Source of the DNA: Solibacillus sp. FSL R7-0668
Lineage (GTDB): Bacteria; Bacillota; Bacilli; Bacillales_A; Planococcaceae
Assembly: GCF_038006205.1 (NCBI RefSeq)
Contig: NZ_JBBOUU010000001.1
Span: 2,544,001 to 2,608,000 of the forward strand
DNA: 64,000 bases
Direction: 5' to 3'
A program made the translations under genes and the position numbers. The notes under the pieces are model-generated. The model searched no databases and was not told the origin of the DNA. It saw nothing but the letters and a program-made list of their open reading frames with translations. Shown one piece after another: positions 1 to 64,000 of the stretch (position 1 is the stretch's first letter; each line of letters begins with the position of its first letter).

Positions 1-576
1 GATGAGCATCGTTATGCTGTTATGCTGTTAGATATGATGGGACATGGCGTTTCCGCATCTCTCGTTTGCATGTATATTTCTTCCGTACTACGTGAGGCTA
101 TAAAAAAACTCACGAAACCTGAGCTTGTCATAGCAGAGCTCAACCACTATATGACACTGCTACAAAATGATAAAGAAAATCTTCTCTACTATTTTACTGG
201 TGTGTATTTAGTAATTGATATGAAGGAAAAAACATTGGAGTATGTGAATGCAGGTCATCCAGCGGGCTATGTGTTCATCGATGAGCAGCAAACAATACCA
301 CTCGTACATACTAGCTATGCAGTTGGATTTGTTGAGGATATTAAGATCGAAAAAAAGGTCATTCATTTTAATTCTTCCATCCAAATCGTCTTATATACAG
401 ACGGTGTGTTAGAAGCAATGGGGGAATGTGACATAACTGCGGATCAGGAAATTTGTAAAATTGCCAGCTCTACATGGTCAACAGATATTCCACCCATTGA
501 CTATTTATTGGAGCAAGATTTACAGCAAAGTCAGCCAGATGATATGTGCGTATTATTATTGCAGGCAAAATGCTGA
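1..576 (+). CDS. PP2C/SpoIIE-type serine phosphatase, C-terminal part (5' end outside window)
   Basis: The reading frame is open from base 1, so this is the 3' end of a longer gene; the first internal ATG is only an artefact of the window edge. The segment starts DEHRYAVMLLDMMGHG, matching the conserved D-x-x-GHG metal-binding block of the PPM/SpoIIE/RsbU phosphatase family. It continues with NAGHP (residues about 80-84), YTDGVLEA and the closing QPDDMCVLLL block, whose DD supplies further metal ligands. Family members dephosphorylate serine-phosphorylated anti-sigma-factor antagonists. The missing N-terminus may carry a receiver or sensor domain. It converges on the histidine kinase/CheR pair and may belong to the same signalling unit, which is inference. 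All metal-binding motifs visible here are intact. Confidence 0.85.
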   Translation, partial: DEHRYAVMLLDMMGHGVSASLVCMYISSVLREAIKKLTKPELVIAELNHYMTLLQNDKENLLYYFTGVYLVIDMKEKTLEYVNAGHPAGYVFIDEQQTIPLVHTSYAVGFVEDIKIEKKVIHFNSSIQIVLYTDGVLEAMGECDITADQEICKIASSTWSTDIPPIDYLLEQDLQQSQPDDMCVLLLQAKC

Positions 577-639
577 GAAAAGTTTGCACCGCACTAGATA
601 ATTTCGGGACAGAATTCCCAAAAATCCCTATATAAAAGA

Positions 640-680
640 CCACCGTTTTATTCCGTATAAAGAATAAAATGGTGGCTTTT
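640..680 (+). terminator. Rho-independent terminator of the phosphatase gene
   Basis: A 14-bp stem (640-653 with 662-675, one G-U pair) closes an 8-nt loop and is followed by CTTTT. It lies 63 bases after the phosphatase stop codon, in the gap between two convergent genes. Confidence 0.75.
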
Positions 681-747
681 CAATTTTAGCGAAGATGTAT
701 GACATATTTTCGGAAGTGACAAAGGAAACAATAATCTCTGCTACCCG

Positions 748-1563
748 CTATAATGCTTTTTGATATATACGTTCCGCTGCATTAACAGTCCTATATTTAT
801 GTGCAAGTGGTGTAAAATGTAATGTTTCTTTATCACCTAAACCTAAAAATCCTTGCTGTGCTAAGCTATCGTAAAATAAATGATGCACATCATGCTGAAG
901 CTCCGGGGTGAAATAGATCAGGACATTGCGACAAATAATCACATCGAACTCTTGAAAAGATTGATCGGTCACTAAATTATGCTGTGCAAACACAATATTT
1001 TCTCTTAAATACGAATGAAAAACAGCAAAGCTATCATCCGTTTTATAATATTGTGATAATCCTTCCGTTCCCCCAGCTAAAATATAATTTTTAGTATAGG
1101 CTTGCATTTTTTGAAGCGGAAGTGCTCCCTGCTGTGCTTTTTTTAACACGCGTTCATTCATATCTGTTGCATACATCATCGTCTTCTCAAGGAGCCCCTC
1201 TTCCTGCAACAGGATGGCCATAGAATAAACTTCTTCACCTGTAGCACATCCTGCATGCCATATTCTGATTTTCTCTAGTTTTTGTAATTGCGGGACAACT
1301 TGTTCACGAAAGGCCCGAAAGAAACTAGGGTCTCGGAACATCTCCGTCACATTAATCGAGAAATCATTGAGCAAAATTTTCAGAAGCTCATTATCATAAA
1401 TAATAGATTCCGTTAAACGAGATATCGTTGGAATATTATTAATTCGCATTCGATGCTCAACGCGACGTATGATTGATTGTAAATTATATTTTCGAAAATC
1501 AAAGCCTGATAAAGAATACAATGCCTCTAGTAGTAACTTTACTTCTAACTTTTTTTTATCCAT
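748..1563 (-). CDS. CheR-family protein-glutamate O-methyltransferase
   Basis: The 271-aa protein has the CheR layout: an N-terminal helical domain (about 1-75, with FDFRKYNLQSIIRRVEHRM) and a SAM-dependent methyltransferase domain (about 85-271). The SAM-binding loop reads WHAGCATGEEVYSMA, and the substrate-side motifs CRNVLIYF and GFLGLGDKETL are present. CheR enzymes methylate glutamates of chemoreceptors, but no chemotaxis genes are nearby. The start overlaps the end of the upstream histidine kinase gene by 8 bp, which implies translational coupling, so the target is more likely in that kinase pathway (inference). In Bacillales such CheR proteins often sit beside hybrid kinases and PP2C phosphatases, as here. 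The methyltransferase call is firm; the substrate is unknown. Confidence 0.88.
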   Translation of the reverse strand: MDKKKLEVKLLLEALYSLSGFDFRKYNLQSIIRRVEHRMRINNIPTISRLTESIIYDNELLKILLNDFSINVTEMFRDPSFFRAFREQVVPQLQKLEKIRIWHAGCATGEEVYSMAILLQEEGLLEKTMMYATDMNERVLKKAQQGALPLQKMQAYTKNYILAGGTEGLSQYYKTDDSFAVFHSYLRENIVFAQHNLVTDQSFQEFDVIICRNVLIYFTPELQHDVHHLFYDSLAQQGFLGLGDKETLHFTPLAHKYRTVNAAERIYQKAL

Positions 1564-4258
1564 TTCTTAAACGTTCTCCACTTGTTAACCATACTGTTAA
1601 AACTGAAAATAATTGTTCCAAGTTTAGGGGCTTACTTATATAATCAGATGCGCCTACTTCAAATGCCCGGTCACGATCTTGCTTCATTGCCTTAGCAGTT
1701 AATGCAATAATCGGTAGCTCTGTTAATTGTAATTCGCCACGAATACGTTCCATCGTTTCATAGCCATCCAATTCAGGCATCATAATATCCATTAATATCG
1801 CATCAACACGTGGCGCCGTTTGTAAAATATTCAAACATTCTAAACCATTTGTTGCTTCTAACACATGAACACCTTTTTGCTCCAACGCTTGACGTAATGC
1901 ATAAATATTACGATAATCATCATCCACTATTAAAATAGACTTTCCATTAAAGATTGTTTTTGTCGAATCGATTGGTAAAGTTGCCATTGTAGTAGCGACT
2001 TCCTGTTCGGCAATTTGTACAGATGAAGTATTTCCTTCTGGCAAGCTTGGCAAATAAACAGTAAATGTACTGCCTTTTCCTTCAACGCTTTGCAATGTAA
2101 TCCATCCACCTAAAAGTTTGGTTACTTCTCGACATATAGATAATCCGAGGCCTGTACCTCCATATTTGCGAACCGTTGCACCATCTGCTTGCTGAAATGA
2201 TTCAAACACAATTTGCTGCTTATTTTGTGGAATACCAATTCCCGTATCGATTACACTCACCTTAAGCCATCTATCACTAATTTGTTGCATCGCTGAAGTA
2301 ACAATCGCTTGTTCAATTCCCACTACAACAGACCCTTTTTCTGTAAATTTTAACGCATTGGATAATAAATTGTTTATTATTTGGTGGAAGCGTTTCACAT
2401 CTGTATGGAAACTTTCAACTATGTTCTGTGCTACTTCCACCGTTAATTCAATCCCTTTTTGCTGGGCAATTGGTGAAAATAAACTCGTAATATGCTGTGT
2501 TATTTCGTAGACATTCATTTCCCTAAACCATAAATCCATTTTCCCAGCTTCCACTTTAGATAAATCTAAAATATCATTGATTAGATTCAGTAAATCTTCT
2601 CCTGAATTATGGATAACCTTCGCATACTCCAGTTCATCGTCAGTTAAACGCTTTTCGTTATTTTCTGCAAGCAACTCAGATAATATTAAAATACTATTTA
2701 GAGGTGTGCGCAATTCATGCGACATATTCGCTAAAAACTCAGATTTATAATTGGAGCTTTGGCGTAGCTGTTCTGCACTTTCTTTTAACTCAAATTGCGC
2801 TTTTTCTAGTGCATATGTTTTATTCTCAGCATCTCGAGTACGCTCTTCCAACCGTTCATTTATCGTCGTTAGCTCTTCTGTTTGCATTTTTAATTCTTCT
2901 GATTGGGTTTGAAGCTCTTCAGATTGCACTTGTAATTCCTCTGTCATTGCCTGTGATTCATTTAATAAACGAATAATTTCCATTCGTCCAGTAATGCTAT
3001 TTATCATTGCTCCTAAATAAACAACAACTTCTGTAATTAATGCGTGCTGTTGTTCTGAATATTTTTTTAAGGAGGCTAATTCAATTACAGCAATGACCTC
3101 TTTCCCGAAAAATACAGGGACAATAATACCATTCGTAATCGGAATATTTCCTAAAGCTGTCTCTAGATAATGGAAGCTATTTTCTTTATTTTCATAACTT
3201 AGTATGCGCTTTTCTTTTACAGCTTGTCCGATATACCCTTGACCAGCTATAAAACTCTGGCGACCTACCTCCTCATTTGACTCTGCAAACGAAGCAATTT
3301 TATTAAATTGATCATGGTTACGGGTATCTTGAATATAAAATGCGCCATAAACAGAATTTGTCCGCGCAGTTAATGAATTAAGTAAAACTTTCCCTAACTC
3401 CTCCATGGTGTCAACACCTTGATAAGCCGTTACAATTTCAGCTAAATTCCTTTGATACCATTGACGATTTTCCATTGTAACTAATAGCTCATTCGTCGCA
3501 TCAACAAGATCGCGGACTTCATCATTTGTTTTTGCTACAATACGTTTGCGCTTCTGACTATCCGACTTTTTCATATTTTGAATCGCATCGGTTACTTCGT
3601 TAATTGAACCTGTAATATTTCGTGATATCATCGTAAAGACAATAATCGTTGCTACTGCAATGAAGGTAAGAATAGCAAAAAGACTATATGTTAAATTTTC
3701 ATTTCGCTTATTAAGCTCTAAAACATTTTGTTGAATCGCTTCTGTTTCAATATTACGAAACGTCGAAAATTTCTGTTGGAGTTCACTAAGCGCAACACTA
3801 CTACGTTCGCCATCAAAACTCGCAACAGCTTTATCAATATTTTGATTTGTTAATATCGTATTTACTAATGGCTGTCCAATTTTATTAATCCAATCTGTAA
3901 TACTCGTATAAATTCCATTTAACTGATTTTCTGCAGTAGAATAATCCTCTACAAGCGTTTCTAACTCTCTAAATGTGGTTTCCCATGTCGTGAACTCCTC
4001 ATTATATTTCTGTAAATATGTCTCATCTTTTGTAATTAAATACCGATGTAGTGACGATTCCATATTCAGAATTTGACGTTCTAAATTGTTTGAGGTAATA
4101 CGCATTGAAGAATCATATTGGATAATGCCATTTCGCTCTTGCTGTAAACTCGTTATTTGATTATTTAATACGATAGCAGAAATAGCTAAACATACAATTA
4201 AAATAAGATAACCACTCGTTATTTTAAAACCAATTCCAATTTTTCGTTTTCGATTCAT
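1556..4258 (-). CDS. Hybrid sensor histidine kinase (CHASE3-HAMP-GAF-HisKA-HATPase-REC)
   Basis: Start chosen at the ATG at 4258 (MNRKRKIGIG), which has AAAGGTAGG upstream; a longer frame to 4363 lacks a ribosome site. About 900 aa. Order: TM1 (about 12-32), a CHASE3-like extracytoplasmic helical region, TM2 (about 190-210), HAMP, GAF (about 285-425), and a coiled coil with repeated Q-S-E-E-L units. Then come HisKA with the phosphoacceptor His in SHELRTPLN, HATPase_c (N box NNLLSNALKF, DTGIGIP, GGTGLGLS) and a C-terminal receiver (VDDD, phosphoacceptor Asp in MDIMMPELDG, Lys in SKPL). This is a membrane-bound phosphorelay sensor. The REC may feed back or pass phosphate to a partner. Its stop overlaps the CheR start (ATGGATAA), so the two are co-translated. 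The signal sensed is unknown. Confidence 0.9.
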   Translation of the reverse strand: MNRKRKIGIGFKITSGYLILIVCLAISAIVLNNQITSLQQERNGIIQYDSSMRITSNNLERQILNMESSLHRYLITKDETYLQKYNEEFTTWETTFRELETLVEDYSTAENQLNGIYTSITDWINKIGQPLVNTILTNQNIDKAVASFDGERSSVALSELQQKFSTFRNIETEAIQQNVLELNKRNENLTYSLFAILTFIAVATIIVFTMISRNITGSINEVTDAIQNMKKSDSQKRKRIVAKTNDEVRDLVDATNELLVTMENRQWYQRNLAEIVTAYQGVDTMEELGKVLLNSLTARTNSVYGAFYIQDTRNHDQFNKIASFAESNEEVGRQSFIAGQGYIGQAVKEKRILSYENKENSFHYLETALGNIPITNGIIVPVFFGKEVIAVIELASLKKYSEQQHALITEVVVYLGAMINSITGRMEIIRLLNESQAMTEELQVQSEELQTQSEELKMQTEELTTINERLEERTRDAENKTYALEKAQFELKESAEQLRQSSNYKSEFLANMSHELRTPLNSILILSELLAENNEKRLTDDELEYAKVIHNSGEDLLNLINDILDLSKVEAGKMDLWFREMNVYEITQHITSLFSPIAQQKGIELTVEVAQNIVESFHTDVKRFHQIINNLLSNALKFTEKGSVVVGIEQAIVTSAMQQISDRWLKVSVIDTGIGIPQNKQQIVFESFQQADGATVRKYGGTGLGLSICREVTKLLGGWITLQSVEGKGSTFTVYLPSLPEGNTSSVQIAEQEVATTMATLPIDSTKTIFNGKSILIVDDDYRNIYALRQALEQKGVHVLEATNGLECLNILQTAPRVDAILMDIMMPELDGYETMERIRGELQLTELPIIALTAKAMKQDRDRAFEVGASDYISKPLNLEQLFSVLTVWLTSGERLRNG

Positions 4259-4423
4259 TTTAATCCTACCTTTATCGGATAATTCTAACATTAGAGTAAT
4301 AGGAAAAAACATACATCCTATTCTATTTTTACAATTATAGCTGAATGTAAAAACATAAATCAAATAGAATCATCTTAAACGAAGATTTCCATAATCCATT
4401 GCATTATTTCAGCATACTGGTAT

Positions 4424-4467
4424 AAAAAAAGAACCACACCCCGCACAAATTGTACGAGTGTGATTCT
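4424..4467 (-). terminator. Terminator of sodA
   Basis: On the minus strand a 13-bp imperfect stem (4455-4467 with 4431-4443) is followed by a run of seven T. It lies about 85 bases after the sodA stop codon. Confidence 0.75.
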
Positions 4468-4552
4468 AGGTCTTATCTGTCATCCAATTATTTTCTCTTT
4501 ACAAACATTCAACATAAATATTGGTACAAAGATCAATTGAATCCGATAATAA

Positions 4553-5158
4553 TTATTTTGCAGCGTTGAATTTAGCTTCTACAACATCCCAGTTTACTAC
4601 GTTCCAGAAAGCACCGATGTAGTCTGGACGACGGTTTTGGTAGTTTAAATAGTAAGCGTGCTCCCAAACGTCTAATCCTAATACTGGTGTTTTGCCTTCC
4701 ATTACTGGAGAGTCTTGGTTTGGAGTTGAAGTTACAGCAACACCGTCACCGTCAACGATTAACCAAGCCCAGCCTGAACCGAAACGAGTAGTTGCAGCTT
4801 TAGCGAACTCTTCTTTGAAAGCGTCGAAAGAACCGAATTTAGCATCGATAGCAGCTGCTACGTTGCCTACTGGTGTGTTAGAACCGCCTGGAGCGATTAC
4901 TTCCCAGAATAATGTGTGGTTTGCATGTCCGCCACCGTTGTTACGTACAGCTGTTTGTTTGTCAGCCGGTAAAGCGTTGATGTCAGCGATTAATTCGTTG
5001 ATGTCTTTGTCCGCGTATTCAGTACCTTCTACAGCAGCGTTTAAGTTTGTTACGTAAGTGTTGTGGTGTTTAGTGTGGTGAATTTCCATTGTTTTTGCAT
5101 CGATATGTGGTGCTAATGCATCGTATGCGTAAGTTAATTCTGGTAATTTGAATGCCAT
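4553..5158 (-). CDS. sodA: Superoxide dismutase, Fe/Mn family
   Basis: The 201-aa protein matches bacterial cytoplasmic Mn-superoxide dismutase over its whole length. It dismutates superoxide to hydrogen peroxide and oxygen. Metal ligands visible: His in [12 protein letters not shown], His in [11 protein letters not shown], and Asp and His in [18 protein letters not shown]. The G-G-G-H-A-N-H spelling and the Gln-poor central region favour Mn over Fe, though metal use cannot be proven from sequence. The start ATG has GGAGG about 8 bases upstream. Next to yqgC and yqgB, it keeps the B. subtilis sodA-yqgC-yqgB order. Codon use is strongly biased, as expected for an abundant protein. Confidence 0.97.
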
Positions 5159-5368
5159 GATTTATTCCTCCCTGGAACAATAAGTTTAATGTTGATTACA
5201 GTACTAGGTTATCAAAAATGGACACGTCATTCAATCATAAAATAGCGAGAATGAACAATTCAGCCTTTTGACCGAAAAAGCGTTTCCATTTATTTCTCCC
5301 CTTCATGTAACCCTTTCCATGTTTAGTGTATGCTAACTATCCCTTACTTTTCAACTAATCGGCTCACA

Positions 5369-5848
5369 TTATATGGCAATAAAGAACAGGATGAGCATGA
5401 TTGCTTGAATAATACCTTTTGTTGCTACTGAAGTTAAAAAACCAACAACCGATCCTACACCAACCTTGACCGCCTTCTTAAATTCCGTACGCTCTACAAT
5501 CAGTTCACCAATAATCGCACCGAGAAAAGGTCCTACAATAATCCCTGCAAACGGAATGACAAAGGGACCGACCAATAAACCGACCGTTGATCCCCACATA
5601 CCTGCCTTCGAACCCCCAAATTTTTTGACCCCTACTAAATTAGACACCGTATCTGCCACAAATAATAACGCGACAAATAGCAATTCAATTAGCCAAAACC
5701 ACCAAGGTAGCTCACTAAAGCTATAAAACAACCCATATACAATAAATCCACCGAGCAAAAACAGTACCGATGGAATAATCGGGTATACTAAGCCAACAAA
5801 AGCAATGATAAATAACGCAATAATGAGCGTCCAAGCAATAATATCCAA
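5369..5848 (-). CDS. yqgC: DUF456 membrane protein (YqgC-like)
   Basis: A small polytopic membrane protein of the DUF456 family, function unknown. The frame is open to an ATG at 5917, but that codon directly abuts its purine tract. The TTG at 5848 has AGGGG 10 bases upstream and gives an N-terminus ([20 protein letters not shown]) like that of B. subtilis YqgC, so I use it; about 159 aa. Hydrophobic segments cover about 4-24, 30-50, 55-75 and the C-terminus. Glycine-rich blocks ([32 protein letters not shown]) are the family hallmark. It sits beside sodA and divergent to yqgB, as in B. subtilis. The start is the main uncertainty. Confidence 0.8.
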
Positions 5849-5981
5849 AATAACACGTCCCCTAAAAAAGATTTCACTAACTATACGAAAATGCCACAGA
5901 AAAGATTCATTTTCCATCCCTTTTGTTTAATTGGGCATTTTTTCATGTTACACTATTCGATAAAGGAGCTCGAGAATACAT

Positions 5982-6491
5982 ATGAAAAATATTTCACATC
6001 TACAGCTATTCATTGATAGCTTAACGAACCCTAAAAAATTGGGGGCATATCGCATCCTTTCAATCGGAAAAGTGATGCAATATGCCTTTTTAATGATTGC
6101 TTTACTGACCGCATTTTCGTTTGGTCAATTTGTCAACGGAGGTTCCGATGCAATCTTTAGCTATTCCGAAATCGAACAATACGCGGCCGATGTTCAGTGG
6201 ATTGTTTATCCAATTGCGGTTATCTTTTTATTCGTACTAAATACGAGTATCTACTTCATTAAAGTAAGCTTATACGCACTTGCGGGACAGTTTTTCGTCA
6301 AACCAATGAAGCGCCGTGGGGAATATCGTCAAGTATGGCGAAGCGCCGTGTTTGCCTGTACTTGGGCAACACTACTTACCATGTTTGGAGGTCTATTCCC
6401 GATTTCAGCAATGCTACTCACACTGCTTGGTATTTTTATTACGATGTTATGGATCATCCTTGCAATTACAAAATATCCACTCGCAAAATAA
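5982..6491 (+). CDS. yqgB: DUF1189 membrane protein (YqgB-like)
   Basis: The 169-aa protein has hydrophobic segments near residues 33-50, 73-95, 115-135 and 140-162. It resembles the short DUF1189 proteins such as B. subtilis YqgB. The start ATG follows AAAGGAG. DUF1189 members have no assigned biochemical role. It is transcribed divergently from yqgC, and its end lies 59 bases before the YqfZ-like gene. Family assignment rests on layout, the LTNPKKLGAYRILSIGKVMQY opening (shown in part: LTNPKKLGAYR) and synteny with sodA-yqgC. Confidence 0.75.
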   Translation: MKNISHLQLFIDSLTNPKKLGAYRILSIGKVMQYAFLMIALLTAFSFGQFVNGGSDAIFSYSEIEQYAADVQWIVYPIAVIFLFVLNTSIYFIKVSLYALAGQFFVKPMKRRGEYRQVWRSAVFACTWATLLTMFGGLFPISAMLLTLLGIFITMLWIILAITKYPLAK

Positions 6492-6501
6492 TAATCTGCC
6501 C

Positions 6502-6551
6502 CCCTCCAACATATGATTGAATTATAGATGCATAGATTGGAGGGATTTTTT
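6502..6551 (+). promoter_or_regulatory. Hairpin that contains the ribosome-binding site of the YqfZ-like gene
   Basis: CCCTCCAA (6502-6509) pairs perfectly with TTGGAGGG (6537-6544), which is also the Shine-Dalgarno sequence of the next gene. Seven T follow and then the TTG start at 6551. The element could terminate yqgB transcription, hide the ribosome site, or both. The 27-nt loop is long, so stability is uncertain. Confidence 0.45.
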
Positions 6552-6886
6552 TGCGCTTTTTTATCATGTCCGTCATCCTATTAGTTCTTGCCTTCGTAAT
6601 TAAAGTTGACTTGCAGGAAGGTACCATTCCAATGGCCTCGTTTTATCACACTGAGGAAAAATGCGAGCAGCAAGAACAATTACAATATGTAGCCGTTCAA
6701 ATTCAGCAAGATGATACAATATATAGCTTATTTGCAGCAACACCTTCTCCTATTAAAACAACATTTCCAGAACGATTATCGCAATTTTACCAGCTCAATC
6801 CCCATTTAGAATTACAAACACTCATTCCCGGAAATACGGTCCTTGTACCAATTATCTCGAATACAACAAAAATATGTGTAAAATGA
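6551..6886 (+). CDS. yqfZ: Small membrane-anchored LysM-like protein (YqfZ-like)
   Basis: 111 aa with a TTG start preceded by GGAGGG 6 bases upstream. Residues 3-19 form one hydrophobic segment (FFIMSVILLVLAFVIKV), likely a signal anchor. The C-terminal half (about 48-105) has LysM character: VAVQIQQDDTIYSLFAA, FYQLNPHLELQTLIPGNTVLVPI. LysM domains bind peptidoglycan or chitin GlcNAc, so the protein probably sits at the outer membrane face against the wall. B. subtilis carries the LysM protein gene yqfZ next to ispG (yqfY), the same position as here. The exact role is unknown. Two cysteines (in EEKCEQQ and TKICVK) are a minor oddity. Confidence 0.65.
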   Translation: MRFFIMSVILLVLAFVIKVDLQEGTIPMASFYHTEEKCEQQEQLQYVAVQIQQDDTIYSLFAATPSPIKTTFPERLSQFYQLNPHLELQTLIPGNTVLVPIISNTTKICVK

Positions 6887-6904
6887 CTTCCTGGCGTTTC
6901 TTTC

Positions 6905-6933
6905 TTGTTCTTCTAATCAGACACTGATAAAAT
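6905..6933 (+). promoter_or_regulatory. Candidate sigma-A promoter of ispG
   Basis: TTGTTC (6905-6910) and TAAAAT (6928-6933) are separated by 17 bases. The start codon of ispG is about 85 bases further on. Confidence 0.5.
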
Positions 6934-7017
6934 AAGGAACAGTGACGGCTTACATATCGTTTCTATCTATGAAAGATAAAAACAACATTAAAAAGCCCGA
7001 AAAGGAGAGAATTTTTC

Positions 7018-8133
7018 ATGAGTGAAATCGTTCACCGCACAAAAACGCGTCCTGTACGTGTCGGTAATTTAACAATTGGTGGAAATAACGAAGTCGTAAT
7101 TCAAAGTATGTGTACGACAAAAACACATGATGTCGAAGCAACAGTTGCAGAAATTTTACGTTTAGAAGAAGCAGGTTGCCAAATCGTGCGTGTTGCCGTT
7201 CCCGATGAGCGCGCAGCATTAGCAATTCCAGAAATCAAAAAACAAATTCATATTCCATTAGTGGCAGATATTCATTTTGACTACAAATTAGCACTAAAAG
7301 CCATTGAAGGCGGGATTGATAAAGTACGTATTAATCCAGGTAATATCGGGCGTCGTGAAAAAGTAGAAGCGGTTGTGAATGCAGCAAAAGCAAAAGGAAT
7401 TCCGATTCGTATTGGGGTTAACGCTGGTTCATTAGAACGTCATATCCTTGAAAAATATGGCTATCCTACTGCAGACGGTATGGTTGAATCTGCATTACAC
7501 CATATTAAAATTTTAGAAGACCTAGACTTCCATGACATTATCGTCTCGATGAAAGCATCAGACGTTAACTTAGCGATTGAAGCCTATGAAAAGGCAGCAA
7601 AAGCATTTGATTACCCATTACACTTAGGGATTACCGAATCAGGTACATTATTTGCTGGTACGATAAAATCAGCAGCTGGACTAGGTGCCATCCTTTCAAA
7701 AGGCATCGGGAATACATTACGTATTTCATTATCTGCTGATCCAGTAGAAGAAATTAAAGTTGCTCGTGAATTATTAAAATCATTCGGCTTAGCGTCTAAT
7801 ATGGCGACATTAATTTCTTGCCCAACATGTGGTCGTATTGAAATTGACTTAATTTCAATTGCCAATGAAGTAGAAGAATATATTTCAAAACTAAATGTCC
7901 CATTAAAAGTAGCAGTGCTAGGCTGTGCGGTAAATGGTCCAGGTGAAGCACGTGAAGCTGATATCGGGATTGCTGGTGCTCGCGGTGAAGGTCTTTTATT
8001 CATGAAGGGGAAAACCGTTCGTAAAGTACCTGAAGAGACAATGGTAGAAGAACTGAAAAAAGAAATCGATAAATTAGCAGCAGAAATGGCTGAAAAACGC
8101 GAAGCTGAGGCAAAAGCTAACGCCAACGCGTAA
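7018..8133 (+). CDS. ispG: 4-hydroxy-3-methylbut-2-enyl diphosphate synthase (flavodoxin/ferredoxin type)
   Basis: The 371-aa IspG (GcpE) catalyses the penultimate step of the MEP isoprenoid pathway, reducing and ring-opening MEcPP to HMBPP with a [4Fe-4S] cluster. Visible features: an N-terminal TIM-barrel ([30 protein letters not shown]) and a C-terminal cluster domain with the ligand cysteines in [12 protein letters not shown] and [11 protein letters not shown] plus the conserved Glu. Length fits the short bacterial type without the insert domain. The start ATG has GGAGAG upstream. The Ala/Lys/Glu-rich last 20 residues are an unremarkable tail. The nucleotidase gene follows 18 bases later and is probably co-transcribed. 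Confidence 0.97.
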
Positions 8134-8151
8134 AGAAACGGAGTAATGGAA

Positions 8152-8727
8152 ATGACGAACTTAAAGCATCGATTCGGCATCGATATTGATGGAACAGTTA
8201 CATGCCCTGCTACATTGATCCCTCATATTAATAAGCAGTACAATATTAATATGACGTTAGAGGACGTAACAGATTACGACTTTTTAAGTGGCTTTCCATA
8301 TCCGATCGACCGCAACGAATTTAATACATGGTTCAAAGCGAACGAACCACATATGTATGAGGTGAGTGAGCTTGCACCAGATGCACAATCGGTCTTAACC
8401 AATTGGCAAAAACAGTACGAGTTATTTTATATTTCGGCTCGCGGTGAAAATGTATTTGATATTACGAAAAATTGGTTTGACACATACAAAGTCCCGTATG
8501 ACCATATTGAATGCATCGGGAGCCATAAGAAAATTGAAATAGCGAAAAAGCATCAAGTAGAAGCCTTTTTCGAAGACAAACATGATAACGCTGTAGAAAT
8601 TGCAGAGGAACTAAAAATTCCGGTTGTCCTATTTGACACACCATACAACCGATTAGCTGTACCAAACAACGTTATCCGCGTTGCAAACTGGCAACAAGCC
8701 AATGAATGGATTCGAAAAAACTTCTAA
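8152..8727 (+). CDS. yqfW: HAD-family putative 5'(3')-deoxyribonucleotidase-like protein (YqfW-like)
   Basis: About 191 aa. I use the second ATG (8152) because GGAG lies 8 bases before it; the first (8146) is only 2 bases away. HAD motif I is FGIDIDGTVT, with the nucleophile and general-acid Asp. Motif II is the Ser of YISARGE, the motif III Lys lies near SHKKIEIAKKH, and motif IV is AFFEDKHDNAVEIAE. The fold is that of NT5C-type phosphatases. B. subtilis yqfW, also close to ispG, is annotated as a putative nucleotidase. Substrate unknown. A second HAD protein of similar type is encoded at 35373-35918. Confidence 0.75.
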   Translation: MTNLKHRFGIDIDGTVTCPATLIPHINKQYNINMTLEDVTDYDFLSGFPYPIDRNEFNTWFKANEPHMYEVSELAPDAQSVLTNWQKQYELFYISARGENVFDITKNWFDTYKVPYDHIECIGSHKKIEIAKKHQVEAFFEDKHDNAVEIAEELKIPVVLFDTPYNRLAVPNNVIRVANWQQANEWIRKNF

Positions 8728-8740
8728 TTGTAAACGATGA

Positions 8741-8779
8741 AAAAACGTCATTTCCCACAAATGAGGAAATGACGTTTTT
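8741..8779. terminator. Bidirectional terminator between yqfW and ykfC
   Basis: A 16-bp inverted repeat (8741-8756 with 8764-8779) has an A-rich left arm and T-rich right arm, so it can act for both converging genes. Confidence 0.8.
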
Positions 8780-8790
8780 AGTTTTTCATC

Positions 8791-9606
8791 TTATGAAAAC
8801 AAGCTTCCATAGCCCGTAATCGTCGTCGCTAAATCTTCTCGATAATGATCGTCTAATGGGTTAAAGCTATTCACATTGACTTCATTGCCCCCCAAGGACG
8901 AATGAATGTATTGCTCATCCCCAATATACATGGCGACATGTCCCGGGAAGAAAATCAAATCCCCACGCTTTAACTGTTCACGTGTAATTTCTCGCAATGG
9001 AAAGCCATCCATAATTTTGGCATCGCGGTAAATATATGAACCATTTAACATATAAGCCATCGAGCATAGGCCTGAGCAATCGATACCAAGTGGCGACTTT
9101 CCACCCCAACGATACGGTGTGCCGATATAACGAAACGCTGTCTGCACAACTTGCTCACGGAATAACTCCTCATTGGCTGTATATACTTTTACTCGCTTTT
9201 GAAGCCAAGCTGAACGTACATAGCCAAATTGCCCAGTAACGAGCTGCACCTTCGTCCATGATCGTTCTAACCCTGCTTCTTCAATTACTTGAATAAATGC
9301 ACCGCGCGTTAATGTCAGAATCTTATCGCTTTGAATTTTCGGCCCCGTTAATACATCCGCAAAGCTTTGGTTCACAACATAATCTGCATCAGCAATCCAG
9401 CTTGAAATGATGGCTGTACCTATCGCTAAATCTGATTTTAACATATATCCCTCATAGCGATAAAATGTACGAACCTTTACCCACGCTTCATCCATATCCT
9501 CTAAAACCTCTACCGGCATCCCATACAATGCTTCATCCACTAACTCTGAATGACTGTCCGTTTTTTCATGTAAATTGGCAATCATCACTTTTACAACTGC
9601 ATTCAT
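8791..9606 (-). CDS. ykfC: Gamma-D-glutamyl-L-diamino acid endopeptidase (NlpC/P60, YkfC-like)
   Basis: 271 aa: two SH3b-like domains (about 1-60 and 70-140), then an NlpC/P60 cysteine peptidase domain (about 148-271). The catalytic Cys is in GIDCSGLCSMAY, the His in FPGHVAMYIG, and a third polar residue is the His of YIHSS, the C-H-H arrangement reported for the YkfC group. Such enzymes cut the gamma-D-Glu to diamino acid bond of murein peptides. No signal peptide is visible, so it should act in the cytosol on imported peptides. It is the last gene of the operon, and its ATG directly follows the stop codon of the preceding gene (TGAATG). Its product L-Ala-D-Glu would feed YkfB encoded upstream. 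Confidence 0.88.
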   Translation of the reverse strand: MNAVVKVMIANLHEKTDSHSELVDEALYGMPVEVLEDMDEAWVKVRTFYRYEGYMLKSDLAIGTAIISSWIADADYVVNQSFADVLTGPKIQSDKILTLTRGAFIQVIEEAGLERSWTKVQLVTGQFGYVRSAWLQKRVKVYTANEELFREQVVQTAFRYIGTPYRWGGKSPLGIDCSGLCSMAYMLNGSYIYRDAKIMDGFPLREITREQLKRGDLIFFPGHVAMYIGDEQYIHSSLGGNEVNVNSFNPLDDHYREDLATTITGYGSLFS

Positions 9607-10380
9607 TCACTTGACCTCCATCTCACTTTTCGCCTCATAAACGATTTTTGAAATTTGTCCGATTAAACGCTTTGCTTGCTCATTATCGGTTACTTCCGTA
9701 ATAAAGACCCCAATAAAATAGGCGCCTTTATTATGAAATACAATGCCACAATCATGATCAACCGTATCCAGCCCACCTGTTTTATGAGCTATTTTTACAT
9801 CATCGACTAGATAACGCTTTAAAGACTCATGGCTTCGCTGACGACATAAAATATTTAAGGCAACAGCCGTCCATGTAGCATTTAATAACTTTCCGTTATA
9901 AAGTGCTTCAAAGAGTTTTTGCATATCACGTGCTGTCGTTTCATTGTCAAAGCCTTGCTGCTGGCGCTCAAAGTCCATCATTTTACGCTGTACTTTTGTA
10001 TCGTGTAAACCAATCTCTTTAAAATACGCATTATACGCATCCATACCTAAATAATCGATACAAGCATTGGTCGCTGTATTATCACTGGTAATGGTCATCC
10101 ACAATAATAATTCATGTAATGTTGCACGCTTTTCTCCTTGCTCGGTAAGGACACTAAAATCCACAAAGTTTTCGTCAGCAATATCAATCATTCGCTGTAA
10201 ATCACCATTTGTCATTTGTAAATGCTTTAATATTGCAATTAAAATAGGGACCTTTATGACACTTGCACTACTAAATATATCAGAAGGCAGCTGCTCATAA
10301 ATTTCTCCGTTTGCATAGTGTTGCACGGAAACGTGGACTTTAAACGGGCTTTGGGCAATGATCTTTGTTAATTGTTCCAT
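9607..10380 (-). CDS. Cytoplasmic beta-lactamase-fold serine hydrolase lacking the class A general-base Glu
   Basis: 257 aa with all three penicillin-recognising motifs: S40-V-I-K43 (SxxK), S99-D-N101 (SDN) and K200-T-G202 (KTG). No signal peptide is seen, which is unusual because class A beta-lactamases are exported. After SDN, the expected Arg-x-Glu of the omega loop reads R132-K-M134, so the deacylating Glu166 equivalent appears to be Met. The protein is therefore unlikely to be an efficient beta-lactamase; a peptidase, amidase or esterase acting on murein peptides is more plausible in this operon (inference). It starts 5 bases after ykfA, and its stop directly abuts the ykfC start. Confidence 0.75.
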   Translation of the reverse strand: MEQLTKIIAQSPFKVHVSVQHYANGEIYEQLPSDIFSSASVIKVPILIAILKHLQMTNGDLQRMIDIADENFVDFSVLTEQGEKRATLHELLLWMTITSDNTATNACIDYLGMDAYNAYFKEIGLHDTKVQRKMMDFERQQQGFDNETTARDMQKLFEALYNGKLLNATWTAVALNILCRQRSHESLKRYLVDDVKIAHKTGGLDTVDHDCGIVFHNKGAYFIGVFITEVTDNEQAKRLIGQISKIVYEAKSEMEVK

Positions 10381-10385
10381 CGCCT

Positions 10386-11324
10386 TTACCCAATCACTTC
10401 AATCGTGTGATTCGTCGCATTAATTGTTACTGTTTTCCCTAGAGGTAGGGACATCGTTGGTAATACATGACCACAAGTGATGTCCGCTAAGACCGGAATA
10501 TTTAGAGGTGCTAAAATTTCTGCAAATACTTGCTCTAGTGTTAAATTATTGTCAGGATTTTTTGTATCCATCGGTCCACAATCTGTCCATGCGCCTAGCA
10601 TAATTCCGGCACATGCGTCTAATTTACCTGCTAGCTTTAATTGTGTCAGCATGCGATCGATACGCTGTACATTTTCGTCGATATCTTCTAAAAACAAGAT
10701 TTTCCCTGTAACGTCAATCTCATAAGGTGTGCCCAGTGAAGCGGCAACTAATGTTAAATTACCACCCGTTAAAATTCCTGTCGCTACTCCCGGTGTAATC
10801 GTCTGCATCTCTTCTCCCGATTTATTTTCCAGGAAATAATGCGCCCACTCTGTATTTGTTACACTGTTCACAAAATAGTCCCATGTGTAGTCATCCATCG
10901 CTGGCTTAATAAATTCGGTAGACGGCATCGGTGTATGATACGTCACAAAGCCACATTGTTGATTGAATACCATATGTAAAGCTGTCACATCACTATAGCC
11001 TGCAAATACTTTGGGGTTCTTTTGTATCATTTCTAAATCAAGCATCGGTAAAATACGTGTTGCGCCGTAGCCACCACGAATACAGAAAATTCCATCAATT
11101 GCGGGATTGGCAAACATTTCATTTACCTCTTTTGCTCGCAGCGCATCACTACCAGCTAAATAGCCGTGACGTGTGCGACAAGTTTCCCCAACAACGACGT
11201 TAAAACCTAATTTTTCTACCGCTTCAATCGCAGGCTGTAATCGCTCTGTTGGTGTAGCACCTGAAGCACTAATTAATGCAACGGTATCGCCTTTTTTCAA
11301 TGATCTTGGAATAATTAAGCTCAT
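10386..11324 (-). CDS. ykfA: Murein tetrapeptide LD-carboxypeptidase (S66, YkfA-like)
   Basis: 312 aa, full length for peptidase family S66. The nucleophile Ser is in AGYSDVTAL, the catalytic Glu in ILFLEDIDE and the catalytic His in [13 protein letters not shown]. The [13 protein letters not shown] block is characteristic. LD-carboxypeptidases remove the terminal D-Ala from murein tetrapeptides (L-Ala-gamma-D-Glu-diamino acid-D-Ala) in the cytoplasm; no signal peptide is present. The start overlaps the end of the upstream ATPase gene by 4 bp (ATGA). Together with YkfC and YkfB it forms the degradation branch of the operon. B. subtilis carries ykfA in the ykfABCD group next to dpp. Confidence 0.92.
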
Positions 11325-12274
11325 ACATTTGCCTCCTGACGTTCAATAATCGCACGATACGCTGCTTGTTCCTCTTGATTAGCTAATACAAAATGGCCTT
11401 CCTCAATTTCAACAAACTCCGGCGGATCTGTCTCATATTGGTGGACCGTTGGATCATATACTTGTAATTTTTTTTGACGCTCTTTAATTGGATTAGGCTC
11501 TGGAACTGCCGCTAATAATGCCTTTGTATAGGGGTGCAATGGGTTATTAAACAGCTTTTCCGTTTCGCCTAGCTCTACAATTCGCCCTTTATAAATGACC
11601 GCCGTTCGATCGGTAATAAAACGTACAATCGATAAATCATGCGCGATGAATAAATAGGTTAGGTCACGTTCCTGCTGTAAGCTAGAAAGCAAATTCAGCA
11701 CTTGCGCACGAATCGAAACATCTAGGGCTGAAATCGGCTCATCTGCTACAACAAACTCTGGCTCCATCACAAGTGCACGTGCAATACCAATTCGTTGACG
11801 CTGCCCCCCAGAGAATTCATGCGGGAAGCGGGAAGCAAATTCTGGTAGCAGCCCTACTTCTAGTAATGCTTTCTTTACCTTTTCAATGCGCTCTTGCTCA
11901 CTACTAAACTTCTTATTATTAATTAGACCTTCTGAAATAATATAATCCACCTTGGCACGTTCATTTAGTGACGCACCTGGATCTTGGAAAATCATTTGAA
12001 TTTTTTGCGTAATTTCTTTATCCCATGCACTCGAAATACGTCCGTTAATTTTTTTACCATGGAATAGGATTTCGCCGTTTGTGATGGGGTTAATGCGCAT
12101 AATGGCACGGCCGATTGTCGTTTTACCGGAACCGGATTCGCCTACTAAGCCAAATGTTTCCCCTTTATAAATATCAAAGCTGACATCATCGACTGCTTTG
12201 AATTCCTTTTTACCACTGCCAAAAATGATATCGATATTTTTGACTTCTATTAGCTTTTCACGTTCGTTACTCAT
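11321..12274 (-). CDS. ykfD: Oligopeptide/dipeptide ABC transporter ATP-binding protein (second ATPase)
   Basis: Start set at the ATG at 12274 ([16 protein letters not shown]) with GGGAG upstream; a longer frame to 12367 would run deep into dppD. About 317 aa. Walker A is [12 protein letters not shown], the signature is [15 protein letters not shown], and Walker B is [12 protein letters not shown], with a switch His in FIAHDLS. The C-terminal oligopeptide-transporter extension ([16 protein letters not shown]) identifies the Opp/Dpp subfamily. It pairs with DppD to drive the DppBC permease. Its start overlaps the dppD end by 8 bp and its stop overlaps the ykfA start by 4 bp. Position corresponds to YkfD of B. 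subtilis, equivalent to DppF elsewhere. Confidence 0.93.
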
Positions 12275-13313
12275 GCATATATCGTCTCCCTTCCGCAAAA
12301 AATGCTTGTAACACTTCTGGAGGCTCGACTTTCGGTGCTTTCGGGTCAAGTAGCCATGTCCGTGCAAAATGCGTATCCGTCACTTGGAAAAATGGTGGAC
12401 GTTCCACAAAATCAATTTTAAGTGCATATTGATTGCGCGGGGCAAATGCATCCCCTTTAATTTCTTTAAATAGGTTCGGCGGTGTTCCTTTAATGGAATA
12501 GAGTGCCTCTCCCTTGACACCAAGTTGCGGTAAAGAGGAAATTAACGCCCATGTATAAGGGTGCTTGGCATTAAAGAACACTTCATTCGTCTGCCCCACC
12601 TCAATAATATCCCCGGCATACATTACCGCAATTCGGTCTGCCACCTTTGCAACAACACCAAGGTCATGTGTAATGTAGATTGTCGTTAATAAATATTTTT
12701 CTTGTAGCGTTGTCAGCAGCTGTAAAATTTGCGCTTGAATCGTTACGTCAAGCGCAGTTGTTGGCTCATCACAAATTAAAATTTGCGGATTACATGCCAC
12801 CGCAATGGCAATGACGATTCGTTGACGCATCCCACCCGAAAATTCATGCGGATATTGCTTGTAACGGCGCTCTACATCATGAATGCCCACATCACGCAAG
12901 AGCTGTAATGTTGTTTCATAGGCATCCTTTCCTTTTAACCCTTGATGCAGCACGACACTTTCTTCAATTTGTTTCCCAATCGTTTTAAGCGGATTGAGCG
13001 ACGTCATCGGATCTTGCGTAACCATCGCAATCTTTTTACCACGAATTTTTAACCAATCCGCTTCTGTTTTAAACTGCGCTAAATCATGCCCATCATAGAC
13101 AATTTTGCCCGAATCGATATAGCCATTTTTGTCTAATAAGCCCATAATGGATTTGACCAATACCGATTTGCCCGAACCAGATTCCCCAACAATCGCTAGA
13201 CTTTCCCCTTTATATAAATCAAGTGAAATATCACGAATGGCCGTTAATGTTTGGCCACGTAATTTAAATTTAATAACGACATTTTCAATGGATAAAATCT
13301 TTTCTCGTTCCAT
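12267..13313 (-). CDS. dppD: Dipeptide ABC transporter ATP-binding protein DppD
   Basis: 348 aa with Walker [13 protein letters not shown], signature [15 protein letters not shown], Walker [13 protein letters not shown] and switch His in YITHDLG. The C-terminal peptide-transporter domain begins around [15 protein letters not shown], but the cysteines that bind an Fe-S cluster in some OppD/DppD proteins are not seen here. The start ATG follows GAAAGGATGG. It lies 15 bases after dppC and overlaps the next ATPase gene by 8 bp. It energises import of di- to oligopeptides; in this operon the cargo is probably murein-derived peptides. Confidence 0.93.
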
Positions 13314-13328
13314 ACAACGCCATCCTTT

Positions 13329-14303
13329 CTACACATGGTTTTTCGGATCCGCTGCATCTGCAAACGCATTTCCGATAATATAAAAGGCAATCGTAATGAC
13401 ACTTAGCACAATACTTGGGAAAATTAATTGATAACGTAAATCCGGTGACATCATCAGCACGCGACCTTCGTTAATTAAGTTTCCTAAAGATGGCTCACTT
13501 ACTGGTAAACCTAAACCAATATACGTTAAAAATACTTCCGCACCAATAGCAGCAGGAACCGCCAAGCTCATACGCAGCATAATGACTGAAATTAAATACG
13601 GCAATAAGTTTTTCAAAATAATTTTATAGCCGGGTGTTCCTAATGTTTTGGATGCTAAATTATACTCACGGTCACGTAAAATAACAATTTGATTCCTTAA
13701 GAAACGCGCCATCTCCACCCAGCCGGTAATACACATAGCGATAATAATTGTTGAAATGCCTGGACGTAAAATATACGCCATTAAAATTAAGACAATCGTC
13801 GTCGGAATATTATCTACAATGTTATACAGTTGCGTAATCGGCATTTCTAATTTTCGTGAATAGCCCCACAACGCACCGACCGTAAAGCCAATAATCACTT
13901 CAATAATGGCAACAGCAAAGCCGATAAATAAGGATGTCCGTGTACCTTGCCAAATACGCGACCATAAATCCTGACCAATCGAGTTTGTTCCGAAAATATA
14001 TTCTTCATTCGGGGCAACATTTCGATCCTGCATCCCCGTCTCCGCATTAAGATAAATTTGGGTAGGCGATTTTTGATCTGGTAAATAGGGTTGTATAAAG
14101 GTAAACGCAATTAATAACACCACAAAGAATAATAAAAATACGGCAATTTTATTTTTTGTAAAGGAACGGAATGTCGAACGCCAATACGAGTAATTCGAAT
14201 AAGCGGTTTCTTCTGCTTTTGCATCATCAACACCGGCAAATTCAAATAAATGCTCGTTCGATTTATCCGAAATATTTTGAATTTCTTTCGTAAATAAGCC
14301 CAT
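13329..14303 (-). CDS. dppC: Dipeptide ABC transporter permease DppC
   Basis: 324 aa. A cytoplasmic N-terminal stretch (about 1-50) precedes TM1 (about 55-75), an external OppC_N loop holding the NSIGQDLWSRIWQGTRTS block, and five further membrane segments. The EAA motif, which docks the ATPase, reads ASKTLGTPGYKIILKNLLPYL. Family: BPD_transp_1, DppC/OppC type. It shares 1 bp with the upstream dppB stop, so the two permease subunits are translationally coupled and should form a DppBC heterodimer in the membrane. Confidence 0.93.
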   Translation of the reverse strand: MGLFTKEIQNISDKSNEHLFEFAGVDDAKAEETAYSNYSYWRSTFRSFTKNKIAVFLLFFVVLLIAFTFIQPYLPDQKSPTQIYLNAETGMQDRNVAPNEEYIFGTNSIGQDLWSRIWQGTRTSLFIGFAVAIIEVIIGFTVGALWGYSRKLEMPITQLYNIVDNIPTTIVLILMAYILRPGISTIIIAMCITGWVEMARFLRNQIVILRDREYNLASKTLGTPGYKIILKNLLPYLISVIMLRMSLAVPAAIGAEVFLTYIGLGLPVSEPSLGNLINEGRVLMMSPDLRYQLIFPSIVLSVITIAFYIIGNAFADAADPKNHV

Positions 14304-15247
14304 TAGCGCACACTGTCTCCCTTCCCTAGCTTAATTCGAGGATCAACAATGGCCATCAGTAAGTCCCCTAAAATAAGCCCTATAATCCCTAACGAAGAAA
14401 ACACAAGAACTAATCCTTGCACGACGTTATTATCTTGTCGCTGAATCGCATCTACTAACAAGCCACCCATGCCAGGAATTGAGAATAATGATTCAATATA
14501 AATCGAACCTGTAATTGTAAATAAAATCGTAGCTGGTAAATATTGCGCCATCGGAATAAAAGCATTTCGCATCACATGTCGGAACATGATTGTACGCTCC
14601 TTTACCCCTTTAGCACGTGCCAATTTAATGTAATCCTTGTTCAACTCATCGACCATATAACGACGCATCCACATTGCATAGGACGCAATCGGACCAAGCG
14701 CTAGACAAATTAACGGTAAGATGAAGCTCTTCGTATTGTATTCATCAAATAGCATCGGTAATCCGAGCCAATCTGAAATATACATCTGGATCATTAAGAA
14801 ATAAACCATTGCCGGCACCGCTACAATAATGACGATGTAGCCTGTTCCAAGTCGATCTAGCCAGCGCCCTTTAAATTGCGCCATTAATATCCCTAGTGGT
14901 ACACCTACTAAAAGTGAAAGCGCCACCGCCCCTAAACCAAATAAAATAGAATACATCATTTTATCTGCAATAATATCTACAACTGGAACATCTGTACGAT
15001 ATGTAATCGACTTTCCTAAATCCCCTTGGAATAAATTCACATAAAAGTTTTTCAACTGTACAAGGAGTGGATCACGTAAGCCCAAATTCGTTAAATATAC
15101 CTCTTGTTGTTCCGGCGACATTTTTTCTGCTGCTGCCCCTAAATAGCCTTCATCTGGCATTAGACGTAGTAGGGAAAAAACAATCGTAATAATAATAAAT
15201 AGCGTGAAAATCGATTGCACAATACGTTTGGTAAGATACTTTAACAT
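14303..15247 (-). CDS. dppB: Dipeptide ABC transporter permease DppB
   Basis: 314 aa. TM1 spans about 10-30 (QSIFTLFIIITIVFSLLRLMP), then an external region with the typical LGLRDPLLVQLKNFYVNLFQGDLGKSI block (shown in part: LGLRDPLLVQL). Five more membrane helices follow, with the EAA loop ARAKGVKERTIMFRHVMRNA. This is the DppB/OppB half of the permease. The start ATG has GGAGGG upstream. It lies 95 bases after dppE, the largest gap inside the operon, and that gap holds a hairpin that may let the binding protein be made in excess. Confidence 0.93.
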   Translation of the reverse strand: MLKYLTKRIVQSIFTLFIIITIVFSLLRLMPDEGYLGAAAEKMSPEQQEVYLTNLGLRDPLLVQLKNFYVNLFQGDLGKSITYRTDVPVVDIIADKMMYSILFGLGAVALSLLVGVPLGILMAQFKGRWLDRLGTGYIVIIVAVPAMVYFLMIQMYISDWLGLPMLFDEYNTKSFILPLICLALGPIASYAMWMRRYMVDELNKDYIKLARAKGVKERTIMFRHVMRNAFIPMAQYLPATILFTITGSIYIESLFSIPGMGGLLVDAIQRQDNNVVQGLVLVFSSLGIIGLILGDLLMAIVDPRIKLGKGDSVR

Positions 15248-15278
15248 GCGATTCCCTCCTTACATTTAAAATACGAAA

Positions 15279-15308
15279 GGAGATGCAGAAAAAAATTCTG
15301 TCATCTCC
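15279..15308 (-). other. Hairpin in the dppE-dppB gap
   Basis: GGAGATGCAGAA (15279-15290) pairs with TTCTGTCATCTCC (15296-15308), with one bulged base and a 5-nt loop. On the coding strand only a weak T-rich stretch follows, so it is more likely an mRNA 3'-end stabiliser or partial terminator than a full stop. Confidence 0.55.
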
Positions 15309-15342
15309 TGACGTTACTACATGTTAAAAGCGCATTAAGAAA

Positions 15343-17172
15343 TTACTTTGAAGCGTTCGCTAAAGCTTCTGCACGTTCTTTTTCCCATGCCTCTTTAGCT
15401 GATTTATACTCTTCATTGCTCATTGGCTTTTCTAGGATAGACTGACCTTTAAATTTCTCAGATGTGACACCAAATGGCGAATATTGTGATTCGAATGGGT
15501 TTAATTTCGAAGCGACATAGCCGCCACCGCCAACAGCGTAAGGAATGACGAATGCTTCTTCAATTAAGAATGCCTCTGCTTTTGCAAATAGTTCATAGCG
15601 TTTTGCTGGATCCACTTCTGCTTTTGCAGCTTCTACTAACTTATCGTATTCACCGTTATATCCTTCTGCTAACTCAGGCTTGTTATAAGTACCACCTGTC
15701 GTGAATGGATCTGTATACGTTGATGGGTCAGCAAAGTCAGGACCCCAGTTTGCTTCGATCATCGCGAATTTACCTGGACGACGAACTTCCCCTAAGAAGC
15801 CTGTCGCTGGACCAGCAAATAATTCTACATCGATGTAATCTGCACCTAATAAGTTTTCAAGCTGTTGCTCTACGACTTGTGAGCGATTTGCCCATTCAGG
15901 TGAACCCGAGTTATAAGGTAATACTAATTTCACTGGGAATGTTGCTTTTCCTGCTAAAGCAGTCATTGCCGCTTCTTTATGCTGGATAGCTAAATCTTTA
16001 TTAAATGAATCCGTTTCTGTAATTGCTTTTAATGGCTCTAAAACTGTGTAATCTACACCGGCAACGTCCACGAAGTTTTTCGGTGTAATCGTGTTTGATA
16101 CTAAATCTTGCGGGTTGTATGGCTCAATTGTTAACAGCGCCGATACTCGGTCTAATGCATGGTACAGTGATTTACGGAAATCTTTGTTGTTCACTGCGAC
16201 TTTCCAGTTTTCTGGCTGACTCTCTGCATCAAATTGTGGATCAAAGTTTAATGCATAGAAATATGTGTAGAAGTTATTTGTATTTTGACGTACTAACTCT
16301 TTTTTGTCCTCCGCATTTAACCATTCATCTAAAATAGATGTTGGAATGCTTGCGCCGTCAATTTCGCCACGTAAAAATAACTCAGGTGCTACTGTTGCTG
16401 CCTCTTTGTTATATTTATAGCGAATACGGTCGATTTTTACATTGTCTTTATCCCAGTACGTATCATTTTTCACAAGCACACGCTCATTTTGAGGCTCAAA
16501 TTTGTCTAAAATATACGCTCCGTTGTATAAGAAATTATCCGCAGTTGTACCGAAAGCCTCGCCCTTTTCTGCTAAGAACGCTCCGTTAACCGGGAAGAAA
16601 CATACGTAGTTCAGCATTGATAAGAAATAAGGTGTAGAGCCTTCTAATGTGTACTCTAGTGTATAGTCATCTACTGCCTTTACCCCAACTTGCGAGAAGT
16701 CTGTTACTTCTTCGTTGTAGAAAGCGTCACCATTTTTTACAACAGTAGCAATCCATGCTGTTGAAGATTCATTTTTCGCATCAAGCACGTAGTTTAATCC
16801 GTCTACGAAGTCTTGTGCTACAACATCAGCCACTTCTTTTCCTTGATTGTCTACCCATTTCACGCCTTCACGTAATTTGAATGTCCAAACCGATGCATCT
16901 GCATTTGCCTCCCAGCTTTCTGCTAAACCTGGTTGTACAACACCATATTGATCATATTCAATTAATCCGTCTACTAAGTTTGCCGCTACTGCGAACTCAT
17001 TTGTTTCTGAAGTTTTTAAGTAATTTAATGTTTTAATTTCACCAGAATACACTGTGCGGTACTCTTGTGGTTTGCCTGAATCGCCATCCTTGCCTGAATC
17101 AGCTGAATCATCGCTACAAGCAGCTAAAACGAATGCAAACATACATGCTAAAGCTAATAAATATTTTTTCAT
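15343..17172 (-). CDS. dppE: Peptide ABC transporter substrate-binding lipoprotein DppE
   Basis: Start chosen at the ATG at 17172 (MKKYLLALACMFAF) with GGGGGAAA upstream; two earlier in-frame ATGs precede or overlap this site. About 609 aa. A type II signal peptide ends in the lipobox LAAC (Cys at about residue 19), followed by an acidic Ser/Asp linker. The SBP_bac_5 family region runs from about 40 to 590, with the landmarks LAESWEANADASVWTFKLREG (in part LAESWEANADASVW) and EANWGPDFADPSTY. Anchored outside the cell, it delivers peptides to DppBC. It lies 43 bases after ykfB, within the catabolic genes. At roughly 610 aa it is longer than B. subtilis DppE. Confidence 0.92.
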   Translation of the reverse strand: MKKYLLALACMFAFVLAACSDDSADSGKDGDSGKPQEYRTVYSGEIKTLNYLKTSETNEFAVAANLVDGLIEYDQYGVVQPGLAESWEANADASVWTFKLREGVKWVDNQGKEVADVVAQDFVDGLNYVLDAKNESSTAWIATVVKNGDAFYNEEVTDFSQVGVKAVDDYTLEYTLEGSTPYFLSMLNYVCFFPVNGAFLAEKGEAFGTTADNFLYNGAYILDKFEPQNERVLVKNDTYWDKDNVKIDRIRYKYNKEAATVAPELFLRGEIDGASIPTSILDEWLNAEDKKELVRQNTNNFYTYFYALNFDPQFDAESQPENWKVAVNNKDFRKSLYHALDRVSALLTIEPYNPQDLVSNTITPKNFVDVAGVDYTVLEPLKAITETDSFNKDLAIQHKEAAMTALAGKATFPVKLVLPYNSGSPEWANRSQVVEQQLENLLGADYIDVELFAGPATGFLGEVRRPGKFAMIEANWGPDFADPSTYTDPFTTGGTYNKPELAEGYNGEYDKLVEAAKAEVDPAKRYELFAKAEAFLIEEAFVIPYAVGGGGYVASKLNPFESQYSPFGVTSEKFKGQSILEKPMSNEEYKSAKEAWEKERAEALANASK

Positions 17173-17215
17173 GTACTTTTCCCCCATCATTTTCTTTTTC
17201 TTGGCTTCTAGGAGC

Positions 17216-18283
17216 CTATAGTAAAAATCCTAAACCGGCGCGTTCAACCATTTGAATTGTTTCCCCCTCAAAAATAGGTCCACCGTTTATCGGATCTTTA
17301 ACACAAAGACTAGGTCCATCTAAATCGACCATTGTAACGATTTTGTTTGCTGCCGCAAAATGTGCTGCCGCGCTCACGCTAATTTTCGTTTCGAGCATAC
17401 AGCCAATCATACATTCCACTCCGCTAGCCTGTGCGATATTCGCAATTTGCTGCGCCTTTGAAATGCCCCCTGTTTTCATCAGCTTAATATTTATTAAATC
17501 CGCCGCACGCTTTTCGATGACCTCGATGGCCTGCTTCGGTGAAAACACACTTTCATCTGCCAATATTGGCGTTTGTGTGTGATTGGTCACATACTGCATC
17601 CCAACCACATCACTATAATGGACAGGCTGTTCAACTAATTCCATTTGCACCCCTGCATCTTCTAATTGACCAATTATGGATACAGCCTGTTTCGGTGTCC
17701 AGCCTTGATTTGCATCAATTCGTAGCCCAATTTGAGGACCTACTGCTTCGTGAATTTTTAAAATGCGGTTCACATCCCCAGTCGGATCCTTTCCTACTTT
17801 AACCTTCAAAATAGAAAAGCCGCGTTTCACTGCCGCTAAGCTATCTTGCACCATTTCCGGATGCTCATTGACACTAATCGTAATGTCTGTAGTCAATGAT
17901 TTCCGATAGCCCCCGAGCAATTCGTAAAGAGGCGCATTATATTTCTTCGCCCACAAATCATAAAGTGCGATTTCAACAGCGGCCTTTGCACTTGTATTTT
18001 GGTATAAGCAGCTGTCTACAAGCTCACATAAAGCCGCAATTTCTGCCAAATCCATTCCTTTAAGGAGTGGTGCAATGACTTGTTCAATTGCATACTGAAT
18101 CGATCCAAGTGTTTCACCGGTGATGACATGCGTTGGTGCAGCTTCACCAATGCCTATTTGGCCATCATCCGTGTGAATGGTCACCATCACATTTTGTATA
18201 CTATGCACCGTGCGTAAAGCCGTCTTAAATGGCGTAATAAGGGGCGCTTCTACTAAACTTACTTTGACATCTGTAATTTTCAT
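17216..18283 (-). CDS. ykfB: L-Ala-D/L-Glu epimerase (enolase superfamily, YkfB-like)
   Basis: 355 aa, muconate-lactonising subgroup of the enolase superfamily. The catalytic KxK is in LKVKVG, metal ligands are the Asp of IDANQGW, Glu of LVEQP and Asp of ADESVF, the second catalytic Lys is in NIKLMKTGG, and DLDGP near the C-terminus is the dipeptide-recognition motif of Ala-Glu epimerases. The enzyme converts L-Ala-D-Glu into L-Ala-L-Glu, which ordinary peptidases can hydrolyse. It starts 13 bases after dppA. Substrate assignment rests on motif and operon context with YkfC, which releases L-Ala-D-Glu. Confidence 0.93.
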   Translation of the reverse strand: MKITDVKVSLVEAPLITPFKTALRTVHSIQNVMVTIHTDDGQIGIGEAAPTHVITGETLGSIQYAIEQVIAPLLKGMDLAEIAALCELVDSCLYQNTSAKAAVEIALYDLWAKKYNAPLYELLGGYRKSLTTDITISVNEHPEMVQDSLAAVKRGFSILKVKVGKDPTGDVNRILKIHEAVGPQIGLRIDANQGWTPKQAVSIIGQLEDAGVQMELVEQPVHYSDVVGMQYVTNHTQTPILADESVFSPKQAIEVIEKRAADLINIKLMKTGGISKAQQIANIAQASGVECMIGCMLETKISVSAAAHFAAANKIVTMVDLDGPSLCVKDPINGGPIFEGETIQMVERAGLGFLL

Positions 18284-18296
18284 GCTGTCACCTGCT

Positions 18297-19091
18297 TTAT
18301 GTTAAAAATTGTAGTATCCGTAGCACTTCGAAAAAATCATCCGTTTCAAACACTACGGTATTATGCGCCTTAAATGTGGCACCCGGATAAAATGAATTAC
18401 GATACGCCTTAATATGATCTTTATAAATAATTTCTACGTGAAAATGCTCTGGCAATTCAAGTTGTAGCTGTTCACGCTCTATTTTCATTGCTTGCTCGAT
18501 TAATGCCTTCGTTTCTTTCAAGGTCTTTTGAGGACTGACATTAATTGTCGCATGCCCAACGCCCTCTTTCGTCGCAAACGTCACGATTTTTTCATTGAAG
18601 CGTGCAATATGTTCTGTCAGTGCTTGATCCCCACTAACAAAAGCTACAGGCACTTTATGAAGCGCTGCCGCATAAGCATTAATAATAAATTCACTTGCAT
18701 AGTCTCCATTAATTTTCACATCAGCTAATAAACTTAATGTATGAGCAAGCGGATTTTTTGCACTGCCTCCTTCACTGTGATACCCAATAAAAATCGCTCG
18801 GTCAAAGCTGTCATCAAGTCCCGCGACCATACACATCGGTTCTTGTGTCCAACCGCGAATGATTTTCACATTTTCCGGCAATTGTTCTATTAAAATATTT
18901 CGCGCTGAATCATGCGCATCCTTTAATAGAATTTCTGTAGCGCCACCTGCAATCGCACCTTCAATTGCAGCAAGCACCTCTTTTGTCATTTGCTTTTGAA
19001 ATTGAAGATAGTCTGGTGAATTTAATTCGGTTTCACTCCAAACCGTCGTTCCTGTAATCCCTTCGATGTCTGCGCTAATATATACTTTCAT
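18297..19091 (-). CDS. dppA: D-aminopeptidase DppA (family M55)
   Basis: 264 aa, full length for M55. Zinc ligands expected from B. subtilis DppA are visible: Asp8 and Glu10 in SADIEG, His in LKDAHDS, His in GYHSEGG and Glu in YASEFIIN. The enzyme is a self-compartmentalising decamer that releases N-terminal D-amino acids and prefers D-Ala-D-Ala and D-Ala-Gly-Gly. It acts in the cytoplasm; no signal peptide. Its start overlaps the end of the D-Ala-D-Ala dipeptidase gene by 4 bp, so two enzymes with overlapping substrate range are co-translated. In B. subtilis dppA is the first gene of dppABCDE. Confidence 0.94.
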   Translation of the reverse strand: MKVYISADIEGITGTTVWSETELNSPDYLQFQKQMTKEVLAAIEGAIAGGATEILLKDAHDSARNILIEQLPENVKIIRGWTQEPMCMVAGLDDSFDRAIFIGYHSEGGSAKNPLAHTLSLLADVKINGDYASEFIINAYAAALHKVPVAFVSGDQALTEHIARFNEKIVTFATKEGVGHATINVSPQKTLKETKALIEQAMKIEREQLQLELPEHFHVEIIYKDHIKAYRNSFYPGATFKAHNTVVFETDDFFEVLRILQFLT

Positions 19092-19837
19092 TTATATCGA
19101 TACTCCTTTAGCTCATGGTTTTCGATTGTGGCAATGATTGGTCCATAAATGGCATGAGGCGCTTTTGATTTTCTTGCCCATGTGACATTTCCAAAATCAA
19201 AATGCCACCATTCTTCCTCATAATTGTGAAAGCCCGCATCCGTCATACTATGAAATAGCAGCCTACGATTTTTTAAAGCATCTGTATTTTCAGTTAAATG
19301 ACTCTCGAAATAGGCCGTTGCCGATTTAGCACATGTTTCATCGAATGCCGTTCCTAAATCAAGTGGATTCCCTTCAGCGTCACCCAATGTAACATCAATC
19401 GCTCCACCCGTTAAATGGGGAGCGGGATATTGAAAATCCACACTTGGAAATGCGACATATTTCAATGTTTCCGCTTCAATTTGCTGTTCATTCCAGCTCG
19501 GATTGCTCAAAGTTATTTCACGCTTAAATTGCTCATACAACGCTTGCTGCACTTGTAGCGGTCTAAAGCCGTCATACACAATAAGGCTATAGGCGTTTGG
19601 CAAATATTGAAGTGCCTGCAATAATCGATTGGCTGCCTGCTCACGTAAATAGATGACTTGTAAACTATCAGTAATGCGCTGTTGATAATAGCTAGGTTTG
19701 ATAAAAAGTCGTTTATTGATTGGCTCCAGCTTGATTAAAGACTCTTGATTATCCAAAATAGGTGGTCGCTCGCCTGTACCAATTATTATTTGAATTGGCT
19801 GTAAGTATTTTTCTAAAATTGTTTTGCACCCCACCAT
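19088..19837 (-). CDS. ddpX: D-alanyl-D-alanine dipeptidase (VanX/DdpX family, M15D)
   Basis: 249 aa. Zinc-site motifs: His and Asp in PHLTGGAIDVTLGD; catalytic Glu and third His ligand in EEEWWHFDFG. An Arg in YDGFRPLQVQQALY matches the active-site Arg of VanX. The enzyme hydrolyses D-Ala-D-Ala. No vanH, vanA or vanRS genes are present, so the role here is nutritional recycling, as for E. coli DdpX in its ddp transport operon, not vancomycin resistance (inference). It is the first gene of the operon. The ATG at 19837 has no clear ribosome-binding site; GGTGGGG lies just inside the gene, so the exact start is uncertain. Confidence 0.85.
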   Translation of the reverse strand: MVGCKTILEKYLQPIQIIIGTGERPPILDNQESLIKLEPINKRLFIKPSYYQQRITDSLQVIYLREQAANRLLQALQYLPNAYSLIVYDGFRPLQVQQALYEQFKREITLSNPSWNEQQIEAETLKYVAFPSVDFQYPAPHLTGGAIDVTLGDAEGNPLDLGTAFDETCAKSATAYFESHLTENTDALKNRRLLFHSMTDAGFHNYEEEWWHFDFGNVTWARKSKAPHAIYGPIIATIENHELKEYRYK

Positions 19838-19928
19838 ATGTAAATTAAATTATCAACAGAAAAATGATAACATTTAGATTTTTCAGTTTATTTATCTAAA
19901 ATACCATAATTATTTCGAATGCGGAAGT

Positions 19929-19943
19929 TATTTATTGAAAATT
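19929..19943 (-). promoter_or_regulatory. Candidate CodY box upstream of the ddpX-ykfC operon
   Basis: On the minus strand AATTTTCAATAAATA matches the CodY consensus AATTTTCWGAAAATT at 12 of 15 positions, about 90 bases before the ddpX start. CodY represses dpp in B. subtilis. AT-rich DNA gives such matches by chance, so this is tentative. Confidence 0.35.
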
Positions 19944-20047
19944 CATTACTATTATTGTATTTATTTGGTTTATAACCATAAGTTAGGGTTTTCTTGCAGA
20001 TTGATTAAAACGTGATTTCAAATTAGAAAACAATGGATGGTTTTGGG

Positions 20048-20140
20048 AAATCGCACGGATAAAAGCTAATATCGCACGGAAATTTAAAAAATCGCACGTA
20101 TCTGCGTAAAATCGCACATAAACTCGAAAAATTCGCACAC
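20048..20140. repeat. Array of five TCGCAC repeats at 20-21 bp spacing
   Basis: The 397-base gap between ddpX and the S58 peptidase gene holds TCGCAC at 20051, 20072, 20092, 20112 and 20133, each usually preceded by AAAA/ATA. Steps are 21, 20, 20 and 21 bp, close to two helical turns, so all copies face one side of the DNA. The DNA between them is AT-rich and not conserved. No coding frame uses them consistently because the period is not a multiple of 3. The rest of the gap (19838-20040) is AT-rich and contains the presumed operon promoter, which I could not place with confidence. Confidence 0.8.
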
Positions 20141-20234
20141 AAAAAAATTTCGCGAGCACTGCCACCCAAAGAGCCTTGCAATCGCCTATCTTAAGCCATT
20201 TACTAACGTTTTCCTCAAAGCAGCTATCCTCACC

Positions 20235-21278
20235 TTAAAAATCGAATGGATACCTTTTCACGCAGTGCCCTTGTCTGCCAATTGTTGTTTCTGCTTGTGT
20301 AAGTGAATTTAAAATGGCCTCTTCTGTTGCCTCTGCAGCCGCTGTAAATAATAAATTCATCATCGGCTGATCATCTCGTAATTGGACACGTGTCTCGAGC
20401 ATTGCTTCACTTTGATGCGGTATTTGATGGGCTGTTGAAAAGCCAATGACAATATCGCCACTACCATTGGAAAAATGACTACCCGTACGTCCTAGCCCAA
20501 TACCGCAGCGCTTGATTACACGCTTTAATTGGCGATTGCTTAATGGGGCATCTGTCGCCAATACAATGATAATGGAGCCATCTGTTGGCGCAATTGTAGA
20601 ATTTTGTGCCTCTGTGTTTACGTGGTAGCGTTCCTTCATAAATTCCTCCGTCGTCCCAAAATTACTTAAGACAAGGCAACCTACTGTATAGCGTAAGTTT
20701 TCAGCTTCAACTATTCGTGAAGCACTGCCAATCCCCCCTTTATATCCAAAACAAATCATTCCCTTTCCCGCTCCGACCGCGCCCTCTGTTACAAGTTCTG
20801 TCGTCGCATTTTCAATTGCTCCAATAGCATGTGCTGGTGTTACAGAGCAATGACGAATCGAATTTAAATGGCTATCATTGCATTCTCCGACCACGATATT
20901 AACCGTCCCTGTCGTCAAACCAATTTCCTCATTTTGTGCTAATACATACTGTAGGGTACCTTGCGTAACAGCAGGCACACTAAATGTATTTGTCAGCATA
21001 ATAGGTGATTCTAAAACCCCTAGCTCATCAACCTGTACAAGCCCCGTTGTTTTGCCAAAACCATTCAGCACATAGCTCGCAGCGGTCACCTTTTCGCGGA
21101 AAAGATTCCCTCCATGCGGTAAAATCGCCGTCACACCTGTACAAGCAACATCACCTTTTTCGTTTAGCGGATAATCCAATGTTACATGCCCTACTTTGAC
21201 ACCCGCTACATCCGTAATACAATTTTTTTCACCTGAAGTTAACTTGCCTATCTTTACACCTAATTGTTGAATTTTCAT
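20235..21278 (-). CDS. P1-family peptidase (S58, DmpA-like L-aminopeptidase/D-esterase)
   Basis: 347 aa, whole-length match to the S58/DmpA family. These Ntn-like hydrolases self-cleave before a Ser that becomes the nucleophile of the beta chain; here it is probably the Ser of TDGSIIIVLATDAPL. Other landmarks: the opening ITDVAGVKVGHVTL, TGVTAILPHGG, VVGECNDSHLN, GAVGAGKGM and GRTGSHFSNGSGDIVIGF. Family members release N-terminal L-residues or hydrolyse D-amino acid amides and esters. It lies upstream of and in the same direction as the murein-peptide operon but 397 bases away, so it is probably a separate unit. The start ATG follows AAAGGAGAACG. Confidence 0.88.
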   Translation of the reverse strand: MKIQQLGVKIGKLTSGEKNCITDVAGVKVGHVTLDYPLNEKGDVACTGVTAILPHGGNLFREKVTAASYVLNGFGKTTGLVQVDELGVLESPIMLTNTFSVPAVTQGTLQYVLAQNEEIGLTTGTVNIVVGECNDSHLNSIRHCSVTPAHAIGAIENATTELVTEGAVGAGKGMICFGYKGGIGSASRIVEAENLRYTVGCLVLSNFGTTEEFMKERYHVNTEAQNSTIAPTDGSIIIVLATDAPLSNRQLKRVIKRCGIGLGRTGSHFSNGSGDIVIGFSTAHQIPHQSEAMLETRVQLRDDQPMMNLLFTAAAEATEEAILNSLTQAETTIGRQGHCVKRYPFDF

Positions 21279-21350
21279 GTCGTTCTCCTTTTCATATGTA
21301 AATTCTATCCAACTCTATCATAATCAACATGTTTTGATTTGAATAGCAAC

Positions 21351-21391
21351 AAAAAAGGAATTTGCCTTTACGAACAAAGACAAATTCCTTT
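21351..21391 (-). terminator. Terminator of the 42-aa ORF gene
   Basis: An 11-bp perfect stem (21354-21364 with 21381-21391) is followed on the minus strand by a T run, 47 bases after the stop codon of the small gene at 21438-21566. Confidence 0.65.
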
Positions 21392-21437
21392 ACGTATCTT
21401 GAAATGGTGTTTGATTCCAAAGCAACATCATCATTGA

Positions 21438-21566
21438 CTAGATTTCTAATATCCCTCTCGACCAACGATCTACAAAGCTTTCGAACGTAATGCCGTATTT
21501 ATTGTACACTTCATGATAAACAAAATAAATACCGAGCTTATCTAATACTTCATCATTAATTCTCAT
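21438..21566 (-). CDS. Small hypothetical protein, 42 aa
   Basis: The frame is open to 21650, but the ATG at 21566 (MRINDEVLDKLGIYFVYHEV) has a strong AAAGGAG 7-8 bases upstream, while the earlier codons have none. The product is 42 aa, soluble and mixed charge (KYGITFESFVDRW near the C-terminus). A terminator follows, which supports a real transcript. I do not recognise the family. The ATG is about 255 bases from the divergent lipoprotein gene. Confidence 0.5.
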   Translation of the reverse strand: MRINDEVLDKLGIYFVYHEVYNKYGITFESFVDRWSRGILEI

Positions 21567-21820
21567 CGTACCAGCTCCTTTATTCTTCATTACGACGATG
21601 ATGATTGAGCCCATTTCATTGCGATACAGTAATACTTTAATCATACCCAATGATTTAATTTAATATTCAATCCATGCAATCAAGAGTAAAATATTATTCC
21701 TTTCTTTATCCCCTTTCATCTCGTTACAAATTTTTCACATTCTCATCAGAAATCAACCACTTATTGGGATTGCATTTTAGTATGATAAAACTGTGGATAA
21801 AGTTTGATGGAGGGAATGGG

Positions 21821-22306
21821 ATGAGAAAGTTTTTAGCATTGCTGCTAGCAGTTACCCTTTTAACAGGCTGCAGTGATACGATGAAGGATATTAAAGATGC
21901 GGCGGCAGGTATTAACTCCAAGGCAACTGAAGCTGCTACTGCGATTTCGATTGATGTCCATTCAATTCGAGCGATTGAATTAGCATTTGACAACAAGCAA
22001 GTGGCAATTAACGACTTATTTAAAACTATATTACGTGATGTGCAATGGCATTATGACGAGTCAGCGAACATATTAAAAATTTCAGGTACATGGAAGAACA
22101 ATCAGCTTTTTTCTGAACAGTATTTTACCGAACAGCAAAAGCAGCAGATAATAGAAAATGGCAAAGTAACCATTCAGTTACATTTCGTCGACAATCAATT
22201 ATTAGAGTCCAAAACAGCCGCACAGCTAACCTTACATAACGAGTTGCTTGTCGATTTGCAAGGCGAGCAACTATTACAGCATTTTTACGACGTTTTTAAA
22301 AATTAA
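21821..22306 (+). CDS. Small lipoprotein of unknown function
   Basis: 161 aa from the ATG at 21821, preceded by GGAGGG; the frame extends further upstream to 21674 but without a ribosome site. A signal peptide (MRKFLALLLAVTLLTGCSD) ends in the lipobox LTGC with Cys at residue 17, so the protein is membrane-anchored and faces outside. The mature part begins with a helical segment (MKDIKDAAAGINSKATEAA), followed by a mixed alpha/beta region with LHFVDNQLLESKTAAQLTLHNELLVDLQG (in part LHFVDNQLLES). No known domain recognised. A terminator follows closely, so it is probably monocistronic. Confidence 0.75.
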   Translation: MRKFLALLLAVTLLTGCSDTMKDIKDAAAGINSKATEAATAISIDVHSIRAIELAFDNKQVAINDLFKTILRDVQWHYDESANILKISGTWKNNQLFSEQYFTEQQKQQIIENGKVTIQLHFVDNQLLESKTAAQLTLHNELLVDLQGEQLLQHFYDVFKN

Positions 22307-22344
22307 CGCAAAACATGAATCCTACAAATTATTATATGCAAAGA

Positions 22345-22371
22345 AGCGTCCTGTGAATCGGACGCTCTTTT
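22345..22371 (+). terminator. Terminator of the lipoprotein gene
   Basis: A 7-bp GC-rich stem AGCGTCC (22345-22351) with GGACGCT (22360-22366) is followed by CTTTT, 38 bases after the stop codon. Confidence 0.75.
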
Positions 22372-22535
22372 AATACAAAGGTATTATTAAGCGAAACTTA
22401 TAACCTCTCATCTCGGTATACAGCATTTTCTTATAAGGACTTTGTATCAATAGCAGTCCATAATAAGCACTTCTACCTGTTAATAATGAATTTTTTTCAT
22501 ATTCTCATAAATTCTGTTTCCATTCATAGTAATTT

Positions 22536-22544
22536 TGTTATAAT
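22536..22544 (+). promoter_or_regulatory. Extended -10 promoter of the first EAL gene
   Basis: TGTTATAAT is a perfect extended -10 (TGnTATAAT), 37 bases before the start codon. TTTCCA, 16 bases upstream of the hexamer, is a weak -35. Confidence 0.5.
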
Positions 22545-22581
22545 TTAATTAATTCTAACAAATTAATAAAGGGGAAATTTT

Positions 22582-24732
22582 ATGCAGATTAATCAATTAC
22601 CGCCCCTATCAAAAGATCAATTACTCCATTGGCTCATTGCCTTAAGTAATCAGCTTTCGAAAGGAACACTCATTGTCGATATTCATGATCGAAATTTAAT
22701 GATTTTACATGCAAATGACCACTTTTTACAATTAACAAATTATGAATTACAGGAGATTTACAATCAAAACGTATCCATTTTTAACGGTAGTCGTACGAAT
22801 ACTGATGCTACAACGGAATTCATCACACATATTCGACTCGGACTGGCAAAAAAAATTACGCTTTTACATTATACAAAAAATGGTGCAGCCTTTTGGAACA
22901 CGATTACCATTCATCCGATTCGAGATGCAGAGCAAACGATTCAATATGTATTATTAACATGTGAAAATACTACGGAAGCAGAATTAAATAAAATGGTTTA
23001 CAAATTAGAGCATGAGGTTTACGAAGCAATTGACAATGAACATAATATTCAATCCATCTTGTCCCTCATCGCTCAAAAAATCGAAATGTTTTATATTCAT
23101 GATGTGTATTGTACCATTCATATTTTCGATCAACATTATGCTTGTAAATCGCTCGGCTCCCACTCACTACCAGTAGAAGTAATTGAAGAACTTGATCTGT
23201 TGACTGTAACACCTAATATAAGCCATAGTCCACGCGCCATTTACTTAAAGGATTTTTCAAGTAAACAGATGGCTAGTAAGCACTTCAATTTGAATATGAT
23301 CAAAGGCTCTTGGACAAAGCCCATTTTAACTTCTCAAAATGAAACGATTGGGATATTAACATTGTTCTTACAGGATGATTTAGAATTAAAGCAACATGAT
23401 ATCAACTATTTAAATCGGCTTGCGCTATTAATTCAGCTCTCCATTAAGTATGCAGAACAAAAAATTGAACTTAGTCACCTAGCTTTTTATGATATCGAAA
23501 CGAATTTACCGAATTTACAGAACTTTAAAGTAGAGTTAGCAAAGTGGCTTGATGCGGGATTTACAGGCTATATTGCCGCCATTCATCCAACTGAGTTCAA
23601 TAAAATTGTCGATTTATATGGGCGAAAAGCTGGCGCAGAGTTATTAAGCCAAATAGCGGATCGCCTGCATAGCTACTTACCAAGTGATGAGGAATTAATG
23701 GCACGATTTTCGAATTCCATTATTTTAGCAAAAAAGGCGCATCTGGATTCATTCCATTCTCATTTCAAGCACGCTGAGCCTTTAACACAAGTGCCGTTCA
23801 TCATTAATGGGGAGGAAAACTATATAACGGTGAAAACAGGCTATACAGCATTCACCCCCCAAATGACCGTTGAGCAATGTATTCACCAAACAGACATTGC
23901 ATTGACGAAGGCAAGAAAGATAAACGGCACAAGCTGTTCCATGTATGAGGAAAATAGTATCAAACAACTAACAGAAGAGATGAATATATTCAATCAATTG
24001 ACGTTTGGCATTAACAACAAGGAGTTTGAAGTGTATTTACAACCCAAAATCAATTTTGAAACGATTGAGGTTGAGGGATTCGAAGCATTATCGCGCTGGA
24101 ATTCTAGCAAGCTCGGCTTCATTTCGCCTATTAAATACATCCCAATTGCTGAAGAATCAGGGAAGATTAAGGAAATCGATCTGTTAAATTTAACGACGAT
24201 TTTACATTGGCTACAGCAACGTATAGATGCAGGCAAAAAAATTGTTCCCATTTCGTTGAATATCTCACCTGACCATTTTTATGAGCCCTATTTTTTAGAT
24301 AATATTATCGAAATCTTTAATCAGTTCCGTGTTCCAGCAAAGTACATCAAACTCGAAGTAACAGAAAGTATCGAACTTGTCGACTTCGCAAAAGCAAAGG
24401 ATATTTTGGAAAAATTAAATGACTTTGGTATCGAAAGCTCCATAGATGACTTTGGTGTAGGCTTCTCTTCCTTAAGCTACTTACCAAAGCTACCTTTCTC
24501 TGAAATCAAGATTGACCGAAGCTTCGTCAATTCCATGAATGAGCCTGGGATGTATGCCGTCGTCCAAACCATTATTCAATTGGCACATCATATTGATATG
24601 CGCCCTATTGCAGAGGGAATCGAAACGGAAGATCAGCTCATGATGTTACAAAAACTAGGCTGTCCGGCTGGTCAAGGCTATTATTTCTATAAGCCTATGA
24701 CCATACAAGATGCCGAATTATTACTTGACTAA
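22582..24732 (+). CDS. PAS-GAF-degenerate GGDEF-EAL protein, probable c-di-GMP phosphodiesterase (copy 1)
   Basis: 716 aa: PAS (about 20-135), GAF-like (about 150-295), degenerate GGDEF (about 305-455, signature site reads RFSNSIILA) and EAL (about 465-716). EAL catalytic residues are present: EGFEALSRW, NISPDHF, LEVTES, SIDDFGVGFSSLSYL, KIDRSFV, AEGIET and GQGYYFYKPM. It should therefore hydrolyse c-di-GMP but not make it. No transmembrane segment; the PAS and GAF domains suggest cytosolic sensing. The start has AAAGGGG upstream. A paralogue with the same architecture lies at 50511-52694. It is flanked by its own promoter and terminator and is monocistronic. Confidence 0.9.
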   Translation: MQINQLPPLSKDQLLHWLIALSNQLSKGTLIVDIHDRNLMILHANDHFLQLTNYELQEIYNQNVSIFNGSRTNTDATTEFITHIRLGLAKKITLLHYTKNGAAFWNTITIHPIRDAEQTIQYVLLTCENTTEAELNKMVYKLEHEVYEAIDNEHNIQSILSLIAQKIEMFYIHDVYCTIHIFDQHYACKSLGSHSLPVEVIEELDLLTVTPNISHSPRAIYLKDFSSKQMASKHFNLNMIKGSWTKPILTSQNETIGILTLFLQDDLELKQHDINYLNRLALLIQLSIKYAEQKIELSHLAFYDIETNLPNLQNFKVELAKWLDAGFTGYIAAIHPTEFNKIVDLYGRKAGAELLSQIADRLHSYLPSDEELMARFSNSIILAKKAHLDSFHSHFKHAEPLTQVPFIINGEENYITVKTGYTAFTPQMTVEQCIHQTDIALTKARKINGTSCSMYEENSIKQLTEEMNIFNQLTFGINNKEFEVYLQPKINFETIEVEGFEALSRWNSSKLGFISPIKYIPIAEESGKIKEIDLLNLTTILHWLQQRIDAGKKIVPISLNISPDHFYEPYFLDNIIEIFNQFRVPAKYIKLEVTESIELVDFAKAKDILEKLNDFGIESSIDDFGVGFSSLSYLPKLPFSEIKIDRSFVNSMNEPGMYAVVQTIIQLAHHIDMRPIAEGIETEDQLMMLQKLGCPAGQGYYFYKPMTIQDAELLLD

Positions 24733-24736
24733 TCTC

Positions 24737-24776
24737 AGAGAGTGCCCAAGAAGTTTTCTAGGGCATTCTCTTTTTT
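24737..24776 (+). terminator. Terminator of the first EAL gene
   Basis: AGAGAGTGCCC (24737-24747) pairs with GGGCATTCTCT (24761-24771), one G-T pair, followed by TTTTT. Confidence 0.8.
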
Positions 24777-24924
24777 AACTAGCAAAAAAGAAGGAAATAT
24801 TCATTTTGTACCGAAAGTAATTACATAGGCTCATTTTTTTCATTCGTTCTCCTATGCATTGCCTTGCAACGAATTAAAAATGGATTAACTGAACTCTAGC
24901 TATTTTAGATTGGGGGATTTTATA

Positions 24925-26616
24925 ATGAATTGGGATTTACAATATGATGTAGTAGTCGTTGGCTCAGGCGCATCTGGTTTTGCGGCTGCCATTACGGCAA
25001 AAAAAGAACAATTAAACACATTATTAATCGAAAAAGAACCCTATTTCGGTGGTGCTTCTGCGCTTTCTGGTGGAGGTGTATGGATTCCGAACAACCGCTA
25101 TTTAGTGGATGCTGGCGCTGCTGACAGCTACGAAGAGGCAAAAACTTACTTAGATGCTACTGTAGGTAATGCAGTAGCTGAAGATGTGAAAGAGGCTTAT
25201 TTAAAGCGTGGCATCGAAATGCTCGATTATATGCATGAGCTTAGCCCACATATGCGTTTTTCTTATGCGAAAAATTATTCGGATTACTACCCAACACTTC
25301 CAGGTGGCAAAGGGAAAGGACGTTCTATTGAGCCACTATTATTTGATTTAAATGAGCTAGGAGATTGGAAGGATCAGCTTCTTTCACCTACAATCGATAC
25401 GAAGGGCTTTGTCATGACGGGGCAAGATTTTGTAAAAGTAAATATGATTGCCCGAACAACTGAGGGAAAGGTGCGCTCTTTACGACTTGGCTGGCGCTTA
25501 ATGCAGCATTTACTGATGAAAAAGAATTTCGCCGCGCTGGGTCAAGCATTGATTGCGCGTTTGGCATTAACCTATAAAGAATTACAGGGCGAACTTTCAT
25601 TGTCCACTGAATTTGTTGATTTTGTTTACGAGAATGACCGCATCATCGGAATGGAAGTAATGAAAGATGGCGAACGCCTCCTTATTAAAGCAGAACATGG
25701 GATCATTTTTGCTTCTGGTGGATTTTCACGCAGTCAAGAATATCGCGAAAAATTTTTACCAGCGCCACAGCATGCGGAATGGACAAGCTCGCCGAAAGGA
25801 CAAACAGGTGACATTATCGCACCGTTTGAAAAGCTTCACGCAAAATTTGGGCTTATGGACAAGGTTTGGGGAGCACCATCAATCATTGACCATACAGGTA
25901 GACCCTTTTTCTTAGTGGCAGACCGTGGCATTCCAAACATGATCATTGTGGACCAGGACGGACAACGCTATATTAACGAGCCAACACCGTATCATGAATT
26001 TGTTGACAAAATGTATGAGCATAACGAAAAAACGGGTGGCAAAGCAATTACCTCTTGGATTATTTTAGACGGCCGCGCAAAAAGCCGTTATATATTTGCA
26101 GGGTTATTCCCAATGCAGGACTTCCCAAAAGATTATTACAACAATCAAATTGTTTACAAAGCGAATAATATCGCCGATTTAGAGCGTCAATTAGCTATTC
26201 CATTTGGTAATTTACAAAAAACAATTGAACGATTTAATAGCTTTGCCCGTAGCGGTGAGGATTTAGATTTCCACCGAGGCGAAACCGAGCATGACCGTTA
26301 TTATGGCGATCCAACATTAAAAAATCCAAACTTACTCGAAATCAATCGAGCTCCATTTTACGCACTAAGAGTATATCCGGGTGATATTGGTACAAAAGGC
26401 GGCGTTGTCATAGACCGCGATGGCCGCGTATTACGTGAAGACGGCACAGCTATTGAAGGCGTCTACGCATGTGGCAACTGCTCAGCATCCGTTATGGGTG
26501 CGGCATACCCAGGTCCGGGTGCAACACTTGGCCCTGGCATGACATTTGGTTATTTAGCTGCACTGGACTGTAAAGTGAATAAAGCATTAGCCAAATCAAA
26601 ATTAGCCTCGGTATAA
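24925..26616 (+). CDS. FAD-binding oxidoreductase, 3-ketosteroid Delta1-dehydrogenase-like
   Basis: About 563 aa from the ATG at 24925, 5 bases after GGGGGATTT; a TTG at 24910 has no ribosome site. The N-terminal dinucleotide-binding motif is VVVVGSGASGFAAAITA, followed by the FAD-binding LLIEKEPYFGGASALSGGGVWIPNN (in part FGGASALSGGGVWIPNN). Near the C-terminus GDIGTKGGVVIDRDGRVL and AAYPGPGATLGPGMTFGYLAA match the KstD/fumarate reductase flavoprotein family; the YPGPG...GPGMTFG block is typical of KstD. The enzyme probably dehydrogenates a ring ketone, but no other steroid catabolism genes are nearby, so the substrate is open. A terminator follows directly, so it stands alone. Confidence 0.82.
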   Translation: MNWDLQYDVVVVGSGASGFAAAITAKKEQLNTLLIEKEPYFGGASALSGGGVWIPNNRYLVDAGAADSYEEAKTYLDATVGNAVAEDVKEAYLKRGIEMLDYMHELSPHMRFSYAKNYSDYYPTLPGGKGKGRSIEPLLFDLNELGDWKDQLLSPTIDTKGFVMTGQDFVKVNMIARTTEGKVRSLRLGWRLMQHLLMKKNFAALGQALIARLALTYKELQGELSLSTEFVDFVYENDRIIGMEVMKDGERLLIKAEHGIIFASGGFSRSQEYREKFLPAPQHAEWTSSPKGQTGDIIAPFEKLHAKFGLMDKVWGAPSIIDHTGRPFFLVADRGIPNMIIVDQDGQRYINEPTPYHEFVDKMYEHNEKTGGKAITSWIILDGRAKSRYIFAGLFPMQDFPKDYYNNQIVYKANNIADLERQLAIPFGNLQKTIERFNSFARSGEDLDFHRGETEHDRYYGDPTLKNPNLLEINRAPFYALRVYPGDIGTKGGVVIDRDGRVLREDGTAIEGVYACGNCSASVMGAAYPGPGATLGPGMTFGYLAALDCKVNKALAKSKLASV

Positions 26617-26622
26617 GTAAAA

Positions 26623-26655
26623 CCAGCTGACGTTTTTTACGTCAGCTGGCTTTTT
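26623..26655. terminator. Terminator after the KstD-like gene
   Basis: An 11-bp perfect stem CCAGCTGACGT (26623-26633) with ACGTCAGCTGG (26639-26649) is followed by CTTTTT. It lies in a 41-base gap between convergent genes and may serve both. Confidence 0.85.
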
Positions 26656-26657
26656 AA

Positions 26658-27308
26658 TTAGCTTAATGGTGTTGGTAAATCCTCTGCTAAAAAGGCAATT
26701 AAATCGCGTAAGTTATCTGAACTCACACCATGCCCTACTGGATAAGTTCTGAATGTGACATTCGTTCCATAATCATTGAAGAAACGTACCGCATGCTCTG
26801 CCCATTCAATCGGGAAATCATAATCATATTCACCATGTGAAATGAAGATTTTCGATGCATCCATTGTTTTTTTACTATATTCTAGCGCTGCAAACTCCGG
26901 TAAATAGCCACTTAATGCTGCAGTTCCACGTAATTTATTCCCCATCACCATGGCCAGAGATTGCGCCATTGCTGCCCCTTGATTGAAGCCCACTACATAA
27001 AGCTGTTGCTGATCTAAATCAAATTCTCTTACTGCCTCAGTAATAAAATTTTCTACACCCTTCAACACTTTATCAAAGATGTGACGCTCTGGTTTCCCCT
27101 CTTCTTCAGCAAATGTATAGAAGGCATAGCCTGGGCGATGCTGAATCGGACCTTGCAAACTGAAAATATGGCAGTGCGATGAAAAGGAATCTACTAATTG
27201 CAGCAAATCCTTTTCGTCGCTACCTAAACCGTGTAACAGAAAAATAGCAGGTTGCTTTATCCCTTGTACAGCAGGTGTCTTGTGTAAGTAAGTAAATGGT
27301 GTATTCAT
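26658..27308 (-). CDS. Carboxylesterase/phospholipase-family alpha/beta hydrolase with Asn in place of the nucleophile Ser
   Basis: 216 aa, phospholipase/carboxylesterase family (Abhydrolase_2). FLLHGLGSDEKDLL is the oxyanion-side motif, HGEYDYDFPIEWAE holds the acid Asp, and PVGHGVS holds the His. The nucleophile elbow, normally GFSQG, reads G107-F-N109-Q-G111. Codon 109 is AAT at 26982-26984, one base from AGT (Ser). The rest of the gene is intact and in frame, so this is either a catalytically dead homologue with a binding role or a recent mutation or base-call error. It follows an unknown gene by 13 bases and is probably co-transcribed with it. Cytosolic; no signal peptide. Confidence 0.85.
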   Translation of the reverse strand: MNTPFTYLHKTPAVQGIKQPAIFLLHGLGSDEKDLLQLVDSFSSHCHIFSLQGPIQHRPGYAFYTFAEEEGKPERHIFDKVLKGVENFITEAVREFDLDQQQLYVVGFNQGAAMAQSLAMVMGNKLRGTAALSGYLPEFAALEYSKKTMDASKIFISHGEYDYDFPIEWAEHAVRFFNDYGTNVTFRTYPVGHGVSSDNLRDLIAFLAEDLPTPLS

Positions 27309-27321
27309 AAAAAAACTCCTT

Positions 27322-27885
27322 TTAAGAAAGCGTCATTTTATTGACAATCTGATCACTATGATATGCGATATAACCATCAATCGTTTTTAACGTTTCTTCA
27401 ATATTTCCTTGTGTTAAAATTGTTGCCTTTTTTGAAGTGACTAATGTGATGAAATCGACACGTAATGCATGTTCAACCGATGCATAGGCATAATCGTATA
27501 TCACATCTTCGTCCTCTACCTCAAGTTCCTCATAACGCTTATGAAAATCAGCCGTGTAAGCATCCATATTTTGAGCAACATTATCGCGGACACGCATTTG
27601 CTGTGCCATTAATTCATTTTCTAAAAAGCTCACTTTTGGCACTTGACCTTGCCCATATGTATCACGAACAATCGTTTCCCATGCCATCTTATTTTCAACG
27701 TAGTATGCCATATTTAGCATTAAACGATCATAAAATTCGATTGTTGATTTGGCAGATTCTCTTTTTTGATTTACATTATCTTGAATAATATTTTGAAACT
27801 TCGTAACATCTACATTTTTCGTAAGTAAAAAAAAGGTTTGTTCGATAAATTTATTCAGCTGTTTTTGTAATGGTTCTGTCGTCAT
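27322..27885 (-). CDS. Hypothetical cytosolic protein
   Basis: The frame opens at 27924, but the ATG at 27885 (MTTEPLQKQLNKFIEQTFFL) is preferred because AAGGAA lies upstream; spacing is loose, so the start is uncertain. About 187 aa, largely helical and acidic (RYEELEVEDEDVIYDY), with no membrane segment, signal or recognised motif. It precedes the esterase homologue by 13 bases and probably forms a two-gene operon with it. Family not recognised. It could be a partner of the esterase-like protein, but this is inference from adjacency alone. Confidence 0.65.
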   Translation of the reverse strand: MTTEPLQKQLNKFIEQTFFLLTKNVDVTKFQNIIQDNVNQKRESAKSTIEFYDRLMLNMAYYVENKMAWETIVRDTYGQGQVPKVSFLENELMAQQMRVRDNVAQNMDAYTADFHKRYEELEVEDEDVIYDYAYASVEHALRVDFITLVTSKKATILTQGNIEETLKTIDGYIAYHSDQIVNKMTLS

Positions 27886-28008
27886 AATCCGTTCACTTCC
27901 TTGTCTATTTACGCTTATTTTCACTGTCTATCGTACCATTCCTTCCCTAAGAAAGCACGTACTTTAGAACAGCAAAACCTATAGATGCCCTGTATTTTTA
28001 ATGAACAT

Positions 28009-28042
28009 AGAAAATGCCACCCGCTATTTTAACGGGTGGCAT
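28009..28042 (-). terminator. Terminator of tkt
   Basis: A 10-bp perfect GC-rich stem ATGCCACCCG (28014-28023) with CGGGTGGCAT (28033-28042) is followed on the minus strand by TTTTC, just after the tkt stop. Confidence 0.85.
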
Positions 28043-28054
28043 CTGTTCGTTAGA

Positions 28055-30049
28055 TTATAGTGCTTTTGCTTTTGCTACTACATTTTCAACTGAGAAGCCG
28101 TACTCTTTTAAGACAACTTTTTCAGGAGCTGAAGCACCGAATTGATCGATTGCTAATACGTCGCCTTCGAAGCCAACATATTTATGCCAGCCGAATGATG
28201 CACCCATTTCGATCGCTAAACGTTTTGTTACAGCTTTCGGTAATACAGATTCTTTGTATTCTTTTGATTGCTGTTCGAAACGATCCATTGATGGCATTGA
28301 TACTACAGAGGCATCGATGCCATCTGCTAATAGCGCTTTTTTTGCTTCAATTGCTAATGATACTTCAGAACCTGTTGCAATTAAAATCATATCTGGTGTT
28401 GCTTTCGTAGCTGGAGAAACCACATAAGCCCCTTTTTCTACACCTGTATAAACGGTTTCAATCGAAGCGTCTAATACTGGTAAGTTTTGACGAGACAATA
28501 CTAAAACAGTTGGTGTTGAAGTACTTTCTAGCGCTAACTTCCAAGCAGCTACGGATTCGTTTGCATCTGCCGGACGAATAACAGATAAGTTTGGCATAGC
28601 ACGTAATGACGCTAAATGCTCGATTGGTTCATGTGTTGGACCATCTTCACCAACAGCGATTGAATCATGCGTGAATACGTATGTTACCGGTAAGCCCATT
28701 AATGCAGATAAACGAATAGCTGGACGAACATAGTCAGAGAATACGAAGAACGTACCACCAAATACATTTAAGCCGCCATGTAATGCCATACCGTTCATCG
28801 CTGCACCCATTGCGAATTCACGTACACCAAACCAAATATTACGGCCTTCTGGAGTTTCTGCGAAGAAGTCACCAGCACCTTTGATTGTTGTTTTGTTTGA
28901 GCCTGCTAAGTCAGCGGAACCACCGAAGAATGATGGCGTTGTTTTTGCAATGGCATTGATCGCATCACCTGAAGAAGAACGTGTTGCAACGGATTTACCT
29001 GCTTCATACACTGGTAATTGGGATGCAAAGTTTTCTGGTAAATTGTTGTCCATAGCGTTAACAAACTGCGCTGCTAATTCAGGGTATTCATTTTTGTAGC
29101 CTGCAAATAATTCATTCCAAGCGTTTTCAGCTTGTGTACCTTGTACGTCTGCTGCCGCTTTAAACGTTTCGTAAACCTCTGCTGGAACGTGGAATGCTTC
29201 GTGTTCCCAAGCATATGCTGCTTTAGTTAATACCACTTCATCTGTACCAAGCGGCGCACCATGAGAATCTGATTTACCTGATTTGTTTGGAGAACCAAAG
29301 CCAATTACTGTTTTTACTTCAATAATCGTTGGGCCACCTGTATTTTGTTTCGCTGTTTCGATTGCTGTATTAATTGCCGCTACATCTGTACCATCTTGAA
29401 CTTTTAAATAGTTCCAACCGTAAGATTCGAAACGTTTTTGGATGTTTTCAGAGAATGACTTTTCTAAATCACCATCAAGTGAAATGTCATTTGAATCATA
29501 TAACACAATTAACTTATCTAATTGTAAGTGACCTGCAAGAGAAATAGCTTCTGCTGCAACGCCTTCCATTAAATCGCCGTCGCCACATAAAGCAAATGTA
29601 TAGTGGTCTACTACATCATAGCCAGGTTTATTGTAAGTAGCTGCTAAATGACGCTCAGCCATTGCCATCCCTACAGTCATCGCAATACCTTGACCAAGTG
29701 GACCTGTTGTTGCTTCAACGCCTACTGTATGACCATATTCTGGGTGACCTGGTGTTTTTGAACCCCATTGACGGAAGTTTTTCAGTTCTTCCATTTCTAA
29801 TCCGTAGCCACCTAAATGAAGTAGGCTATATAAAAGCATAGAGCCGTGCCCCGCTGATAATACGAAACGGTCGCGGTTATACCAATTTGGATTTTGTGGG
29901 TTATGACGTAATTGCTTTGTCCATAATGTGTAAGCCATTGGAGCTGCACCCATTGGTAAACCAGGGTGACCAGAATTTGCTTTCTCGATTGCGTCAATTG
30001 ATAATGTACGGATTGCGTTAATTGCTAACTGATCCATTTGTTGTGTCAT
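28055..30049 (-). CDS. tkt: Transketolase
   Basis: 664 aa, full length. The thiamine diphosphate motif is [19 protein letters not shown] (with GDG and the distal Asn in [10 protein letters not shown]). Substrate-binding landmarks are [32 protein letters not shown] and RPADANE. The enzyme moves two-carbon ketol units between sugar phosphates in the non-oxidative pentose phosphate and related pathways. Start ATG with AAAGGA upstream. It sits next to ynzC-yneB-yneA-lexA, as in B. subtilis. Codon use is biased, consistent with high expression. Palindromes lie in its upstream region (30084-30100). Confidence 0.97.
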
Positions 30050-30083
30050 TATGTGACATCCTTTCTCGTACTTAATTTATACA

Positions 30084-30100
30084 TTGTCTAGTTTAGACAA
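30084..30100. promoter_or_regulatory. Perfect palindrome upstream of tkt
   Basis: TTGTCTAGTTTAGACAA has 7-bp arms around a 3-base centre, 35-51 bases before the tkt start, where a promoter would lie. It is a candidate repressor operator; no regulator is known from the sequence. Confidence 0.4.
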
Positions 30101-30142
30101 AATCACCAAAGAAAACAATGGGTATTCACAACGTTTCTGAGA

Positions 30143-30174
30143 ATATGTCATACTTAATGATAAATGTGACATAT
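30143..30174. repeat. Inverted repeat in the tkt-ynzC gap
   Basis: ATATGTCA (30143-30150) and TGACATAT (30167-30174) are perfect inverted copies 16 bases apart, with CTTAAT/ATTAAG flanking pieces nested around them. It is upstream of tkt and downstream of ynzC. Function unknown. Confidence 0.35.
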
Positions 30175-30240
30175 TATTAAGTGAAATCCACCGAGCCTTA
30201 GCCTGTTACTGCAGAAGTATAGGACTTCTACGGTATCAAA

Positions 30241-30477
30241 TTAATTTAAGAAGCCTTTTTGAGATTTCAATTGCTTTAATTTTTCTGGTGTTACGTCATT
30301 ACCTTCTTCATCTACTACTTTTACATGTTCAATTGTGTCACGCATCGTCGAACGGAATACATCTAAATATTCTTTACGTAAAGCTGTACGCTCTTTCGCT
30401 AATTCCTCCGTTAATTTTCCTTCTTTTGCTAGCTTCGAAAGCTCATTAATACGAGCGATTTTTTCTTTTGATAACAT
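30241..30477 (-). CDS. ynzC: DUF896 protein YnzC
   Basis: 78 aa, small, highly charged and helical, DUF896/UPF0291 family. The sequence MLSKEKIARINELSKLAKEG followed by RKEYLDVFRSTMRDTIEHVKVVD (in part RKEYLDVFRS) is the typical YnzC pattern. In B. subtilis ynzC is the last gene of the LexA-controlled yneA-yneB-ynzC operon; the same order is kept here, 65 bases after yneB. The molecular function is unknown. Confidence 0.92.
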   Translation of the reverse strand: MLSKEKIARINELSKLAKEGKLTEELAKERTALRKEYLDVFRSTMRDTIEHVKVVDEEGNDVTPEKLKQLKSQKGFLN

Positions 30478-30542
30478 ACATTCTCACCTTTCTAATATCC
30501 AATACTACAAAGGTATAAAAAAACAACCTGGAGAGCAAGTGT

Positions 30543-31536
<994 letters not shown>

Positions 31537-31553
31537 CGTAAAAACCCCTTTAA

Positions 31554-31580
31554 AGAATGTATGTTCGGAATGTTTGTTCT
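31554..31580. promoter_or_regulatory. Two LexA-like boxes next to yneA
   Basis: Read on the minus strand, 31554-31567 is CGAACATACATTCT, matching the Bacillus box CGAACRNRYGTTYC except at two positions. The adjoining 31567-31580 (AGAACAAACATTCC) is a weaker match. Both lie between the yneA -10 and start codon. Confidence 0.5.
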
Positions 31581-31581
31581 C

Positions 31582-31610
31582 ATAATAATACGAACATACG
31601 TTTTTGTCAA
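31582..31610 (-). promoter_or_regulatory. yneA promoter with LexA box in the spacer
   Basis: On the minus strand TTGACA (31605-31610) and TATTAT (31582-31587) are 17 bases apart. The LexA box CGAACATACGTTTT (31591-31604) fills the spacer, so bound LexA would exclude RNA polymerase. Confidence 0.8.
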
Positions 31611-31619
31611 CACCTTTTT

Positions 31620-31659
31620 CGAACCTATGTTTGCTTTTATTTATACATACTGATATACT
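31620..31659 (+). promoter_or_regulatory. lexA promoter with overlapping LexA box
   Basis: TTGCTT (31631-31636) and TATACT (31654-31659) are 17 bases apart. The box CGAACCTATGTTTG (31620-31633) overlaps the -35, giving the expected autorepression of lexA. Confidence 0.75.
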
Positions 31660-31696
31660 GTAGTTAAGAAAATCGTATTATAAAGAGGTGAGTTCG

Positions 31697-32320
31697 TTGA
31701 CACAAAAAATTTCTAAAAGGCAGCAAGCAATTTTAAATTTTATTAAAGATGAAGTACGTGCCAAAGGTTATCCACCATCCGTTCGCGAAATTGGAGAAGC
31801 GGTTGGTTTAGCTTCTAGTTCGACTGTTCACGGGCATTTAGCGCGTTTAGAAAGTAAAGGGCTTATCCGTCGCGACCCTACAAAGCCACGTGCAATTGAA
31901 GTATTAGATCAAGAAGCATTAACAATTCCGAAATCCGGTGTAATTCAAGTTCCTTTAATTGGAAAAGTTACTGCTGGATTGCCAATTTCAGCCATCGAGG
32001 ACATTCAAGAATATTTCCCATTACCTGATACGTATGGCGCTTCTGAGGATGAATTATTTATGCTTGAGATTATGGGTGAATCGATGATTGAAGCAGGGAT
32101 TCTAAATGGAGACTATGTAATCGTCAAAAAAACAGCGACAGCCAACAATGGGGAAATTGTTGTGGCCATGACTACGGAAGATGAAGCGACTGTCAAACGC
32201 TTCTACAAAGAAAAAACACATTTCCGTCTACAGCCCGAAAACAGTTCAATGGACCCTATTCTTGTGAATCAAGTTACTATTTTAGGTAAAGTAGTAGGAT
32301 TGTATCGTAATATTCATTAA
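31697..32320 (+). CDS. lexA: SOS repressor LexA
   Basis: About 207 aa from the TTG at 31697, which has AGAGGTG 6 bases upstream and gives the usual [13 protein letters not shown] start; a GTG at 31688 lies inside that ribosome site. N-terminal winged helix ([23 protein letters not shown]) binds CGAAC boxes (motif given in part: [17 protein letters not shown]). The Ala-Gly self-cleavage site is in VTAGLPIS. The catalytic Ser is in MGESMIEAG and the Lys in TVKRFYKE. RecA-stimulated cleavage derepresses SOS genes, here yneA-yneB-ynzC. Its 3' terminator is interrupted by an IS element. Confidence 0.96.
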
Positions 32321-32322
32321 AT

Positions 32323-32335
32323 AAAAAATCCTCCG
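32323..32335 (+). terminator. Left half of the lexA terminator, split by the IS
   Basis: AAAAAATCCTCCG here would pair with CGGAAGGATTTTTT at 33807-33820 if the IS and one target copy were removed, giving a bidirectional terminator whose loop was CCAACTGACATGA. The insertion separates the arms by about 1.47 kb, so lexA may now read into the element. Confidence 0.65.
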
Positions 32336-32349
32336 CCAACTGACATGAC
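32336..32349 (+). repeat. 14-bp target-site duplication, left copy
   Basis: CCAACTGACATGAC directly abuts the left end of the IS and is repeated exactly at its right end (33794-33807). Confidence 0.8.
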
Positions 32350-32386
32350 TGAAGTGACCCCTAAAAGTTAGACACGGTTATTTCAC

Positions 32387-33196
32387 TTAGGCAGCTTGGG
32401 TAAAATGAGTTCGGTATTGCACCGGACTCATTTTTAATTTTGCCTTCATGCGTTTCGTGTTGTAATAGTGTATATAGTTTTCAAGTTCCTTTTTAAAATG
32501 CTCGACGCTTTCAAATTCCTTTAAGTAAAGGAATTCAGACTTCATGATGCCAAAGAAATTCTCCATCACCGAATTGTCATAACAGTTCCCTTTACGTGAC
32601 ATGCTTTGCACAATGCCTCTCGATTGGAGCGCATGGCGATATTGTTTCATTTGATAATGCCAACCTTGATCGGAATGCATCAGTAGCTGGTGTTCCGCTG
32701 GTAATCGCTCTAACGCCTTCTCCAACATCTCAGAAACCAACGAATAGGTTGGTCTTGAGCCGATTGTATACGTGATAATTTCGCCATTAAATAAGTCTAA
32801 AACAGGCGATAAATAGAGCTTTTCGCCAAATAATTTAAACTCCGTAATATCTGTTACCCACTTCTCATTTGGGGCTTCAGCTGTAAAGTTGCGATCTAAA
32901 ATATTTGGCGCAATTTTACCGACTGTCCCTTTATAAGACTTATATTTTTTCATACGCACTACGCACTTTAAACCAAGTTCTTTCATGATGCGTTGAACCT
33001 TTTTATGATTCACTTTTTGTCCACGATTCGCGAGCTCATCGCGAATACGACGATAGCCATAACGACCTTCGTGTTCCTCATAAATCGATTGAATATCATC
33101 TTTTAGTTTGGCATCTGGATCCGGTCGATGCATCTTCTTGACGTAATGATAGTATGTGCTACGTGGAATGCCTGCGAACTTCACAAGCGCCTTCAC
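32387..33196 (-). CDS. IS3-family transposase OrfB (integrase catalytic domain)
   Basis: 269 aa from a GTG at 33196, but no ribosome site precedes it. The frame stays open upstream into orfA in the -1 register (translating to KVKVIYELRHKYPVKALVKF), so the protein is most likely made as an OrfAB fusion by -1 frameshifting, perhaps at an A-rich run near the orfA end. HTH_21 region about 20-75, then the rve DDE core: Asp in WVTDITEF, Asp in MHSDQGWHY, Glu in NSVMENFFG. Ends with the usual YYNTKRMKAKLKMSPVQYR. All catalytic residues are intact. Confidence 0.9.
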   Translation of the reverse strand: MKALVKFAGIPRSTYYHYVKKMHRPDPDAKLKDDIQSIYEEHEGRYGYRRIRDELANRGQKVNHKKVQRIMKELGLKCVVRMKKYKSYKGTVGKIAPNILDRNFTAEAPNEKWVTDITEFKLFGEKLYLSPVLDLFNGEIITYTIGSRPTYSLVSEMLEKALERLPAEHQLLMHSDQGWHYQMKQYRHALQSRGIVQSMSRKGNCYDNSVMENFFGIMKSEFLYLKEFESVEHFKKELENYIHYYNTKRMKAKLKMSPVQYRTHFTQAA

Positions 33197-33228
33197 CGGG
33201 TATTTATGCCTTAATTCATAGATGACCT

Positions 33229-33741
33229 TTACTTTGTCTTCTTTGGTGATTTTTCCTTGGCTTGAACTAAGGCGTTCAACTTTTTTAAATACTCGTTTTC
33301 CATACGTAGCCGATTGATTTCTGCTTGAAGTGCTTCTGGTGAGCCTTCTACTGGTGTTTGTTTTAGTTGTGTATTTGTTTCTTTTTTCATGGATGGACGC
33401 CCCTTTTTCTTTGATTGAAGGGCATCGAATCCTTTTGTTTCAAACTGTTTTTGCCACTGTAGAATAGTGGATGGAGCTGCTATGCCAAAGATAGCTGCTG
33501 TTTCATTTAAGGACGTACCGTTTTCAATCATGAAGTTTAGTACGTCTAGTTTAAACTGTGCTGAATAATTTGTATATCGTTTTACAAATGCTTCTGCACC
33601 ATTATGTTCGTATTGTTTCTTCCAAACCCGAATATTTTTTTCATCAGCCCCGATTGATTGAGCAATTGTTTTGAAGCTTTCATTGCCGTTCATATACCTT
33701 AGAACAGCTTGTAGTTTTTCTTCAGCTGTAAATTTAGCCAT
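33229..33741 (-). CDS. IS3-family transposase OrfA (DNA-binding)
   Basis: 170 aa. Two helix-turn-helix units: KFTAEEKLQAVLRYMNGNES with TIAQSIGADEKNIRVWKKQY (about 3-50), and QFKLDVLNFMIENGTSLNET with IFGIAAPSTILQWQKQFE (about 60-110). A C-terminal leucine-zipper-like coiled coil (about 135-160, EINRLRMENEYLKKLNALVQ) follows, typical of IS3 OrfA. The ATG has GGAGGTG upstream. It binds the terminal repeats and supplies the N-terminus of the OrfAB transposase through -1 frameshifting. Confidence 0.9.
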   Translation of the reverse strand: MAKFTAEEKLQAVLRYMNGNESFKTIAQSIGADEKNIRVWKKQYEHNGAEAFVKRYTNYSAQFKLDVLNFMIENGTSLNETAAIFGIAAPSTILQWQKQFETKGFDALQSKKKGRPSMKKETNTQLKQTPVEGSPEALQAEINRLRMENEYLKKLNALVQAKEKSPKKTK

Positions 33742-33793
33742 AAAAAATGCACCTCCAAATGTTAGATGTGTCTAACATTTGGGGTGCAGTTCA

Positions 33794-33807
33794 CCAACTG
33801 ACATGAC
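33794..33807 (+). repeat. 14-bp target-site duplication, right copy
   Basis: Exact copy of 32336-32349, directly abutting the right end of the IS. Confidence 0.8.
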
Positions 33808-33820
33808 GGAAGGATTTTTT
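33807..33820. terminator. Right half of the split lexA terminator
   Basis: CGGAAGGATTTTTT pairs with 32323-32335 in the reconstructed pre-insertion site. Its T run served lexA before the IS arrived; on the other strand the A-rich left arm served the amidotransferase gene. Confidence 0.6.
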
Positions 33821-34518
33821 TAATTCTTATAGTGAATTGCTGCATCTATAAAACTAGTAAATATTTTTTTAGAGGGGGCATCATTTTGTAGCCCTTCTGG
33901 ATGCCACTGCACACCGATAAAATAGGGATGTTCTTGGTGTTCAATTCCTTCAATTACCCCATCCTTTGCCCGCGCATTCATTATAAAGCCTGGAGCAACT
34001 GCATCAACGGCCTGATGATGGAAAGAATTCGTTAAAATGGATTGTTCCCCAAGTATTTGTTGTAACTTTGACGGAAGTAGCTCAACGGTATGTGTTAGCT
34101 CATGACGCATTGACGCTTGAGTATGCTTAAGCACATTTTTTACTTGTGTATCAATATCTTGGTATAAAGTTCCACCAAATGCTACATTCATCACCTGTTC
34201 TCCTCGGCAAATTCCTAAAAGAGGCATATTGCGTTCAAAGGCTTTTTTAGCAATTAATAGATCACTTTGATCCCGTTCATCTATCACAGTTCCCAGTTTA
34301 TAATGGGGCTCCTGACCAAAAATAAGTGGATTGACATCATATCCTCCAATTAATAATACTGCGCTTACACTACTTAGTATGGCATCAACCGTTCCTTCAT
34401 CCACATACGGCAAACAAATAGGAATACCCCCAGCATGTTTGATCGCCTGAAGATACGTATTATTTATTTCCATTTTCCCTTCAACAGGGTGCATCGTTAA
34501 ACCGATAATTGGTTTCAT
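33820..34518 (-). CDS. Class I glutamine amidotransferase-like hydrolase (PuuD family, copy 2)
   Basis: 232 aa, peptidase C26 family. The nucleophile Cys is in LGICRGEQVMNVAFGG, and the His/Glu pair in VQWHPEG. The opening MKPIIGLTMHP and the NSFHHQAV block match gamma-glutamyl-GABA hydrolases such as PuuD, which free GABA or another amine from gamma-glutamyl conjugates. Without polyamine genes nearby the substrate is not certain. The start overlaps the stop of the upstream paralogue by 1 bp (TAATG), so the pair is co-translated. About half the residues match the neighbour by eye, indicating a tandem duplication. Confidence 0.85.
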   Translation of the reverse strand: MKPIIGLTMHPVEGKMEINNTYLQAIKHAGGIPICLPYVDEGTVDAILSSVSAVLLIGGYDVNPLIFGQEPHYKLGTVIDERDQSDLLIAKKAFERNMPLLGICRGEQVMNVAFGGTLYQDIDTQVKNVLKHTQASMRHELTHTVELLPSKLQQILGEQSILTNSFHHQAVDAVAPGFIMNARAKDGVIEGIEHQEHPYFIGVQWHPEGLQNDAPSKKIFTSFIDAAIHYKN

Positions 34519-35231
34519 TATTCTCCTCCAGCAACACTCGTTTTACATGCCTCTACAAAGCTTTTAAACAACCGTTGTGCATGCATATTTCCAAGTGGCG
34601 CCAACTCTTCTGGATGCCATTGTACGGAAATACAATACGGATGATCCTCATGCTCCATCGCCTCAATTACGCCATCCTTCGCAACACCTGATAAAACAAG
34701 CCCTTCTCCAAGTTTACCAACCGCTTGATGATGATAGGTATTGACACGAAACTGATTTTCTTCAAAAATAGCTTTCATTTTTGGTGTAAGCACTTCCACA
34801 TAATGTGCCAATGCACCGCGCTTCGATTGCTGTTTATGCCCAATTGCATCTTCTACTTGTGTTGGAATGTCTTGAATAATCGTACCGCCAAAAAAGACAT
34901 TCATAATTTGCATGCCTCGGCAAACCCCTAAAATCGGCATATCACGCTCAAATGCCCGCTTCATAAACAACAAATCACTATCATCACGCTTCCGTACAAC
35001 GCGCCCAATATTTTGATGAGGTTCCTCGCCAAATAAATCAGGGTCAATATCTTCCCCACCTATTAAAATAATGCCGTCCACTCTATCTAATAGTGCATCC
35101 ACATGGTCTTCTGTCGCATTAGGCAAACAAATTGGAATTCCTCCTGCAATTTCCACGGAATCTAAATAAGCATTATTAATATCCAATTTTTTATCAATAT
35201 CATACATCGTTAAGCCAATAACTGGTTTCAT
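34518..35231 (-). CDS. Class I glutamine amidotransferase-like hydrolase (PuuD family, copy 1)
   Basis: 237 aa with the same layout as its downstream neighbour: MKPVIGLTMYD, nucleophile Cys in LGVCRGMQIMNVFFGG, NTYHHQAVG and VQWHPEEL. The first gene of a two-gene operon; its ATG follows GGGGATAGAG. The two proteins differ mainly around 130-165, where the active-site rim lies, which suggests divergent substrates after duplication (inference). Cytosolic. The gamma-glutamyl hydrolase reaction is known for the family; the natural substrate here is not. Confidence 0.85.
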   Translation of the reverse strand: MKPVIGLTMYDIDKKLDINNAYLDSVEIAGGIPICLPNATEDHVDALLDRVDGIILIGGEDIDPDLFGEEPHQNIGRVVRKRDDSDLLFMKRAFERDMPILGVCRGMQIMNVFFGGTIIQDIPTQVEDAIGHKQQSKRGALAHYVEVLTPKMKAIFEENQFRVNTYHHQAVGKLGEGLVLSGVAKDGVIEAMEHEDHPYCISVQWHPEELAPLGNMHAQRLFKSFVEACKTSVAGGE

Positions 35232-35331
35232 CTCTCTATCCCCTTAAAATGCAATAATGATTCAAACTATTCAAATTATACTATTATACAGCTGTAAAAT
35301 ACTAGCATCTAGTTAATATGTATATAAAAAC

Positions 35332-35367
35332 AAAAAATCACCCACAACATTGTCAATGGGTGATTTT
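35332..35367 (-). terminator. Terminator of the nucleotidase gene
   Basis: An 11-bp stem (35334-35344 with 35357-35367) is followed on the minus strand by TTTTTG, 6 bases after the stop codon of the gene at 35373. Confidence 0.7.
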
Positions 35368-35372
35368 GTTCA

Positions 35373-35918
35373 TTAGTTTTTAGCTAATATATCCATGAAA
35401 TACGATTGAATTTCTCGCCAATTGTATACGCGCTTAAAGCGATCCTCTGACGCGTTATAAGGCATTGAATAAAGTAAACCCGTACCACGAAAGGCTGCTA
35501 ATTGACGCGGACTATCATCAATTAAATAGTCCGTATGTATAACGGCCTTATTGCCACAAAAGACGATGTTTTGCGTTTTTAAAAACGGCAAATGCTCCAT
35601 TAGCCATTCATATTTCGCATTAAAAGAGCCCGGTACATCCATTGCAGCCGTCGCAATATAAATTTCAAAATGTTCTTGTAGCTCTTTTATCACCTCAACA
35701 CAATCTGGATCTAGTACGGCTAAATCACGGAAATAGTCTGGCTCATTTAATAATGCAAATAGCTTCTTCGCCTCTTCTCGTGGTAAATCACGCTGTGTTG
35801 TCAGTAAAAATTCGCCATTTGAAAAATTTGTCCCGAAATTTTTATTATAAGTGTCGCATAATTTCGTATAAAAATCCGCTAACACCTGATCCATATCAAT
35901 TGCAATACTCGGTTTCAT
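35373..35918 (-). CDS. 5'(3')-deoxyribonucleotidase (HAD superfamily)
   Basis: About 181 aa from the ATG at 35918, which follows GAGGAGG by 7 bases; an ATG at 35933 lies within the ribosome site. HAD motif I is IAIDMDQVLADF, with nucleophile and acid Asp; motif II is the Thr of YIATAAMD; the motif III Lys lies in NKAVIHTDY; and motif IV is YLIDDSPRQL. The sequence fits the bacterial NT5C family, which dephosphorylates deoxyribonucleoside monophosphates. Shorter and only distantly related to the HAD protein at 8152-8727. Monocistronic, with its own terminator. Confidence 0.88.
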   Translation of the reverse strand: MKPSIAIDMDQVLADFYTKLCDTYNKNFGTNFSNGEFLLTTQRDLPREEAKKLFALLNEPDYFRDLAVLDPDCVEVIKELQEHFEIYIATAAMDVPGSFNAKYEWLMEHLPFLKTQNIVFCGNKAVIHTDYLIDDSPRQLAAFRGTGLLYSMPYNASEDRFKRVYNWREIQSYFMDILAKN

Positions 35919-35987
35919 TTTATGCCTCCTCAATGATTTCCTCTTATTAGTTTATACAGGGTATTCTCTAAAAAACAAGCGTTAGCC

Positions 35988-36695
35988 TTAGCAGCGTACA
36001 TATTTACGTTTGAAGCCGATTCGTCCCTTTTCAATTTGCTTTTCAATTTCTAATGCTGCATGTAAAATGCCAGGTTTCTTTCCTTCACGTTGCATTTCAA
36101 CCGGACCAATTTCATGTGCGATTTTTAAGGCTTCTTCATGTAATGGCTGAAAGGAAACCCCCACCGTCATGACAAAATTATTCATCGATGCTTGTGCTCG
36201 CGGTGGCGCTAGGTGTATCTCTTTCTTCACTTGCTCGAGCATGCCTTGAATTTTCTGAACATCAAAATAATCATCTTTGCGATTTCCTAATAGCCAGCAA
36301 TAGCAACTCCAACCCGCGGACATTTTCAATTCCTCACCACTGGCAATCCATTTATCACTTACTCGCTGAGCAATATCCGATTCCGCCAATGTTACCGCCA
36401 CGACGTAATCTGAAATCATATAAAAATAAGCACCGTCAATCCAGCGATCATAATCCTCCTCGGTCATCGCCTTTGCATCTGCAATTACCCCCGCAAAATA
36501 CATGGCATCATAATTGCCCGTTGCATATAATTTTTCCGCTAATGGTTGGTCAATTTTAATTTGCTTTCGATAAGGCTTCATCGATCCTGTTGTTACACCA
36601 AAAACAGGCTCCACCGCTCCATTACCCATATAAATCTTTTTCGTACGCTCTTTCCCAAGTGCCTCTAATTCTTGCATCATCGTTTGAAATTCCAT
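35988..36695 (-). CDS. DNA alkylation repair (AlkD-like) HEAT-repeat protein
   Basis: About 235 aa; ATG at 36695 with GGTGG 7 bases upstream, preferred over the adjoining TTG. The protein is all-helical and shows the AlkD-like layout: GVTTGSMKPYRKQIKIDQPL (opening), LYATGNYDAMYFAGVIAD and YDRWIDGAYFYMISDYVVA. AlkD enzymes remove N3- and N7-alkylated purines without base flipping. The family also has members of unknown activity, and this sequence is a divergent one, so a glycosylase role is probable rather than certain. It ends in YVRC. Confidence 0.75.
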   Translation of the reverse strand: MEFQTMMQELEALGKERTKKIYMGNGAVEPVFGVTTGSMKPYRKQIKIDQPLAEKLYATGNYDAMYFAGVIADAKAMTEEDYDRWIDGAYFYMISDYVVAVTLAESDIAQRVSDKWIASGEELKMSAGWSCYCWLLGNRKDDYFDVQKIQGMLEQVKKEIHLAPPRAQASMNNFVMTVGVSFQPLHEEALKIAHEIGPVEMQREGKKPGILHAALEIEKQIEKGRIGFKRKYVRC

Positions 36696-36853
36696 CAATA
36701 ATCCACCATCTTTCTTCCCTATCCAAAAGAGTTCACCTTGTTCTATTACAATAATCGATTTTCTTCATTCTGTCATTTTCAATTCGTTTACAAAGGATAA
36801 ACAGCTAAGAATTTCTCATACTAACTTTATTATTAAGATAGGATGTGATCTAT

Positions 36854-37012
36854 TTGGTAAAATCAAAATTCGCAAAGCTTGAGCCTGCGCAAATTGAAGA
36901 ATTAATCAAACTTGAAGAAAAACTAGAGGTAACTTTACTCGCTTATGACCATTTCGTCACGGAAGAGCAATCACAAGAAAGCAATAATACAAATACAATT
37001 AATCCGTCGTAA
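36854..37012 (+). CDS. Small hypothetical protein, 52 aa
   Basis: TTG start at 36854 with AGGATGTGAT upstream; too short for usual ORF cut-offs. The product starts MVKSKFAKLEPAQIEELIKL, continues EEKLEVTLLAYDHFV and ends in a Ser/Asn/Thr-rich tail (ESNNTNTINPS). It is amphipathic and acidic with one long predicted helix and no cysteine. Codon use resembles its neighbours, which supports coding. I do not recognise the family. It is the only plus-strand gene in this stretch and is followed by an inverted repeat. Confidence 0.5.
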   Translation: MVKSKFAKLEPAQIEELIKLEEKLEVTLLAYDHFVTEEQSQESNNTNTINPS

Positions 37013-37058
37013 GATTTCCTTTTTTGCCAATAATGTAATCGTAATATACCTTTTTTTA

Positions 37059-37090
37059 TACAGAAAACGCATCTGCCAGCGTTTTCTGTA
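37059..37090. repeat. 12-bp perfect inverted repeat
   Basis: TACAGAAAACGC (37059-37070) and GCGTTTTCTGTA (37079-37090) frame an 8-nt loop. No T run follows on either strand, so it is only a possible terminator or mRNA end for the 52-aa gene. Confidence 0.5.
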
Positions 37091-37162
37091 TAACCTTGAA
37101 AAGTCTTATTGTAGCTAGATTTATCGTTATCATTTAAATTCGATACCAAGCTCCTCTTTAAA

Positions 37163-37288
37163 CTATTTACTTTCAACGCGATTTAAATCAAGCTCGGATA
37201 TTTTTGATTTTATAATAACCTTTTGCGCTTCTAAATACAGTTCTTTATTACTATTACTACTACAAGCTGATAGTATAAGCACTAACAT
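37163..37288 (-). pseudogene. Remnant of a small lipoprotein gene
   Basis: A 41-codon minus-strand frame reads MLVLILSACSSNSNKELYLE and ends in ...DLNRVESK. LSAC is a lipobox, but the positively charged N-terminus of the signal peptide is missing: upstream, a CTG-AAA-AAT-AAG run meets a TAA. There is no clear ribosome site. It looks like a decayed or truncated lipoprotein gene; a functional small lipoprotein with an unusual start cannot be excluded. The surrounding 567-base gap (37013-37579) is AT-rich and holds this remnant, two inverted repeats and the SDR promoter. Confidence 0.35.
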
Positions 37289-37339
37289 AACTATAATTAT
37301 TGCTCTTACTTATTTTTCAGTTAACATCCCCAGTATCTT

Positions 37340-37372
37340 AGTGTAATATATACTCCACCAATATATTACACT
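37340..37372. repeat. 12-bp perfect inverted repeat, AT-rich
   Basis: AGTGTAATATAT (37340-37351) and ATATATTACACT (37361-37372) flank 9 bases. It could be a regulator site or a hairpin; no adjacent T run. Confidence 0.5.
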
Positions 37373-37472
37373 ATGTTAAAAAGCTAATCTTTCCCAATGA
37401 AGTTATTTCCTAGAGCTTAGAACATAATGATTTAACAAGCTTTTGTAGTCACAAAAATTCAATACAAAATCT

Positions 37473-37524
37473 TTGTACATCATAAATATATGATGTATAT
37501 TATAAAAATAGTTTACTAATAAAC
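37473..37524 (+). promoter_or_regulatory. SDR promoter with embedded palindromic operator
   Basis: TTGTAC (37473-37478) and TATATT (37496-37501) are 17 bases apart. A perfect palindrome TACATCATA-AATA-TATGATGTA (37476-37497) fills the space between them. A second dyad, GTTTACTAATAAAC (37511-37524), lies just downstream of the expected transcript start. The layout suggests repression, for example by a TetR-type regulator, though none is encoded nearby. Confidence 0.55.
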
Positions 37525-37579
37525 ATTTACAATTGAAGGTATTATTTACAAGTAAACAAATTACGAGGAGATGAAATTG

Positions 37580-38350
37580 ATGATGTTAATGGAAGGTAAA
37601 GCTGGTTTAGTATCAGCAGCAGGATCAGGCATTGGACGCGCGAGTGCCCTAGCATTAGCGAAAGCTGGCGCAAAAGTAATGGTTTCAGACGTAAATGAAG
37701 AAGCAGGTCTAGAAACCGTTAAATTAATTGAAGAAATCGGTGGCGTAGCAAAGTTCTTCAAATGCAATGTTATGAATGAAGACGAAGTAATTGCATTAGT
37801 TGATGAAACGGTAAAAGCTTTCGGTAAATTAGATTTTGCCCACAATAATGCAGGCGTAAACTTACAGCGCACTAAAATTGGAGAAGCGGATTCAGATGCA
37901 TGGGATAAAACAATCCGTATCACATTATATGGTACATTTTATAGCATGAAGCACCAAGTAAATGCGATGTTGAAAAATGGTGGTGGCTCAATCGTCAACA
38001 CTGCTTCGGGTGCTGGAATCGAAGGCGCTGTAAATATGGCTGCTTATGTAGCTTCTAAACATGCTGTAGTGGGAATTACAAAAACGACTGCATTAGAATA
38101 TGGTAAAGATAAAATCCGTGTTAACGCAATTGCTCCAGGTTCTACGGTTACACCAGCAATCGAACGCTGGGCAGAAACTTCACCAGAGCAATATAACGCC
38201 GTATTAAAAGCGATGCCTTCAGGTGAAATGACAAGAGCTGAAGACCAAGCGAATGCTGTATTATTCTTATGCTCAGATTTATCAAAACAAATCAACGGTG
38301 TAACACTACCTGTTGATGGTGGCTATACAGCAGGTAAATTACCACTATAA
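37580..38350 (+). CDS. SDR-family oxidoreductase
   Basis: About 256 aa. Start set at the ATG at 37580, 9 bases from GAGGAG; the ATG at 37571 directly abuts that site. Classical short-chain dehydrogenase: cofactor loop SAAGSGIGRAS (first Gly of the usual TGxxxGIG replaced by Ser-Ala), an acidic residue at the end of strand 2 (MVSDVNEE) favouring NAD(H), NNAG in FAHNNAGVN, catalytic Ser in NTASGAG and Tyr/Lys in YVASKHAV. It closes with ITLPVDGGYTAG-type residues (VTLPVDGGYTAGKLPL). Substrate unknown. The embedded promoter palindrome suggests an inducible catabolic or detoxifying role. Confidence 0.88.
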   Translation: MMLMEGKAGLVSAAGSGIGRASALALAKAGAKVMVSDVNEEAGLETVKLIEEIGGVAKFFKCNVMNEDEVIALVDETVKAFGKLDFAHNNAGVNLQRTKIGEADSDAWDKTIRITLYGTFYSMKHQVNAMLKNGGGSIVNTASGAGIEGAVNMAAYVASKHAVVGITKTTALEYGKDKIRVNAIAPGSTVTPAIERWAETSPEQYNAVLKAMPSGEMTRAEDQANAVLFLCSDLSKQINGVTLPVDGGYTAGKLPL

Positions 38351-38425
38351 GCTTTTTTCACGTTTAAATTAAAGGCATCATAAAAGCTTTGAAAAATACA
38401 TGGAGAAATTGAGGCAGTAAAAAGT

Positions 38426-38460
38426 TAAAAAAAGCGTTGGAGCTAGTCACCCCAACGCTT
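38426..38460 (-). terminator. Terminator of glnA
   Basis: AAGCGTTGG (38432-38440) pairs with CCAACGCTT (38452-38460); a long T run follows on the minus strand. It lies just after the glnA stop codon. Confidence 0.85.
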
Positions 38461-38466
38461 TATCAA

Positions 38467-39813
38467 TTAATACATCTTCATATATTGGTCGCGTTCCCAC
38501 TGGTGGACAGTTGAACGGTACATCTCGAACTCGATTTCTTTTGCTTCTTTAAAGTTCGCATAAATATGGCTACCTAAAGCGCGTTGAACAACTTCATCTT
38601 TCGCAAGTAGACCCAGTGCATCGTCTAATGCTGCTGGTAAGTTGTCGATACCATTTGCTTTACGCTCTTCTTCGCTCATTACATAGATGTTACGGTTGAT
38701 TGCTGGAGGTGGTGTCAATGCTTGACGAATTCCCTCTAAGCCAGCCTCTAAAATAACAGCCATCGCTAAGTAAGGGTTAGCAGATGGGTCCACAGAACGC
38801 ACTTCTACACGAGTTGATACACCGCGAGAAGATGGGATACGGATTAGTGGTGAACGGTTTTGTGCTGACCATGCTACGTAACATGGTGCTTCATAACCTG
38901 GTACTAAACGTTTGTATGAGTTAACAGTTGGGTTTGTAATTGCTGTAAAGCCTTGTACATGCTTTAACACACCCGCCATGAATTGCATCGCTGTATCGGA
39001 TAAGCCAATTTCTGCTGATTCATCGTAGAAAGCATTTTCTTTCCCTTTGAATAACGATACGTTAAAGTGCATGCCTGAACCCGCTTCACCGAATAATGGT
39101 TTTGGCATAAATGTTGCATGTAGGCCATGTTTACGAGCAATTGTTTTTACTACTAATTTAAACGTTTGGATGTTGTCACAAGCTTTGATTGCATCCGCAT
39201 ATTTAAAGTCGATTTCGTGTTGACCTGGTGCTACCTCATGGTGTGAAGCTTCGATTTCAAAGCCCATTTCCTCCAGTTCTAACACGATATCACGACGACA
39301 GTTTTCCCCTAAGTCTGTCGGTGCTAAGTCGAAGTAACCACCGTTATCATTTACTTCTAACGTAGGCTCCCCTTTTGCATCTAATTTGAATAAGAAGAAT
39401 TCTGGCTCAGGCCCTAAGTTAAAGTTCGTGAAGCCCATTTCTTCCATTTCTTTTAATACGCGTTTTAAGTTATTACGTGGGTCACCTGCGAATGGTGTAC
39501 CGTTTGGATTATAAATATCACAGATAAAACGTGCTACTTTCCCTTTTTCTGCTGTCCATGGGAATACCATAAACGAATCATAATCAGGATATAAGTACAT
39601 GTCTGATTCTTCAATACGTACGAAGCCTTCAATAGAAGAACCGTCAAACATCATTTTATTGTCTAATGCTTTATCTAATTGGCTTACTGGAATTTCTACG
39701 TTTTTAATCGTCCCTAAAATGTCTGTGAACTGTAAACGAATAAATTTTACTTCTTCTTCTTGTACGAGACGTTTAATATCGTCTTTTGTGTATTTACCCA
39801 CTAAATTCCACAC
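38467..39813 (-). CDS. glnA: Glutamine synthetase, type I
   Basis: 448 aa, the length of the Gram-positive GSI-alpha class, which is not adenylylated. Visible: the N-terminal beta-grasp with [19 protein letters not shown] (in part [11 protein letters not shown]), [11 protein letters not shown], metal ligands in GPEPEFFLF and the [13 protein letters not shown] block (shown as [12 protein letters not shown]), the ATP-site [14 protein letters not shown], and [20 protein letters not shown] (20 residues). It condenses ammonia with glutamate. The feedback-inhibited form binds and activates GlnR C-terminally in Bacillus. Co-transcribed with glnR, 58 bases downstream of it. Nitrogen control through the box at 40310-40326. 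Confidence 0.98.
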
Positions 39814-39871
39814 TCCTACTATTGTTCAGTACTCAATATATTGCATTTTTTAATCTTATATAATTCACACG

Positions 39872-40252
39872 TTATTGGTAAAAACGTGATAAATCCCCTT
39901 GTCGAATGGATGTTTTTTGCATGCGCTGTGCTTGACGCATTTCTTCACGCAAAATTTTACGTAATTCTGTATCCGAAATTTCTTTAGTTGCCTGCTGTAA
40001 TGCTGGGTCATTTTTCATCGCGAATACTTTTTTAATGCCTGCCATATTGACACCTTGCTCTAACATATCTTTGATTTCCAATAATAGATCGATATCATTC
40101 AGTGAGAACATGCGTCGATTTCCTTCAGTACGGTGTGGCTGAATTAAATCATGTTCTTCGTAATAACGAATTTGGCGCGCAGTTAAATCAGTTAACTGCA
40201 TAACGATACTAATCGATAATAGTGGCATGGAACGTCGAATTTCGCTACTCAT
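39872..40252 (-). CDS. glnR: Nitrogen repressor GlnR (MerR family)
   Basis: 126 aa. MerR-type winged helix (about 10-80): SISIVMQLTDLTARQIRYYE and RRMFSLNDIDLLLEIKDML. A flexible C-terminal tail (about 100-126, QRMQKTSIRQGDLSRFYQ) is the region that glutamine synthetase contacts in B. subtilis. With feedback-inhibited GS it represses glnRA. The start ATG has GGAGGTGG upstream. It is the first gene of the glnR-glnA operon, and its own operator lies just upstream of the promoter. Confidence 0.96.
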   Translation of the reverse strand: MSSEIRRSMPLLSISIVMQLTDLTARQIRYYEEHDLIQPHRTEGNRRMFSLNDIDLLLEIKDMLEQGVNMAGIKKVFAMKNDPALQQATKEISDTELRKILREEMRQAQRMQKTSIRQGDLSRFYQ

Positions 40253-40274
40253 TTAATCCACCTCCCTTGCACTT

Positions 40275-40326
40275 ATCATAATCCTTTGTGACATCCCTTG
40301 TCAATCTAATGTCAGAAAAACTAACA
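40275..40326 (-). promoter_or_regulatory. glnRA promoter and GlnR/TnrA box
   Basis: On the minus strand TTGACA (40299-40304) and TATGAT (40275-40280) are 18 bases apart. Just upstream, TGTTAGTTTTTCTGACA (40310-40326) fits the GlnR/TnrA consensus TGTNAN7TNACA at every fixed position. Confidence 0.85.
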
Positions 40327-40385
40327 CAAGATGTATAAACTAGTAAATCTGGTTCTGAAAGTAGAGAATTATCTAAAAATCCATC

Positions 40386-40414
40386 AAAAAAAGTCGTCCG
40401 AAGATCGAACGACT
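40386..40414 (-). terminator. Terminator of ynbB
   Basis: AGTCGTCCGA pairs with TCGAACGACT (ends 40392 and 40414, one mismatch), and six T follow on the minus strand. Confidence 0.8.
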
Positions 40415-40421
40415 GAAGAAA

Positions 40422-41669
40422 TTATTTCAACTTCTGTACCGCCACACAAATGGCATACTTGACATGCTCGTACGTTAAACCACCCTGTACGAATGCTGTA
40501 TATGGCGGACGGATCGGACCATCTGCCGTCAGTTCAATGCTTGAGCCTTGAACAAATGTACCTGCTGCCATAATAACATCATCCTCATAGCCTGGCATAT
40601 AAGCTGGCTCTGGGGCAAAGTGTGCGTTAATTGGCGAAGCGGCTTGAATTTCACGACAAAACGCAATCATTTGCTCTGCCGTTTGGAATGAAACGGATTG
40701 AATTAAATCCGTGCGTGTATCCGTATAATGCGGCGCTGTTGTCATCCCGATTTCTTCAAGCATCGCGGAAGTGAAGATTGCACCCTTTAAGCTTTGCGCA
40801 ACAGTATGTGGGGCCATAAAGAAGCCTTGGTAAAAGTCTGCTAATGTATTTAAGGATGCCCCTGCCTCAGCACCAATACCAGGAGAGGTCATGCGGTAGG
40901 CACATTTTTCTACTAAATCGGCACGTCCCGCAATATAGCCACCAATTTTTGCAAAGCCACCACCAGGGTTTTTAATTAAAGAACCAGCCATTAAATCGAC
41001 ACCGACTTCTGTTGGCTCTAATTCTTCTACAAATTCCCCGTAGCAGTTATCTACAAAAATGACAGCCTGTGGTGCGATTTCTCGAATTTTTTTCACCATG
41101 TCTGCAATGGCTGCAATCGTAAATGAAGGGCGTGTTGCATAGCCTTTCGAACGCTGAATCGCAATCATTTTTGTCTTTTCTGTTACTTGTGCTTGGACAC
41201 CTTCCCAGTCGATGTCTTGATTATCAATTAAATCAACATGACTATACCCAATTTTATAGTCCTTTAAAGAACCGGTATCTTTTTCTCCGCCGTCCACGAT
41301 TGATTGCAATGTATCATATGGTTTTCCAGTAATGTATAAAAGCTCATCACCCGGACGTAGCACACCGAATAAGCTTAATGTAATCGCATGGGTACCTGAA
41401 ATAATTTGCTGACGGACAATCGCTGCCTCTGCACCAAAAACTTCTGCATACACGCGCTCTAAATTGTCACGCCCTTCATCGTCATAGCCATAGCCTGTTG
41501 AAGGATGTAAATGAAAATCACTTACTTGATGGTTGCGAAATGCGGCTAGTACTTTTTGTTGGTTATAAAAGGCGCGCGCATCTACCGCCGTATGATAGGG
41601 ACGAACTTTTTCTTCGATACGCGTTGCAAGTGCCATCGTTTCGTTCGTTAAAATTGATTGAAATGCCAT
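40422..41669 (-). CDS. ynbB: PLP-dependent Cys/Met metabolism-type protein (YnbB, 'aluminium resistance' family)
   Basis: 415 aa, the length of the family named after an aluminium-resistance clone and now grouped with methionine gamma-lyase-like PLP enzymes. The N-terminus has the pattern HLHPSTGYGYDDEGRDNLER, and the PLP-Lys is probably in GSLIKNPGGGFAKIGGYIAG, with the cofactor Asp in VIFVDNCYGEFVEE. B. subtilis ynbB also lies next to glnR. The reaction is not known. The hflX gene that lies between hfq and ynbB in B. subtilis is absent here. Monocistronic, with a terminator 8 bases past the stop. Confidence 0.9.
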   Translation of the reverse strand: MAFQSILTNETMALATRIEEKVRPYHTAVDARAFYNQQKVLAAFRNHQVSDFHLHPSTGYGYDDEGRDNLERVYAEVFGAEAAIVRQQIISGTHAITLSLFGVLRPGDELLYITGKPYDTLQSIVDGGEKDTGSLKDYKIGYSHVDLIDNQDIDWEGVQAQVTEKTKMIAIQRSKGYATRPSFTIAAIADMVKKIREIAPQAVIFVDNCYGEFVEELEPTEVGVDLMAGSLIKNPGGGFAKIGGYIAGRADLVEKCAYRMTSPGIGAEAGASLNTLADFYQGFFMAPHTVAQSLKGAIFTSAMLEEIGMTTAPHYTDTRTDLIQSVSFQTAEQMIAFCREIQAASPINAHFAPEPAYMPGYEDDVIMAAGTFVQGSSIELTADGPIRPPYTAFVQGGLTYEHVKYAICVAVQKLK

Positions 41670-41787
41670 TTTTTAAAACTCCATTCTATGTTCAAACTCT
41701 TCCTATTATACCTCATAATTTTTCTTTTTGACGAATGATTGAAAAACTGCTATTCTCATGGTCTAGTAACTTTAAGGAGGAAGTCAG

Positions 41788-42399
41788 TTGGCTTGGGATG
41801 TGTTTAGTGTGATTGGCACAATTGCCTTTGCTATTTCCGGCGCGATTGTCGCAATGGAAGAAGAATATGATTTATTTGGTGTGTATATTTTAGGAATTGT
41901 AACCGCTTTCGGTGGGGGTGCCATTCGAAACCTGCTCATCGGCTTGCCGGTCTCTACATTATGGAGCCAGGAAATGATGTTTCAAATTGCATTAGCAGCC
42001 ATTACGATATTCTTTTTAATGCCACATCATTTAATTAAGCATTGGAATCGTTGGGGCAACTTTACGGATGCCATTGGATTATCAGCCTTTGCAATCCAGG
42101 GGGCTATGCATGCGGTTCATTTAGATCTACCACTTTCTGCAATCATTGTCGCTGCGGTATTAACAGGTGCTGGCGGTGGCATTGTGCGTGATTTACTTGC
42201 AGGAAGACGCCCGATTGTTTTACGTCATGAAATATACGGTGTATGGGCAGCATGTGCTGGTCTGTTGATTGGTCTTGAATTTTTTAGTGGTGATTTCTTT
42301 TTATACGGCTTATTTATCATCATTACGATTTTACGGATTTTCTCCTATACACGTAGCTGGAGCTTACCGATACGCAAGCTACACTTTTCAAAACAATAA
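41788..42399 (+). CDS. UPF0126/TRIC-type membrane protein
   Basis: 203 aa, TTG start with AAGGAGG 7 bases upstream. Two homologous UPF0126 halves, each of three membrane helices: residues about 1-85 (IGTIAFAISGAIVAMEEEYD, FGGGAIRNLLIG) and 90-175 (AIGLSAFAIQGAMHAV, TGAGGGIVRDLLAG). The internal repeat of the G-G-G-x-x-R-(D/N)-L-L motif is clear. Relatives of the prokaryotic trimeric intracellular cation (TRIC) channels share this fold; physiological cargo unknown. Divergent from ynbB and convergent with the rhodanese gene. Confidence 0.88.
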   Translation: MAWDVFSVIGTIAFAISGAIVAMEEEYDLFGVYILGIVTAFGGGAIRNLLIGLPVSTLWSQEMMFQIALAAITIFFLMPHHLIKHWNRWGNFTDAIGLSAFAIQGAMHAVHLDLPLSAIIVAAVLTGAGGGIVRDLLAGRRPIVLRHEIYGVWAACAGLLIGLEFFSGDFFLYGLFIIITILRIFSYTRSWSLPIRKLHFSKQ

Positions 42400-42400
42400 T

Positions 42401-42440
42401 AAAAGCACAATCACTCAAAACCGAGCGATTGTGCTTTTTT
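42401..42440. terminator. Bidirectional terminator between the UPF0126 and rhodanese genes
   Basis: AAAAGCACAATCACTC (42401-42416) pairs with GAGCGATTGTGCTTTT (one mismatch) and ends in TTTTTT, serving both converging genes. Confidence 0.85.
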
Positions 42441-42447
42441 GAATTCA

Positions 42448-42750
42448 TTATTTAAATTCTAATTCGCCATCATATGCCAGCATACCACCTTCAAGGTTCG
42501 TCACATCGAAACCTTGAGCAGCTAAGTAATCGCAAGCACTTGCACTACGACCACCAGCTTTACATACGACAATGTATGGCTTTGAAGCATCTAATTCACT
42601 TGTACGCTCTGGAATCGATCCAAGTGGAATATGTACAGCACCCGGAATCATTCCTTCCTCTACTTCAAAATTTTCGCGCACGTCAATTACATTTAAATCT
42701 TCATTGGCGTCTAGTAAATTAATTATCTCTTCTGTTGTCATTGTTTTCAT
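42448..42750 (-). CDS. Rhodanese-domain sulfurtransferase
   Basis: 100 aa, a single rhodanese domain over its whole length. Active-site loop C-K-A-G-G-R-S (VVCKAGGRSASAC) with the persulfide-forming Cys. The upstream VIDVRENFEVEEGMIPGAVH has the DVR and H-I-P features. Start ATG with GGAGG 8 bases upstream. It transfers sulfane sulfur; the acceptor is unknown. Stand-alone gene facing the UPF0126 gene. Gap 42751-43011 upstream carries only its presumed promoter (TATAAT near 42790) and no other gene that I can see. Confidence 0.92.
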   Translation of the reverse strand: MKTMTTEEIINLLDANEDLNVIDVRENFEVEEGMIPGAVHIPLGSIPERTSELDASKPYIVVCKAGGRSASACDYLAAQGFDVTNLEGGMLAYDGELEFK

Positions 42751-43011
42751 GATAGTTCCTCCAATACGATCTTGCTTCTACGTTATTATAAACAATCCCA
42801 CTGCAATGTGCTATTCAATTCTATTAAGGCATACTTGCGCTCACACTTTTTTCTTGATTTCTCGAAAAACGGCGCGAAAAAATTGCCAGCCTTTGTAAGG
42901 GATATGCTAGATTCGGCTAGGGGTTGAATCCCATCTTAATAAGAATTGCATACTTGGCATTCATCCCCAGTAGAATGGTTTCTCTGACGCAAGCTCTATT
43001 TCTTGAATTTA

Positions 43012-43239
43012 TTATTCCTCTTCTGTTAAGGCTATATTTTTTGAAGGCACGAATGTTGAAATAGCATGCTTATAAATCAGCTGCTGCTTACCGTCTGTTT
43101 CTAATAGTACAGTAAAATTATCATAGGATTTTACGAGGCCCTTTAACTGAAAGCCGTTTAATAAAAATACAGTAACGAAAATATTATTTTTACGCATATT
43201 GTTTAAAAAGGTATCTTGTAAATTGATTGATTTTGTCAT
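43012..43239 (-). CDS. hfq: RNA chaperone Hfq
   Basis: 75 aa from the ATG at 43239, which follows GAGGAG by 8-9 bases; the in-frame ATG at 43260 includes that ribosome site. Sm1 motif: [20 protein letters not shown] with [18 protein letters not shown]. Sm2 motif: [12 protein letters not shown]. Hfq forms a hexamer that binds U-rich and A-rich RNA. It has no long acidic C-terminus, as usual in Firmicutes. It lies 85 bases after miaA, the conserved miaA-hfq order, and may be co-transcribed. Confidence 0.97.
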
Positions 43240-43324
43240 CGTATTTGTCTCCTCATCCATAAAATATATGCAATATCTAACTATTCGTTATTCGGAGAGA
43301 TTATCCCTTTAATTTAATGATAAT

Positions 43325-44224
43325 TTATAAGAAAGTTTTAATTTTAGCCCAATCATTTCCGATCCATTCGATTTCCATTTTATTGCGGAAATACGTTAAT
43401 TGGCGCTTTGCATAACGGCGTGAGTTTTGTTTCACTTGCTCAATTGCTTCATCTAATGTGATTAAACCATCAAAATACGCGTAAAATTCTTTATAGCCAA
43501 TTGCTTTAATCGCTTGTACATCGCGGATTCCTGCATCATAAAGCACGCGAACTTCCTCTAGCAAACCCGATTCCATCATTAAATCGACACGCAAATTGAT
43601 GCGCTCATACAATTTTTCTCGCTCCATATCCATACCGATTATTAAATGGTTGTAAAGTGCGACATCTCCGCGATTGAACTGCTCCTCCGCACGCGAAACC
43701 CCTGCAAGCTCTGCCATTTCTAACGCACGAATGACTCGGCGCGTATTGTTCGGATGAATTTCCGCCGCGGCAGCTGGGTCGATTTGTGTCAACTTTTCAT
43801 GCATGGCTTCAGGACCAAGCAGTTCAAGCTCTTTATAATACGCTTCACGCGCTTCTTCATTTACTTCTTGCTTCGTAAATTGGAAGTCGTATAAAACGGA
43901 TTGTACGTAAAGCCCAGTCCCCCCCACTAAAATCGGCATTTTCCCACGCGATTGAATTTCCTCAATTTTTTCACGGACCAATGTTTGATACTCTGCTACC
44001 GAAAAGCCTTCTGTCGGTTCTTTAATATCAAGCAGATGATGCGGCACACCGTCCATTTCTTCTGCCGTAATTTTTGCTGTCCCAATATCCATATGACGAT
44101 AGATTTGCATCGAATCGCCGTTAATAATTTCCCCGTCAATCTCTTTCGCTAAACGGATACTTAATGCTGTTTTGCCTGATGCAGTTGGGCCAATAATGGC
44201 CACGACATCGATTGTTTTACTCAT
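43325..44224 (-). CDS. miaA: tRNA dimethylallyltransferase
   Basis: 299 aa. P-loop [17 protein letters not shown], then the [15 protein letters not shown] motif binding dimethylallyl diphosphate and t[36 protein letters not shown] and a C-terminal [16 protein letters not shown]. MiaA adds the dimethylallyl group to N6 of A37 in tRNAs reading UNN codons; MiaB, encoded at 53417-54940, then methylthiolates it. So both enzymes of ms2i6A37 are encoded in this window. Start overlaps the alpha/beta hydrolase end by 8 bp (ATGAGTAA), so translation is coupled. Confidence 0.97.
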
Positions 44225-45131
44225 GCTCTAACCACCGTAATATACTTTCATACACTTTTTCTTTGCCGATTTCATTTAATAGCTCATGGCGCATGCCCTC
44301 AAACAGTTGCACCTTTACATGTTCAACACCGGCATCGGCTAACTGCTGACCCGCCTTTAATACACCTTTTGCCTGTTTTTCACCAACTGGGTCATGCGTT
44401 CCACTAACAAGTAAAATTTTTAAATCTGGGCGAATGTGAGCATTGAGCGCAGGTACATCCAGCTTTGCAAGCGCACCTGTTAAGTCGGCATACAATTGAT
44501 TCGTCGATACAAAGCCACAATATGGATCGTTAATATATTTTTGCACCTCTGCCTCGTCCCTCGTCAGCCAGTCAAATGGCGTTTTAGGATTTGGTACTTG
44601 GGCATTAAAGCTACCAAAGCTTAATTGATCCATTATTTTACTTGGTTCTGCTGGCCCATTTAAATGCACGAGTTGACTTGCCAGCATATGGCCGGCTTTA
44701 TGCATCAATTTCGGTGAACCTGTTCCACTTAAAATAAGGCGCTCTATATGCTCACTATACTGTTGGATGAAACGACGCGCGATAAAGGAGCCCATACTAT
44801 GTCCGAATAGAATCGGCTTGCCTAATTGCGGTAAAGTAAGCTGCTGTAAAATTTCCCTTACATCTTCTACCACTCGTTCAAAGCCATTTTCCAAATCAAA
44901 ATAACCAAGTGTACCATTATTCTCCGCAGTGTAGCCATGACCACGATGATCATGTGTTGTCACATAATAACCTTGCGCACACAGCACTTCTGCAAAAGCC
45001 TCATAGCGCTCACTATGCTCCGCCATGCCATGTAATAAATGAATATGCTTTGTCGGTTGTTGCGGTTTAAATGTTCGTACAAAAATATCGTAGCCATCTG
45101 ACATTGTTAAATAATATGTGTTTTTTTCCAT
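44217..45131 (-). CDS. Alpha/beta hydrolase, monoacylglycerol lipase/lysophospholipase type
   Basis: 304 aa. Serine-aminopeptidase-S33/monoglyceride-lipase-like: [20 protein letters not shown] (oxyanion HG), THDHRGHG, nucleophile elbow [10 protein letters not shown], acid Asp in VSGTHDPVG and His in [10 protein letters not shown]. It hydrolyses mono-acyl lipids or related esters in its family. No signal peptide. It sits between mutL (31 bases after it) and miaA (8-bp overlap), an unusual metabolic gene inside a repair/tRNA modification operon. The substrate is unknown. All three triad residues are intact, unlike the esterase homologue at 26658. Confidence 0.9.
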
Positions 45132-45162
45132 ACCTTCACCTCATCAATTTTTTTGTTTCAAG

Positions 45163-47052
45163 TTACATCACGCGTTTGAACATTTTTTCTACTTCATAAG
45201 TTGTAAAATGAATGAGTACCGGACGCCCATGCGGACAAGTGAATGGATTGTCTGCTTTGCGTAAGTCTTCAATTAACCGTTCCATTTGCTGCTTATCTAA
45301 ATAATGATTAGCCTTAATCGATTTTTTACAGCTCATCATAATTGCGGCATCCTCACGTAATTTCTTTATATCCGCTTTACTTGCATTCAACACTTGCTCA
45401 ATTAGCTCTTCAATAATTGCTTGTTCTTCACCTTTTGGGAACCACGTCGGATGTTCACGTACAACAAACGACGAATGACCAAATTCCTCAATAAACACGC
45501 CGACAGCTTCCAGTTCTTGTTTTGATTCCTTTAAACGCAGGGCTTCATCGGCTGAATAGTGAAATGTAAGTGGCATTAACAGCCCTTGACGTTCGTTCGC
45601 ATTCACTTCGCCTACTTTATCTCGGAAAAATTCATATTTAATACGTTCCTGTGCAGCATGCTGGTCGATTAAGTAAAAGCCGTCCTCCATTTGTGCAACG
45701 ATATACGTACCATGAATTTGCCCAACGATTTCAACTTGTGGGAAATGTTGCTTGTGCTTTTCCGGTGCAAGTTGTGTGTTCAAATTTTGTTTGGTAGCTG
45801 GTTCCGTATTCAATGGCTCGTTCGGTTCATCGAAAGAGGATTCTGTTAAGGGCTCTTGCACATTTTGCACAGGTACTGATGGTGTGCTTGTTGGCATAGG
45901 TGCATACGGCTCCTTAATCACAGTAGGCTCTGACGATAAGCGTTCAACGATTGAACTCATTTTCGTTGCATCGAAGGACGGCTCTGCTGTCTTTTGTGGA
46001 TTCCAAATATCCAGCTGTTCACTTGATACACGTACCGGCTTTTCCTTTTTCTCTGCAAGCGGAATACGAATGACCTCCCGAATTGCCGCGCGAATCGTAT
46101 CTTCAATCAGCTTTAACAATTCCGGCTCTTTACTTAAGCGCACTTGATGCTTGGCGGGGTGCACATTGACATCGGTTAGCTGTGGATCCCCCTCTACATA
46201 CAGCAATACAATCGGAAAACGTTCAATTGGTAAATACGTATGATAGGCATCGGTAATCGCTTTTTGAATGACAAAATGCTTCACCCAACGCCCATTGACA
46301 AAGAGGGACATATAGTTTTTTGAGGCACGCGTTACTTCAGGTAAGCTTGCAAAACCGTGAATTTTATAGTCCTTATTGCTTCCTTCAAAGGCCAGCATTT
46401 TTTTGGCATTGTGCACGCCATAAATTGCTGCTAACACTTGCTGTACTTGTCCACGACCATTCGTTTGCAGCAAGGTTTGTCCGTTATGCACAAGCTTGAT
46501 CGCTACTTCTGGATAGCCAAGCGCAATACGGTTCACAAAATCAATCGTATGTCCCAACTCGGTTTGAATCGTTTTCAAATATTTTAATCGTGCAGGCGTA
46601 TTGTAAAATAATTGCGCAACCGTAATATCCGTTCCTCGTCGAAGTGCAGTTGGCTGATGTTCTTTTAAATGCCCACCCTCTAAATAGAGATGCACGCCGC
46701 CTTCTCCATCCGACGTTCTTAACGTCAGCTTTGAAACGGAGGCAATCGATGCTAATGCCTCACCACGGAAGCCTAATGTCCGAATCCTGAATAAATCCTG
46801 TTCTTTTTCAATTTTAGATGTCGCATGACGAGAAAAGGACAGGAGCGCATCCTCCTCATCCATCCCACTACCATTATCGACTACTTGAATCGAGCTAAGA
46901 CCCGCTTCTTCAAGAAAAATTTCAAGGGATGTACTGCCTGCATCTATTGCATTTTCTACAAGCTCTTTGACAACAGATGATGGACGCTCTACTACCTCAC
47001 CGGCTGCAATTTTATTCGACAGCCATTCATCCATAATTTGAATTTTCCCCAT
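45163..47052 (-). CDS. mutL: DNA mismatch repair protein MutL
   Basis: 629 aa. GHKL ATPase motifs: [35 protein letters not shown]; then the transducer domain with [12 protein letters not shown] variable proline/threonine-rich linker (about 360-430) precedes the C-terminal endonuclease domain with [12 protein letters not shown], and [11 protein letters not shown] near the end, both hallmarks of nicking MutL proteins in bacteria without MutH. It acts with MutS in mismatch repair. It starts 13 bases after mutS. Linker length is normal for Bacillales. Confidence 0.97.
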
Positions 47053-47065
47053 GCGAATCCCCTCC

Positions 47066-49690
47066 TTAGTGATTGCCTACTAATTTTTGCTGCAATTCAT
47101 ATAGTAACGTCATTGCCTGCATCGGTGTTGTCCCCATCACATTTAATTTTGTTAGTGTATCGAGTACCTGTTGCTGCTCAGGTGACAAGACAGGCTCATC
47201 ACTAATGCTAAACAATGATAATTGCAATTCATCCTCTGCTACTTTTGGTGATGCTGTTGCAATTGGCTCAGATTGCTTGGGTTCCACTGCTTGTACAGCT
47301 GATGCTGGCTTTTCCGTATTTCCTGCTTCAAATTGCGCTAACAACACACGCGCACGTTGTAAAATAGCTTGTGGCATTTCTGCAAGCTCTGCAACATGAA
47401 CACCGTAGCTTTTATCTGCCGCGCCTTTTTTCACCTTGTGTAAAAATACGACACGTCCATCCTGCTCCGTTGCACTCACATGGACATTTTGGAGTCGAGC
47501 CAATTCTTGCTCTAAATCGGTTAGTTCATGGTAATGCGTTGAGAATAGCGTATTTGCCCCGATTTCATTGTGAATGTATTCCATCATCGCCTGCGCTAAG
47601 CTCATCCCATCATAGGTTGACGTCCCGCGCCCAATCTCATCAAATAACAGTAAGCTCTTTTTCGTTGCGTGAGTGATGGCATGCTGTGACTCCAGCATTT
47701 CAACCATAAATGTCGATTGTCCAGCTGCTAAATCATCCGCAGCACCGATTCGTGTAAAAATTTGGTCTGTAATCGGTAGCTCTGCCTCGGCAGCTGGTAC
47801 ATAACAGCCCATTTGTGCGAGCACGACAATTAATGCTACCTGGCGCATATATGTACTTTTCCCAGACATGTTCGGACCGGTAATAAGCATCATATTTTTG
47901 TCATCCGTTAAAATACAGTCATTCGGTACATAGCTTTGTTTATTGAGCATTTTTTCTACGACTGGGTGACGCCCCTCTACAATCTTTAATGCTCGCCCTT
48001 CATGGAATACTGGCTTCGTAAAACGGTATTTATCGGTAACCGTTGCAAAGCTCATGAGCACATCCAATTCACTAATAGAGGCCGCTAGCTTTTGCACGCG
48101 TGGAATATACGTTTTTAATTGATCACGTAAGGCAACGAATAAATCATATTCTAATGCTAAGCTTTGTTCTTCTGCATTTAAAATAAGCGCTTCTTTTTCT
48201 TTTAATTCCTCTGTAATAAAGCGTTCGGCATTCGCTAATGTTTGCTTGCGTTCAAAGCGTGCTAAGTCAGTATTGCCCAAGTGTGATTTCGTAATTTCAA
48301 TATAATAGCCAAACACGCGATTATAACCGATTTTCAAATTCTTAATGCCTGTTAATTCACGTTCTTTTTGTTCAAGCTGCGCAATCCAGTCCTTCCCATT
48401 ACGCGAGGCATCCCGGTATTCATCCAATTGTGCATTGTAGCCATCGCGAATGACATCGCCTTCTTTGATAGAAATGGGTGGATGATCGGTAATGGCATGT
48501 GCCAACAATTGCTCGATATCGGCACATACATCTAATTGTTGCCCGAGTGTTGCTACTTGTTCACGTCCACTGTCCATTAACTTTTGCTGAATATGCGGTA
48601 CTTGGCGCAGTGATTCCCGAAGCTGTGCTAAGTCACGGCCACCTACTGAACCGAATGCGACACGACCAGCTAAACGCTCCAAATCATAGACATTTTTTAG
48701 TAATTCATTTAATTCTTGACGTAAGAAAAATTCTTCCAATAATTCAGTCACAACGGTTTGACGCGCTTCAATCGCTTTTTTGTTAGCAAGTGGCTGATGC
48801 ATCCATTGTTTAAGCTTACGTCCTCCCATTGCAGTAACTGTTTCATCTAAAAGCCATAGCAAGGTTCCTTTTGAATCGCCACCGCGAATGGATTGAATTA
48901 ATTCTAAATTACGCTTCGAGTTCGTATCAATGCGCAAATAGCTGTCTGCTTCTATATAGGTAAACGCTTGAATATGGGAAAGTGAACGCATTTGTGTGCG
49001 CTCAACATATTGTAATAAACGCTTGGCAACTCCCTGCAACTTGCCTGGTAATGCGGCTACATAGTTGTCCGCGCGTAAGCTGTCCATTTCTTCTTTTTCA
49101 AGTGATAATACGATGCCGCTTGTTTCCGCGTAATCCGCTAATAATAGCTTCAATTGGTCCGTAACAATTACTTCCTTAATGGCATATGCCTGAAGCTGCT
49201 GAACCAATTCCTTTGCGCTACCTTCGATAATGGACGTATTGGCTTCACCTGTCGAAACATCTAAATAGGCAAATGCTAATTCATTTTCCGAAAGTTCCTC
49301 CGCTGCTGCAATGAAGTGGTTGGATTTCCCGTCAAGTGCTTTTCCTTCCATGATCGTTCCAGGTGTAATGACTTGTACAACTTCACGTTTCACAACACCT
49401 TTTGCATTTTTTGGGTCTTCGGTTTGTTCACATACCGCTACTTTATAGCCCTTTGCTACAAGCGTTTCGATATAGCCCTGTGCAGCATGATGCGGTACAC
49501 CACACATTGGTATCGGGTTGTCTGTGTTCCCTGCTCGCGCGGTTAATGTAATCTCTAATAGCTGTGATGCTTGAATGGCATCATCAAAAAACAGCTCATA
49601 AAAATCGCCTAAACGATAAAATAAAAACGCGTCTTGATAGTCTTGTTTGACGAGCAAATATTGCTGCATCATTGGCGTATATGTAGTCAT
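47066..49690 (-). CDS. mutS: DNA mismatch repair protein MutS
   Basis: 874 aa. Mismatch-recognition motif near the N-terminus: [15 protein letters not shown] (the F-Y-E-L Phe-x-Glu reader). Connector, lever and clamp domains follow, then the ABC-type ATPase: [20 protein letters not shown], Walker [17 protein letters not shown], and [11 protein letters not shown]. The C-terminal 60 residues are a variable linker (about 800-840) and a dimerisation tail. It finds mismatches and recruits MutL, encoded just downstream. An extended -10 promoter lies 36 bases upstream of the start. Confidence 0.97.
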
Positions 49691-49725
49691 TAATTATTCC
49701 CTCATTTACTAAACTTGTACTCTGT

Positions 49726-49734
49726 ATTATACCA
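49726..49734 (-). promoter_or_regulatory. mutS promoter, extended -10
   Basis: On the minus strand TGGTATAAT is a perfect extended -10 (TGnTATAAT), 36 bases before the mutS start. No convincing -35 is present. Confidence 0.55.
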
Positions 49735-49783
49735 CTTGCTTCGGGAATTTCCTTATGCTCGCTTTTGGAAATATCGAACAAAT

Positions 49784-49819
49784 AAAAAAAAGCGCTCAAG
49801 CACGGAACTGTACTTGAGC
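49784..49819 (-). terminator. Terminator of cotE
   Basis: GCTCAAG (49794-49800) pairs with CTTGAGC (49813-49819), extended by two further pairs, followed on the minus strand by GCTTTTTTTT. It separates cotE from the mutS promoter. Confidence 0.75.
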
Positions 49820-49826
49820 AAAATCA

Positions 49827-50402
49827 TTATGAAAATGATGAGGAATCAAATTCGGCATGATCGGAGCTTGATGACGATGAAGATGAGGATGAAGAGCTCG
49901 ATGCACTTGGAGAATGATGTGAACTTTCATCAAATGACCACTCCTCCTCATAATCAGTTGGATGTACATTAATGACAACCGTTGTTTCTCCGATAATTTC
50001 AACTAAGAATTCTCGTTCAATCGTTACTTGAATTTTATCTCCTGATTTTGTAATGATGGCTTCGATACAGTTTGGTTGTTGAATGACACGCACTTTCACA
50101 TCGTTAGAATCAATTACTTCTCCATCTCGGAAAGATAACTTTATTCGATCTTTATAAGCAATCGTTTCCGTATGAACGGCAGTTTTTGAATGATTACTAT
50201 ACGCGTACCAAACATTCACATCAAATTTCCCTGTTACTTCAACAAATTTACCATTGCGCTTTGCTTGATATTGATGGTTAATAACCCAACATCCTAAAAT
50301 ACTTGTCGGCGCATTTGGTGGACATAGTAATTCTTTGCTTTCGGTACGCTTTTTCCCTTTCGCTACCACTGCTTTTGTTACAATTTGACGCAAACGCTTC
50401 AC
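49827..50402 (-). CDS. cotE: Outer spore coat morphogenetic protein CotE
   Basis: 191 aa, GTG start with AAAGGAG 10 bases upstream. Residues 4-150 align with B. subtilis CotE: IVTKAVVAKGKKRTESKELL, ILGCWVINHQYQAKRNGKFV, FDVNVWYAYSNHSKTAVHTE, VIQQPNCIEA and EREFLVEIIGETTVVINVHP. CotE assembles the outer coat around the mother-cell side of the forespore. The acidic tail of B. subtilis CotE is replaced here by a Ser-rich tail with a run of about 14 Ser (about 168-182). A sigma-K-like promoter lies upstream. Synteny ricA-miaB ... cotE-mutS-mutL is kept apart from the inserted EAL gene. Confidence 0.95.
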   Translation of the reverse strand: MKRLRQIVTKAVVAKGKKRTESKELLCPPNAPTSILGCWVINHQYQAKRNGKFVEVTGKFDVNVWYAYSNHSKTAVHTETIAYKDRIKLSFRDGEVIDSNDVKVRVIQQPNCIEAIITKSGDKIQVTIEREFLVEIIGETTVVINVHPTDYEEEWSFDESSHHSPSASSSSSSSSSSSSSDHAEFDSSSFS

Positions 50403-50431
50403 GAAAACTTCTCTCCTTTCTTAACTATTGC

Positions 50432-50459
50432 TAATGTATGCGATAAGTGCCTAAAGGGT
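50432..50459 (-). promoter_or_regulatory. Candidate sigma-K-type promoter of cotE
   Basis: On the minus strand CATACATTA (50432-50440) fits the sigma-K -10 CATANNNTA, with AC 17 bases further upstream (50458-50459). B. subtilis cotE has sigma-E and sigma-K promoters, so this is plausible but short motifs occur by chance. Confidence 0.4.
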
Positions 50460-50467
50460 GATGGAAC

Positions 50468-50502
50468 AAAAAAAGAACTACTACATTTCGATGTAATAGT
50501 TC
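50468..50502 (-). terminator. Terminator of the second EAL gene
   Basis: GAACTACTACAT (50475-50486) pairs with ATGTAATAGTTC (50491-50502) around a 4-nt loop (one mismatch); seven T follow on the minus strand, 8 bases after the stop. Confidence 0.85.
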
Positions 50503-50510
50503 CGATTGTT

Positions 50511-52694
50511 TTAAACGGGTATGGAGTCCTCGAGTAATTTTTCGACGTCGGATAAGGTCATTGGTTTGTAATAATAGTAACCCTGACCCGTTTGACAGCC
50601 AAGACGCTTTAACTCTTCATGCTGTTCTTTTGTTTCAATGCCTTCTGCTACGGATAGCATATTTAAATTTTTAGACAGTTGAATAATTGTTTTAACAACG
50701 GCGTTCATGCGTGAATCGGCTAAATGATCGACAAAACTTTTATCTATTTTTATTTCTTCAAATGGGAGCTCTTGCAAATAGCTTAACGAGGAGTAGCCCA
50801 CACCAAAGTCATCAATCGAAGTATCAATACCAATTGCCTTTAGTTCATTAATAATTTTTTTGGCACGCAGTATATTATCTAATTCAGTACTTTCCGTAAT
50901 TTCAAATTTAATGTACTTTGGCTCGATATTGTAGCTTTCAATTATTGCTAATGATTTTTCAACAAAGCCTGGACTATAGAAATGGCTTGGTGATACATTT
51001 ACCGACACTTGGTACTGCTTTAAGCCACGTGTCGCCCGTTCCTTCTGCCATTGTAAAACCTTTTGAAAAATAGCGAGATCGATTTTATAAATATTGCCCG
51101 TATTTTCGGCAACTGGAATAAACAGTGCTGGTGATACAAAGCCCATATCTGCTGAAATCCATCGAGCTAGTGCCTCAAAGCTCTCGATTTCACCTGTTTC
51201 GATATTTACTTTTGGCTGTAGCATAGGGAAAAACTCATTATTTTTCAAGCCTTTTGTAATATAGGCAAGTACATTCATTTCTTGTTCTACTGATTCCACT
51301 TGGCTTTGCTCAAATTGTTTGATGACTGTACCTGAAGCCTTCAATGCATTGGACAACGCTGTATCCGCTTGCTGAATCGCTTCAAAAAACGGCTGATTTT
51401 CATTAAATGCCGACTTTCCAATCTTAAGTGTCATATACGTTTCTTTGTCATTAATATAATAGGGATCATTCAAAACCCCGTCGATTTCTTGCTGCGGCGT
51501 GTTCATTTCGTCAATGGTAAACCGACTCGCTATAATAATGGATGAACTCGTATACCGGGCAATTATTGAATCATTAAAGGTCGACATATTTTGCAAACGA
51601 CTCGCCAATTGTTTTAGGATCTCATTGCCACCTTGGCGTCCATACAAGTCAACAATATTTTGATATTCTCCCGGCTCAATAATAAATAAATGACCTTCAC
51701 AGCCATGTTCAATTAATGCCATCAACTGATTTTTAAAATGTTCAAAATTATTTAAACCCGTCGAGACATCTTGATATGCCAATTGACGGATGGCCGTTTT
51801 TTGATCGAAATATTTTATGGCAAGCGTCACAATCGGCGCAATTCGATTTAAAAACTTGAAGTCAGCCGTCAAAGGTTCGGCTAGTTGGTCAAAATACATC
51901 GAAAATAAACCGATAAATTGCCCTTCAGAATTAACAATAGGTTGGCTCCATAATGAAACAAATGAATACTGTTCTAAAAGCGGATTAAACAATTCGTTGT
52001 ATGGTGATTCCTTTAGATTTTTAATAATGATAGGCTTTTTGATTGGGTTATTTCCATGAAAAGTTAAGCCTGTTAAGAGCACATCTTGTTCCATGTTTGG
52101 CTTTCCCTTCATTAAGTCACCATATACATGCTTGACATGGTTGTGTTTATCCACTAGCACGATTGCTGTACAGCATTTCTTACCAAATGTTGTATCAATC
52201 GTATGACAAACATTATTCAGGACGCGTTCAAAGGTGTCGCCATTTTCTAGGCTATAATATATTTCTCGTTCTAATTCAATCAACAGTTCGACATTCATCG
52301 AATCCGTGACATCTTTCATTAACAAGATACTATAGTGTAAGTCACCATATTGGTTACGCACAGGTAACACATTCACTTCATTCCAAAAGGTCGTGCCATC
52401 TTTGCGATAATGGAGTGACGATGTTTTAAAGGTTAGACCATTTTCAATGCTTTCTTGAATTGCTTCCTCGTTCATTACATCAGTGAGTGGCCCATGTAAT
52501 TGATCGATTGTCATGCCACTCATATCCTGTTCACTATAATCTGTCATACGTGTAAAAACATGATTCACAAAATCAATTGTATTGCCCTTTTTAATATTGA
52601 TAATAACAACTGCTGAATCAAGCTGTCTCGCCATTTGACATAACCAAAAATACATTCCTGCATCACTTAAGCTTCGATTATCGAATTCATTCAT
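50511..52694 (-). CDS. PAS-GAF-degenerate GGDEF-EAL protein, probable c-di-GMP phosphodiesterase (copy 2)
   Basis: 727 aa with the same domain order as the protein at 22582: PAS (about 20-135), GAF-like (about 145-295), degenerate GGDEF (about 305-455, signature RYTSSSIIIA) and EAL (about 465-727). EAL residues are intact: ESFEALARW, NVSPSHF, FEITEST, SIDDFGVGYSSLSYL, KIDKSFV, AEGIET, GQGYYYYKPMT. Expected to be a c-di-GMP phosphodiesterase only. It interrupts the usual ricA-miaB-cotE order of Bacillus. No transmembrane helix. Start ATG with GGGAG upstream. Confidence 0.9.
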   Translation of the reverse strand: MNEFDNRSLSDAGMYFWLCQMARQLDSAVVIINIKKGNTIDFVNHVFTRMTDYSEQDMSGMTIDQLHGPLTDVMNEEAIQESIENGLTFKTSSLHYRKDGTTFWNEVNVLPVRNQYGDLHYSILLMKDVTDSMNVELLIELEREIYYSLENGDTFERVLNNVCHTIDTTFGKKCCTAIVLVDKHNHVKHVYGDLMKGKPNMEQDVLLTGLTFHGNNPIKKPIIIKNLKESPYNELFNPLLEQYSFVSLWSQPIVNSEGQFIGLFSMYFDQLAEPLTADFKFLNRIAPIVTLAIKYFDQKTAIRQLAYQDVSTGLNNFEHFKNQLMALIEHGCEGHLFIIEPGEYQNIVDLYGRQGGNEILKQLASRLQNMSTFNDSIIARYTSSSIIIASRFTIDEMNTPQQEIDGVLNDPYYINDKETYMTLKIGKSAFNENQPFFEAIQQADTALSNALKASGTVIKQFEQSQVESVEQEMNVLAYITKGLKNNEFFPMLQPKVNIETGEIESFEALARWISADMGFVSPALFIPVAENTGNIYKIDLAIFQKVLQWQKERATRGLKQYQVSVNVSPSHFYSPGFVEKSLAIIESYNIEPKYIKFEITESTELDNILRAKKIINELKAIGIDTSIDDFGVGYSSLSYLQELPFEEIKIDKSFVDHLADSRMNAVVKTIIQLSKNLNMLSVAEGIETKEQHEELKRLGCQTGQGYYYYKPMTLSDVEKLLEDSIPV

Positions 52695-52925
52695 ATAGGG
52701 AGTCCTTTCATATTAATTATACTAATTCAATAGTATAGCAAAAAAACAGGCATTTCGACTGATTAATCCGATAATTCTTTCTAACTATTTTTTTGATTTC
52801 ATCAGTTTATGTACTTAATTTATCATCATTACTATACTTTCATTTTTTATATGTGCAAGTTTACTAAGATTCATTAGTAATAAAAGCTAAAAGCAGTTTT
52901 TTTAATTTACTTTCCTTATTTTCCA

Positions 52926-52972
52926 ATAAAAAAAGCGATTTAAATAAGCTTGCCTGCTTACTTAAATCGCTT
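52926..52972 (-). terminator. Terminator of ricA-miaB
   Basis: A 17-bp stem (52933-52949 with 52956-52972, one mismatch) is followed by TTTTTTTATT on the minus strand. The 288-base gap to the EAL gene (52695-52982) contains only this and the presumed EAL promoter. Confidence 0.85.
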
Positions 52973-52982
52973 GAAAATTTAT

Positions 52983-53420
52983 TTATGAACAAGAGCCTGG
53001 CACACTATTGCGTACTTTAGAGCCTGTTTCGCCTTTTAGTATATCGCCACCCGTTGAAGCAATCACTTCATTTGTCACATTGTTTGCAATGGCATTCGAA
53101 ACAAGCTGCAATAGGTCATTGACATCTGTTTGCGACTGCTTGAATTGCTGTACAACTGGAAGTTCATCGATTTCTTTCTCAATGTTTTCGATTTTAGTTT
53201 CCATTGTTTGTACTGCGCGCTCTTTTCCTAGGTGCTGGAAGTTTACTACTTGCTTCTGAAGTGTTTTTAATGAAGCAATTTTTTCACGCACAAATTGATT
53301 TTCATTAATTTGCTCTTCTGCCTTTTTGAAAAATTCCACTTCTTCTGTGTTGGCAATCATATGAGCAATTTCTTTCGCCTTTTCAACGATTTCATCTTTT
53401 GTATATAGTTTTGTTGTCAT
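52983..53420 (-). CDS. ricA: RicA (YmcA), subunit of the RicAFT complex
   Basis: 145 aa, helical Com_YlbF family. [20 protein letters not shown] and the central coiled region with [20 protein letters not shown] are typical. RicA with RicF (YlbF) and RicT (YaaT) forms a complex with iron-sulfur clusters needed for biofilm, competence, sporulation and RNase Y-dependent mRNA processing in B. subtilis. The C-terminus ends in VPGSCS, a single Cys, in keeping with cluster binding (inference). Its start overlaps the miaB stop by 4 bp (ATGA), the conserved miaB-ricA arrangement. Confidence 0.93.
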
Positions 53421-54940
53421 TTTACGAATTCCACCTCTTCTATAAATTCACCCAATAATGAGTAGGATTTTGCTTCTACAATTTTCACTTGAACAAGCTT
53501 ACCAATGTATTTGGGATCAGCTTTAAAGTTGACAAGACGGTTTTTACGCGTATAGCCTGCTAAAACATCCTCACGTCTTTTACTGCTTCCTTCTACCAAC
53601 ACTTCAACAATTTGACCTTCCAAATCTTTTAATGCCTTTGCAGAAAATTCTCCCACAACGGCATTTAAGCGATGGAGACGATCTTTCTTTTCTTCCTCTG
53701 TTACGTTATCCACCATTTTCGCAGCAGGTGTACCTTCACGTGGCGAGTAAATATACGTAAAGGCCATATCAAATCCAACTTGTCGATATAAATCTAGCGT
53801 TTCTTGGAATTGTTCCTCTGTTTCATTTGGATAACCAACAATAATGTCCGTCGTTAAGGTCACATTTGGAATGGCTGTTTTAATTTTATCGACTAATTGT
53901 AGGAAATGCTCGCGTGTATATTTTCGCGCCATTATTTTCAAAATTTCATTTGAGCCTGATTGCACCGGTAAGTGAATATGGTCGACTAAATTGCCACCTT
54001 TTGCAAGTACTTCGATTAAGTGATCATCAAAATCACGTGGATGACTTGTTGTGAAACGAATACGCGGAATATCAATTTTGCGTAATTCATCCATTAGGTC
54101 TCCTAAACGATAGTCGATGTCCTCGAAGTCCTTCCCGTAGGCATTTACATTTTGACCAAGCAACATGACCTCCTGATAGCCCTGTGCAGCTAATTCACGT
54201 ACCTCCTGAATAATTTCCTCTGGGCGACGTGAACGCTCTTTCCCGCGTGTATACGGCACGATACAATACGTACAGAATTTATCGCAGCCGTACATAATGT
54301 TCACCCATGCTTTAATCGAGCCAAGACGTTTTTTCGGTAAATTCTCAATAACGTCGCCCTCTTTTGACCAAACTTCGACAACAAGCTCCTTCGACATATA
54401 AGCTTCGTGCAAGATGTTTGGTAAGCGGTGAATATTATGTGTACCGAATACCATGTCCACATGCTGGTACTGCTTTAAAATTTTGTTTACGACAGATTCT
54501 TCCTGCGACATACAGCCACAAACGCCAATTAGCATTTCTGGGTTTTTACGTTTATATTTTAACAAGAAGCCTAGCTCACCAAATACTTTGTTTTCTGCGT
54601 TTTCACGAATCGCACATGTGTTTAGTAGCACGACATCTGCTTCTTCAATGATTTCCGTCGGTGTATAGCCAAGCTGCATGAAAATACCAGCCATCACTTC
54701 TGTATCATGCTCGTTCATTTGACAGCCATAAGTACGAATGTAAAACTTACGATCCTGTCCCATGCCTAAATATTTTTCTTCAATATCAAAATCTTTATGG
54801 TATTTTACTTCTTCTTTTCCGCGTTTTTTCGCATCTTTCAATGAAGGAGCCGTAAATACTTTCTCAAAATATTTACTATAGTCTTTTTCTTCTTTTGGTT
54901 GTTTAATCTGCTGACTTGCTAGTCGTTGTTCTTCATTCAT
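53417..54940 (-). CDS. miaB: tRNA-2-methylthio-N6-dimethylallyladenosine synthase MiaB
   Basis: 507 aa. N-terminal UPF0004 domain with cluster cysteines in [18 protein letters not shown] and GVCGCMSQ; radical SAM CxxxCxxC in [17 protein letters not shown]; a C-terminal TRAM domain (about 440-507). It adds the methylthio group to i6A37, acting after MiaA (43325-44224). The N-terminal extension of about 60 residues ([20 protein letters not shown]) is normal for Bacillales. It precedes ricA in the operon. Confidence 0.97.
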
Positions 54941-55015
54941 CGACTAATTGCCCCCTATCATTTATTACAATTACTCATTTCAACATTATAGCGAACAGTG
55001 ACTAGTAGTTACAAG

Positions 55016-55360
55016 CTAGTCGATAAATTGTTTGTAACTATTTCTGTCATTTGTCCGCAAAATTGTAAGAAATGTGACACTTAATTTCATTACCTGTGAC
55101 CAATTCATTGCATACCTTGCTTCAAACTGATGCTTCGGTAGTTTCAGTACATCTCGAAATAATGTTTCAGCATCGAGCTGTTGTTCATTTAAATACGCTA
55201 AAAAGGCTAAAAACAGCTTGTGGTCTTCTAGTGCAAGCTCTTTACTTTCGATGAGCGCATCCATACGATCACTAGGTGAATTGGCACGAGAAAGTAACAG
55301 CTCCAACTTTTGCTCCAGCTTGTCATTTTTATATTGTAAAAAATCCAAAATGTCCGTCAT
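55016..55360 (-). CDS. Hypothetical protein, 114 aa
   Basis: Start set at the ATG at 55360 (MTDILDFLQYKNDKLEQKLE), which follows GAGGAGG by 8 bases. The product is helical and charged, with a predicted amphipathic N-terminal segment and a C-terminal LSVTFLTILRTNDRNSYKQF. No membrane segment, signal or recognised domain. It precedes miaB by 75 bases in the same direction and may share its transcript. Function unknown. Confidence 0.7.
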   Translation of the reverse strand: MTDILDFLQYKNDKLEQKLELLLSRANSPSDRMDALIESKELALEDHKLFLAFLAYLNEQQLDAETLFRDVLKLPKHQFEARYAMNWSQVMKLSVTFLTILRTNDRNSYKQFID

Positions 55361-55445
55361 GCCGTACCTCCTCTGCAAAAATGGGTGTTGTTTCCTTTCT
55401 TACTGTAGCAGATTTGGGTGGTTTTCTCATTAAAAAGGTAAAGCC

Positions 55446-55469
55446 AAAAAGATTGCTTCTCTAGCAATC
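55446..55469 (-). terminator. Terminator of the L,D-transpeptidase gene
   Basis: GATTGCT (55451-55457) and AGCAATC (55463-55469) form a 7-bp stem followed by TTTTTGG on the minus strand, 90 bases after the ykuD stop. Confidence 0.65.
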
Positions 55470-55559
55470 ACATTCATTATTCATTTAATAAGATACTCAT
55501 TTTTCAAATAAAGAGTTCCACTCGAAAGAATAAAAAAACGGTTTAATTTAAGATTCACT

Positions 55560-56048
55560 TTACGGATGAATAATAACTTGTGTCCCTATTGGAACAATAC
55601 TTGCTAACTTTTCAACATCTTTATTATGCATACGAATACAGCCATGTGATACAGCGTGACCGATAGAGCTTGGATTATTTGTCCCATGAATTCCATAATG
55701 TTCTTTCGATAAACTCATCCACATTGTCCCGAATGGACCACCTGGATTTGGCTGCTTGTTGATAATAATAAAGTTTCCTAGTGGGGTTTCAGTAAGTATT
55801 TTTCCTACAGCAATAGGATATTGTTTTTGTAGAACACCATCTTTAAATAAGCGTAACCAGCGATTATTTACTGAAATCTCAATTTGAAATGGGGTCGTAT
55901 TTGGAAAACCAGGTATGATTATTTGCTGTCCAATATAAAGTACATCAGGGTTGATACCAGGATTGGCATGAATGATGGCCGATAAGGGGGTTCTAAAATT
56001 TCTAGCTATTTGGGACAATGTATCCCCAGCTTTTACCGTATAAATCAT
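55560..56048 (-). CDS. ykuD: L,D-transpeptidase with LysM domain (YkuD-like)
   Basis: 162 aa from the ATG at 56048, 9 bases after GGAG. LysM domain about 1-50 ([31 protein letters not shown]), then the YkuD catalytic domain (about 55-162) with the active-site His and Cys in [20 protein letters not shown]. Length and sequence follow B. subtilis YkuD closely. L,D-transpeptidases form 3-3 or other crosslinks in peptidoglycan; B. subtilis YkuD is present in spores. No classical signal peptide is visible, as in B. subtilis YkuD. Stand-alone gene. Confidence 0.92.
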
Positions 56049-56216
56049 TGTAATCATCTCCAACATCAAAGTTAATACCGTATATTATGCTTTGAACGAA
56101 GAATGAGTTTGAAATCCTGGCATCCTATTACTCGGCAAAAACTAGAATTCAGCAAAAATGATATCTGATTTTTTTGAGTTACCTAATAATAATTACCCCT
56201 AACCTTATCTCAGAGT

Positions 56217-56257
56217 AAAAAAAGGGGAATGACCAAATTCATGATTGGTCATTCCCC
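56217..56257 (-). terminator. Terminator of lepA
   Basis: GGGGAATGACC (56224-56234) pairs with GGTCATTCCCC (56247-56257), and seven T follow on the minus strand. Confidence 0.85.
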
Positions 56258-56297
56258 ACACAATTCAACTAAAAAAAAATTTAACAGAATTTCTAAC

Positions 56298-58127
56298 TTA
56301 CTTCGTATCATCCATCTTCAATACAGCCATGAACGCCTCTTGAGGTACTTCGACTGAACCGACTTGCTTCATACGTTTTTTACCGGCTTTTTGCTTTTCA
56401 AGTAATTTACGTTTACGAGAAATGTCACCGCCGTAACATTTGGCAAGAACGTTTTTACCGATGGATTTAATTGTTGAGCGGGCAACAATTTTTTGACCAA
56501 TCGCTGCTTGCACAGGAACCTCGAATTGCTGGCGAGGAATTAATTCCTTCAGCTTTTCTACGATTACTTTTCCACGCTCATAGGCAAAGTCTTTGTGAAC
56601 GATGAAGCTTAATGCATCGACATGCTCGCCATTTAATAAAATATCCATTTTGTTTAACTTCGAAGGCTGGTAACCAATTAACTCATAGTCAAATGACGCA
56701 TAACCTTTTGTATTGGATTTTAAGAAATCAAAGAAGTCATAAACAATTTCCGCTAATGGCATTTCATAAACAATTTTTACACGTGTATCATCGATGTAAT
56801 CCATGCCTGAGAAGTTCCCGCGTTTCTTTTGGCAAAGCTCCATTACCGCTCCAACGAAATCATTTGGTACCATAATTGTTGCTTTTACATATGGCTCTTC
56901 AATACGGTCGATTTTTTGAGGATCTGGCATCATTGATGGGTTATCTACCTTTAATACCGTTCCATCTGTTTTCGTTACTTCATAAATTACAGATGGTGCT
57001 GTTGTAATTAAATCAATATTAAACTCGCGCTCAATACGCTCTTGGATAATTTCCATGTGTAAAAGCCCTAAGAATCCACAACGGAAACCAAAGCCTAGTG
57101 CTTGAGAAGTTTCAGCCTCGTATTGTAATGCAGAGTCATTTAACTCTAATTTCTCTAGTGCTTCACGTAAATCATTATATTTTGCTGTATCAATTGGATA
57201 TAGACCACAATATACCATCGGGTTTAATCTACGATAACCTGCTAATGGCTCTTTCGCACCGCGAGCACCCGCGAATGTTACCGTATCCCCTACACGCGTA
57301 TCTTGCACATTTTTAATAGACGCTGTTAAATAACCAACATCCCCTACTGTTAGCTCTGCTTGAGGAACCGCTTTCGGTGAGTGAACACCTACTTCAATTA
57401 CCTCAAATTCAGCACCCGTTGCCATCATGCGAATTGTATCGCCAGCTTTCACAGTACCGTTGATAATACGAATCGAGATGATAACCCCTCTATAAGCATC
57501 ATAGACCGAGTCGAAAATTAACGCTTGTAATGGCGCGTCTGGGTCCCCTTGTGGAGCAGGTACTTTTTCGACGATTTGCTCTAATATATCTTCAATACCA
57601 ATTCCTGCTTTTGCTGAAGCTAGTACGGCTTCTGATGCATCTAAACCAATGACATCCTCCACCTCTTGACGTACGCGCTCAGGGTCTGCAGCTGGTAAAT
57701 CAATTTTATTGATTACTGGTAAAATTTCTAAATCATTGTCGAGTGCAAGGTATACGTTTGCTAAAGTTTGCGCTTCGATCCCTTGAGCAGCATCGACTAC
57801 TAGAATAGCCCCTTCACAGGCAGCTAATGAACGTGAAACCTCATAGGTGAAGTCGACGTGACCTGGTGTGTCAATTAAGTGGAATGTATATTGCTCGCCA
57901 TCTTTAGCATTGTATTTTAATTGCACGGCATTTAGTTTAATCGTAATTCCGCGCTCTCGTTCTAAATCCATAGAGTCTAATAATTGTGTTTTCATTTCAC
58001 GCTGCGTTACCGATTTCGTTGATTCTAAAAGTCTGTCCGCTAGCGTTGATTTTCCGTGGTCGATATGCGCGATAATCGAGAAATTTCGGATATTTTCTTG
58101 GCGTTTTAAGCGTTGTTCTCGGTTCAT
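56298..58127 (-). CDS. lepA: Elongation factor 4 (back-translocase LepA)
   Basis: 609 aa, the usual length. GTPase G1 [17 protein letters not shown]2 around [14 protein letters not shown]3 [12 protein letters not shown]4 NKIDLP. Then domains II, III ([20 protein letters not shown], 20 residues) and V, and the LepA-specific C-terminal domain ending [20 protein letters not shown]. LepA binds stalled ribosomes and can promote backward translocation. Start ATG with GAGGAAATTACT upstream. The gpr-spoIIP-lepA order is the B. subtilis arrangement. Confidence 0.97.
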
Positions 58128-58288
58128 AGTAATTTCCTCTCCTAATTAGAAAAAACACCGCTTTCATCGTTCAAAGCCTGGTGTTATGACGTATGTAAAT
58201 AATACCCCACTTACTTTTCTACTAAAATACAGCCCCTATGCGCTCATGTTTTTACACAAATAAGCGATAGAGGCCTTTCGTATCTTTA

Positions 58289-58318
58289 ATTATACTATGA
58301 AAGGTCATGCTACGACAA
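58289..58318 (-). promoter_or_regulatory. Candidate lepA promoter
   Basis: On the minus strand TTGTCG (58313-58318) and a perfect TATAAT (58289-58294) are 18 bases apart, about 160 bases before the lepA start. The rest of the spoIIP-lepA gap (58128-58391) shows nothing else. Confidence 0.5.
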
Positions 58319-58391
58319 CAACGAACGTACCTCATCTACGTGCATTTTTTCTGAATCCACTAAAAAATGTGCTTTATTAGACGAAAAAATG

Positions 58392-59207
58392 CTACACAAT
58401 CGTTTCGACAAATGCGAGACGAATTGCTTGTGCTAATACAGCCATTGTCCGTTGTAGCTCTTCCTCCGTATTATCAATTCCACCAAATTCAATGAGCAGC
58501 ATATTTGGCGCTAAATCTTGATTGTAAATACCATTCACATGGTCACCTTGCTGTTTCAAGATCCCCCGCGAAATGCCTGGAACAATACTGTTTAATTGAT
58601 CATTTAACGCATTTGCATACGCTAAGTTCGCCTCATAGCCTGCATGTTCAGCTCCGACAACGAAAGCAATTTTTGCGTAGGTTTCTTCACCATATTTTAA
58701 AGTAGTTGCCTTTTTACCAACGGCATCTCGGTGAAAATCAATAACAAGCTGATAGTCCTCTTGTTGTAAATATTCAGCTAACACAGGACGCACCACCTTA
58801 TACGCCTGGGGAAGCTTCTTATTTGTTAATTGCATTTCCGTCATCACATCAAAATCCATAAAATGTGGGGTAATACCATTCAATTGTAAGTAGTGTTCCA
58901 TCATTTGCTGCAACGAGTAGATATTCGTTTGCTCATCATAAACCGCCTGTAAACCCGTCGTTTTTTCAACAATGGGTTTATAGGATTCATGTGAATGAGT
59001 AAAAAGCAAAAGCGCATTAAACGGTTCTGGCTGTTCCATCACTGTTTCCGGTTCTGGTACATCTGCTGCGGCAAATACGAGATGGGGCTGCTCTTTTTTT
59101 TCGGTTGCTACCTTATTATTTGGAAAAGGGAGTTGCCCAATAATGAGGGGCAGTGAAAATAAAATAAGCAGTAAGATTGTAAAGCGTTTTAGTTTTTGCA
59201 AACACAT
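58392..59207 (-). CDS. spoIIP: Stage II sporulation protein P (SpoIIP)
   Basis: 271 aa; ATG at 59207 with GGAG 8 bases upstream (a GTG one codon earlier has poorer spacing). N-terminal membrane anchor (about 8-25, RFTILLLILFSLPLIIGQL) and a catalytic amidase/endopeptidase domain (about 65-271). Motifs: LLFTHSHESYKP, VIDFHRDAVG, NGIYNQDLAPNMLLIEFGG and DNTEEEL, which supply the zinc ligands of this Amidase_3-type fold. With SpoIID and SpoIIM it degrades peptidoglycan during engulfment. It is shorter than the about 400-residue B. subtilis protein, lacking much of the linker between anchor and catalytic domain. Directly follows gpr. Confidence 0.92.
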   Translation of the reverse strand: MCLQKLKRFTILLLILFSLPLIIGQLPFPNNKVATEKKEQPHLVFAAADVPEPETVMEQPEPFNALLLFTHSHESYKPIVEKTTGLQAVYDEQTNIYSLQQMMEHYLQLNGITPHFMDFDVMTEMQLTNKKLPQAYKVVRPVLAEYLQQEDYQLVIDFHRDAVGKKATTLKYGEETYAKIAFVVGAEHAGYEANLAYANALNDQLNSIVPGISRGILKQQGDHVNGIYNQDLAPNMLLIEFGGIDNTEEELQRTMAVLAQAIRLAFVETIV

Positions 59208-59245
59208 CACCCTTTCTCCACTACGATATGGAGACTTGATGAAAA

Positions 59246-60277
59246 TTAGAACGATTTTCTAGCATTTTTTATCCATTCAAATAAACTTTCACTTAGTAAT
59301 ACGGCAAATTGAGTTAACCAAAAATCCACCTCTTTTGGTGTCACAATAAGGCGTTCAGGATGGGAGCTAAACACTTCCTCAAACAGTTGACGGCGATCCT
59401 CATTAGACCATGTTACCCATTGACCAAATATCGGTTCTAATGATGTTAAATCAAGCTTTTCCTTTGATGAAGTCCAATTCGTCACAGATAATTTACTAGA
59501 AGGCTTTCCTTTTTCGCTAATTTTTGCGGCAATCGATTGAAACACTGCTTCGACAGCATCGGCCATCAAAATGGGTGCCTCTACAACTGTAGGAATACCA
59601 ATCGCGCTTATTGGTACGTTTAACACTTCCTTTGAAATTTCTTTTCGGTGATTCCCTACACCACCACCCGGCTGGATGCCTGTATTCGTTAATTGAATTG
59701 TACGGCATAGTCTTGCACTACCACTCGTTGCAAGCGCATCAATAATAATGACAAGCTCAGGTTTAATGCTTTCTGTCAAAGCTTGTACATAATCGCTTGT
59801 TTCAAAGCCTGTTTGTGCTGTCACACCTGGCGCATACAAAATAAACTCCGGGGATTCTAGCTCTGATTGCTTTTTATGCATGGCGTCAATGACATATGGT
59901 CCAATTGCATCAGGGGTAATCGTTTTATTCCCCAATCCAATAACTAAAATTTTCGAATCGGTCGTTATAGGAATTTCCTTATGCATCTCTTCTAAATAAT
60001 GAATAAGAGATTCCTGCATTTGCGAAAAGCCGTGCTGGTCTTCAGAGGTTAATGTGGGAATGGATAACGTCACATAGACCCCTTGTTTTTTATGAATCTG
60101 TCTTTCCCCAACTTCACTGACTTCCACCTTCGTGACCTTTACCCGATTTTGCTGTGATTCTTCAATTTGAATCCCACTGGTTTCTTGTAATTTTTCTTTA
60201 TGTTGCTCATCCGTTTGTAAAACAACTTCTGCTGTCTCATCAATTAAATCTGTCCGATTCCAAGTAATTCCTTGCAT
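59246..60277 (-). CDS. gpr: Germination protease Gpr
   Basis: 343 aa, full length for peptidase A25. The N-terminal zymogen propeptide precedes RTDLIDETAEVV, the region where the autoprocessing cut occurs in Bacillus. Conserved blocks: LVIGLGNKTITPDAIGPYVI (shown in part: VIGLGNKTITPDAIGPYV), APGVTAQTGFETSDYVQ, IIIDALATSGSARLCRTIQL and GGGVGNHRKEIS. Gpr degrades small acid-soluble spore proteins at the start of germination, after being made as a zymogen in the forespore. Start ATG with GGAGGTG upstream. Divergent from rpsT and followed by spoIIP, as in B. subtilis. Confidence 0.96.
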   Translation of the reverse strand: MQGITWNRTDLIDETAEVVLQTDEQHKEKLQETSGIQIEESQQNRVKVTKVEVSEVGERQIHKKQGVYVTLSIPTLTSEDQHGFSQMQESLIHYLEEMHKEIPITTDSKILVIGLGNKTITPDAIGPYVIDAMHKKQSELESPEFILYAPGVTAQTGFETSDYVQALTESIKPELVIIIDALATSGSARLCRTIQLTNTGIQPGGGVGNHRKEISKEVLNVPISAIGIPTVVEAPILMADAVEAVFQSIAAKISEKGKPSSKLSVTNWTSSKEKLDLTSLEPIFGQWVTWSNEDRRQLFEEVFSSHPERLIVTPKEVDFWLTQFAVLLSESLFEWIKNARKSF

Positions 60278-60380
60278 TTTAACACCTCCATTAGCAGTGT
60301 GTTCAAACTGTCAAGTAAATATTCTTTGCGTTTATGTATTGCATTTCCTTCAATCCTTTGGTAGAATGATTTTTGTTGTA

Positions 60381-60409
60381 TTGACACATGAATTAAGTGA
60401 GAAAATACT
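60381..60409 (+). promoter_or_regulatory. rpsT promoter
   Basis: TTGACA (60381-60386) and AATACT (60404-60409) are 17 bases apart, 33 bases before the rpsT start. Confidence 0.6.
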
Positions 60410-60442
60410 CATCTCGTATCTAAAATCTAGGAGGTGAAAGAA

Positions 60443-60691
60443 ATGCCAAACATTAAATCTGCTATTAAACGTGTAAAAGTTAACGAAAAAGCTAACGCTG
60501 CAAACGTACAAGCTAAATCAGCTATGCGTACTACAGTAAAAAAAGCTGAACTAGCGATCGCTGAAGGTGCTGCAAACGCACAAGAATTAGTAGTTGCTGC
60601 TTCTAAAGCATTAGATAAAGCTGCTTCTAAAGGTCTTATTCACAAAAACGCGGCTTCTCGTAAAAAGTCTCGTTTAGCGAAAAAAGCTTAA
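60443..60691 (+). CDS. rpsT: 30S ribosomal protein S20
   Basis: 82 aa from the ATG at 60443 ([20 protein letters not shown]), preceded by AGGAGGTG; a GTG 9 bases earlier lies inside that site. It is a lysine- and alanine-rich helical protein that binds 16S rRNA and is assembled early into the 30S subunit. Very strong codon bias. Divergent from gpr, the standard Bacillales neighbour, with its own terminator. Confidence 0.98.
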
Positions 60692-60702
60692 TTTAACTTA
60701 TA

Positions 60703-60735
60703 AAGCCAACTGTCATTTTGATAGTTGGCTTTTTT
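60703..60735 (+). terminator. Terminator of rpsT
   Basis: AAGCCAACTGTCA (60703-60715) pairs with TGATAGTTGGCTT (60719-60731; one mismatch) and is followed by TTTT. Confidence 0.85.
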
Positions 60736-60748
60736 CGTTGTCTCTCAA

Positions 60749-60792
60749 CAAAAATAGTAGGTGCTTAGAAATACATTCTGAAACACCTACTT
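60749..60792 (-). terminator. Terminator of holA
   Basis: AGTAGGTG-type arms (60756-60770 with 60775-60790) form a long imperfect stem, and a T-rich tail follows on the minus strand. It begins right at the holA stop. Confidence 0.7.
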
Positions 60793-60794
60793 TT

Positions 60795-61805
60795 TTATAA
60801 TTTTTTCATTAAAAATAATTCTAAGTGACGTTCACGATTGCCACCTGTCGTCTTTAGCTGTAAATCTACATCTGCGAGGCTGTAGAGTGCCTGTAACAGG
60901 CGTTGCTCACTCGGTCGATTTCTCTGTCCTGAAATGATTTGAACGCGGTATGGGTGGATTTTGAGCTGTTTGGCGATCTGCTGTTGATGATAGCCCTTCT
61001 TTTGCAAATAAAAGATATGATTCATCGTACGAATATTGCTCGCAAGCAATCCTACCAATTTAATTGGCTCTTCTTTTTGACGAAGCAAATCATGATAAAT
61101 TTTCAATGCCTCTTCTTGATTATGCTCTAAATAGGCATTAAGCATTTTAAAGGCATCATGCTCCAATGTTTTCGCTACCAAATCCTCCACTAAGTCAATC
61201 GTCATTTCAAGCTCCTCACCTAAATAAAGCGCCATTTTTTCGATTTCCATTTGAAGTTGCAGCATATTCGGTCCTACCATTTCCAAAAGCTTACCGATTG
61301 CATTGTCTGAAATGGCTTTGCCGTGCTTTTGCGCCTCATTTTGTATCCACACATTTAAATCATTATTTTGCGGTGTTTCGGCAAGTAGGACGACACATTT
61401 TTCTTTCATAAGCTTGGTCATTTTTTTACGCTCATCCAGCTTTTCATAGGGGGCGATAAATACTGTGACTGCCGTATCTGTCGGGTTGTTCAGCCAATTT
61501 TCAAGACGCTTAACATCATGCTCTATTTTTTCCTTCCCTTTTTCTGTCGCTTTTAAAAAGGAAGCGTTTTTGGCGATAATTAATTTACGCTCCGTAAAGA
61601 AAGGGATTGTATCGGCCTCATCGATCACATAATCAATCGGCTGTTCGTTTAGATCAAACGTCATCACTTCCGCCTCATCTTGTGCACTGAGCGCCGTTTT
61701 CAAGCGCATAATCGTTTCATCTATAAAGTAGGATTCTTCCCCTACTATTAAATATACTGGAGCGAAATTCCCTTTTTTTATATCTTGCCATACTTTTGTC
61801 ATCAT
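60795..61805 (-). CDS. holA: DNA polymerase III delta subunit
   Basis: About 336 aa from the ATG at 61805, 9 bases after AGGAGG; a longer frame to 61859 lacks such a site. N-terminal KGNFAPVYLIVGEESYFIDE contains the degenerate P-loop-like region; VLLAETPQN and the helical clamp-loader domain follow (about 200-336, MLQLQMEIEKMALYLGEELE; MNHIFYLQKKGYHQQQIAKQ). Delta opens the beta sliding clamp in the clamp loader. The holA-yqzM-comEC cluster matches B. subtilis (yqeN-yqzM-comEC). Confidence 0.95.
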   Translation of the reverse strand: MMTKVWQDIKKGNFAPVYLIVGEESYFIDETIMRLKTALSAQDEAEVMTFDLNEQPIDYVIDEADTIPFFTERKLIIAKNASFLKATEKGKEKIEHDVKRLENWLNNPTDTAVTVFIAPYEKLDERKKMTKLMKEKCVVLLAETPQNNDLNVWIQNEAQKHGKAISDNAIGKLLEMVGPNMLQLQMEIEKMALYLGEELEMTIDLVEDLVAKTLEHDAFKMLNAYLEHNQEEALKIYHDLLRQKEEPIKLVGLLASNIRTMNHIFYLQKKGYHQQQIAKQLKIHPYRVQIISGQRNRPSEQRLLQALYSLADVDLQLKTTGGNRERHLELFLMKKL

Positions 61806-62055
61806 ACTAGGGAACCTCCTTACGTTTTCGTATCCTATAGTATACACATTTTTTCGCAAATTGAGAATGTAGAGTTTATAGGAAGCATGCTATGTATAAG
61901 CTCGTTTTGCGGATTCTACAAAATTGTTTGCGACTTTGTGGATTTTTCTTGAAATTATTTGACAATACTTTGCCTAATAAAAGGAATAATTAGTATTTCG
62001 TATAGCATTTTGGGTGGGATTATTTTATAATTATGGCAGATTAGGAGGGATACTT

Positions 62056-62229
62056 ATGGCAGGACATCAAGATCCAAACTACGTAACTGAAAACCCATTT
62101 GAAGGTCGCGGCCGCGCAATGAAAGGTAACGACTTCCCAGATGCAGGTTACGGTTTCGCTATCGGCGGCGGTTTCTTCATCACATTGTTCATCATTGCGG
62201 TTATTGTAGAAGCAGCTGTACGTTTATAA
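62056..62229 (+). CDS. yqzM: YqzM family small membrane protein
   Basis: 57 aa from the ATG at 62056, preceded by AGGAGGG; the frame extends to 62014 but without a start signal. N-terminal half is hydrophilic (NPFEGRGRAMKGNDFPDAGY), then one membrane segment (about 37-53, FAIGGGFFITLFIIAVIVEA). This is the layout of B. subtilis YqzM, and the position between holA and comEC is the same. Function unknown. It is the only plus-strand gene of this end of the window. Confidence 0.85.
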   Translation: MAGHQDPNYVTENPFEGRGRAMKGNDFPDAGYGFAIGGGFFITLFIIAVIVEAAVRL

Positions 62230-62241
62230 TCCATTAAAAAG

Positions 62242-62276
62242 AGAGCAACTGACACGATTCAGTGGCTCTTTTTTTA
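62242..62276. terminator. Terminator between yqzM and comEC
   Basis: AGAGCAACTGA (62242-62252) pairs with TCAGTGGCTCT (62259-62269; two mismatches), followed by TTTTTTT on the plus strand and a shorter T run on the minus strand, so it may serve both converging genes. Confidence 0.75.
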
Positions 62277-62277
62277 G

Positions 62278-64000
62278 TTATTTATGAAATAATTGATTCG
62301 ACGTTTCGAATCGAACTTGGTCATGTTTCACATACAGTTCCACGGTGCCGACCTCTCCTATTGTTAAATACGGAATTTGGCGTTGTTCAAAACGGTTGAC
62401 AACATCAATATGAGGATGCCTATAACGATTATTTTCACCTGCTGTAAAAATCGCAAGCTTTGGCAACGTTTGCTGTACAAATGCTTCCGTACTCGACGTT
62501 TTACTGCCATGATGCCCTGCCTTTAAGACATCGAGCCGTTCAATCGCCGTGCTATAGAGCCGTACAATTTCCGTTTCCCCCTCCTTTTCTACATCCCCTG
62601 TAAATAACGCCTTAAACGCGCCCTGCCTTACTAACAGCACCAAAGAATCATTATTGCCTTCATAGATCGTCTCTTGTGGCCAAATATAATCAAAGCGTAC
62701 ATCGCCAATTTGCCAGCCATCACCCGCCATTTTTTCTTTTATGGTCGTCTTTGTATGGGCTAGCTCCTCTAAAAAATCATTCATTACCGCTTTATTAAGT
62801 GAATTCGGTGTGACATGTACTTCCGAAACACGAACCTCCCGCAATACCTCCTCTGCCCCCTCCACATGATCTGCATCCGCATGTGTCAGTACAAAGGTAT
62901 CAATTTTTTGAATGCCACGCCCCTTTAAATAAGGAACAACGACTTGCCTCCCCACTTCATAGGGCGTATCCCGTTCCTTCCAAGCCTCTTGACCAAAGCG
63001 CAGCAAGCCTCCAGCATCAATCATAACAACGGATTTTCGGTAGGGCATTTCAATAACAATACAATCCCCTTGTCCCACATTGACAAAGGCGATTTTTAAA
63101 TCCCCATGTAAATACGTTTGAAAATGAAAAATAAGCGCCGGGATAAATAATGTTGCAAGGATTCTTTTCATATTTGCGCCTTTATCAAGGAAATAAAAGG
63201 TCACAAACACCGAAATATATAGCATAACCAACCAAAATAAGGACGGCTTCCCGGGATTCCACATTTGCATAATCGGCTGCTGCATCACGAGAATCAGCTC
63301 GGTCAGCCATGTACGAAGCGGCTCATAAACAGCAAGAATTACGTGATTAATCGGTAGGGGAATGAAGGAGCCCATGAGTAAAATTAAATTGACAGGTAAA
63401 ATAATGAAGGAAAACAATGGCACAAAAAAGATATTGGCAATAAAGGATGATAAACTAATTTCGAAAAAATGATGTAAAAGCAGTGGGTAAACGAGGATTT
63501 GACAAACAAATGTAATAAAAAAGGACTGAATCCAAAAATTTTCATAGCGCGCTAAAATGCGGCTTGAGTATACAAGACTGTACGTAGCCAAATAAGATAA
63601 TTGAAAGCCTATCTGATAGATTGCACCGGGCTCCATCAGTAAAAAAAAGAGGAGACTCAGTGACAACGCATCGTCCATTGGAATTTTCCAGCGAAAGTAT
63701 TGTGCCAGCATAATGAATTCAACAACCGTAACCGCACGCCAAATCGACGGCGCACCACCCGCTAAAACGGCATAAATCGGCAATAAAATAAGCAACAGAC
63801 TATTTGCCACTTCACGCCGTACACCTAAACGTAATAATAGTTGAAAAAACAAGTAGGATACAAGGGCCACATGAAGCCCCGATATCGCAAACAAATGCGT
63901 AATGCCTAGTTTTTGATATGCGCGGTTCAATTCTTCATCGACATTTTCCTGCAAACCAATTAATAATGCCTGTGCTTCTGCAGCAAGTGAAGGTGGAAAC
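62278..64000 (-). CDS. comEC: Competence protein ComEC, C-terminal part (5' end outside window)
   Basis: The frame is open to the window edge (translating FPPSLAAEAQALLIGLQENV at the cut), so the ATG at 63954 is internal and only the 3' part, about 574 codons, is present. Competence membrane domain: ISGLHVALVSYLFF, GAPSIWRAVTVVEF and about six further helices. C-terminal metallo-beta-lactamase domain (from about residue 290): VGQGDCIVIEMPYRKSVVMI, LTHADADHVEGAEEVL, FTGDVEKEGE and KAGHHGSKTSS. ComEC forms the channel that brings single-stranded DNA into the cytoplasm, and the nuclease domain may degrade the other strand. Metal ligands are all present. Confidence 0.95.
   Translation of the reverse strand, partial: FPPSLAAEAQALLIGLQENVDEELNRAYQKLGITHLFAISGLHVALVSYLFFQLLLRLGVRREVANSLLLILLPIYAVLAGGAPSIWRAVTVVEFIMLAQYFRWKIPMDDALSLSLLFFLLMEPGAIYQIGFQLSYLATYSLVYSSRILARYENFWIQSFFITFVCQILVYPLLLHHFFEISLSSFIANIFFVPLFSFIILPVNLILLMGSFIPLPINHVILAVYEPLRTWLTELILVMQQPIMQMWNPGKPSLFWLVMLYISVFVTFYFLDKGANMKRILATLFIPALIFHFQTYLHGDLKIAFVNVGQGDCIVIEMPYRKSVVMIDAGGLLRFGQEAWKERDTPYEVGRQVVVPYLKGRGIQKIDTFVLTHADADHVEGAEEVLREVRVSEVHVTPNSLNKAVMNDFLEELAHTKTTIKEKMAGDGWQIGDVRFDYIWPQETIYEGNNDSLVLLVRQGAFKALFTGDVEKEGETEIVRLYSTAIERLDVLKAGHHGSKTSSTEAFVQQTLPKLAIFTAGENNRYRHPHIDVVNRFEQRQIPYLTIGEVGTVELYVKHDQVRFETSNQLFHK

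Follow-up and report, generated by a model that had tools for sequence, protein, structure and literature searches.

The window, a 64,000-nt stretch of the Solibacillus sp. FSL R7-0668 genome (contig NZ_JBBOUU010000001.1, positions 2,544,001 to 2,608,000), contains eleven uninterrupted open reading frames that run on the minus strand from 19837 to 8791, as originally predicted (Table 1). Pfam searches agree with the names of nine of the 11 genes (M15, M55, MR_MLE, SBP_bac_5, BPD_transp_1 twice, S66, Beta-lactamase2 and SH3 + NlpC/P60), and the two ATPases, scanned with NCBIfam only, resemble OppD and OppF with scores below the curated cut-offs. These domain searches bear out the earlier view of an uptake and degradation operon with named murein-peptide enzyme families: DppA, YkfA, YkfB and YkfC are all represented. 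When recomputed, six of the ten junctions overlap or have gaps of less than 10 bp, rather than the seven first counted, and ykfD probably starts at ATG 12274 rather than at TTG 12367. Judging from the gene spacing and a conserved element before the first gene, the operon would be a single transcript. A promoter scan returned 35 sites compared with 44.9 in shuffled sequence, fewer than chance; a terminator scan returned 7 compared with 13.3, none of them listed directly after ykfC; and Rfam had no match between 15200 and 22000.

Table 1. Features of the operon and its flanks. Negative distances are overlaps; names in parentheses marked 'earlier' are those of the original prediction.
Feature	Positions	Strand	Distance to next operon gene (bp)	Basis
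S58 (DmpA/BapA-type) aminopeptidase gene	20235..21278	-		PF03576
Conserved 15-bp element, 5′ of operon	19869..19883	-		motif comparison among relatives
ddpX, VanX/DdpX-type M15 D-Ala-D-Ala dipeptidase	19088..19819	-	-4	PF01427; 1r44 VanX, E 2.6e-7
dppA, M55 D-aminopeptidase	18297..19091	-	13	PF04951; full-length alignment with 1hi9 'dipeptide transport protein DppA'
ykfB, L-Ala-D/L-Glu epimerase	17216..18283	-	25	MR_MLE; 1jpm, E 2.8e-113
Oligopeptide-binding lipoprotein (SBP), Ami/Ali type (earlier: DppE)	15343..17190	-	95	SBP_bac_5; LAAC lipobox in sequence
Permease B (permB), OppB-like	14303..15247	-	-1	PF00528/PF19300; tree
Permease C (permC), OppC-like	13329..14303	-	15	PF00528/PF12911
ATPase, OppD-like (earlier: DppD)	12267..13313	-	-8 (from ATG 12274, not TTG 12367)	NCBIfam; tree
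ATPase, OppF-like (earlier: YkfD)	11321..12274	-	-4	NCBIfam; start taken as ATG 12274
ykfA, S66 LD-carboxypeptidase	10386..11324	-	5	PF02016/PF17676; matches MccF and muramoyltetrapeptide carboxypeptidase entries
Class-A-beta-lactamase-fold serine hydrolase	9607..10380	-	0	PF13354 (Beta-lactamase2); AF2 model
ykfC, SH3b-NlpC/P60 gamma-D-Glu-diamino acid endopeptidase, DPP VI branch	8791..9606	-		PF00877 + SH3
Convergent neighbour downstream of operon	8146-8727	+

We refer to the lineage of the window's operon genes as type II, as distinct from the canonical dppABCDE-ykfABCD. A type II operon is present in 30 of 121 family genomes and 5 of 19 genera, among them Solibacillus, Lysinibacillus and Ureibacillus. 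Because the gene block was found again, with local losses, in 29 further family genomes, it is not a chance array. ykfB is missing from four of these loci (L108 and L111-L113), and the degradation route is therefore incomplete in some genomes. The operon's own dppA is the only M55 gene in all 13 type II genomes searched, where canonical DppA is absent. Related operons occur in clostridia; records from gut samples, judged by their titles, are among the carriers of this second lineage. A literature search by title and abstract, largely confined to journals outside subscription, returned no description of this operon type. Of the two genes that the original prediction regarded as additions to the B. 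subtilis set, ddpX is patchy (24 of 29 related loci); the hydrolase gene, kept in 28 of 29, is a core member of the operon and not an add-on.

Outside this group, a murein-enzyme homologue lies nearby on the same strand in 42 of 58 hydrolase loci, and ykfC is immediately 3′ of the hydrolase in 30 of the 58; the 16 without a murein enzyme include several on short contigs. In Neobacillus thermocopriae (L212), the hydrolase gene closes an operon that is otherwise canonical. The AF2 model of the window's hydrolase (pLDDT 95.4) has as its top fold matches the PBP-A structures 2j8y, 2jbf, 2j9o and 2j7v (TM 0.90). True class A beta-lactamases match nearly as well (TM about 0.87-0.90), and therefore the fold alone leaves the function unsettled. 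However, the deacylation residue of those enzymes, Glu166, is absent: at the equivalent position, assigned from an alignment with GNCA4-2 and PBP-A, 45 of 45 aligned homologues carry a Met (Met134). This combination of fold and missing Glu166 is PBP-A-like. The SxxK, SDN and KTG motifs are present (KTG in 39 of 45, K-S-G or K-P-G in six); SxxK and SDN belonged to the search patterns, making their invariance partly a product of construction, whereas Met134, Asp136 and KxG did not. No signal peptide is visible in the N-termini, read by eye. We propose that the hydrolase would work in the cytosol as a DD-carboxypeptidase, trimming pentapeptides after import and ahead of YkfA, YkfC and YkfB. Other functions are a lesser but serious possibility, favoured by the close fit of many class A beta-lactamases: the hydrolase could be an esterase, a D-aminopeptidase or a penicillin-sensing protein, or a true beta-lactamase that deacylates by another route. 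The invariant Met, the best fold match to PBP-A, the position of the gene beside ykfA and ykfC, and the prospect that it would supply the one trimming step missing from the other operon enzymes argue for the DD-carboxypeptidase.

The binding protein is closer to pneumococcal AliC (249.6 bits) and AmiA (246.5 bits) than to DppE (163.5 bits) or OppA entries, which makes it Ami/Ali-type. We considered whether the transporter arose by duplication of an Opp system of the same genome and rejected this, as the four other permB-like permeases found there are only 28-32% identical to the operon's permB. The relatives of AliC and AmiA are named as oligopeptide-binding, which would fit an importer of oligopeptides in general that, together with assorted peptidases, serves to scavenge nitrogen and takes up murein peptides only incidentally. 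We consider this unlikely, because LD-carboxypeptidase, L-Ala-D-Glu epimerase, gamma-D-Glu endopeptidase and D-Ala-D-Ala dipeptidase perform murein-specific chemistry, and the same four families co-occur in the clostridial loci.

The zinc-site motifs of VanX/DdpX (M15) are found in all 32 ddpX sequences, and alignment with 1r44 locates the zinc ligands and the catalytic Glu; these and the following counts leave out L113 and L159, which carry the same broken ddpX with an in-frame stop. In the window, the reading frame opens with ATG at 19837, and a candidate ATT (AUU) start lies six codons downstream in frame, at 19819-19817; from the comparisons below, ddpX probably starts at this ATT. The predicted N-terminus is MLEKYLQ from the AUU and MVGCKT from the upstream ATG. 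The aligned column reads ATT, ATA or ATC in 20 of 32 sequences, ATG in three (L106, L107 and L114) and another codon in nine; in those nine the next codon, read by eye, is ATT, ATA or ATC, giving an apparent AUU, AUA or AUC start in 29 of 32. Beside the column, L112 has TTG and L148 has ATG. An in-frame ATG, GTG or TTG lies upstream of the column in 18 of 32 sequences, including the window, where this ATG lacks a Shine-Dalgarno sequence; the strict AUU class, with no canonical start available upstream, thus comprises 14 of 32 and excludes the window. In this class the candidate start is conserved and has a Shine-Dalgarno sequence at a fitting distance. By contrast, a canonical upstream start is unavailable in only 1 of 279 sequences of eight control genes. 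A canonical start with a Shine-Dalgarno sequence is lacking in 28 of 32 ddpX sequences compared with 19 of 279 controls, 14 of the 19 in the hydrolase gene. SBP, permC and ykfD were dropped from the controls (18/36, 36/36 and 13/36 'without start', respectively) because in these three the first conserved column lies in sequence that is upstream or overlapping. Two other arguments were discarded: a column holding only ATN codons is satisfied by any conserved isoleucine, and a Shine-Dalgarno scan, used as a start-codon control, picked internal Ile codons in dppA. The infC gene of the same genome has the same GGAGGTG-7nt-ATT layout as ddpX. Initiation at an upstream ATG, GTG or TTG, with the AUU layout a coincidence of a conserved isoleucine, would suit the window's in-frame ATG and the invariant Ile columns common within other operon genes; the two control comparisons and the ATG at the aligned place in three loci make it quite improbable. 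The accessible text of PMC6403190 describes D-Ala-D-Ala dipeptidase activity as potentially lethal, and an AUU start plausibly throttles ddpX, the product of which would destroy this wall precursor. In S. aureus reporters, an AUU start lowered the signal to about a tenth (PMC13009471).

The original prediction was of an enlarged dpp-ykf unit with a DppBCD/YkfD/DppE importer. Seven quick trees (permB, SBP, dppA, ykfA, ykfB, ykfC and ATPase D), each built on subsets of loci and with long branches flagged for permB and SBP, all split canonical from type II genes and group the window's genes with clostridial operons. Joining all Bacilli rows was rejected by AU tests for ykfB (p 0.00018), ykfA (0.0057) and dppA (0.00028), with groups chosen after the trees had been inspected. 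The canonical transporters of sister genera are only distantly related to that of the window (SBP 25-28% identity, permeases 30-36%), so that trees and identities alike argue against DppBCDE orthology, and the order dppA-B-C-D-E-ykfA-B-C-D is not found. That the operon is nevertheless B. subtilis dpp-ykf, rearranged and with two genes added, is highly improbable: the enzyme families are the same ones and YkfB is 48-52% identical to YkfB at canonical loci, but the trees, the AU tests, the transporter identities and the gene order contradict it, and sister genera hold canonical operons (L120-L128). By these sequence comparisons, the operon is not dpp-ykf with two extra genes but a separately assembled counterpart that clostridia share.

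An S58 gene lies upstream in 28 of 29 family loci, 148-943 bp from the first operon gene in those 28 and 397 bp from it in the window; it is probably its own transcription unit and a conserved neighbour. Its product matches, by phmmer, 2drh 'D-aminopeptidase' best, followed by D-aminopeptidase, aminopeptidase and beta-peptidyl aminopeptidase entries. Both this gene and the unusual ddpX start had been overlooked at first. The gap between S58 and ddpX also holds a tandem repeat, for which a role was sought and none found. The 15-bp element reads AAAAATCTAAATGTT in the window and AATTATCTAAAAATT in several relatives; its EM score over 21 upstream regions was 227, compared with 139-155 in eight mononucleotide shuffles, and it is the locus-wide top match in 26 of 29 loci, and in 12 of the 15 that did not contribute to the matrix. 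CodY controls the dpp-ykf operon of B. subtilis, and a CodY gene is present in this genome. Six relatives have a 13/15 CodY box match upstream; the window's copy of the element, at 9/15 by manual count, is a poor CodY box, and the CodY-box consensus alone is not enriched in the window (15 matches, 12.5 expected). From its sequence context, the operon may be under CodY control.

Taken as a whole, the locus is best explained as a self-contained operon for the salvage of cell-wall stem peptides, of a gene lineage distinct from B. subtilis dpp-ykf, a reading to which we assign a probability of about two in three. It draws on gene content, lineage, conservation, predicted fold, active-site residues and the ddpX sequences that lack a canonical start. 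An Ami/Ali-type oligopeptide ABC importer would take in free stem peptides, and the PBP-A-like hydrolase, in the cytosol, would cleave the last D-Ala off pentapeptides. YkfA would then strip the fourth-position D-Ala, YkfC would cut between L-Ala-D-Glu and the diamino acid, and YkfB would epimerise the resulting L-Ala-D-Glu, leaving ordinary dipeptidases to finish. D-Ala-D-Ala and other D-peptides would be handled by DppA and DdpX. We propose that ddpX is weakly translated because of its AUU start, which would spare the D-Ala-D-Ala pool of the cell itself; dppA, which overlaps ddpX, may come under the same restraint. All of these substrates and the cytosolic location are predictions, as are initiation at the AUU and its consequences. 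No step in the operon accounts for removal of the side-chain residue on Lys-type walls.

Peptide salvage in Gram-positive bacteria is usually modelled on the single B. subtilis operon. The broader proposal, that Bacillota hold two murein-peptide salvage systems of independent assembly, the second built around a cytosolic DD-carboxypeptidase of penicillin-binding type and with ddpX restrained by a conserved AUU/AUA/AUC start, and that this second system replaces canonical dpp-ykf here, seems to us evenly balanced. A second lineage across Planococcaceae and clostridia would offer a route to genes otherwise readable only as oligopeptide permease and beta-lactamase. If the proposal holds, the cytosol would be an unusual location for the fold of a penicillin-binding-type enzyme, hydrolase genes of this type would be open to misreading as beta-lactam resistance genes, and the conserved AUU on a D-Ala-D-Ala dipeptidase would be a rare weak start codon with an obvious purpose.

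Like B. subtilis dppABCDE-ykfABCD, the operon joins an ABC peptide importer to the DppA, YkfA, YkfB and YkfC families; unlike it, the transporter and enzymes come from another lineage in a different order, and the PBP-A-like hydrolase, ddpX, the linked S58 gene and a YkfC of the DPP VI branch go beyond the B. subtilis set. E. coli ddpXABCDF also has a VanX-type dipeptidase adjoining a peptide ABC importer, but it was assembled separately and is not known to include ykf enzymes. PBP-A (2j7v, 2j8y; the TLL2115 protein of Thermosynechococcus) shares the class A beta-lactamase fold with the hydrolase, has Leu158 at the Glu166 place where the hydrolase has Met134, and aligns its Asp160 with Asp136; in contrast to PBP-A, to which it is 26% identical, the hydrolase is encoded in a murein-salvage operon and has no visible signal peptide. 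YkfC has SH3b and NlpC/P60 domains with the catalytic Cys/His, and no signal peptide is visible by eye. Its best PDB matches, 3npf and 3pvq, are named dipeptidyl-peptidase VI; the enzyme of that name from Bacillus (Lysinibacillus) sphaericus (C40) is likewise an SH3-NlpC/P60 protein, and in L. sphaericus 2362 the operon's ykfC alone matches over the full length, which suggests that ykfC corresponds to the gene of the characterised L. sphaericus DPP VI. At 271 aa, its length fits absence of the BcYkfC insertion described in the available part of PMC2954226. Finally, S. aureus infC, ccpN, cvfC1 and citZ, according to the accessible portion of PMC13009471, have non-canonical AUU or AUA starts with strong Shine-Dalgarno sequences, conserved for cvfC1 and ccpN, as predicted for ddpX, although ddpX is a different gene.

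The eleven genes ddpX-dppA-ykfB-SBP-permB-permC-dppD-ykfD-ykfA-hydrolase-ykfC (SBP, binding protein; permB and permC, permeases) form, with a probability of about two in three, a murein-peptide salvage operon parallel to dpp–ykf, with a PBP-A-like hydrolase and a weak ddpX start. As originally predicted, all lie on one strand, with every ORF uninterrupted; recomputation gave gaps under 10 bp or overlaps at six of the ten junctions, not at the seven first counted. The expected families were recovered for nine genes by Pfam and for the two ATPases by NCBIfam, the latter below cut-off. A convergent gene lies downstream.

Coordinates of the operon and neighbouring features in the window
Feature	Position	Strand	Remark
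Eleven-gene operon	8791–19837	−	
Hydrolase gene	9607–10380	−	class A beta-lactamase fold
ddpX start codon	19817–19819	−	AUU, probable
Tandem repeat	20087–20143		S58–ddpX gap; short, imperfect, period 20, 2.8 copies, GTGCGATTTTT units
S58 aminopeptidase gene	20235–21278		D-aminopeptidase/beta-peptidyl-aminopeptidase-like; adjoins operon in 28 of 29 loci
Terminator-like hairpin	21354–21391	−	strong, 17 pairs; upstream of S58 gene

The original prediction also described an enlarged B. subtilis dpp–ykf unit. The salvage pathway that it proposed appears sound; the relationship is wrong, as trees, identities and AU tests set the window operon's lineage (type II) apart from the canonical dppABCDE–ykfABCD lineage. 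The canonical order dppA-B-C-D-E-ykfA-B-C-D is found in sister genera (nine loci examined, L120–L128, L126 being cut before dppA) and in L212. Compared with ten canonical loci, the window shows identities of 25–28% (SBP), 30–36% (permeases), 45–54% (ATPases), 36–39% (YkfA), 48–52% (YkfB) and 29–32% (DppA); the median values against clostridial-type loci, which include some rows that are unrelated transporter copies, are 44, 55–62, 68–72, 49, 56 and 45%, respectively. Canonical and type II rows split in all seven trees (permB, SBP, dppA, ykfA, ykfB, ykfC and dppD), which were quick, unrooted SH-aLRT trees of the window, 11 of 29 other family loci, the canonical loci and 17 to 21 chosen from 57 other loci, those for permB and SBP being flagged for meeting long branches. 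Clostridial rows on the canonical side were Lutispora-type loci (dppA, ykfB), Tissierella (ykfA) and unrelated Opp copies (transporter trees). AU tests, with groups defined after the trees were inspected, rejected keeping every Bacilli row in one group for ykfB (P = 0.00018), ykfA (P = 0.0057) and dppA (P = 0.00028). Of the 30 type II genomes, 13 were searched for M55 (DppA family) genes, and in all 13 the operon's own gene is the sole member. Bit scores of the SBP were 249.6 against AliC, 246.5 against AmiA and 163.5 against DppE.

Type II operons occur in 30 of 121 Planococcaceae genomes, the window's own included, and in 5 of 19 genera, among them Solibacillus, Lysinibacillus and Ureibacillus. 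At the 29 family loci other than the window, dppA and ykfC are always present, the importer, ykfA and the hydrolase gene are each found at 28, ykfB at 25 and ddpX at 24. One locus (L101, genome G048) has lost the importer, ykfA and hydrolase as a single block, leaving ddpX-dppA-ykfB-ykfC. The operon lacks ykfB in L. sphaericus 2362 (L108), L111, L112 and L113, and ddpX in L093–L095 and L118; the L113 ddpX carries an in-frame stop. In the window's genus, a close ddpX is present in 9 of 16 genomes and a distant copy in one other.

A conserved 15-bp element sits 8–109 bp before the first gene, or before dppA where there is no ddpX. EM on 21 of 30 upstream regions, with a seed taken from the data, scored it 227, compared with 139–155 in eight mononucleotide shuffles. 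It is the whole-locus top match in 26 of 29 loci, and in 12 of 15 outside the matrix training, some of which are near copies of training loci. Six relatives have a 13-of-15 CodY-box match upstream, which in five is this element; the window copy matches at 9 of 15. Because CodY is encoded in the window's genome and B. subtilis dpp is CodY-controlled, we suggest, and only suggest, CodY control of the type II operon. The S58 gene, 148–943 bp upstream of the first gene in family loci, is probably a separate unit; it also lies close to the hydrolase on the other strand at loci L173 and L194 and on the same strand at L206.

The ddpX start was analysed in 32 distinct sequences, the window's included, from Solibacillus, Lysinibacillus and Ureibacillus. 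A Shine–Dalgarno sequence is followed by ATT, ATA or ATC in 29 (spacing 5–11 nt, mostly 6–8), 20 at the aligned column and 9 one codon on, and by ATG in three (L106, L107 and L114); TTG or ATG stands beside the ATN codon in L112 and L148. In 14 of 32 ddpX genes, the stretch from the last upstream in-frame stop to the first conserved residue holds no ATG, GTG or TTG; across eight other genes at the same loci the count is 1 of 279, three operon genes being unusable as controls. A canonical start with a Shine–Dalgarno sequence is absent from 28 of 32 versus 19 of 279 controls (14 hydrolase, 4 ykfA, 1 ykfB). The window's ddpX belongs to the 18 that do have a canonical codon upstream, in its case an ATG for which no Shine–Dalgarno sequence was found, and on sequence grounds its start is probably AUU. 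Zinc-site motifs are intact in all 32. The textbook non-canonical start is that of infC, which in the window's genome has the identical GGAGGTG-7nt-ATT layout. PMC13009471 gives AUA as the S. aureus infC start and reports that the non-canonical starts of cvfC1, ccpN and citZ reached about 10% of the AUG level in poor medium, ccpN rising to as much as 30% in rich medium; PMC6403190 calls DdpX activity potentially lethal. Given this low output, that hazard and the conserved weak start, an AUU-type codon would plausibly throttle the putative D-Ala-D-Ala dipeptidase DdpX.

In a scan of named genomes, the best 80 of 548 hydrolase relatives comprised 22 loci in the type II-bearing group and 58 outside it, most of them under clostridial names, the others including some Erysipelotrichaceae, a single Neobacillus and two Omnitrophota. 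Among these 58 of the best 80, the fetched stretch held a same-strand murein-enzyme homologue at 42 and no murein enzyme at 16; ykfC lies directly 3′ of the hydrolase at 30, and a murein enzyme plus an importer nearby at 26. Since the importers beside the hydrolase differ (type II; that of the Lutispora set bla-ykfB-ykfC-dppA; a further Opp type at L162; and, in Neobacillus thermocopriae, the canonical one, with the hydrolase gene placed after ykfD), it is linked to murein enzymes and not to one transporter. One or two extra hydrolase-like ORFs, 26–35% identical to the window's, lie near clostridial operon ends in L166, L168, L170, L186, L193 and L201.

An alignment of the window hydrolase with 44 of the 80 loci has SxxK, SDN and KxG in 45 of 45 (SxxK and SDN being partly fixed by the search patterns), as well as Met at the Glu166 place and Asp136 (window numbering). 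PBP-A Leu158 falls opposite Met134 and Asp160 opposite Asp136, and L158E entries mark the same place. Foldseek with the AF2 model (pLDDT 95.4) ranked PBP-A entries 1 to 7 (TM 0.90, 25–27% identity), class A beta-lactamases following closely (TM about 0.87–0.90). This model-based match by itself does not separate the two, which, with the window's poor CodY box, slightly lowered our confidence in the overall reading. PBP-A is a DD-peptidase; with that activity, the residues, the fold match and the murein-enzyme linkage, the hydrolase is a predicted cytosolic DD-carboxypeptidase that would make pentapeptides ready for YkfA, the LD-carboxypeptidase.

Only the operon's ykfC matches over its full length in L. 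sphaericus 2362, where the other matches span just the NlpC domain. Together with PMC2954226 and the nearest solved structures, which carry the name dipeptidyl-peptidase VI, this suggests that biochemical work probably already exists for the YkfC step of the operon.
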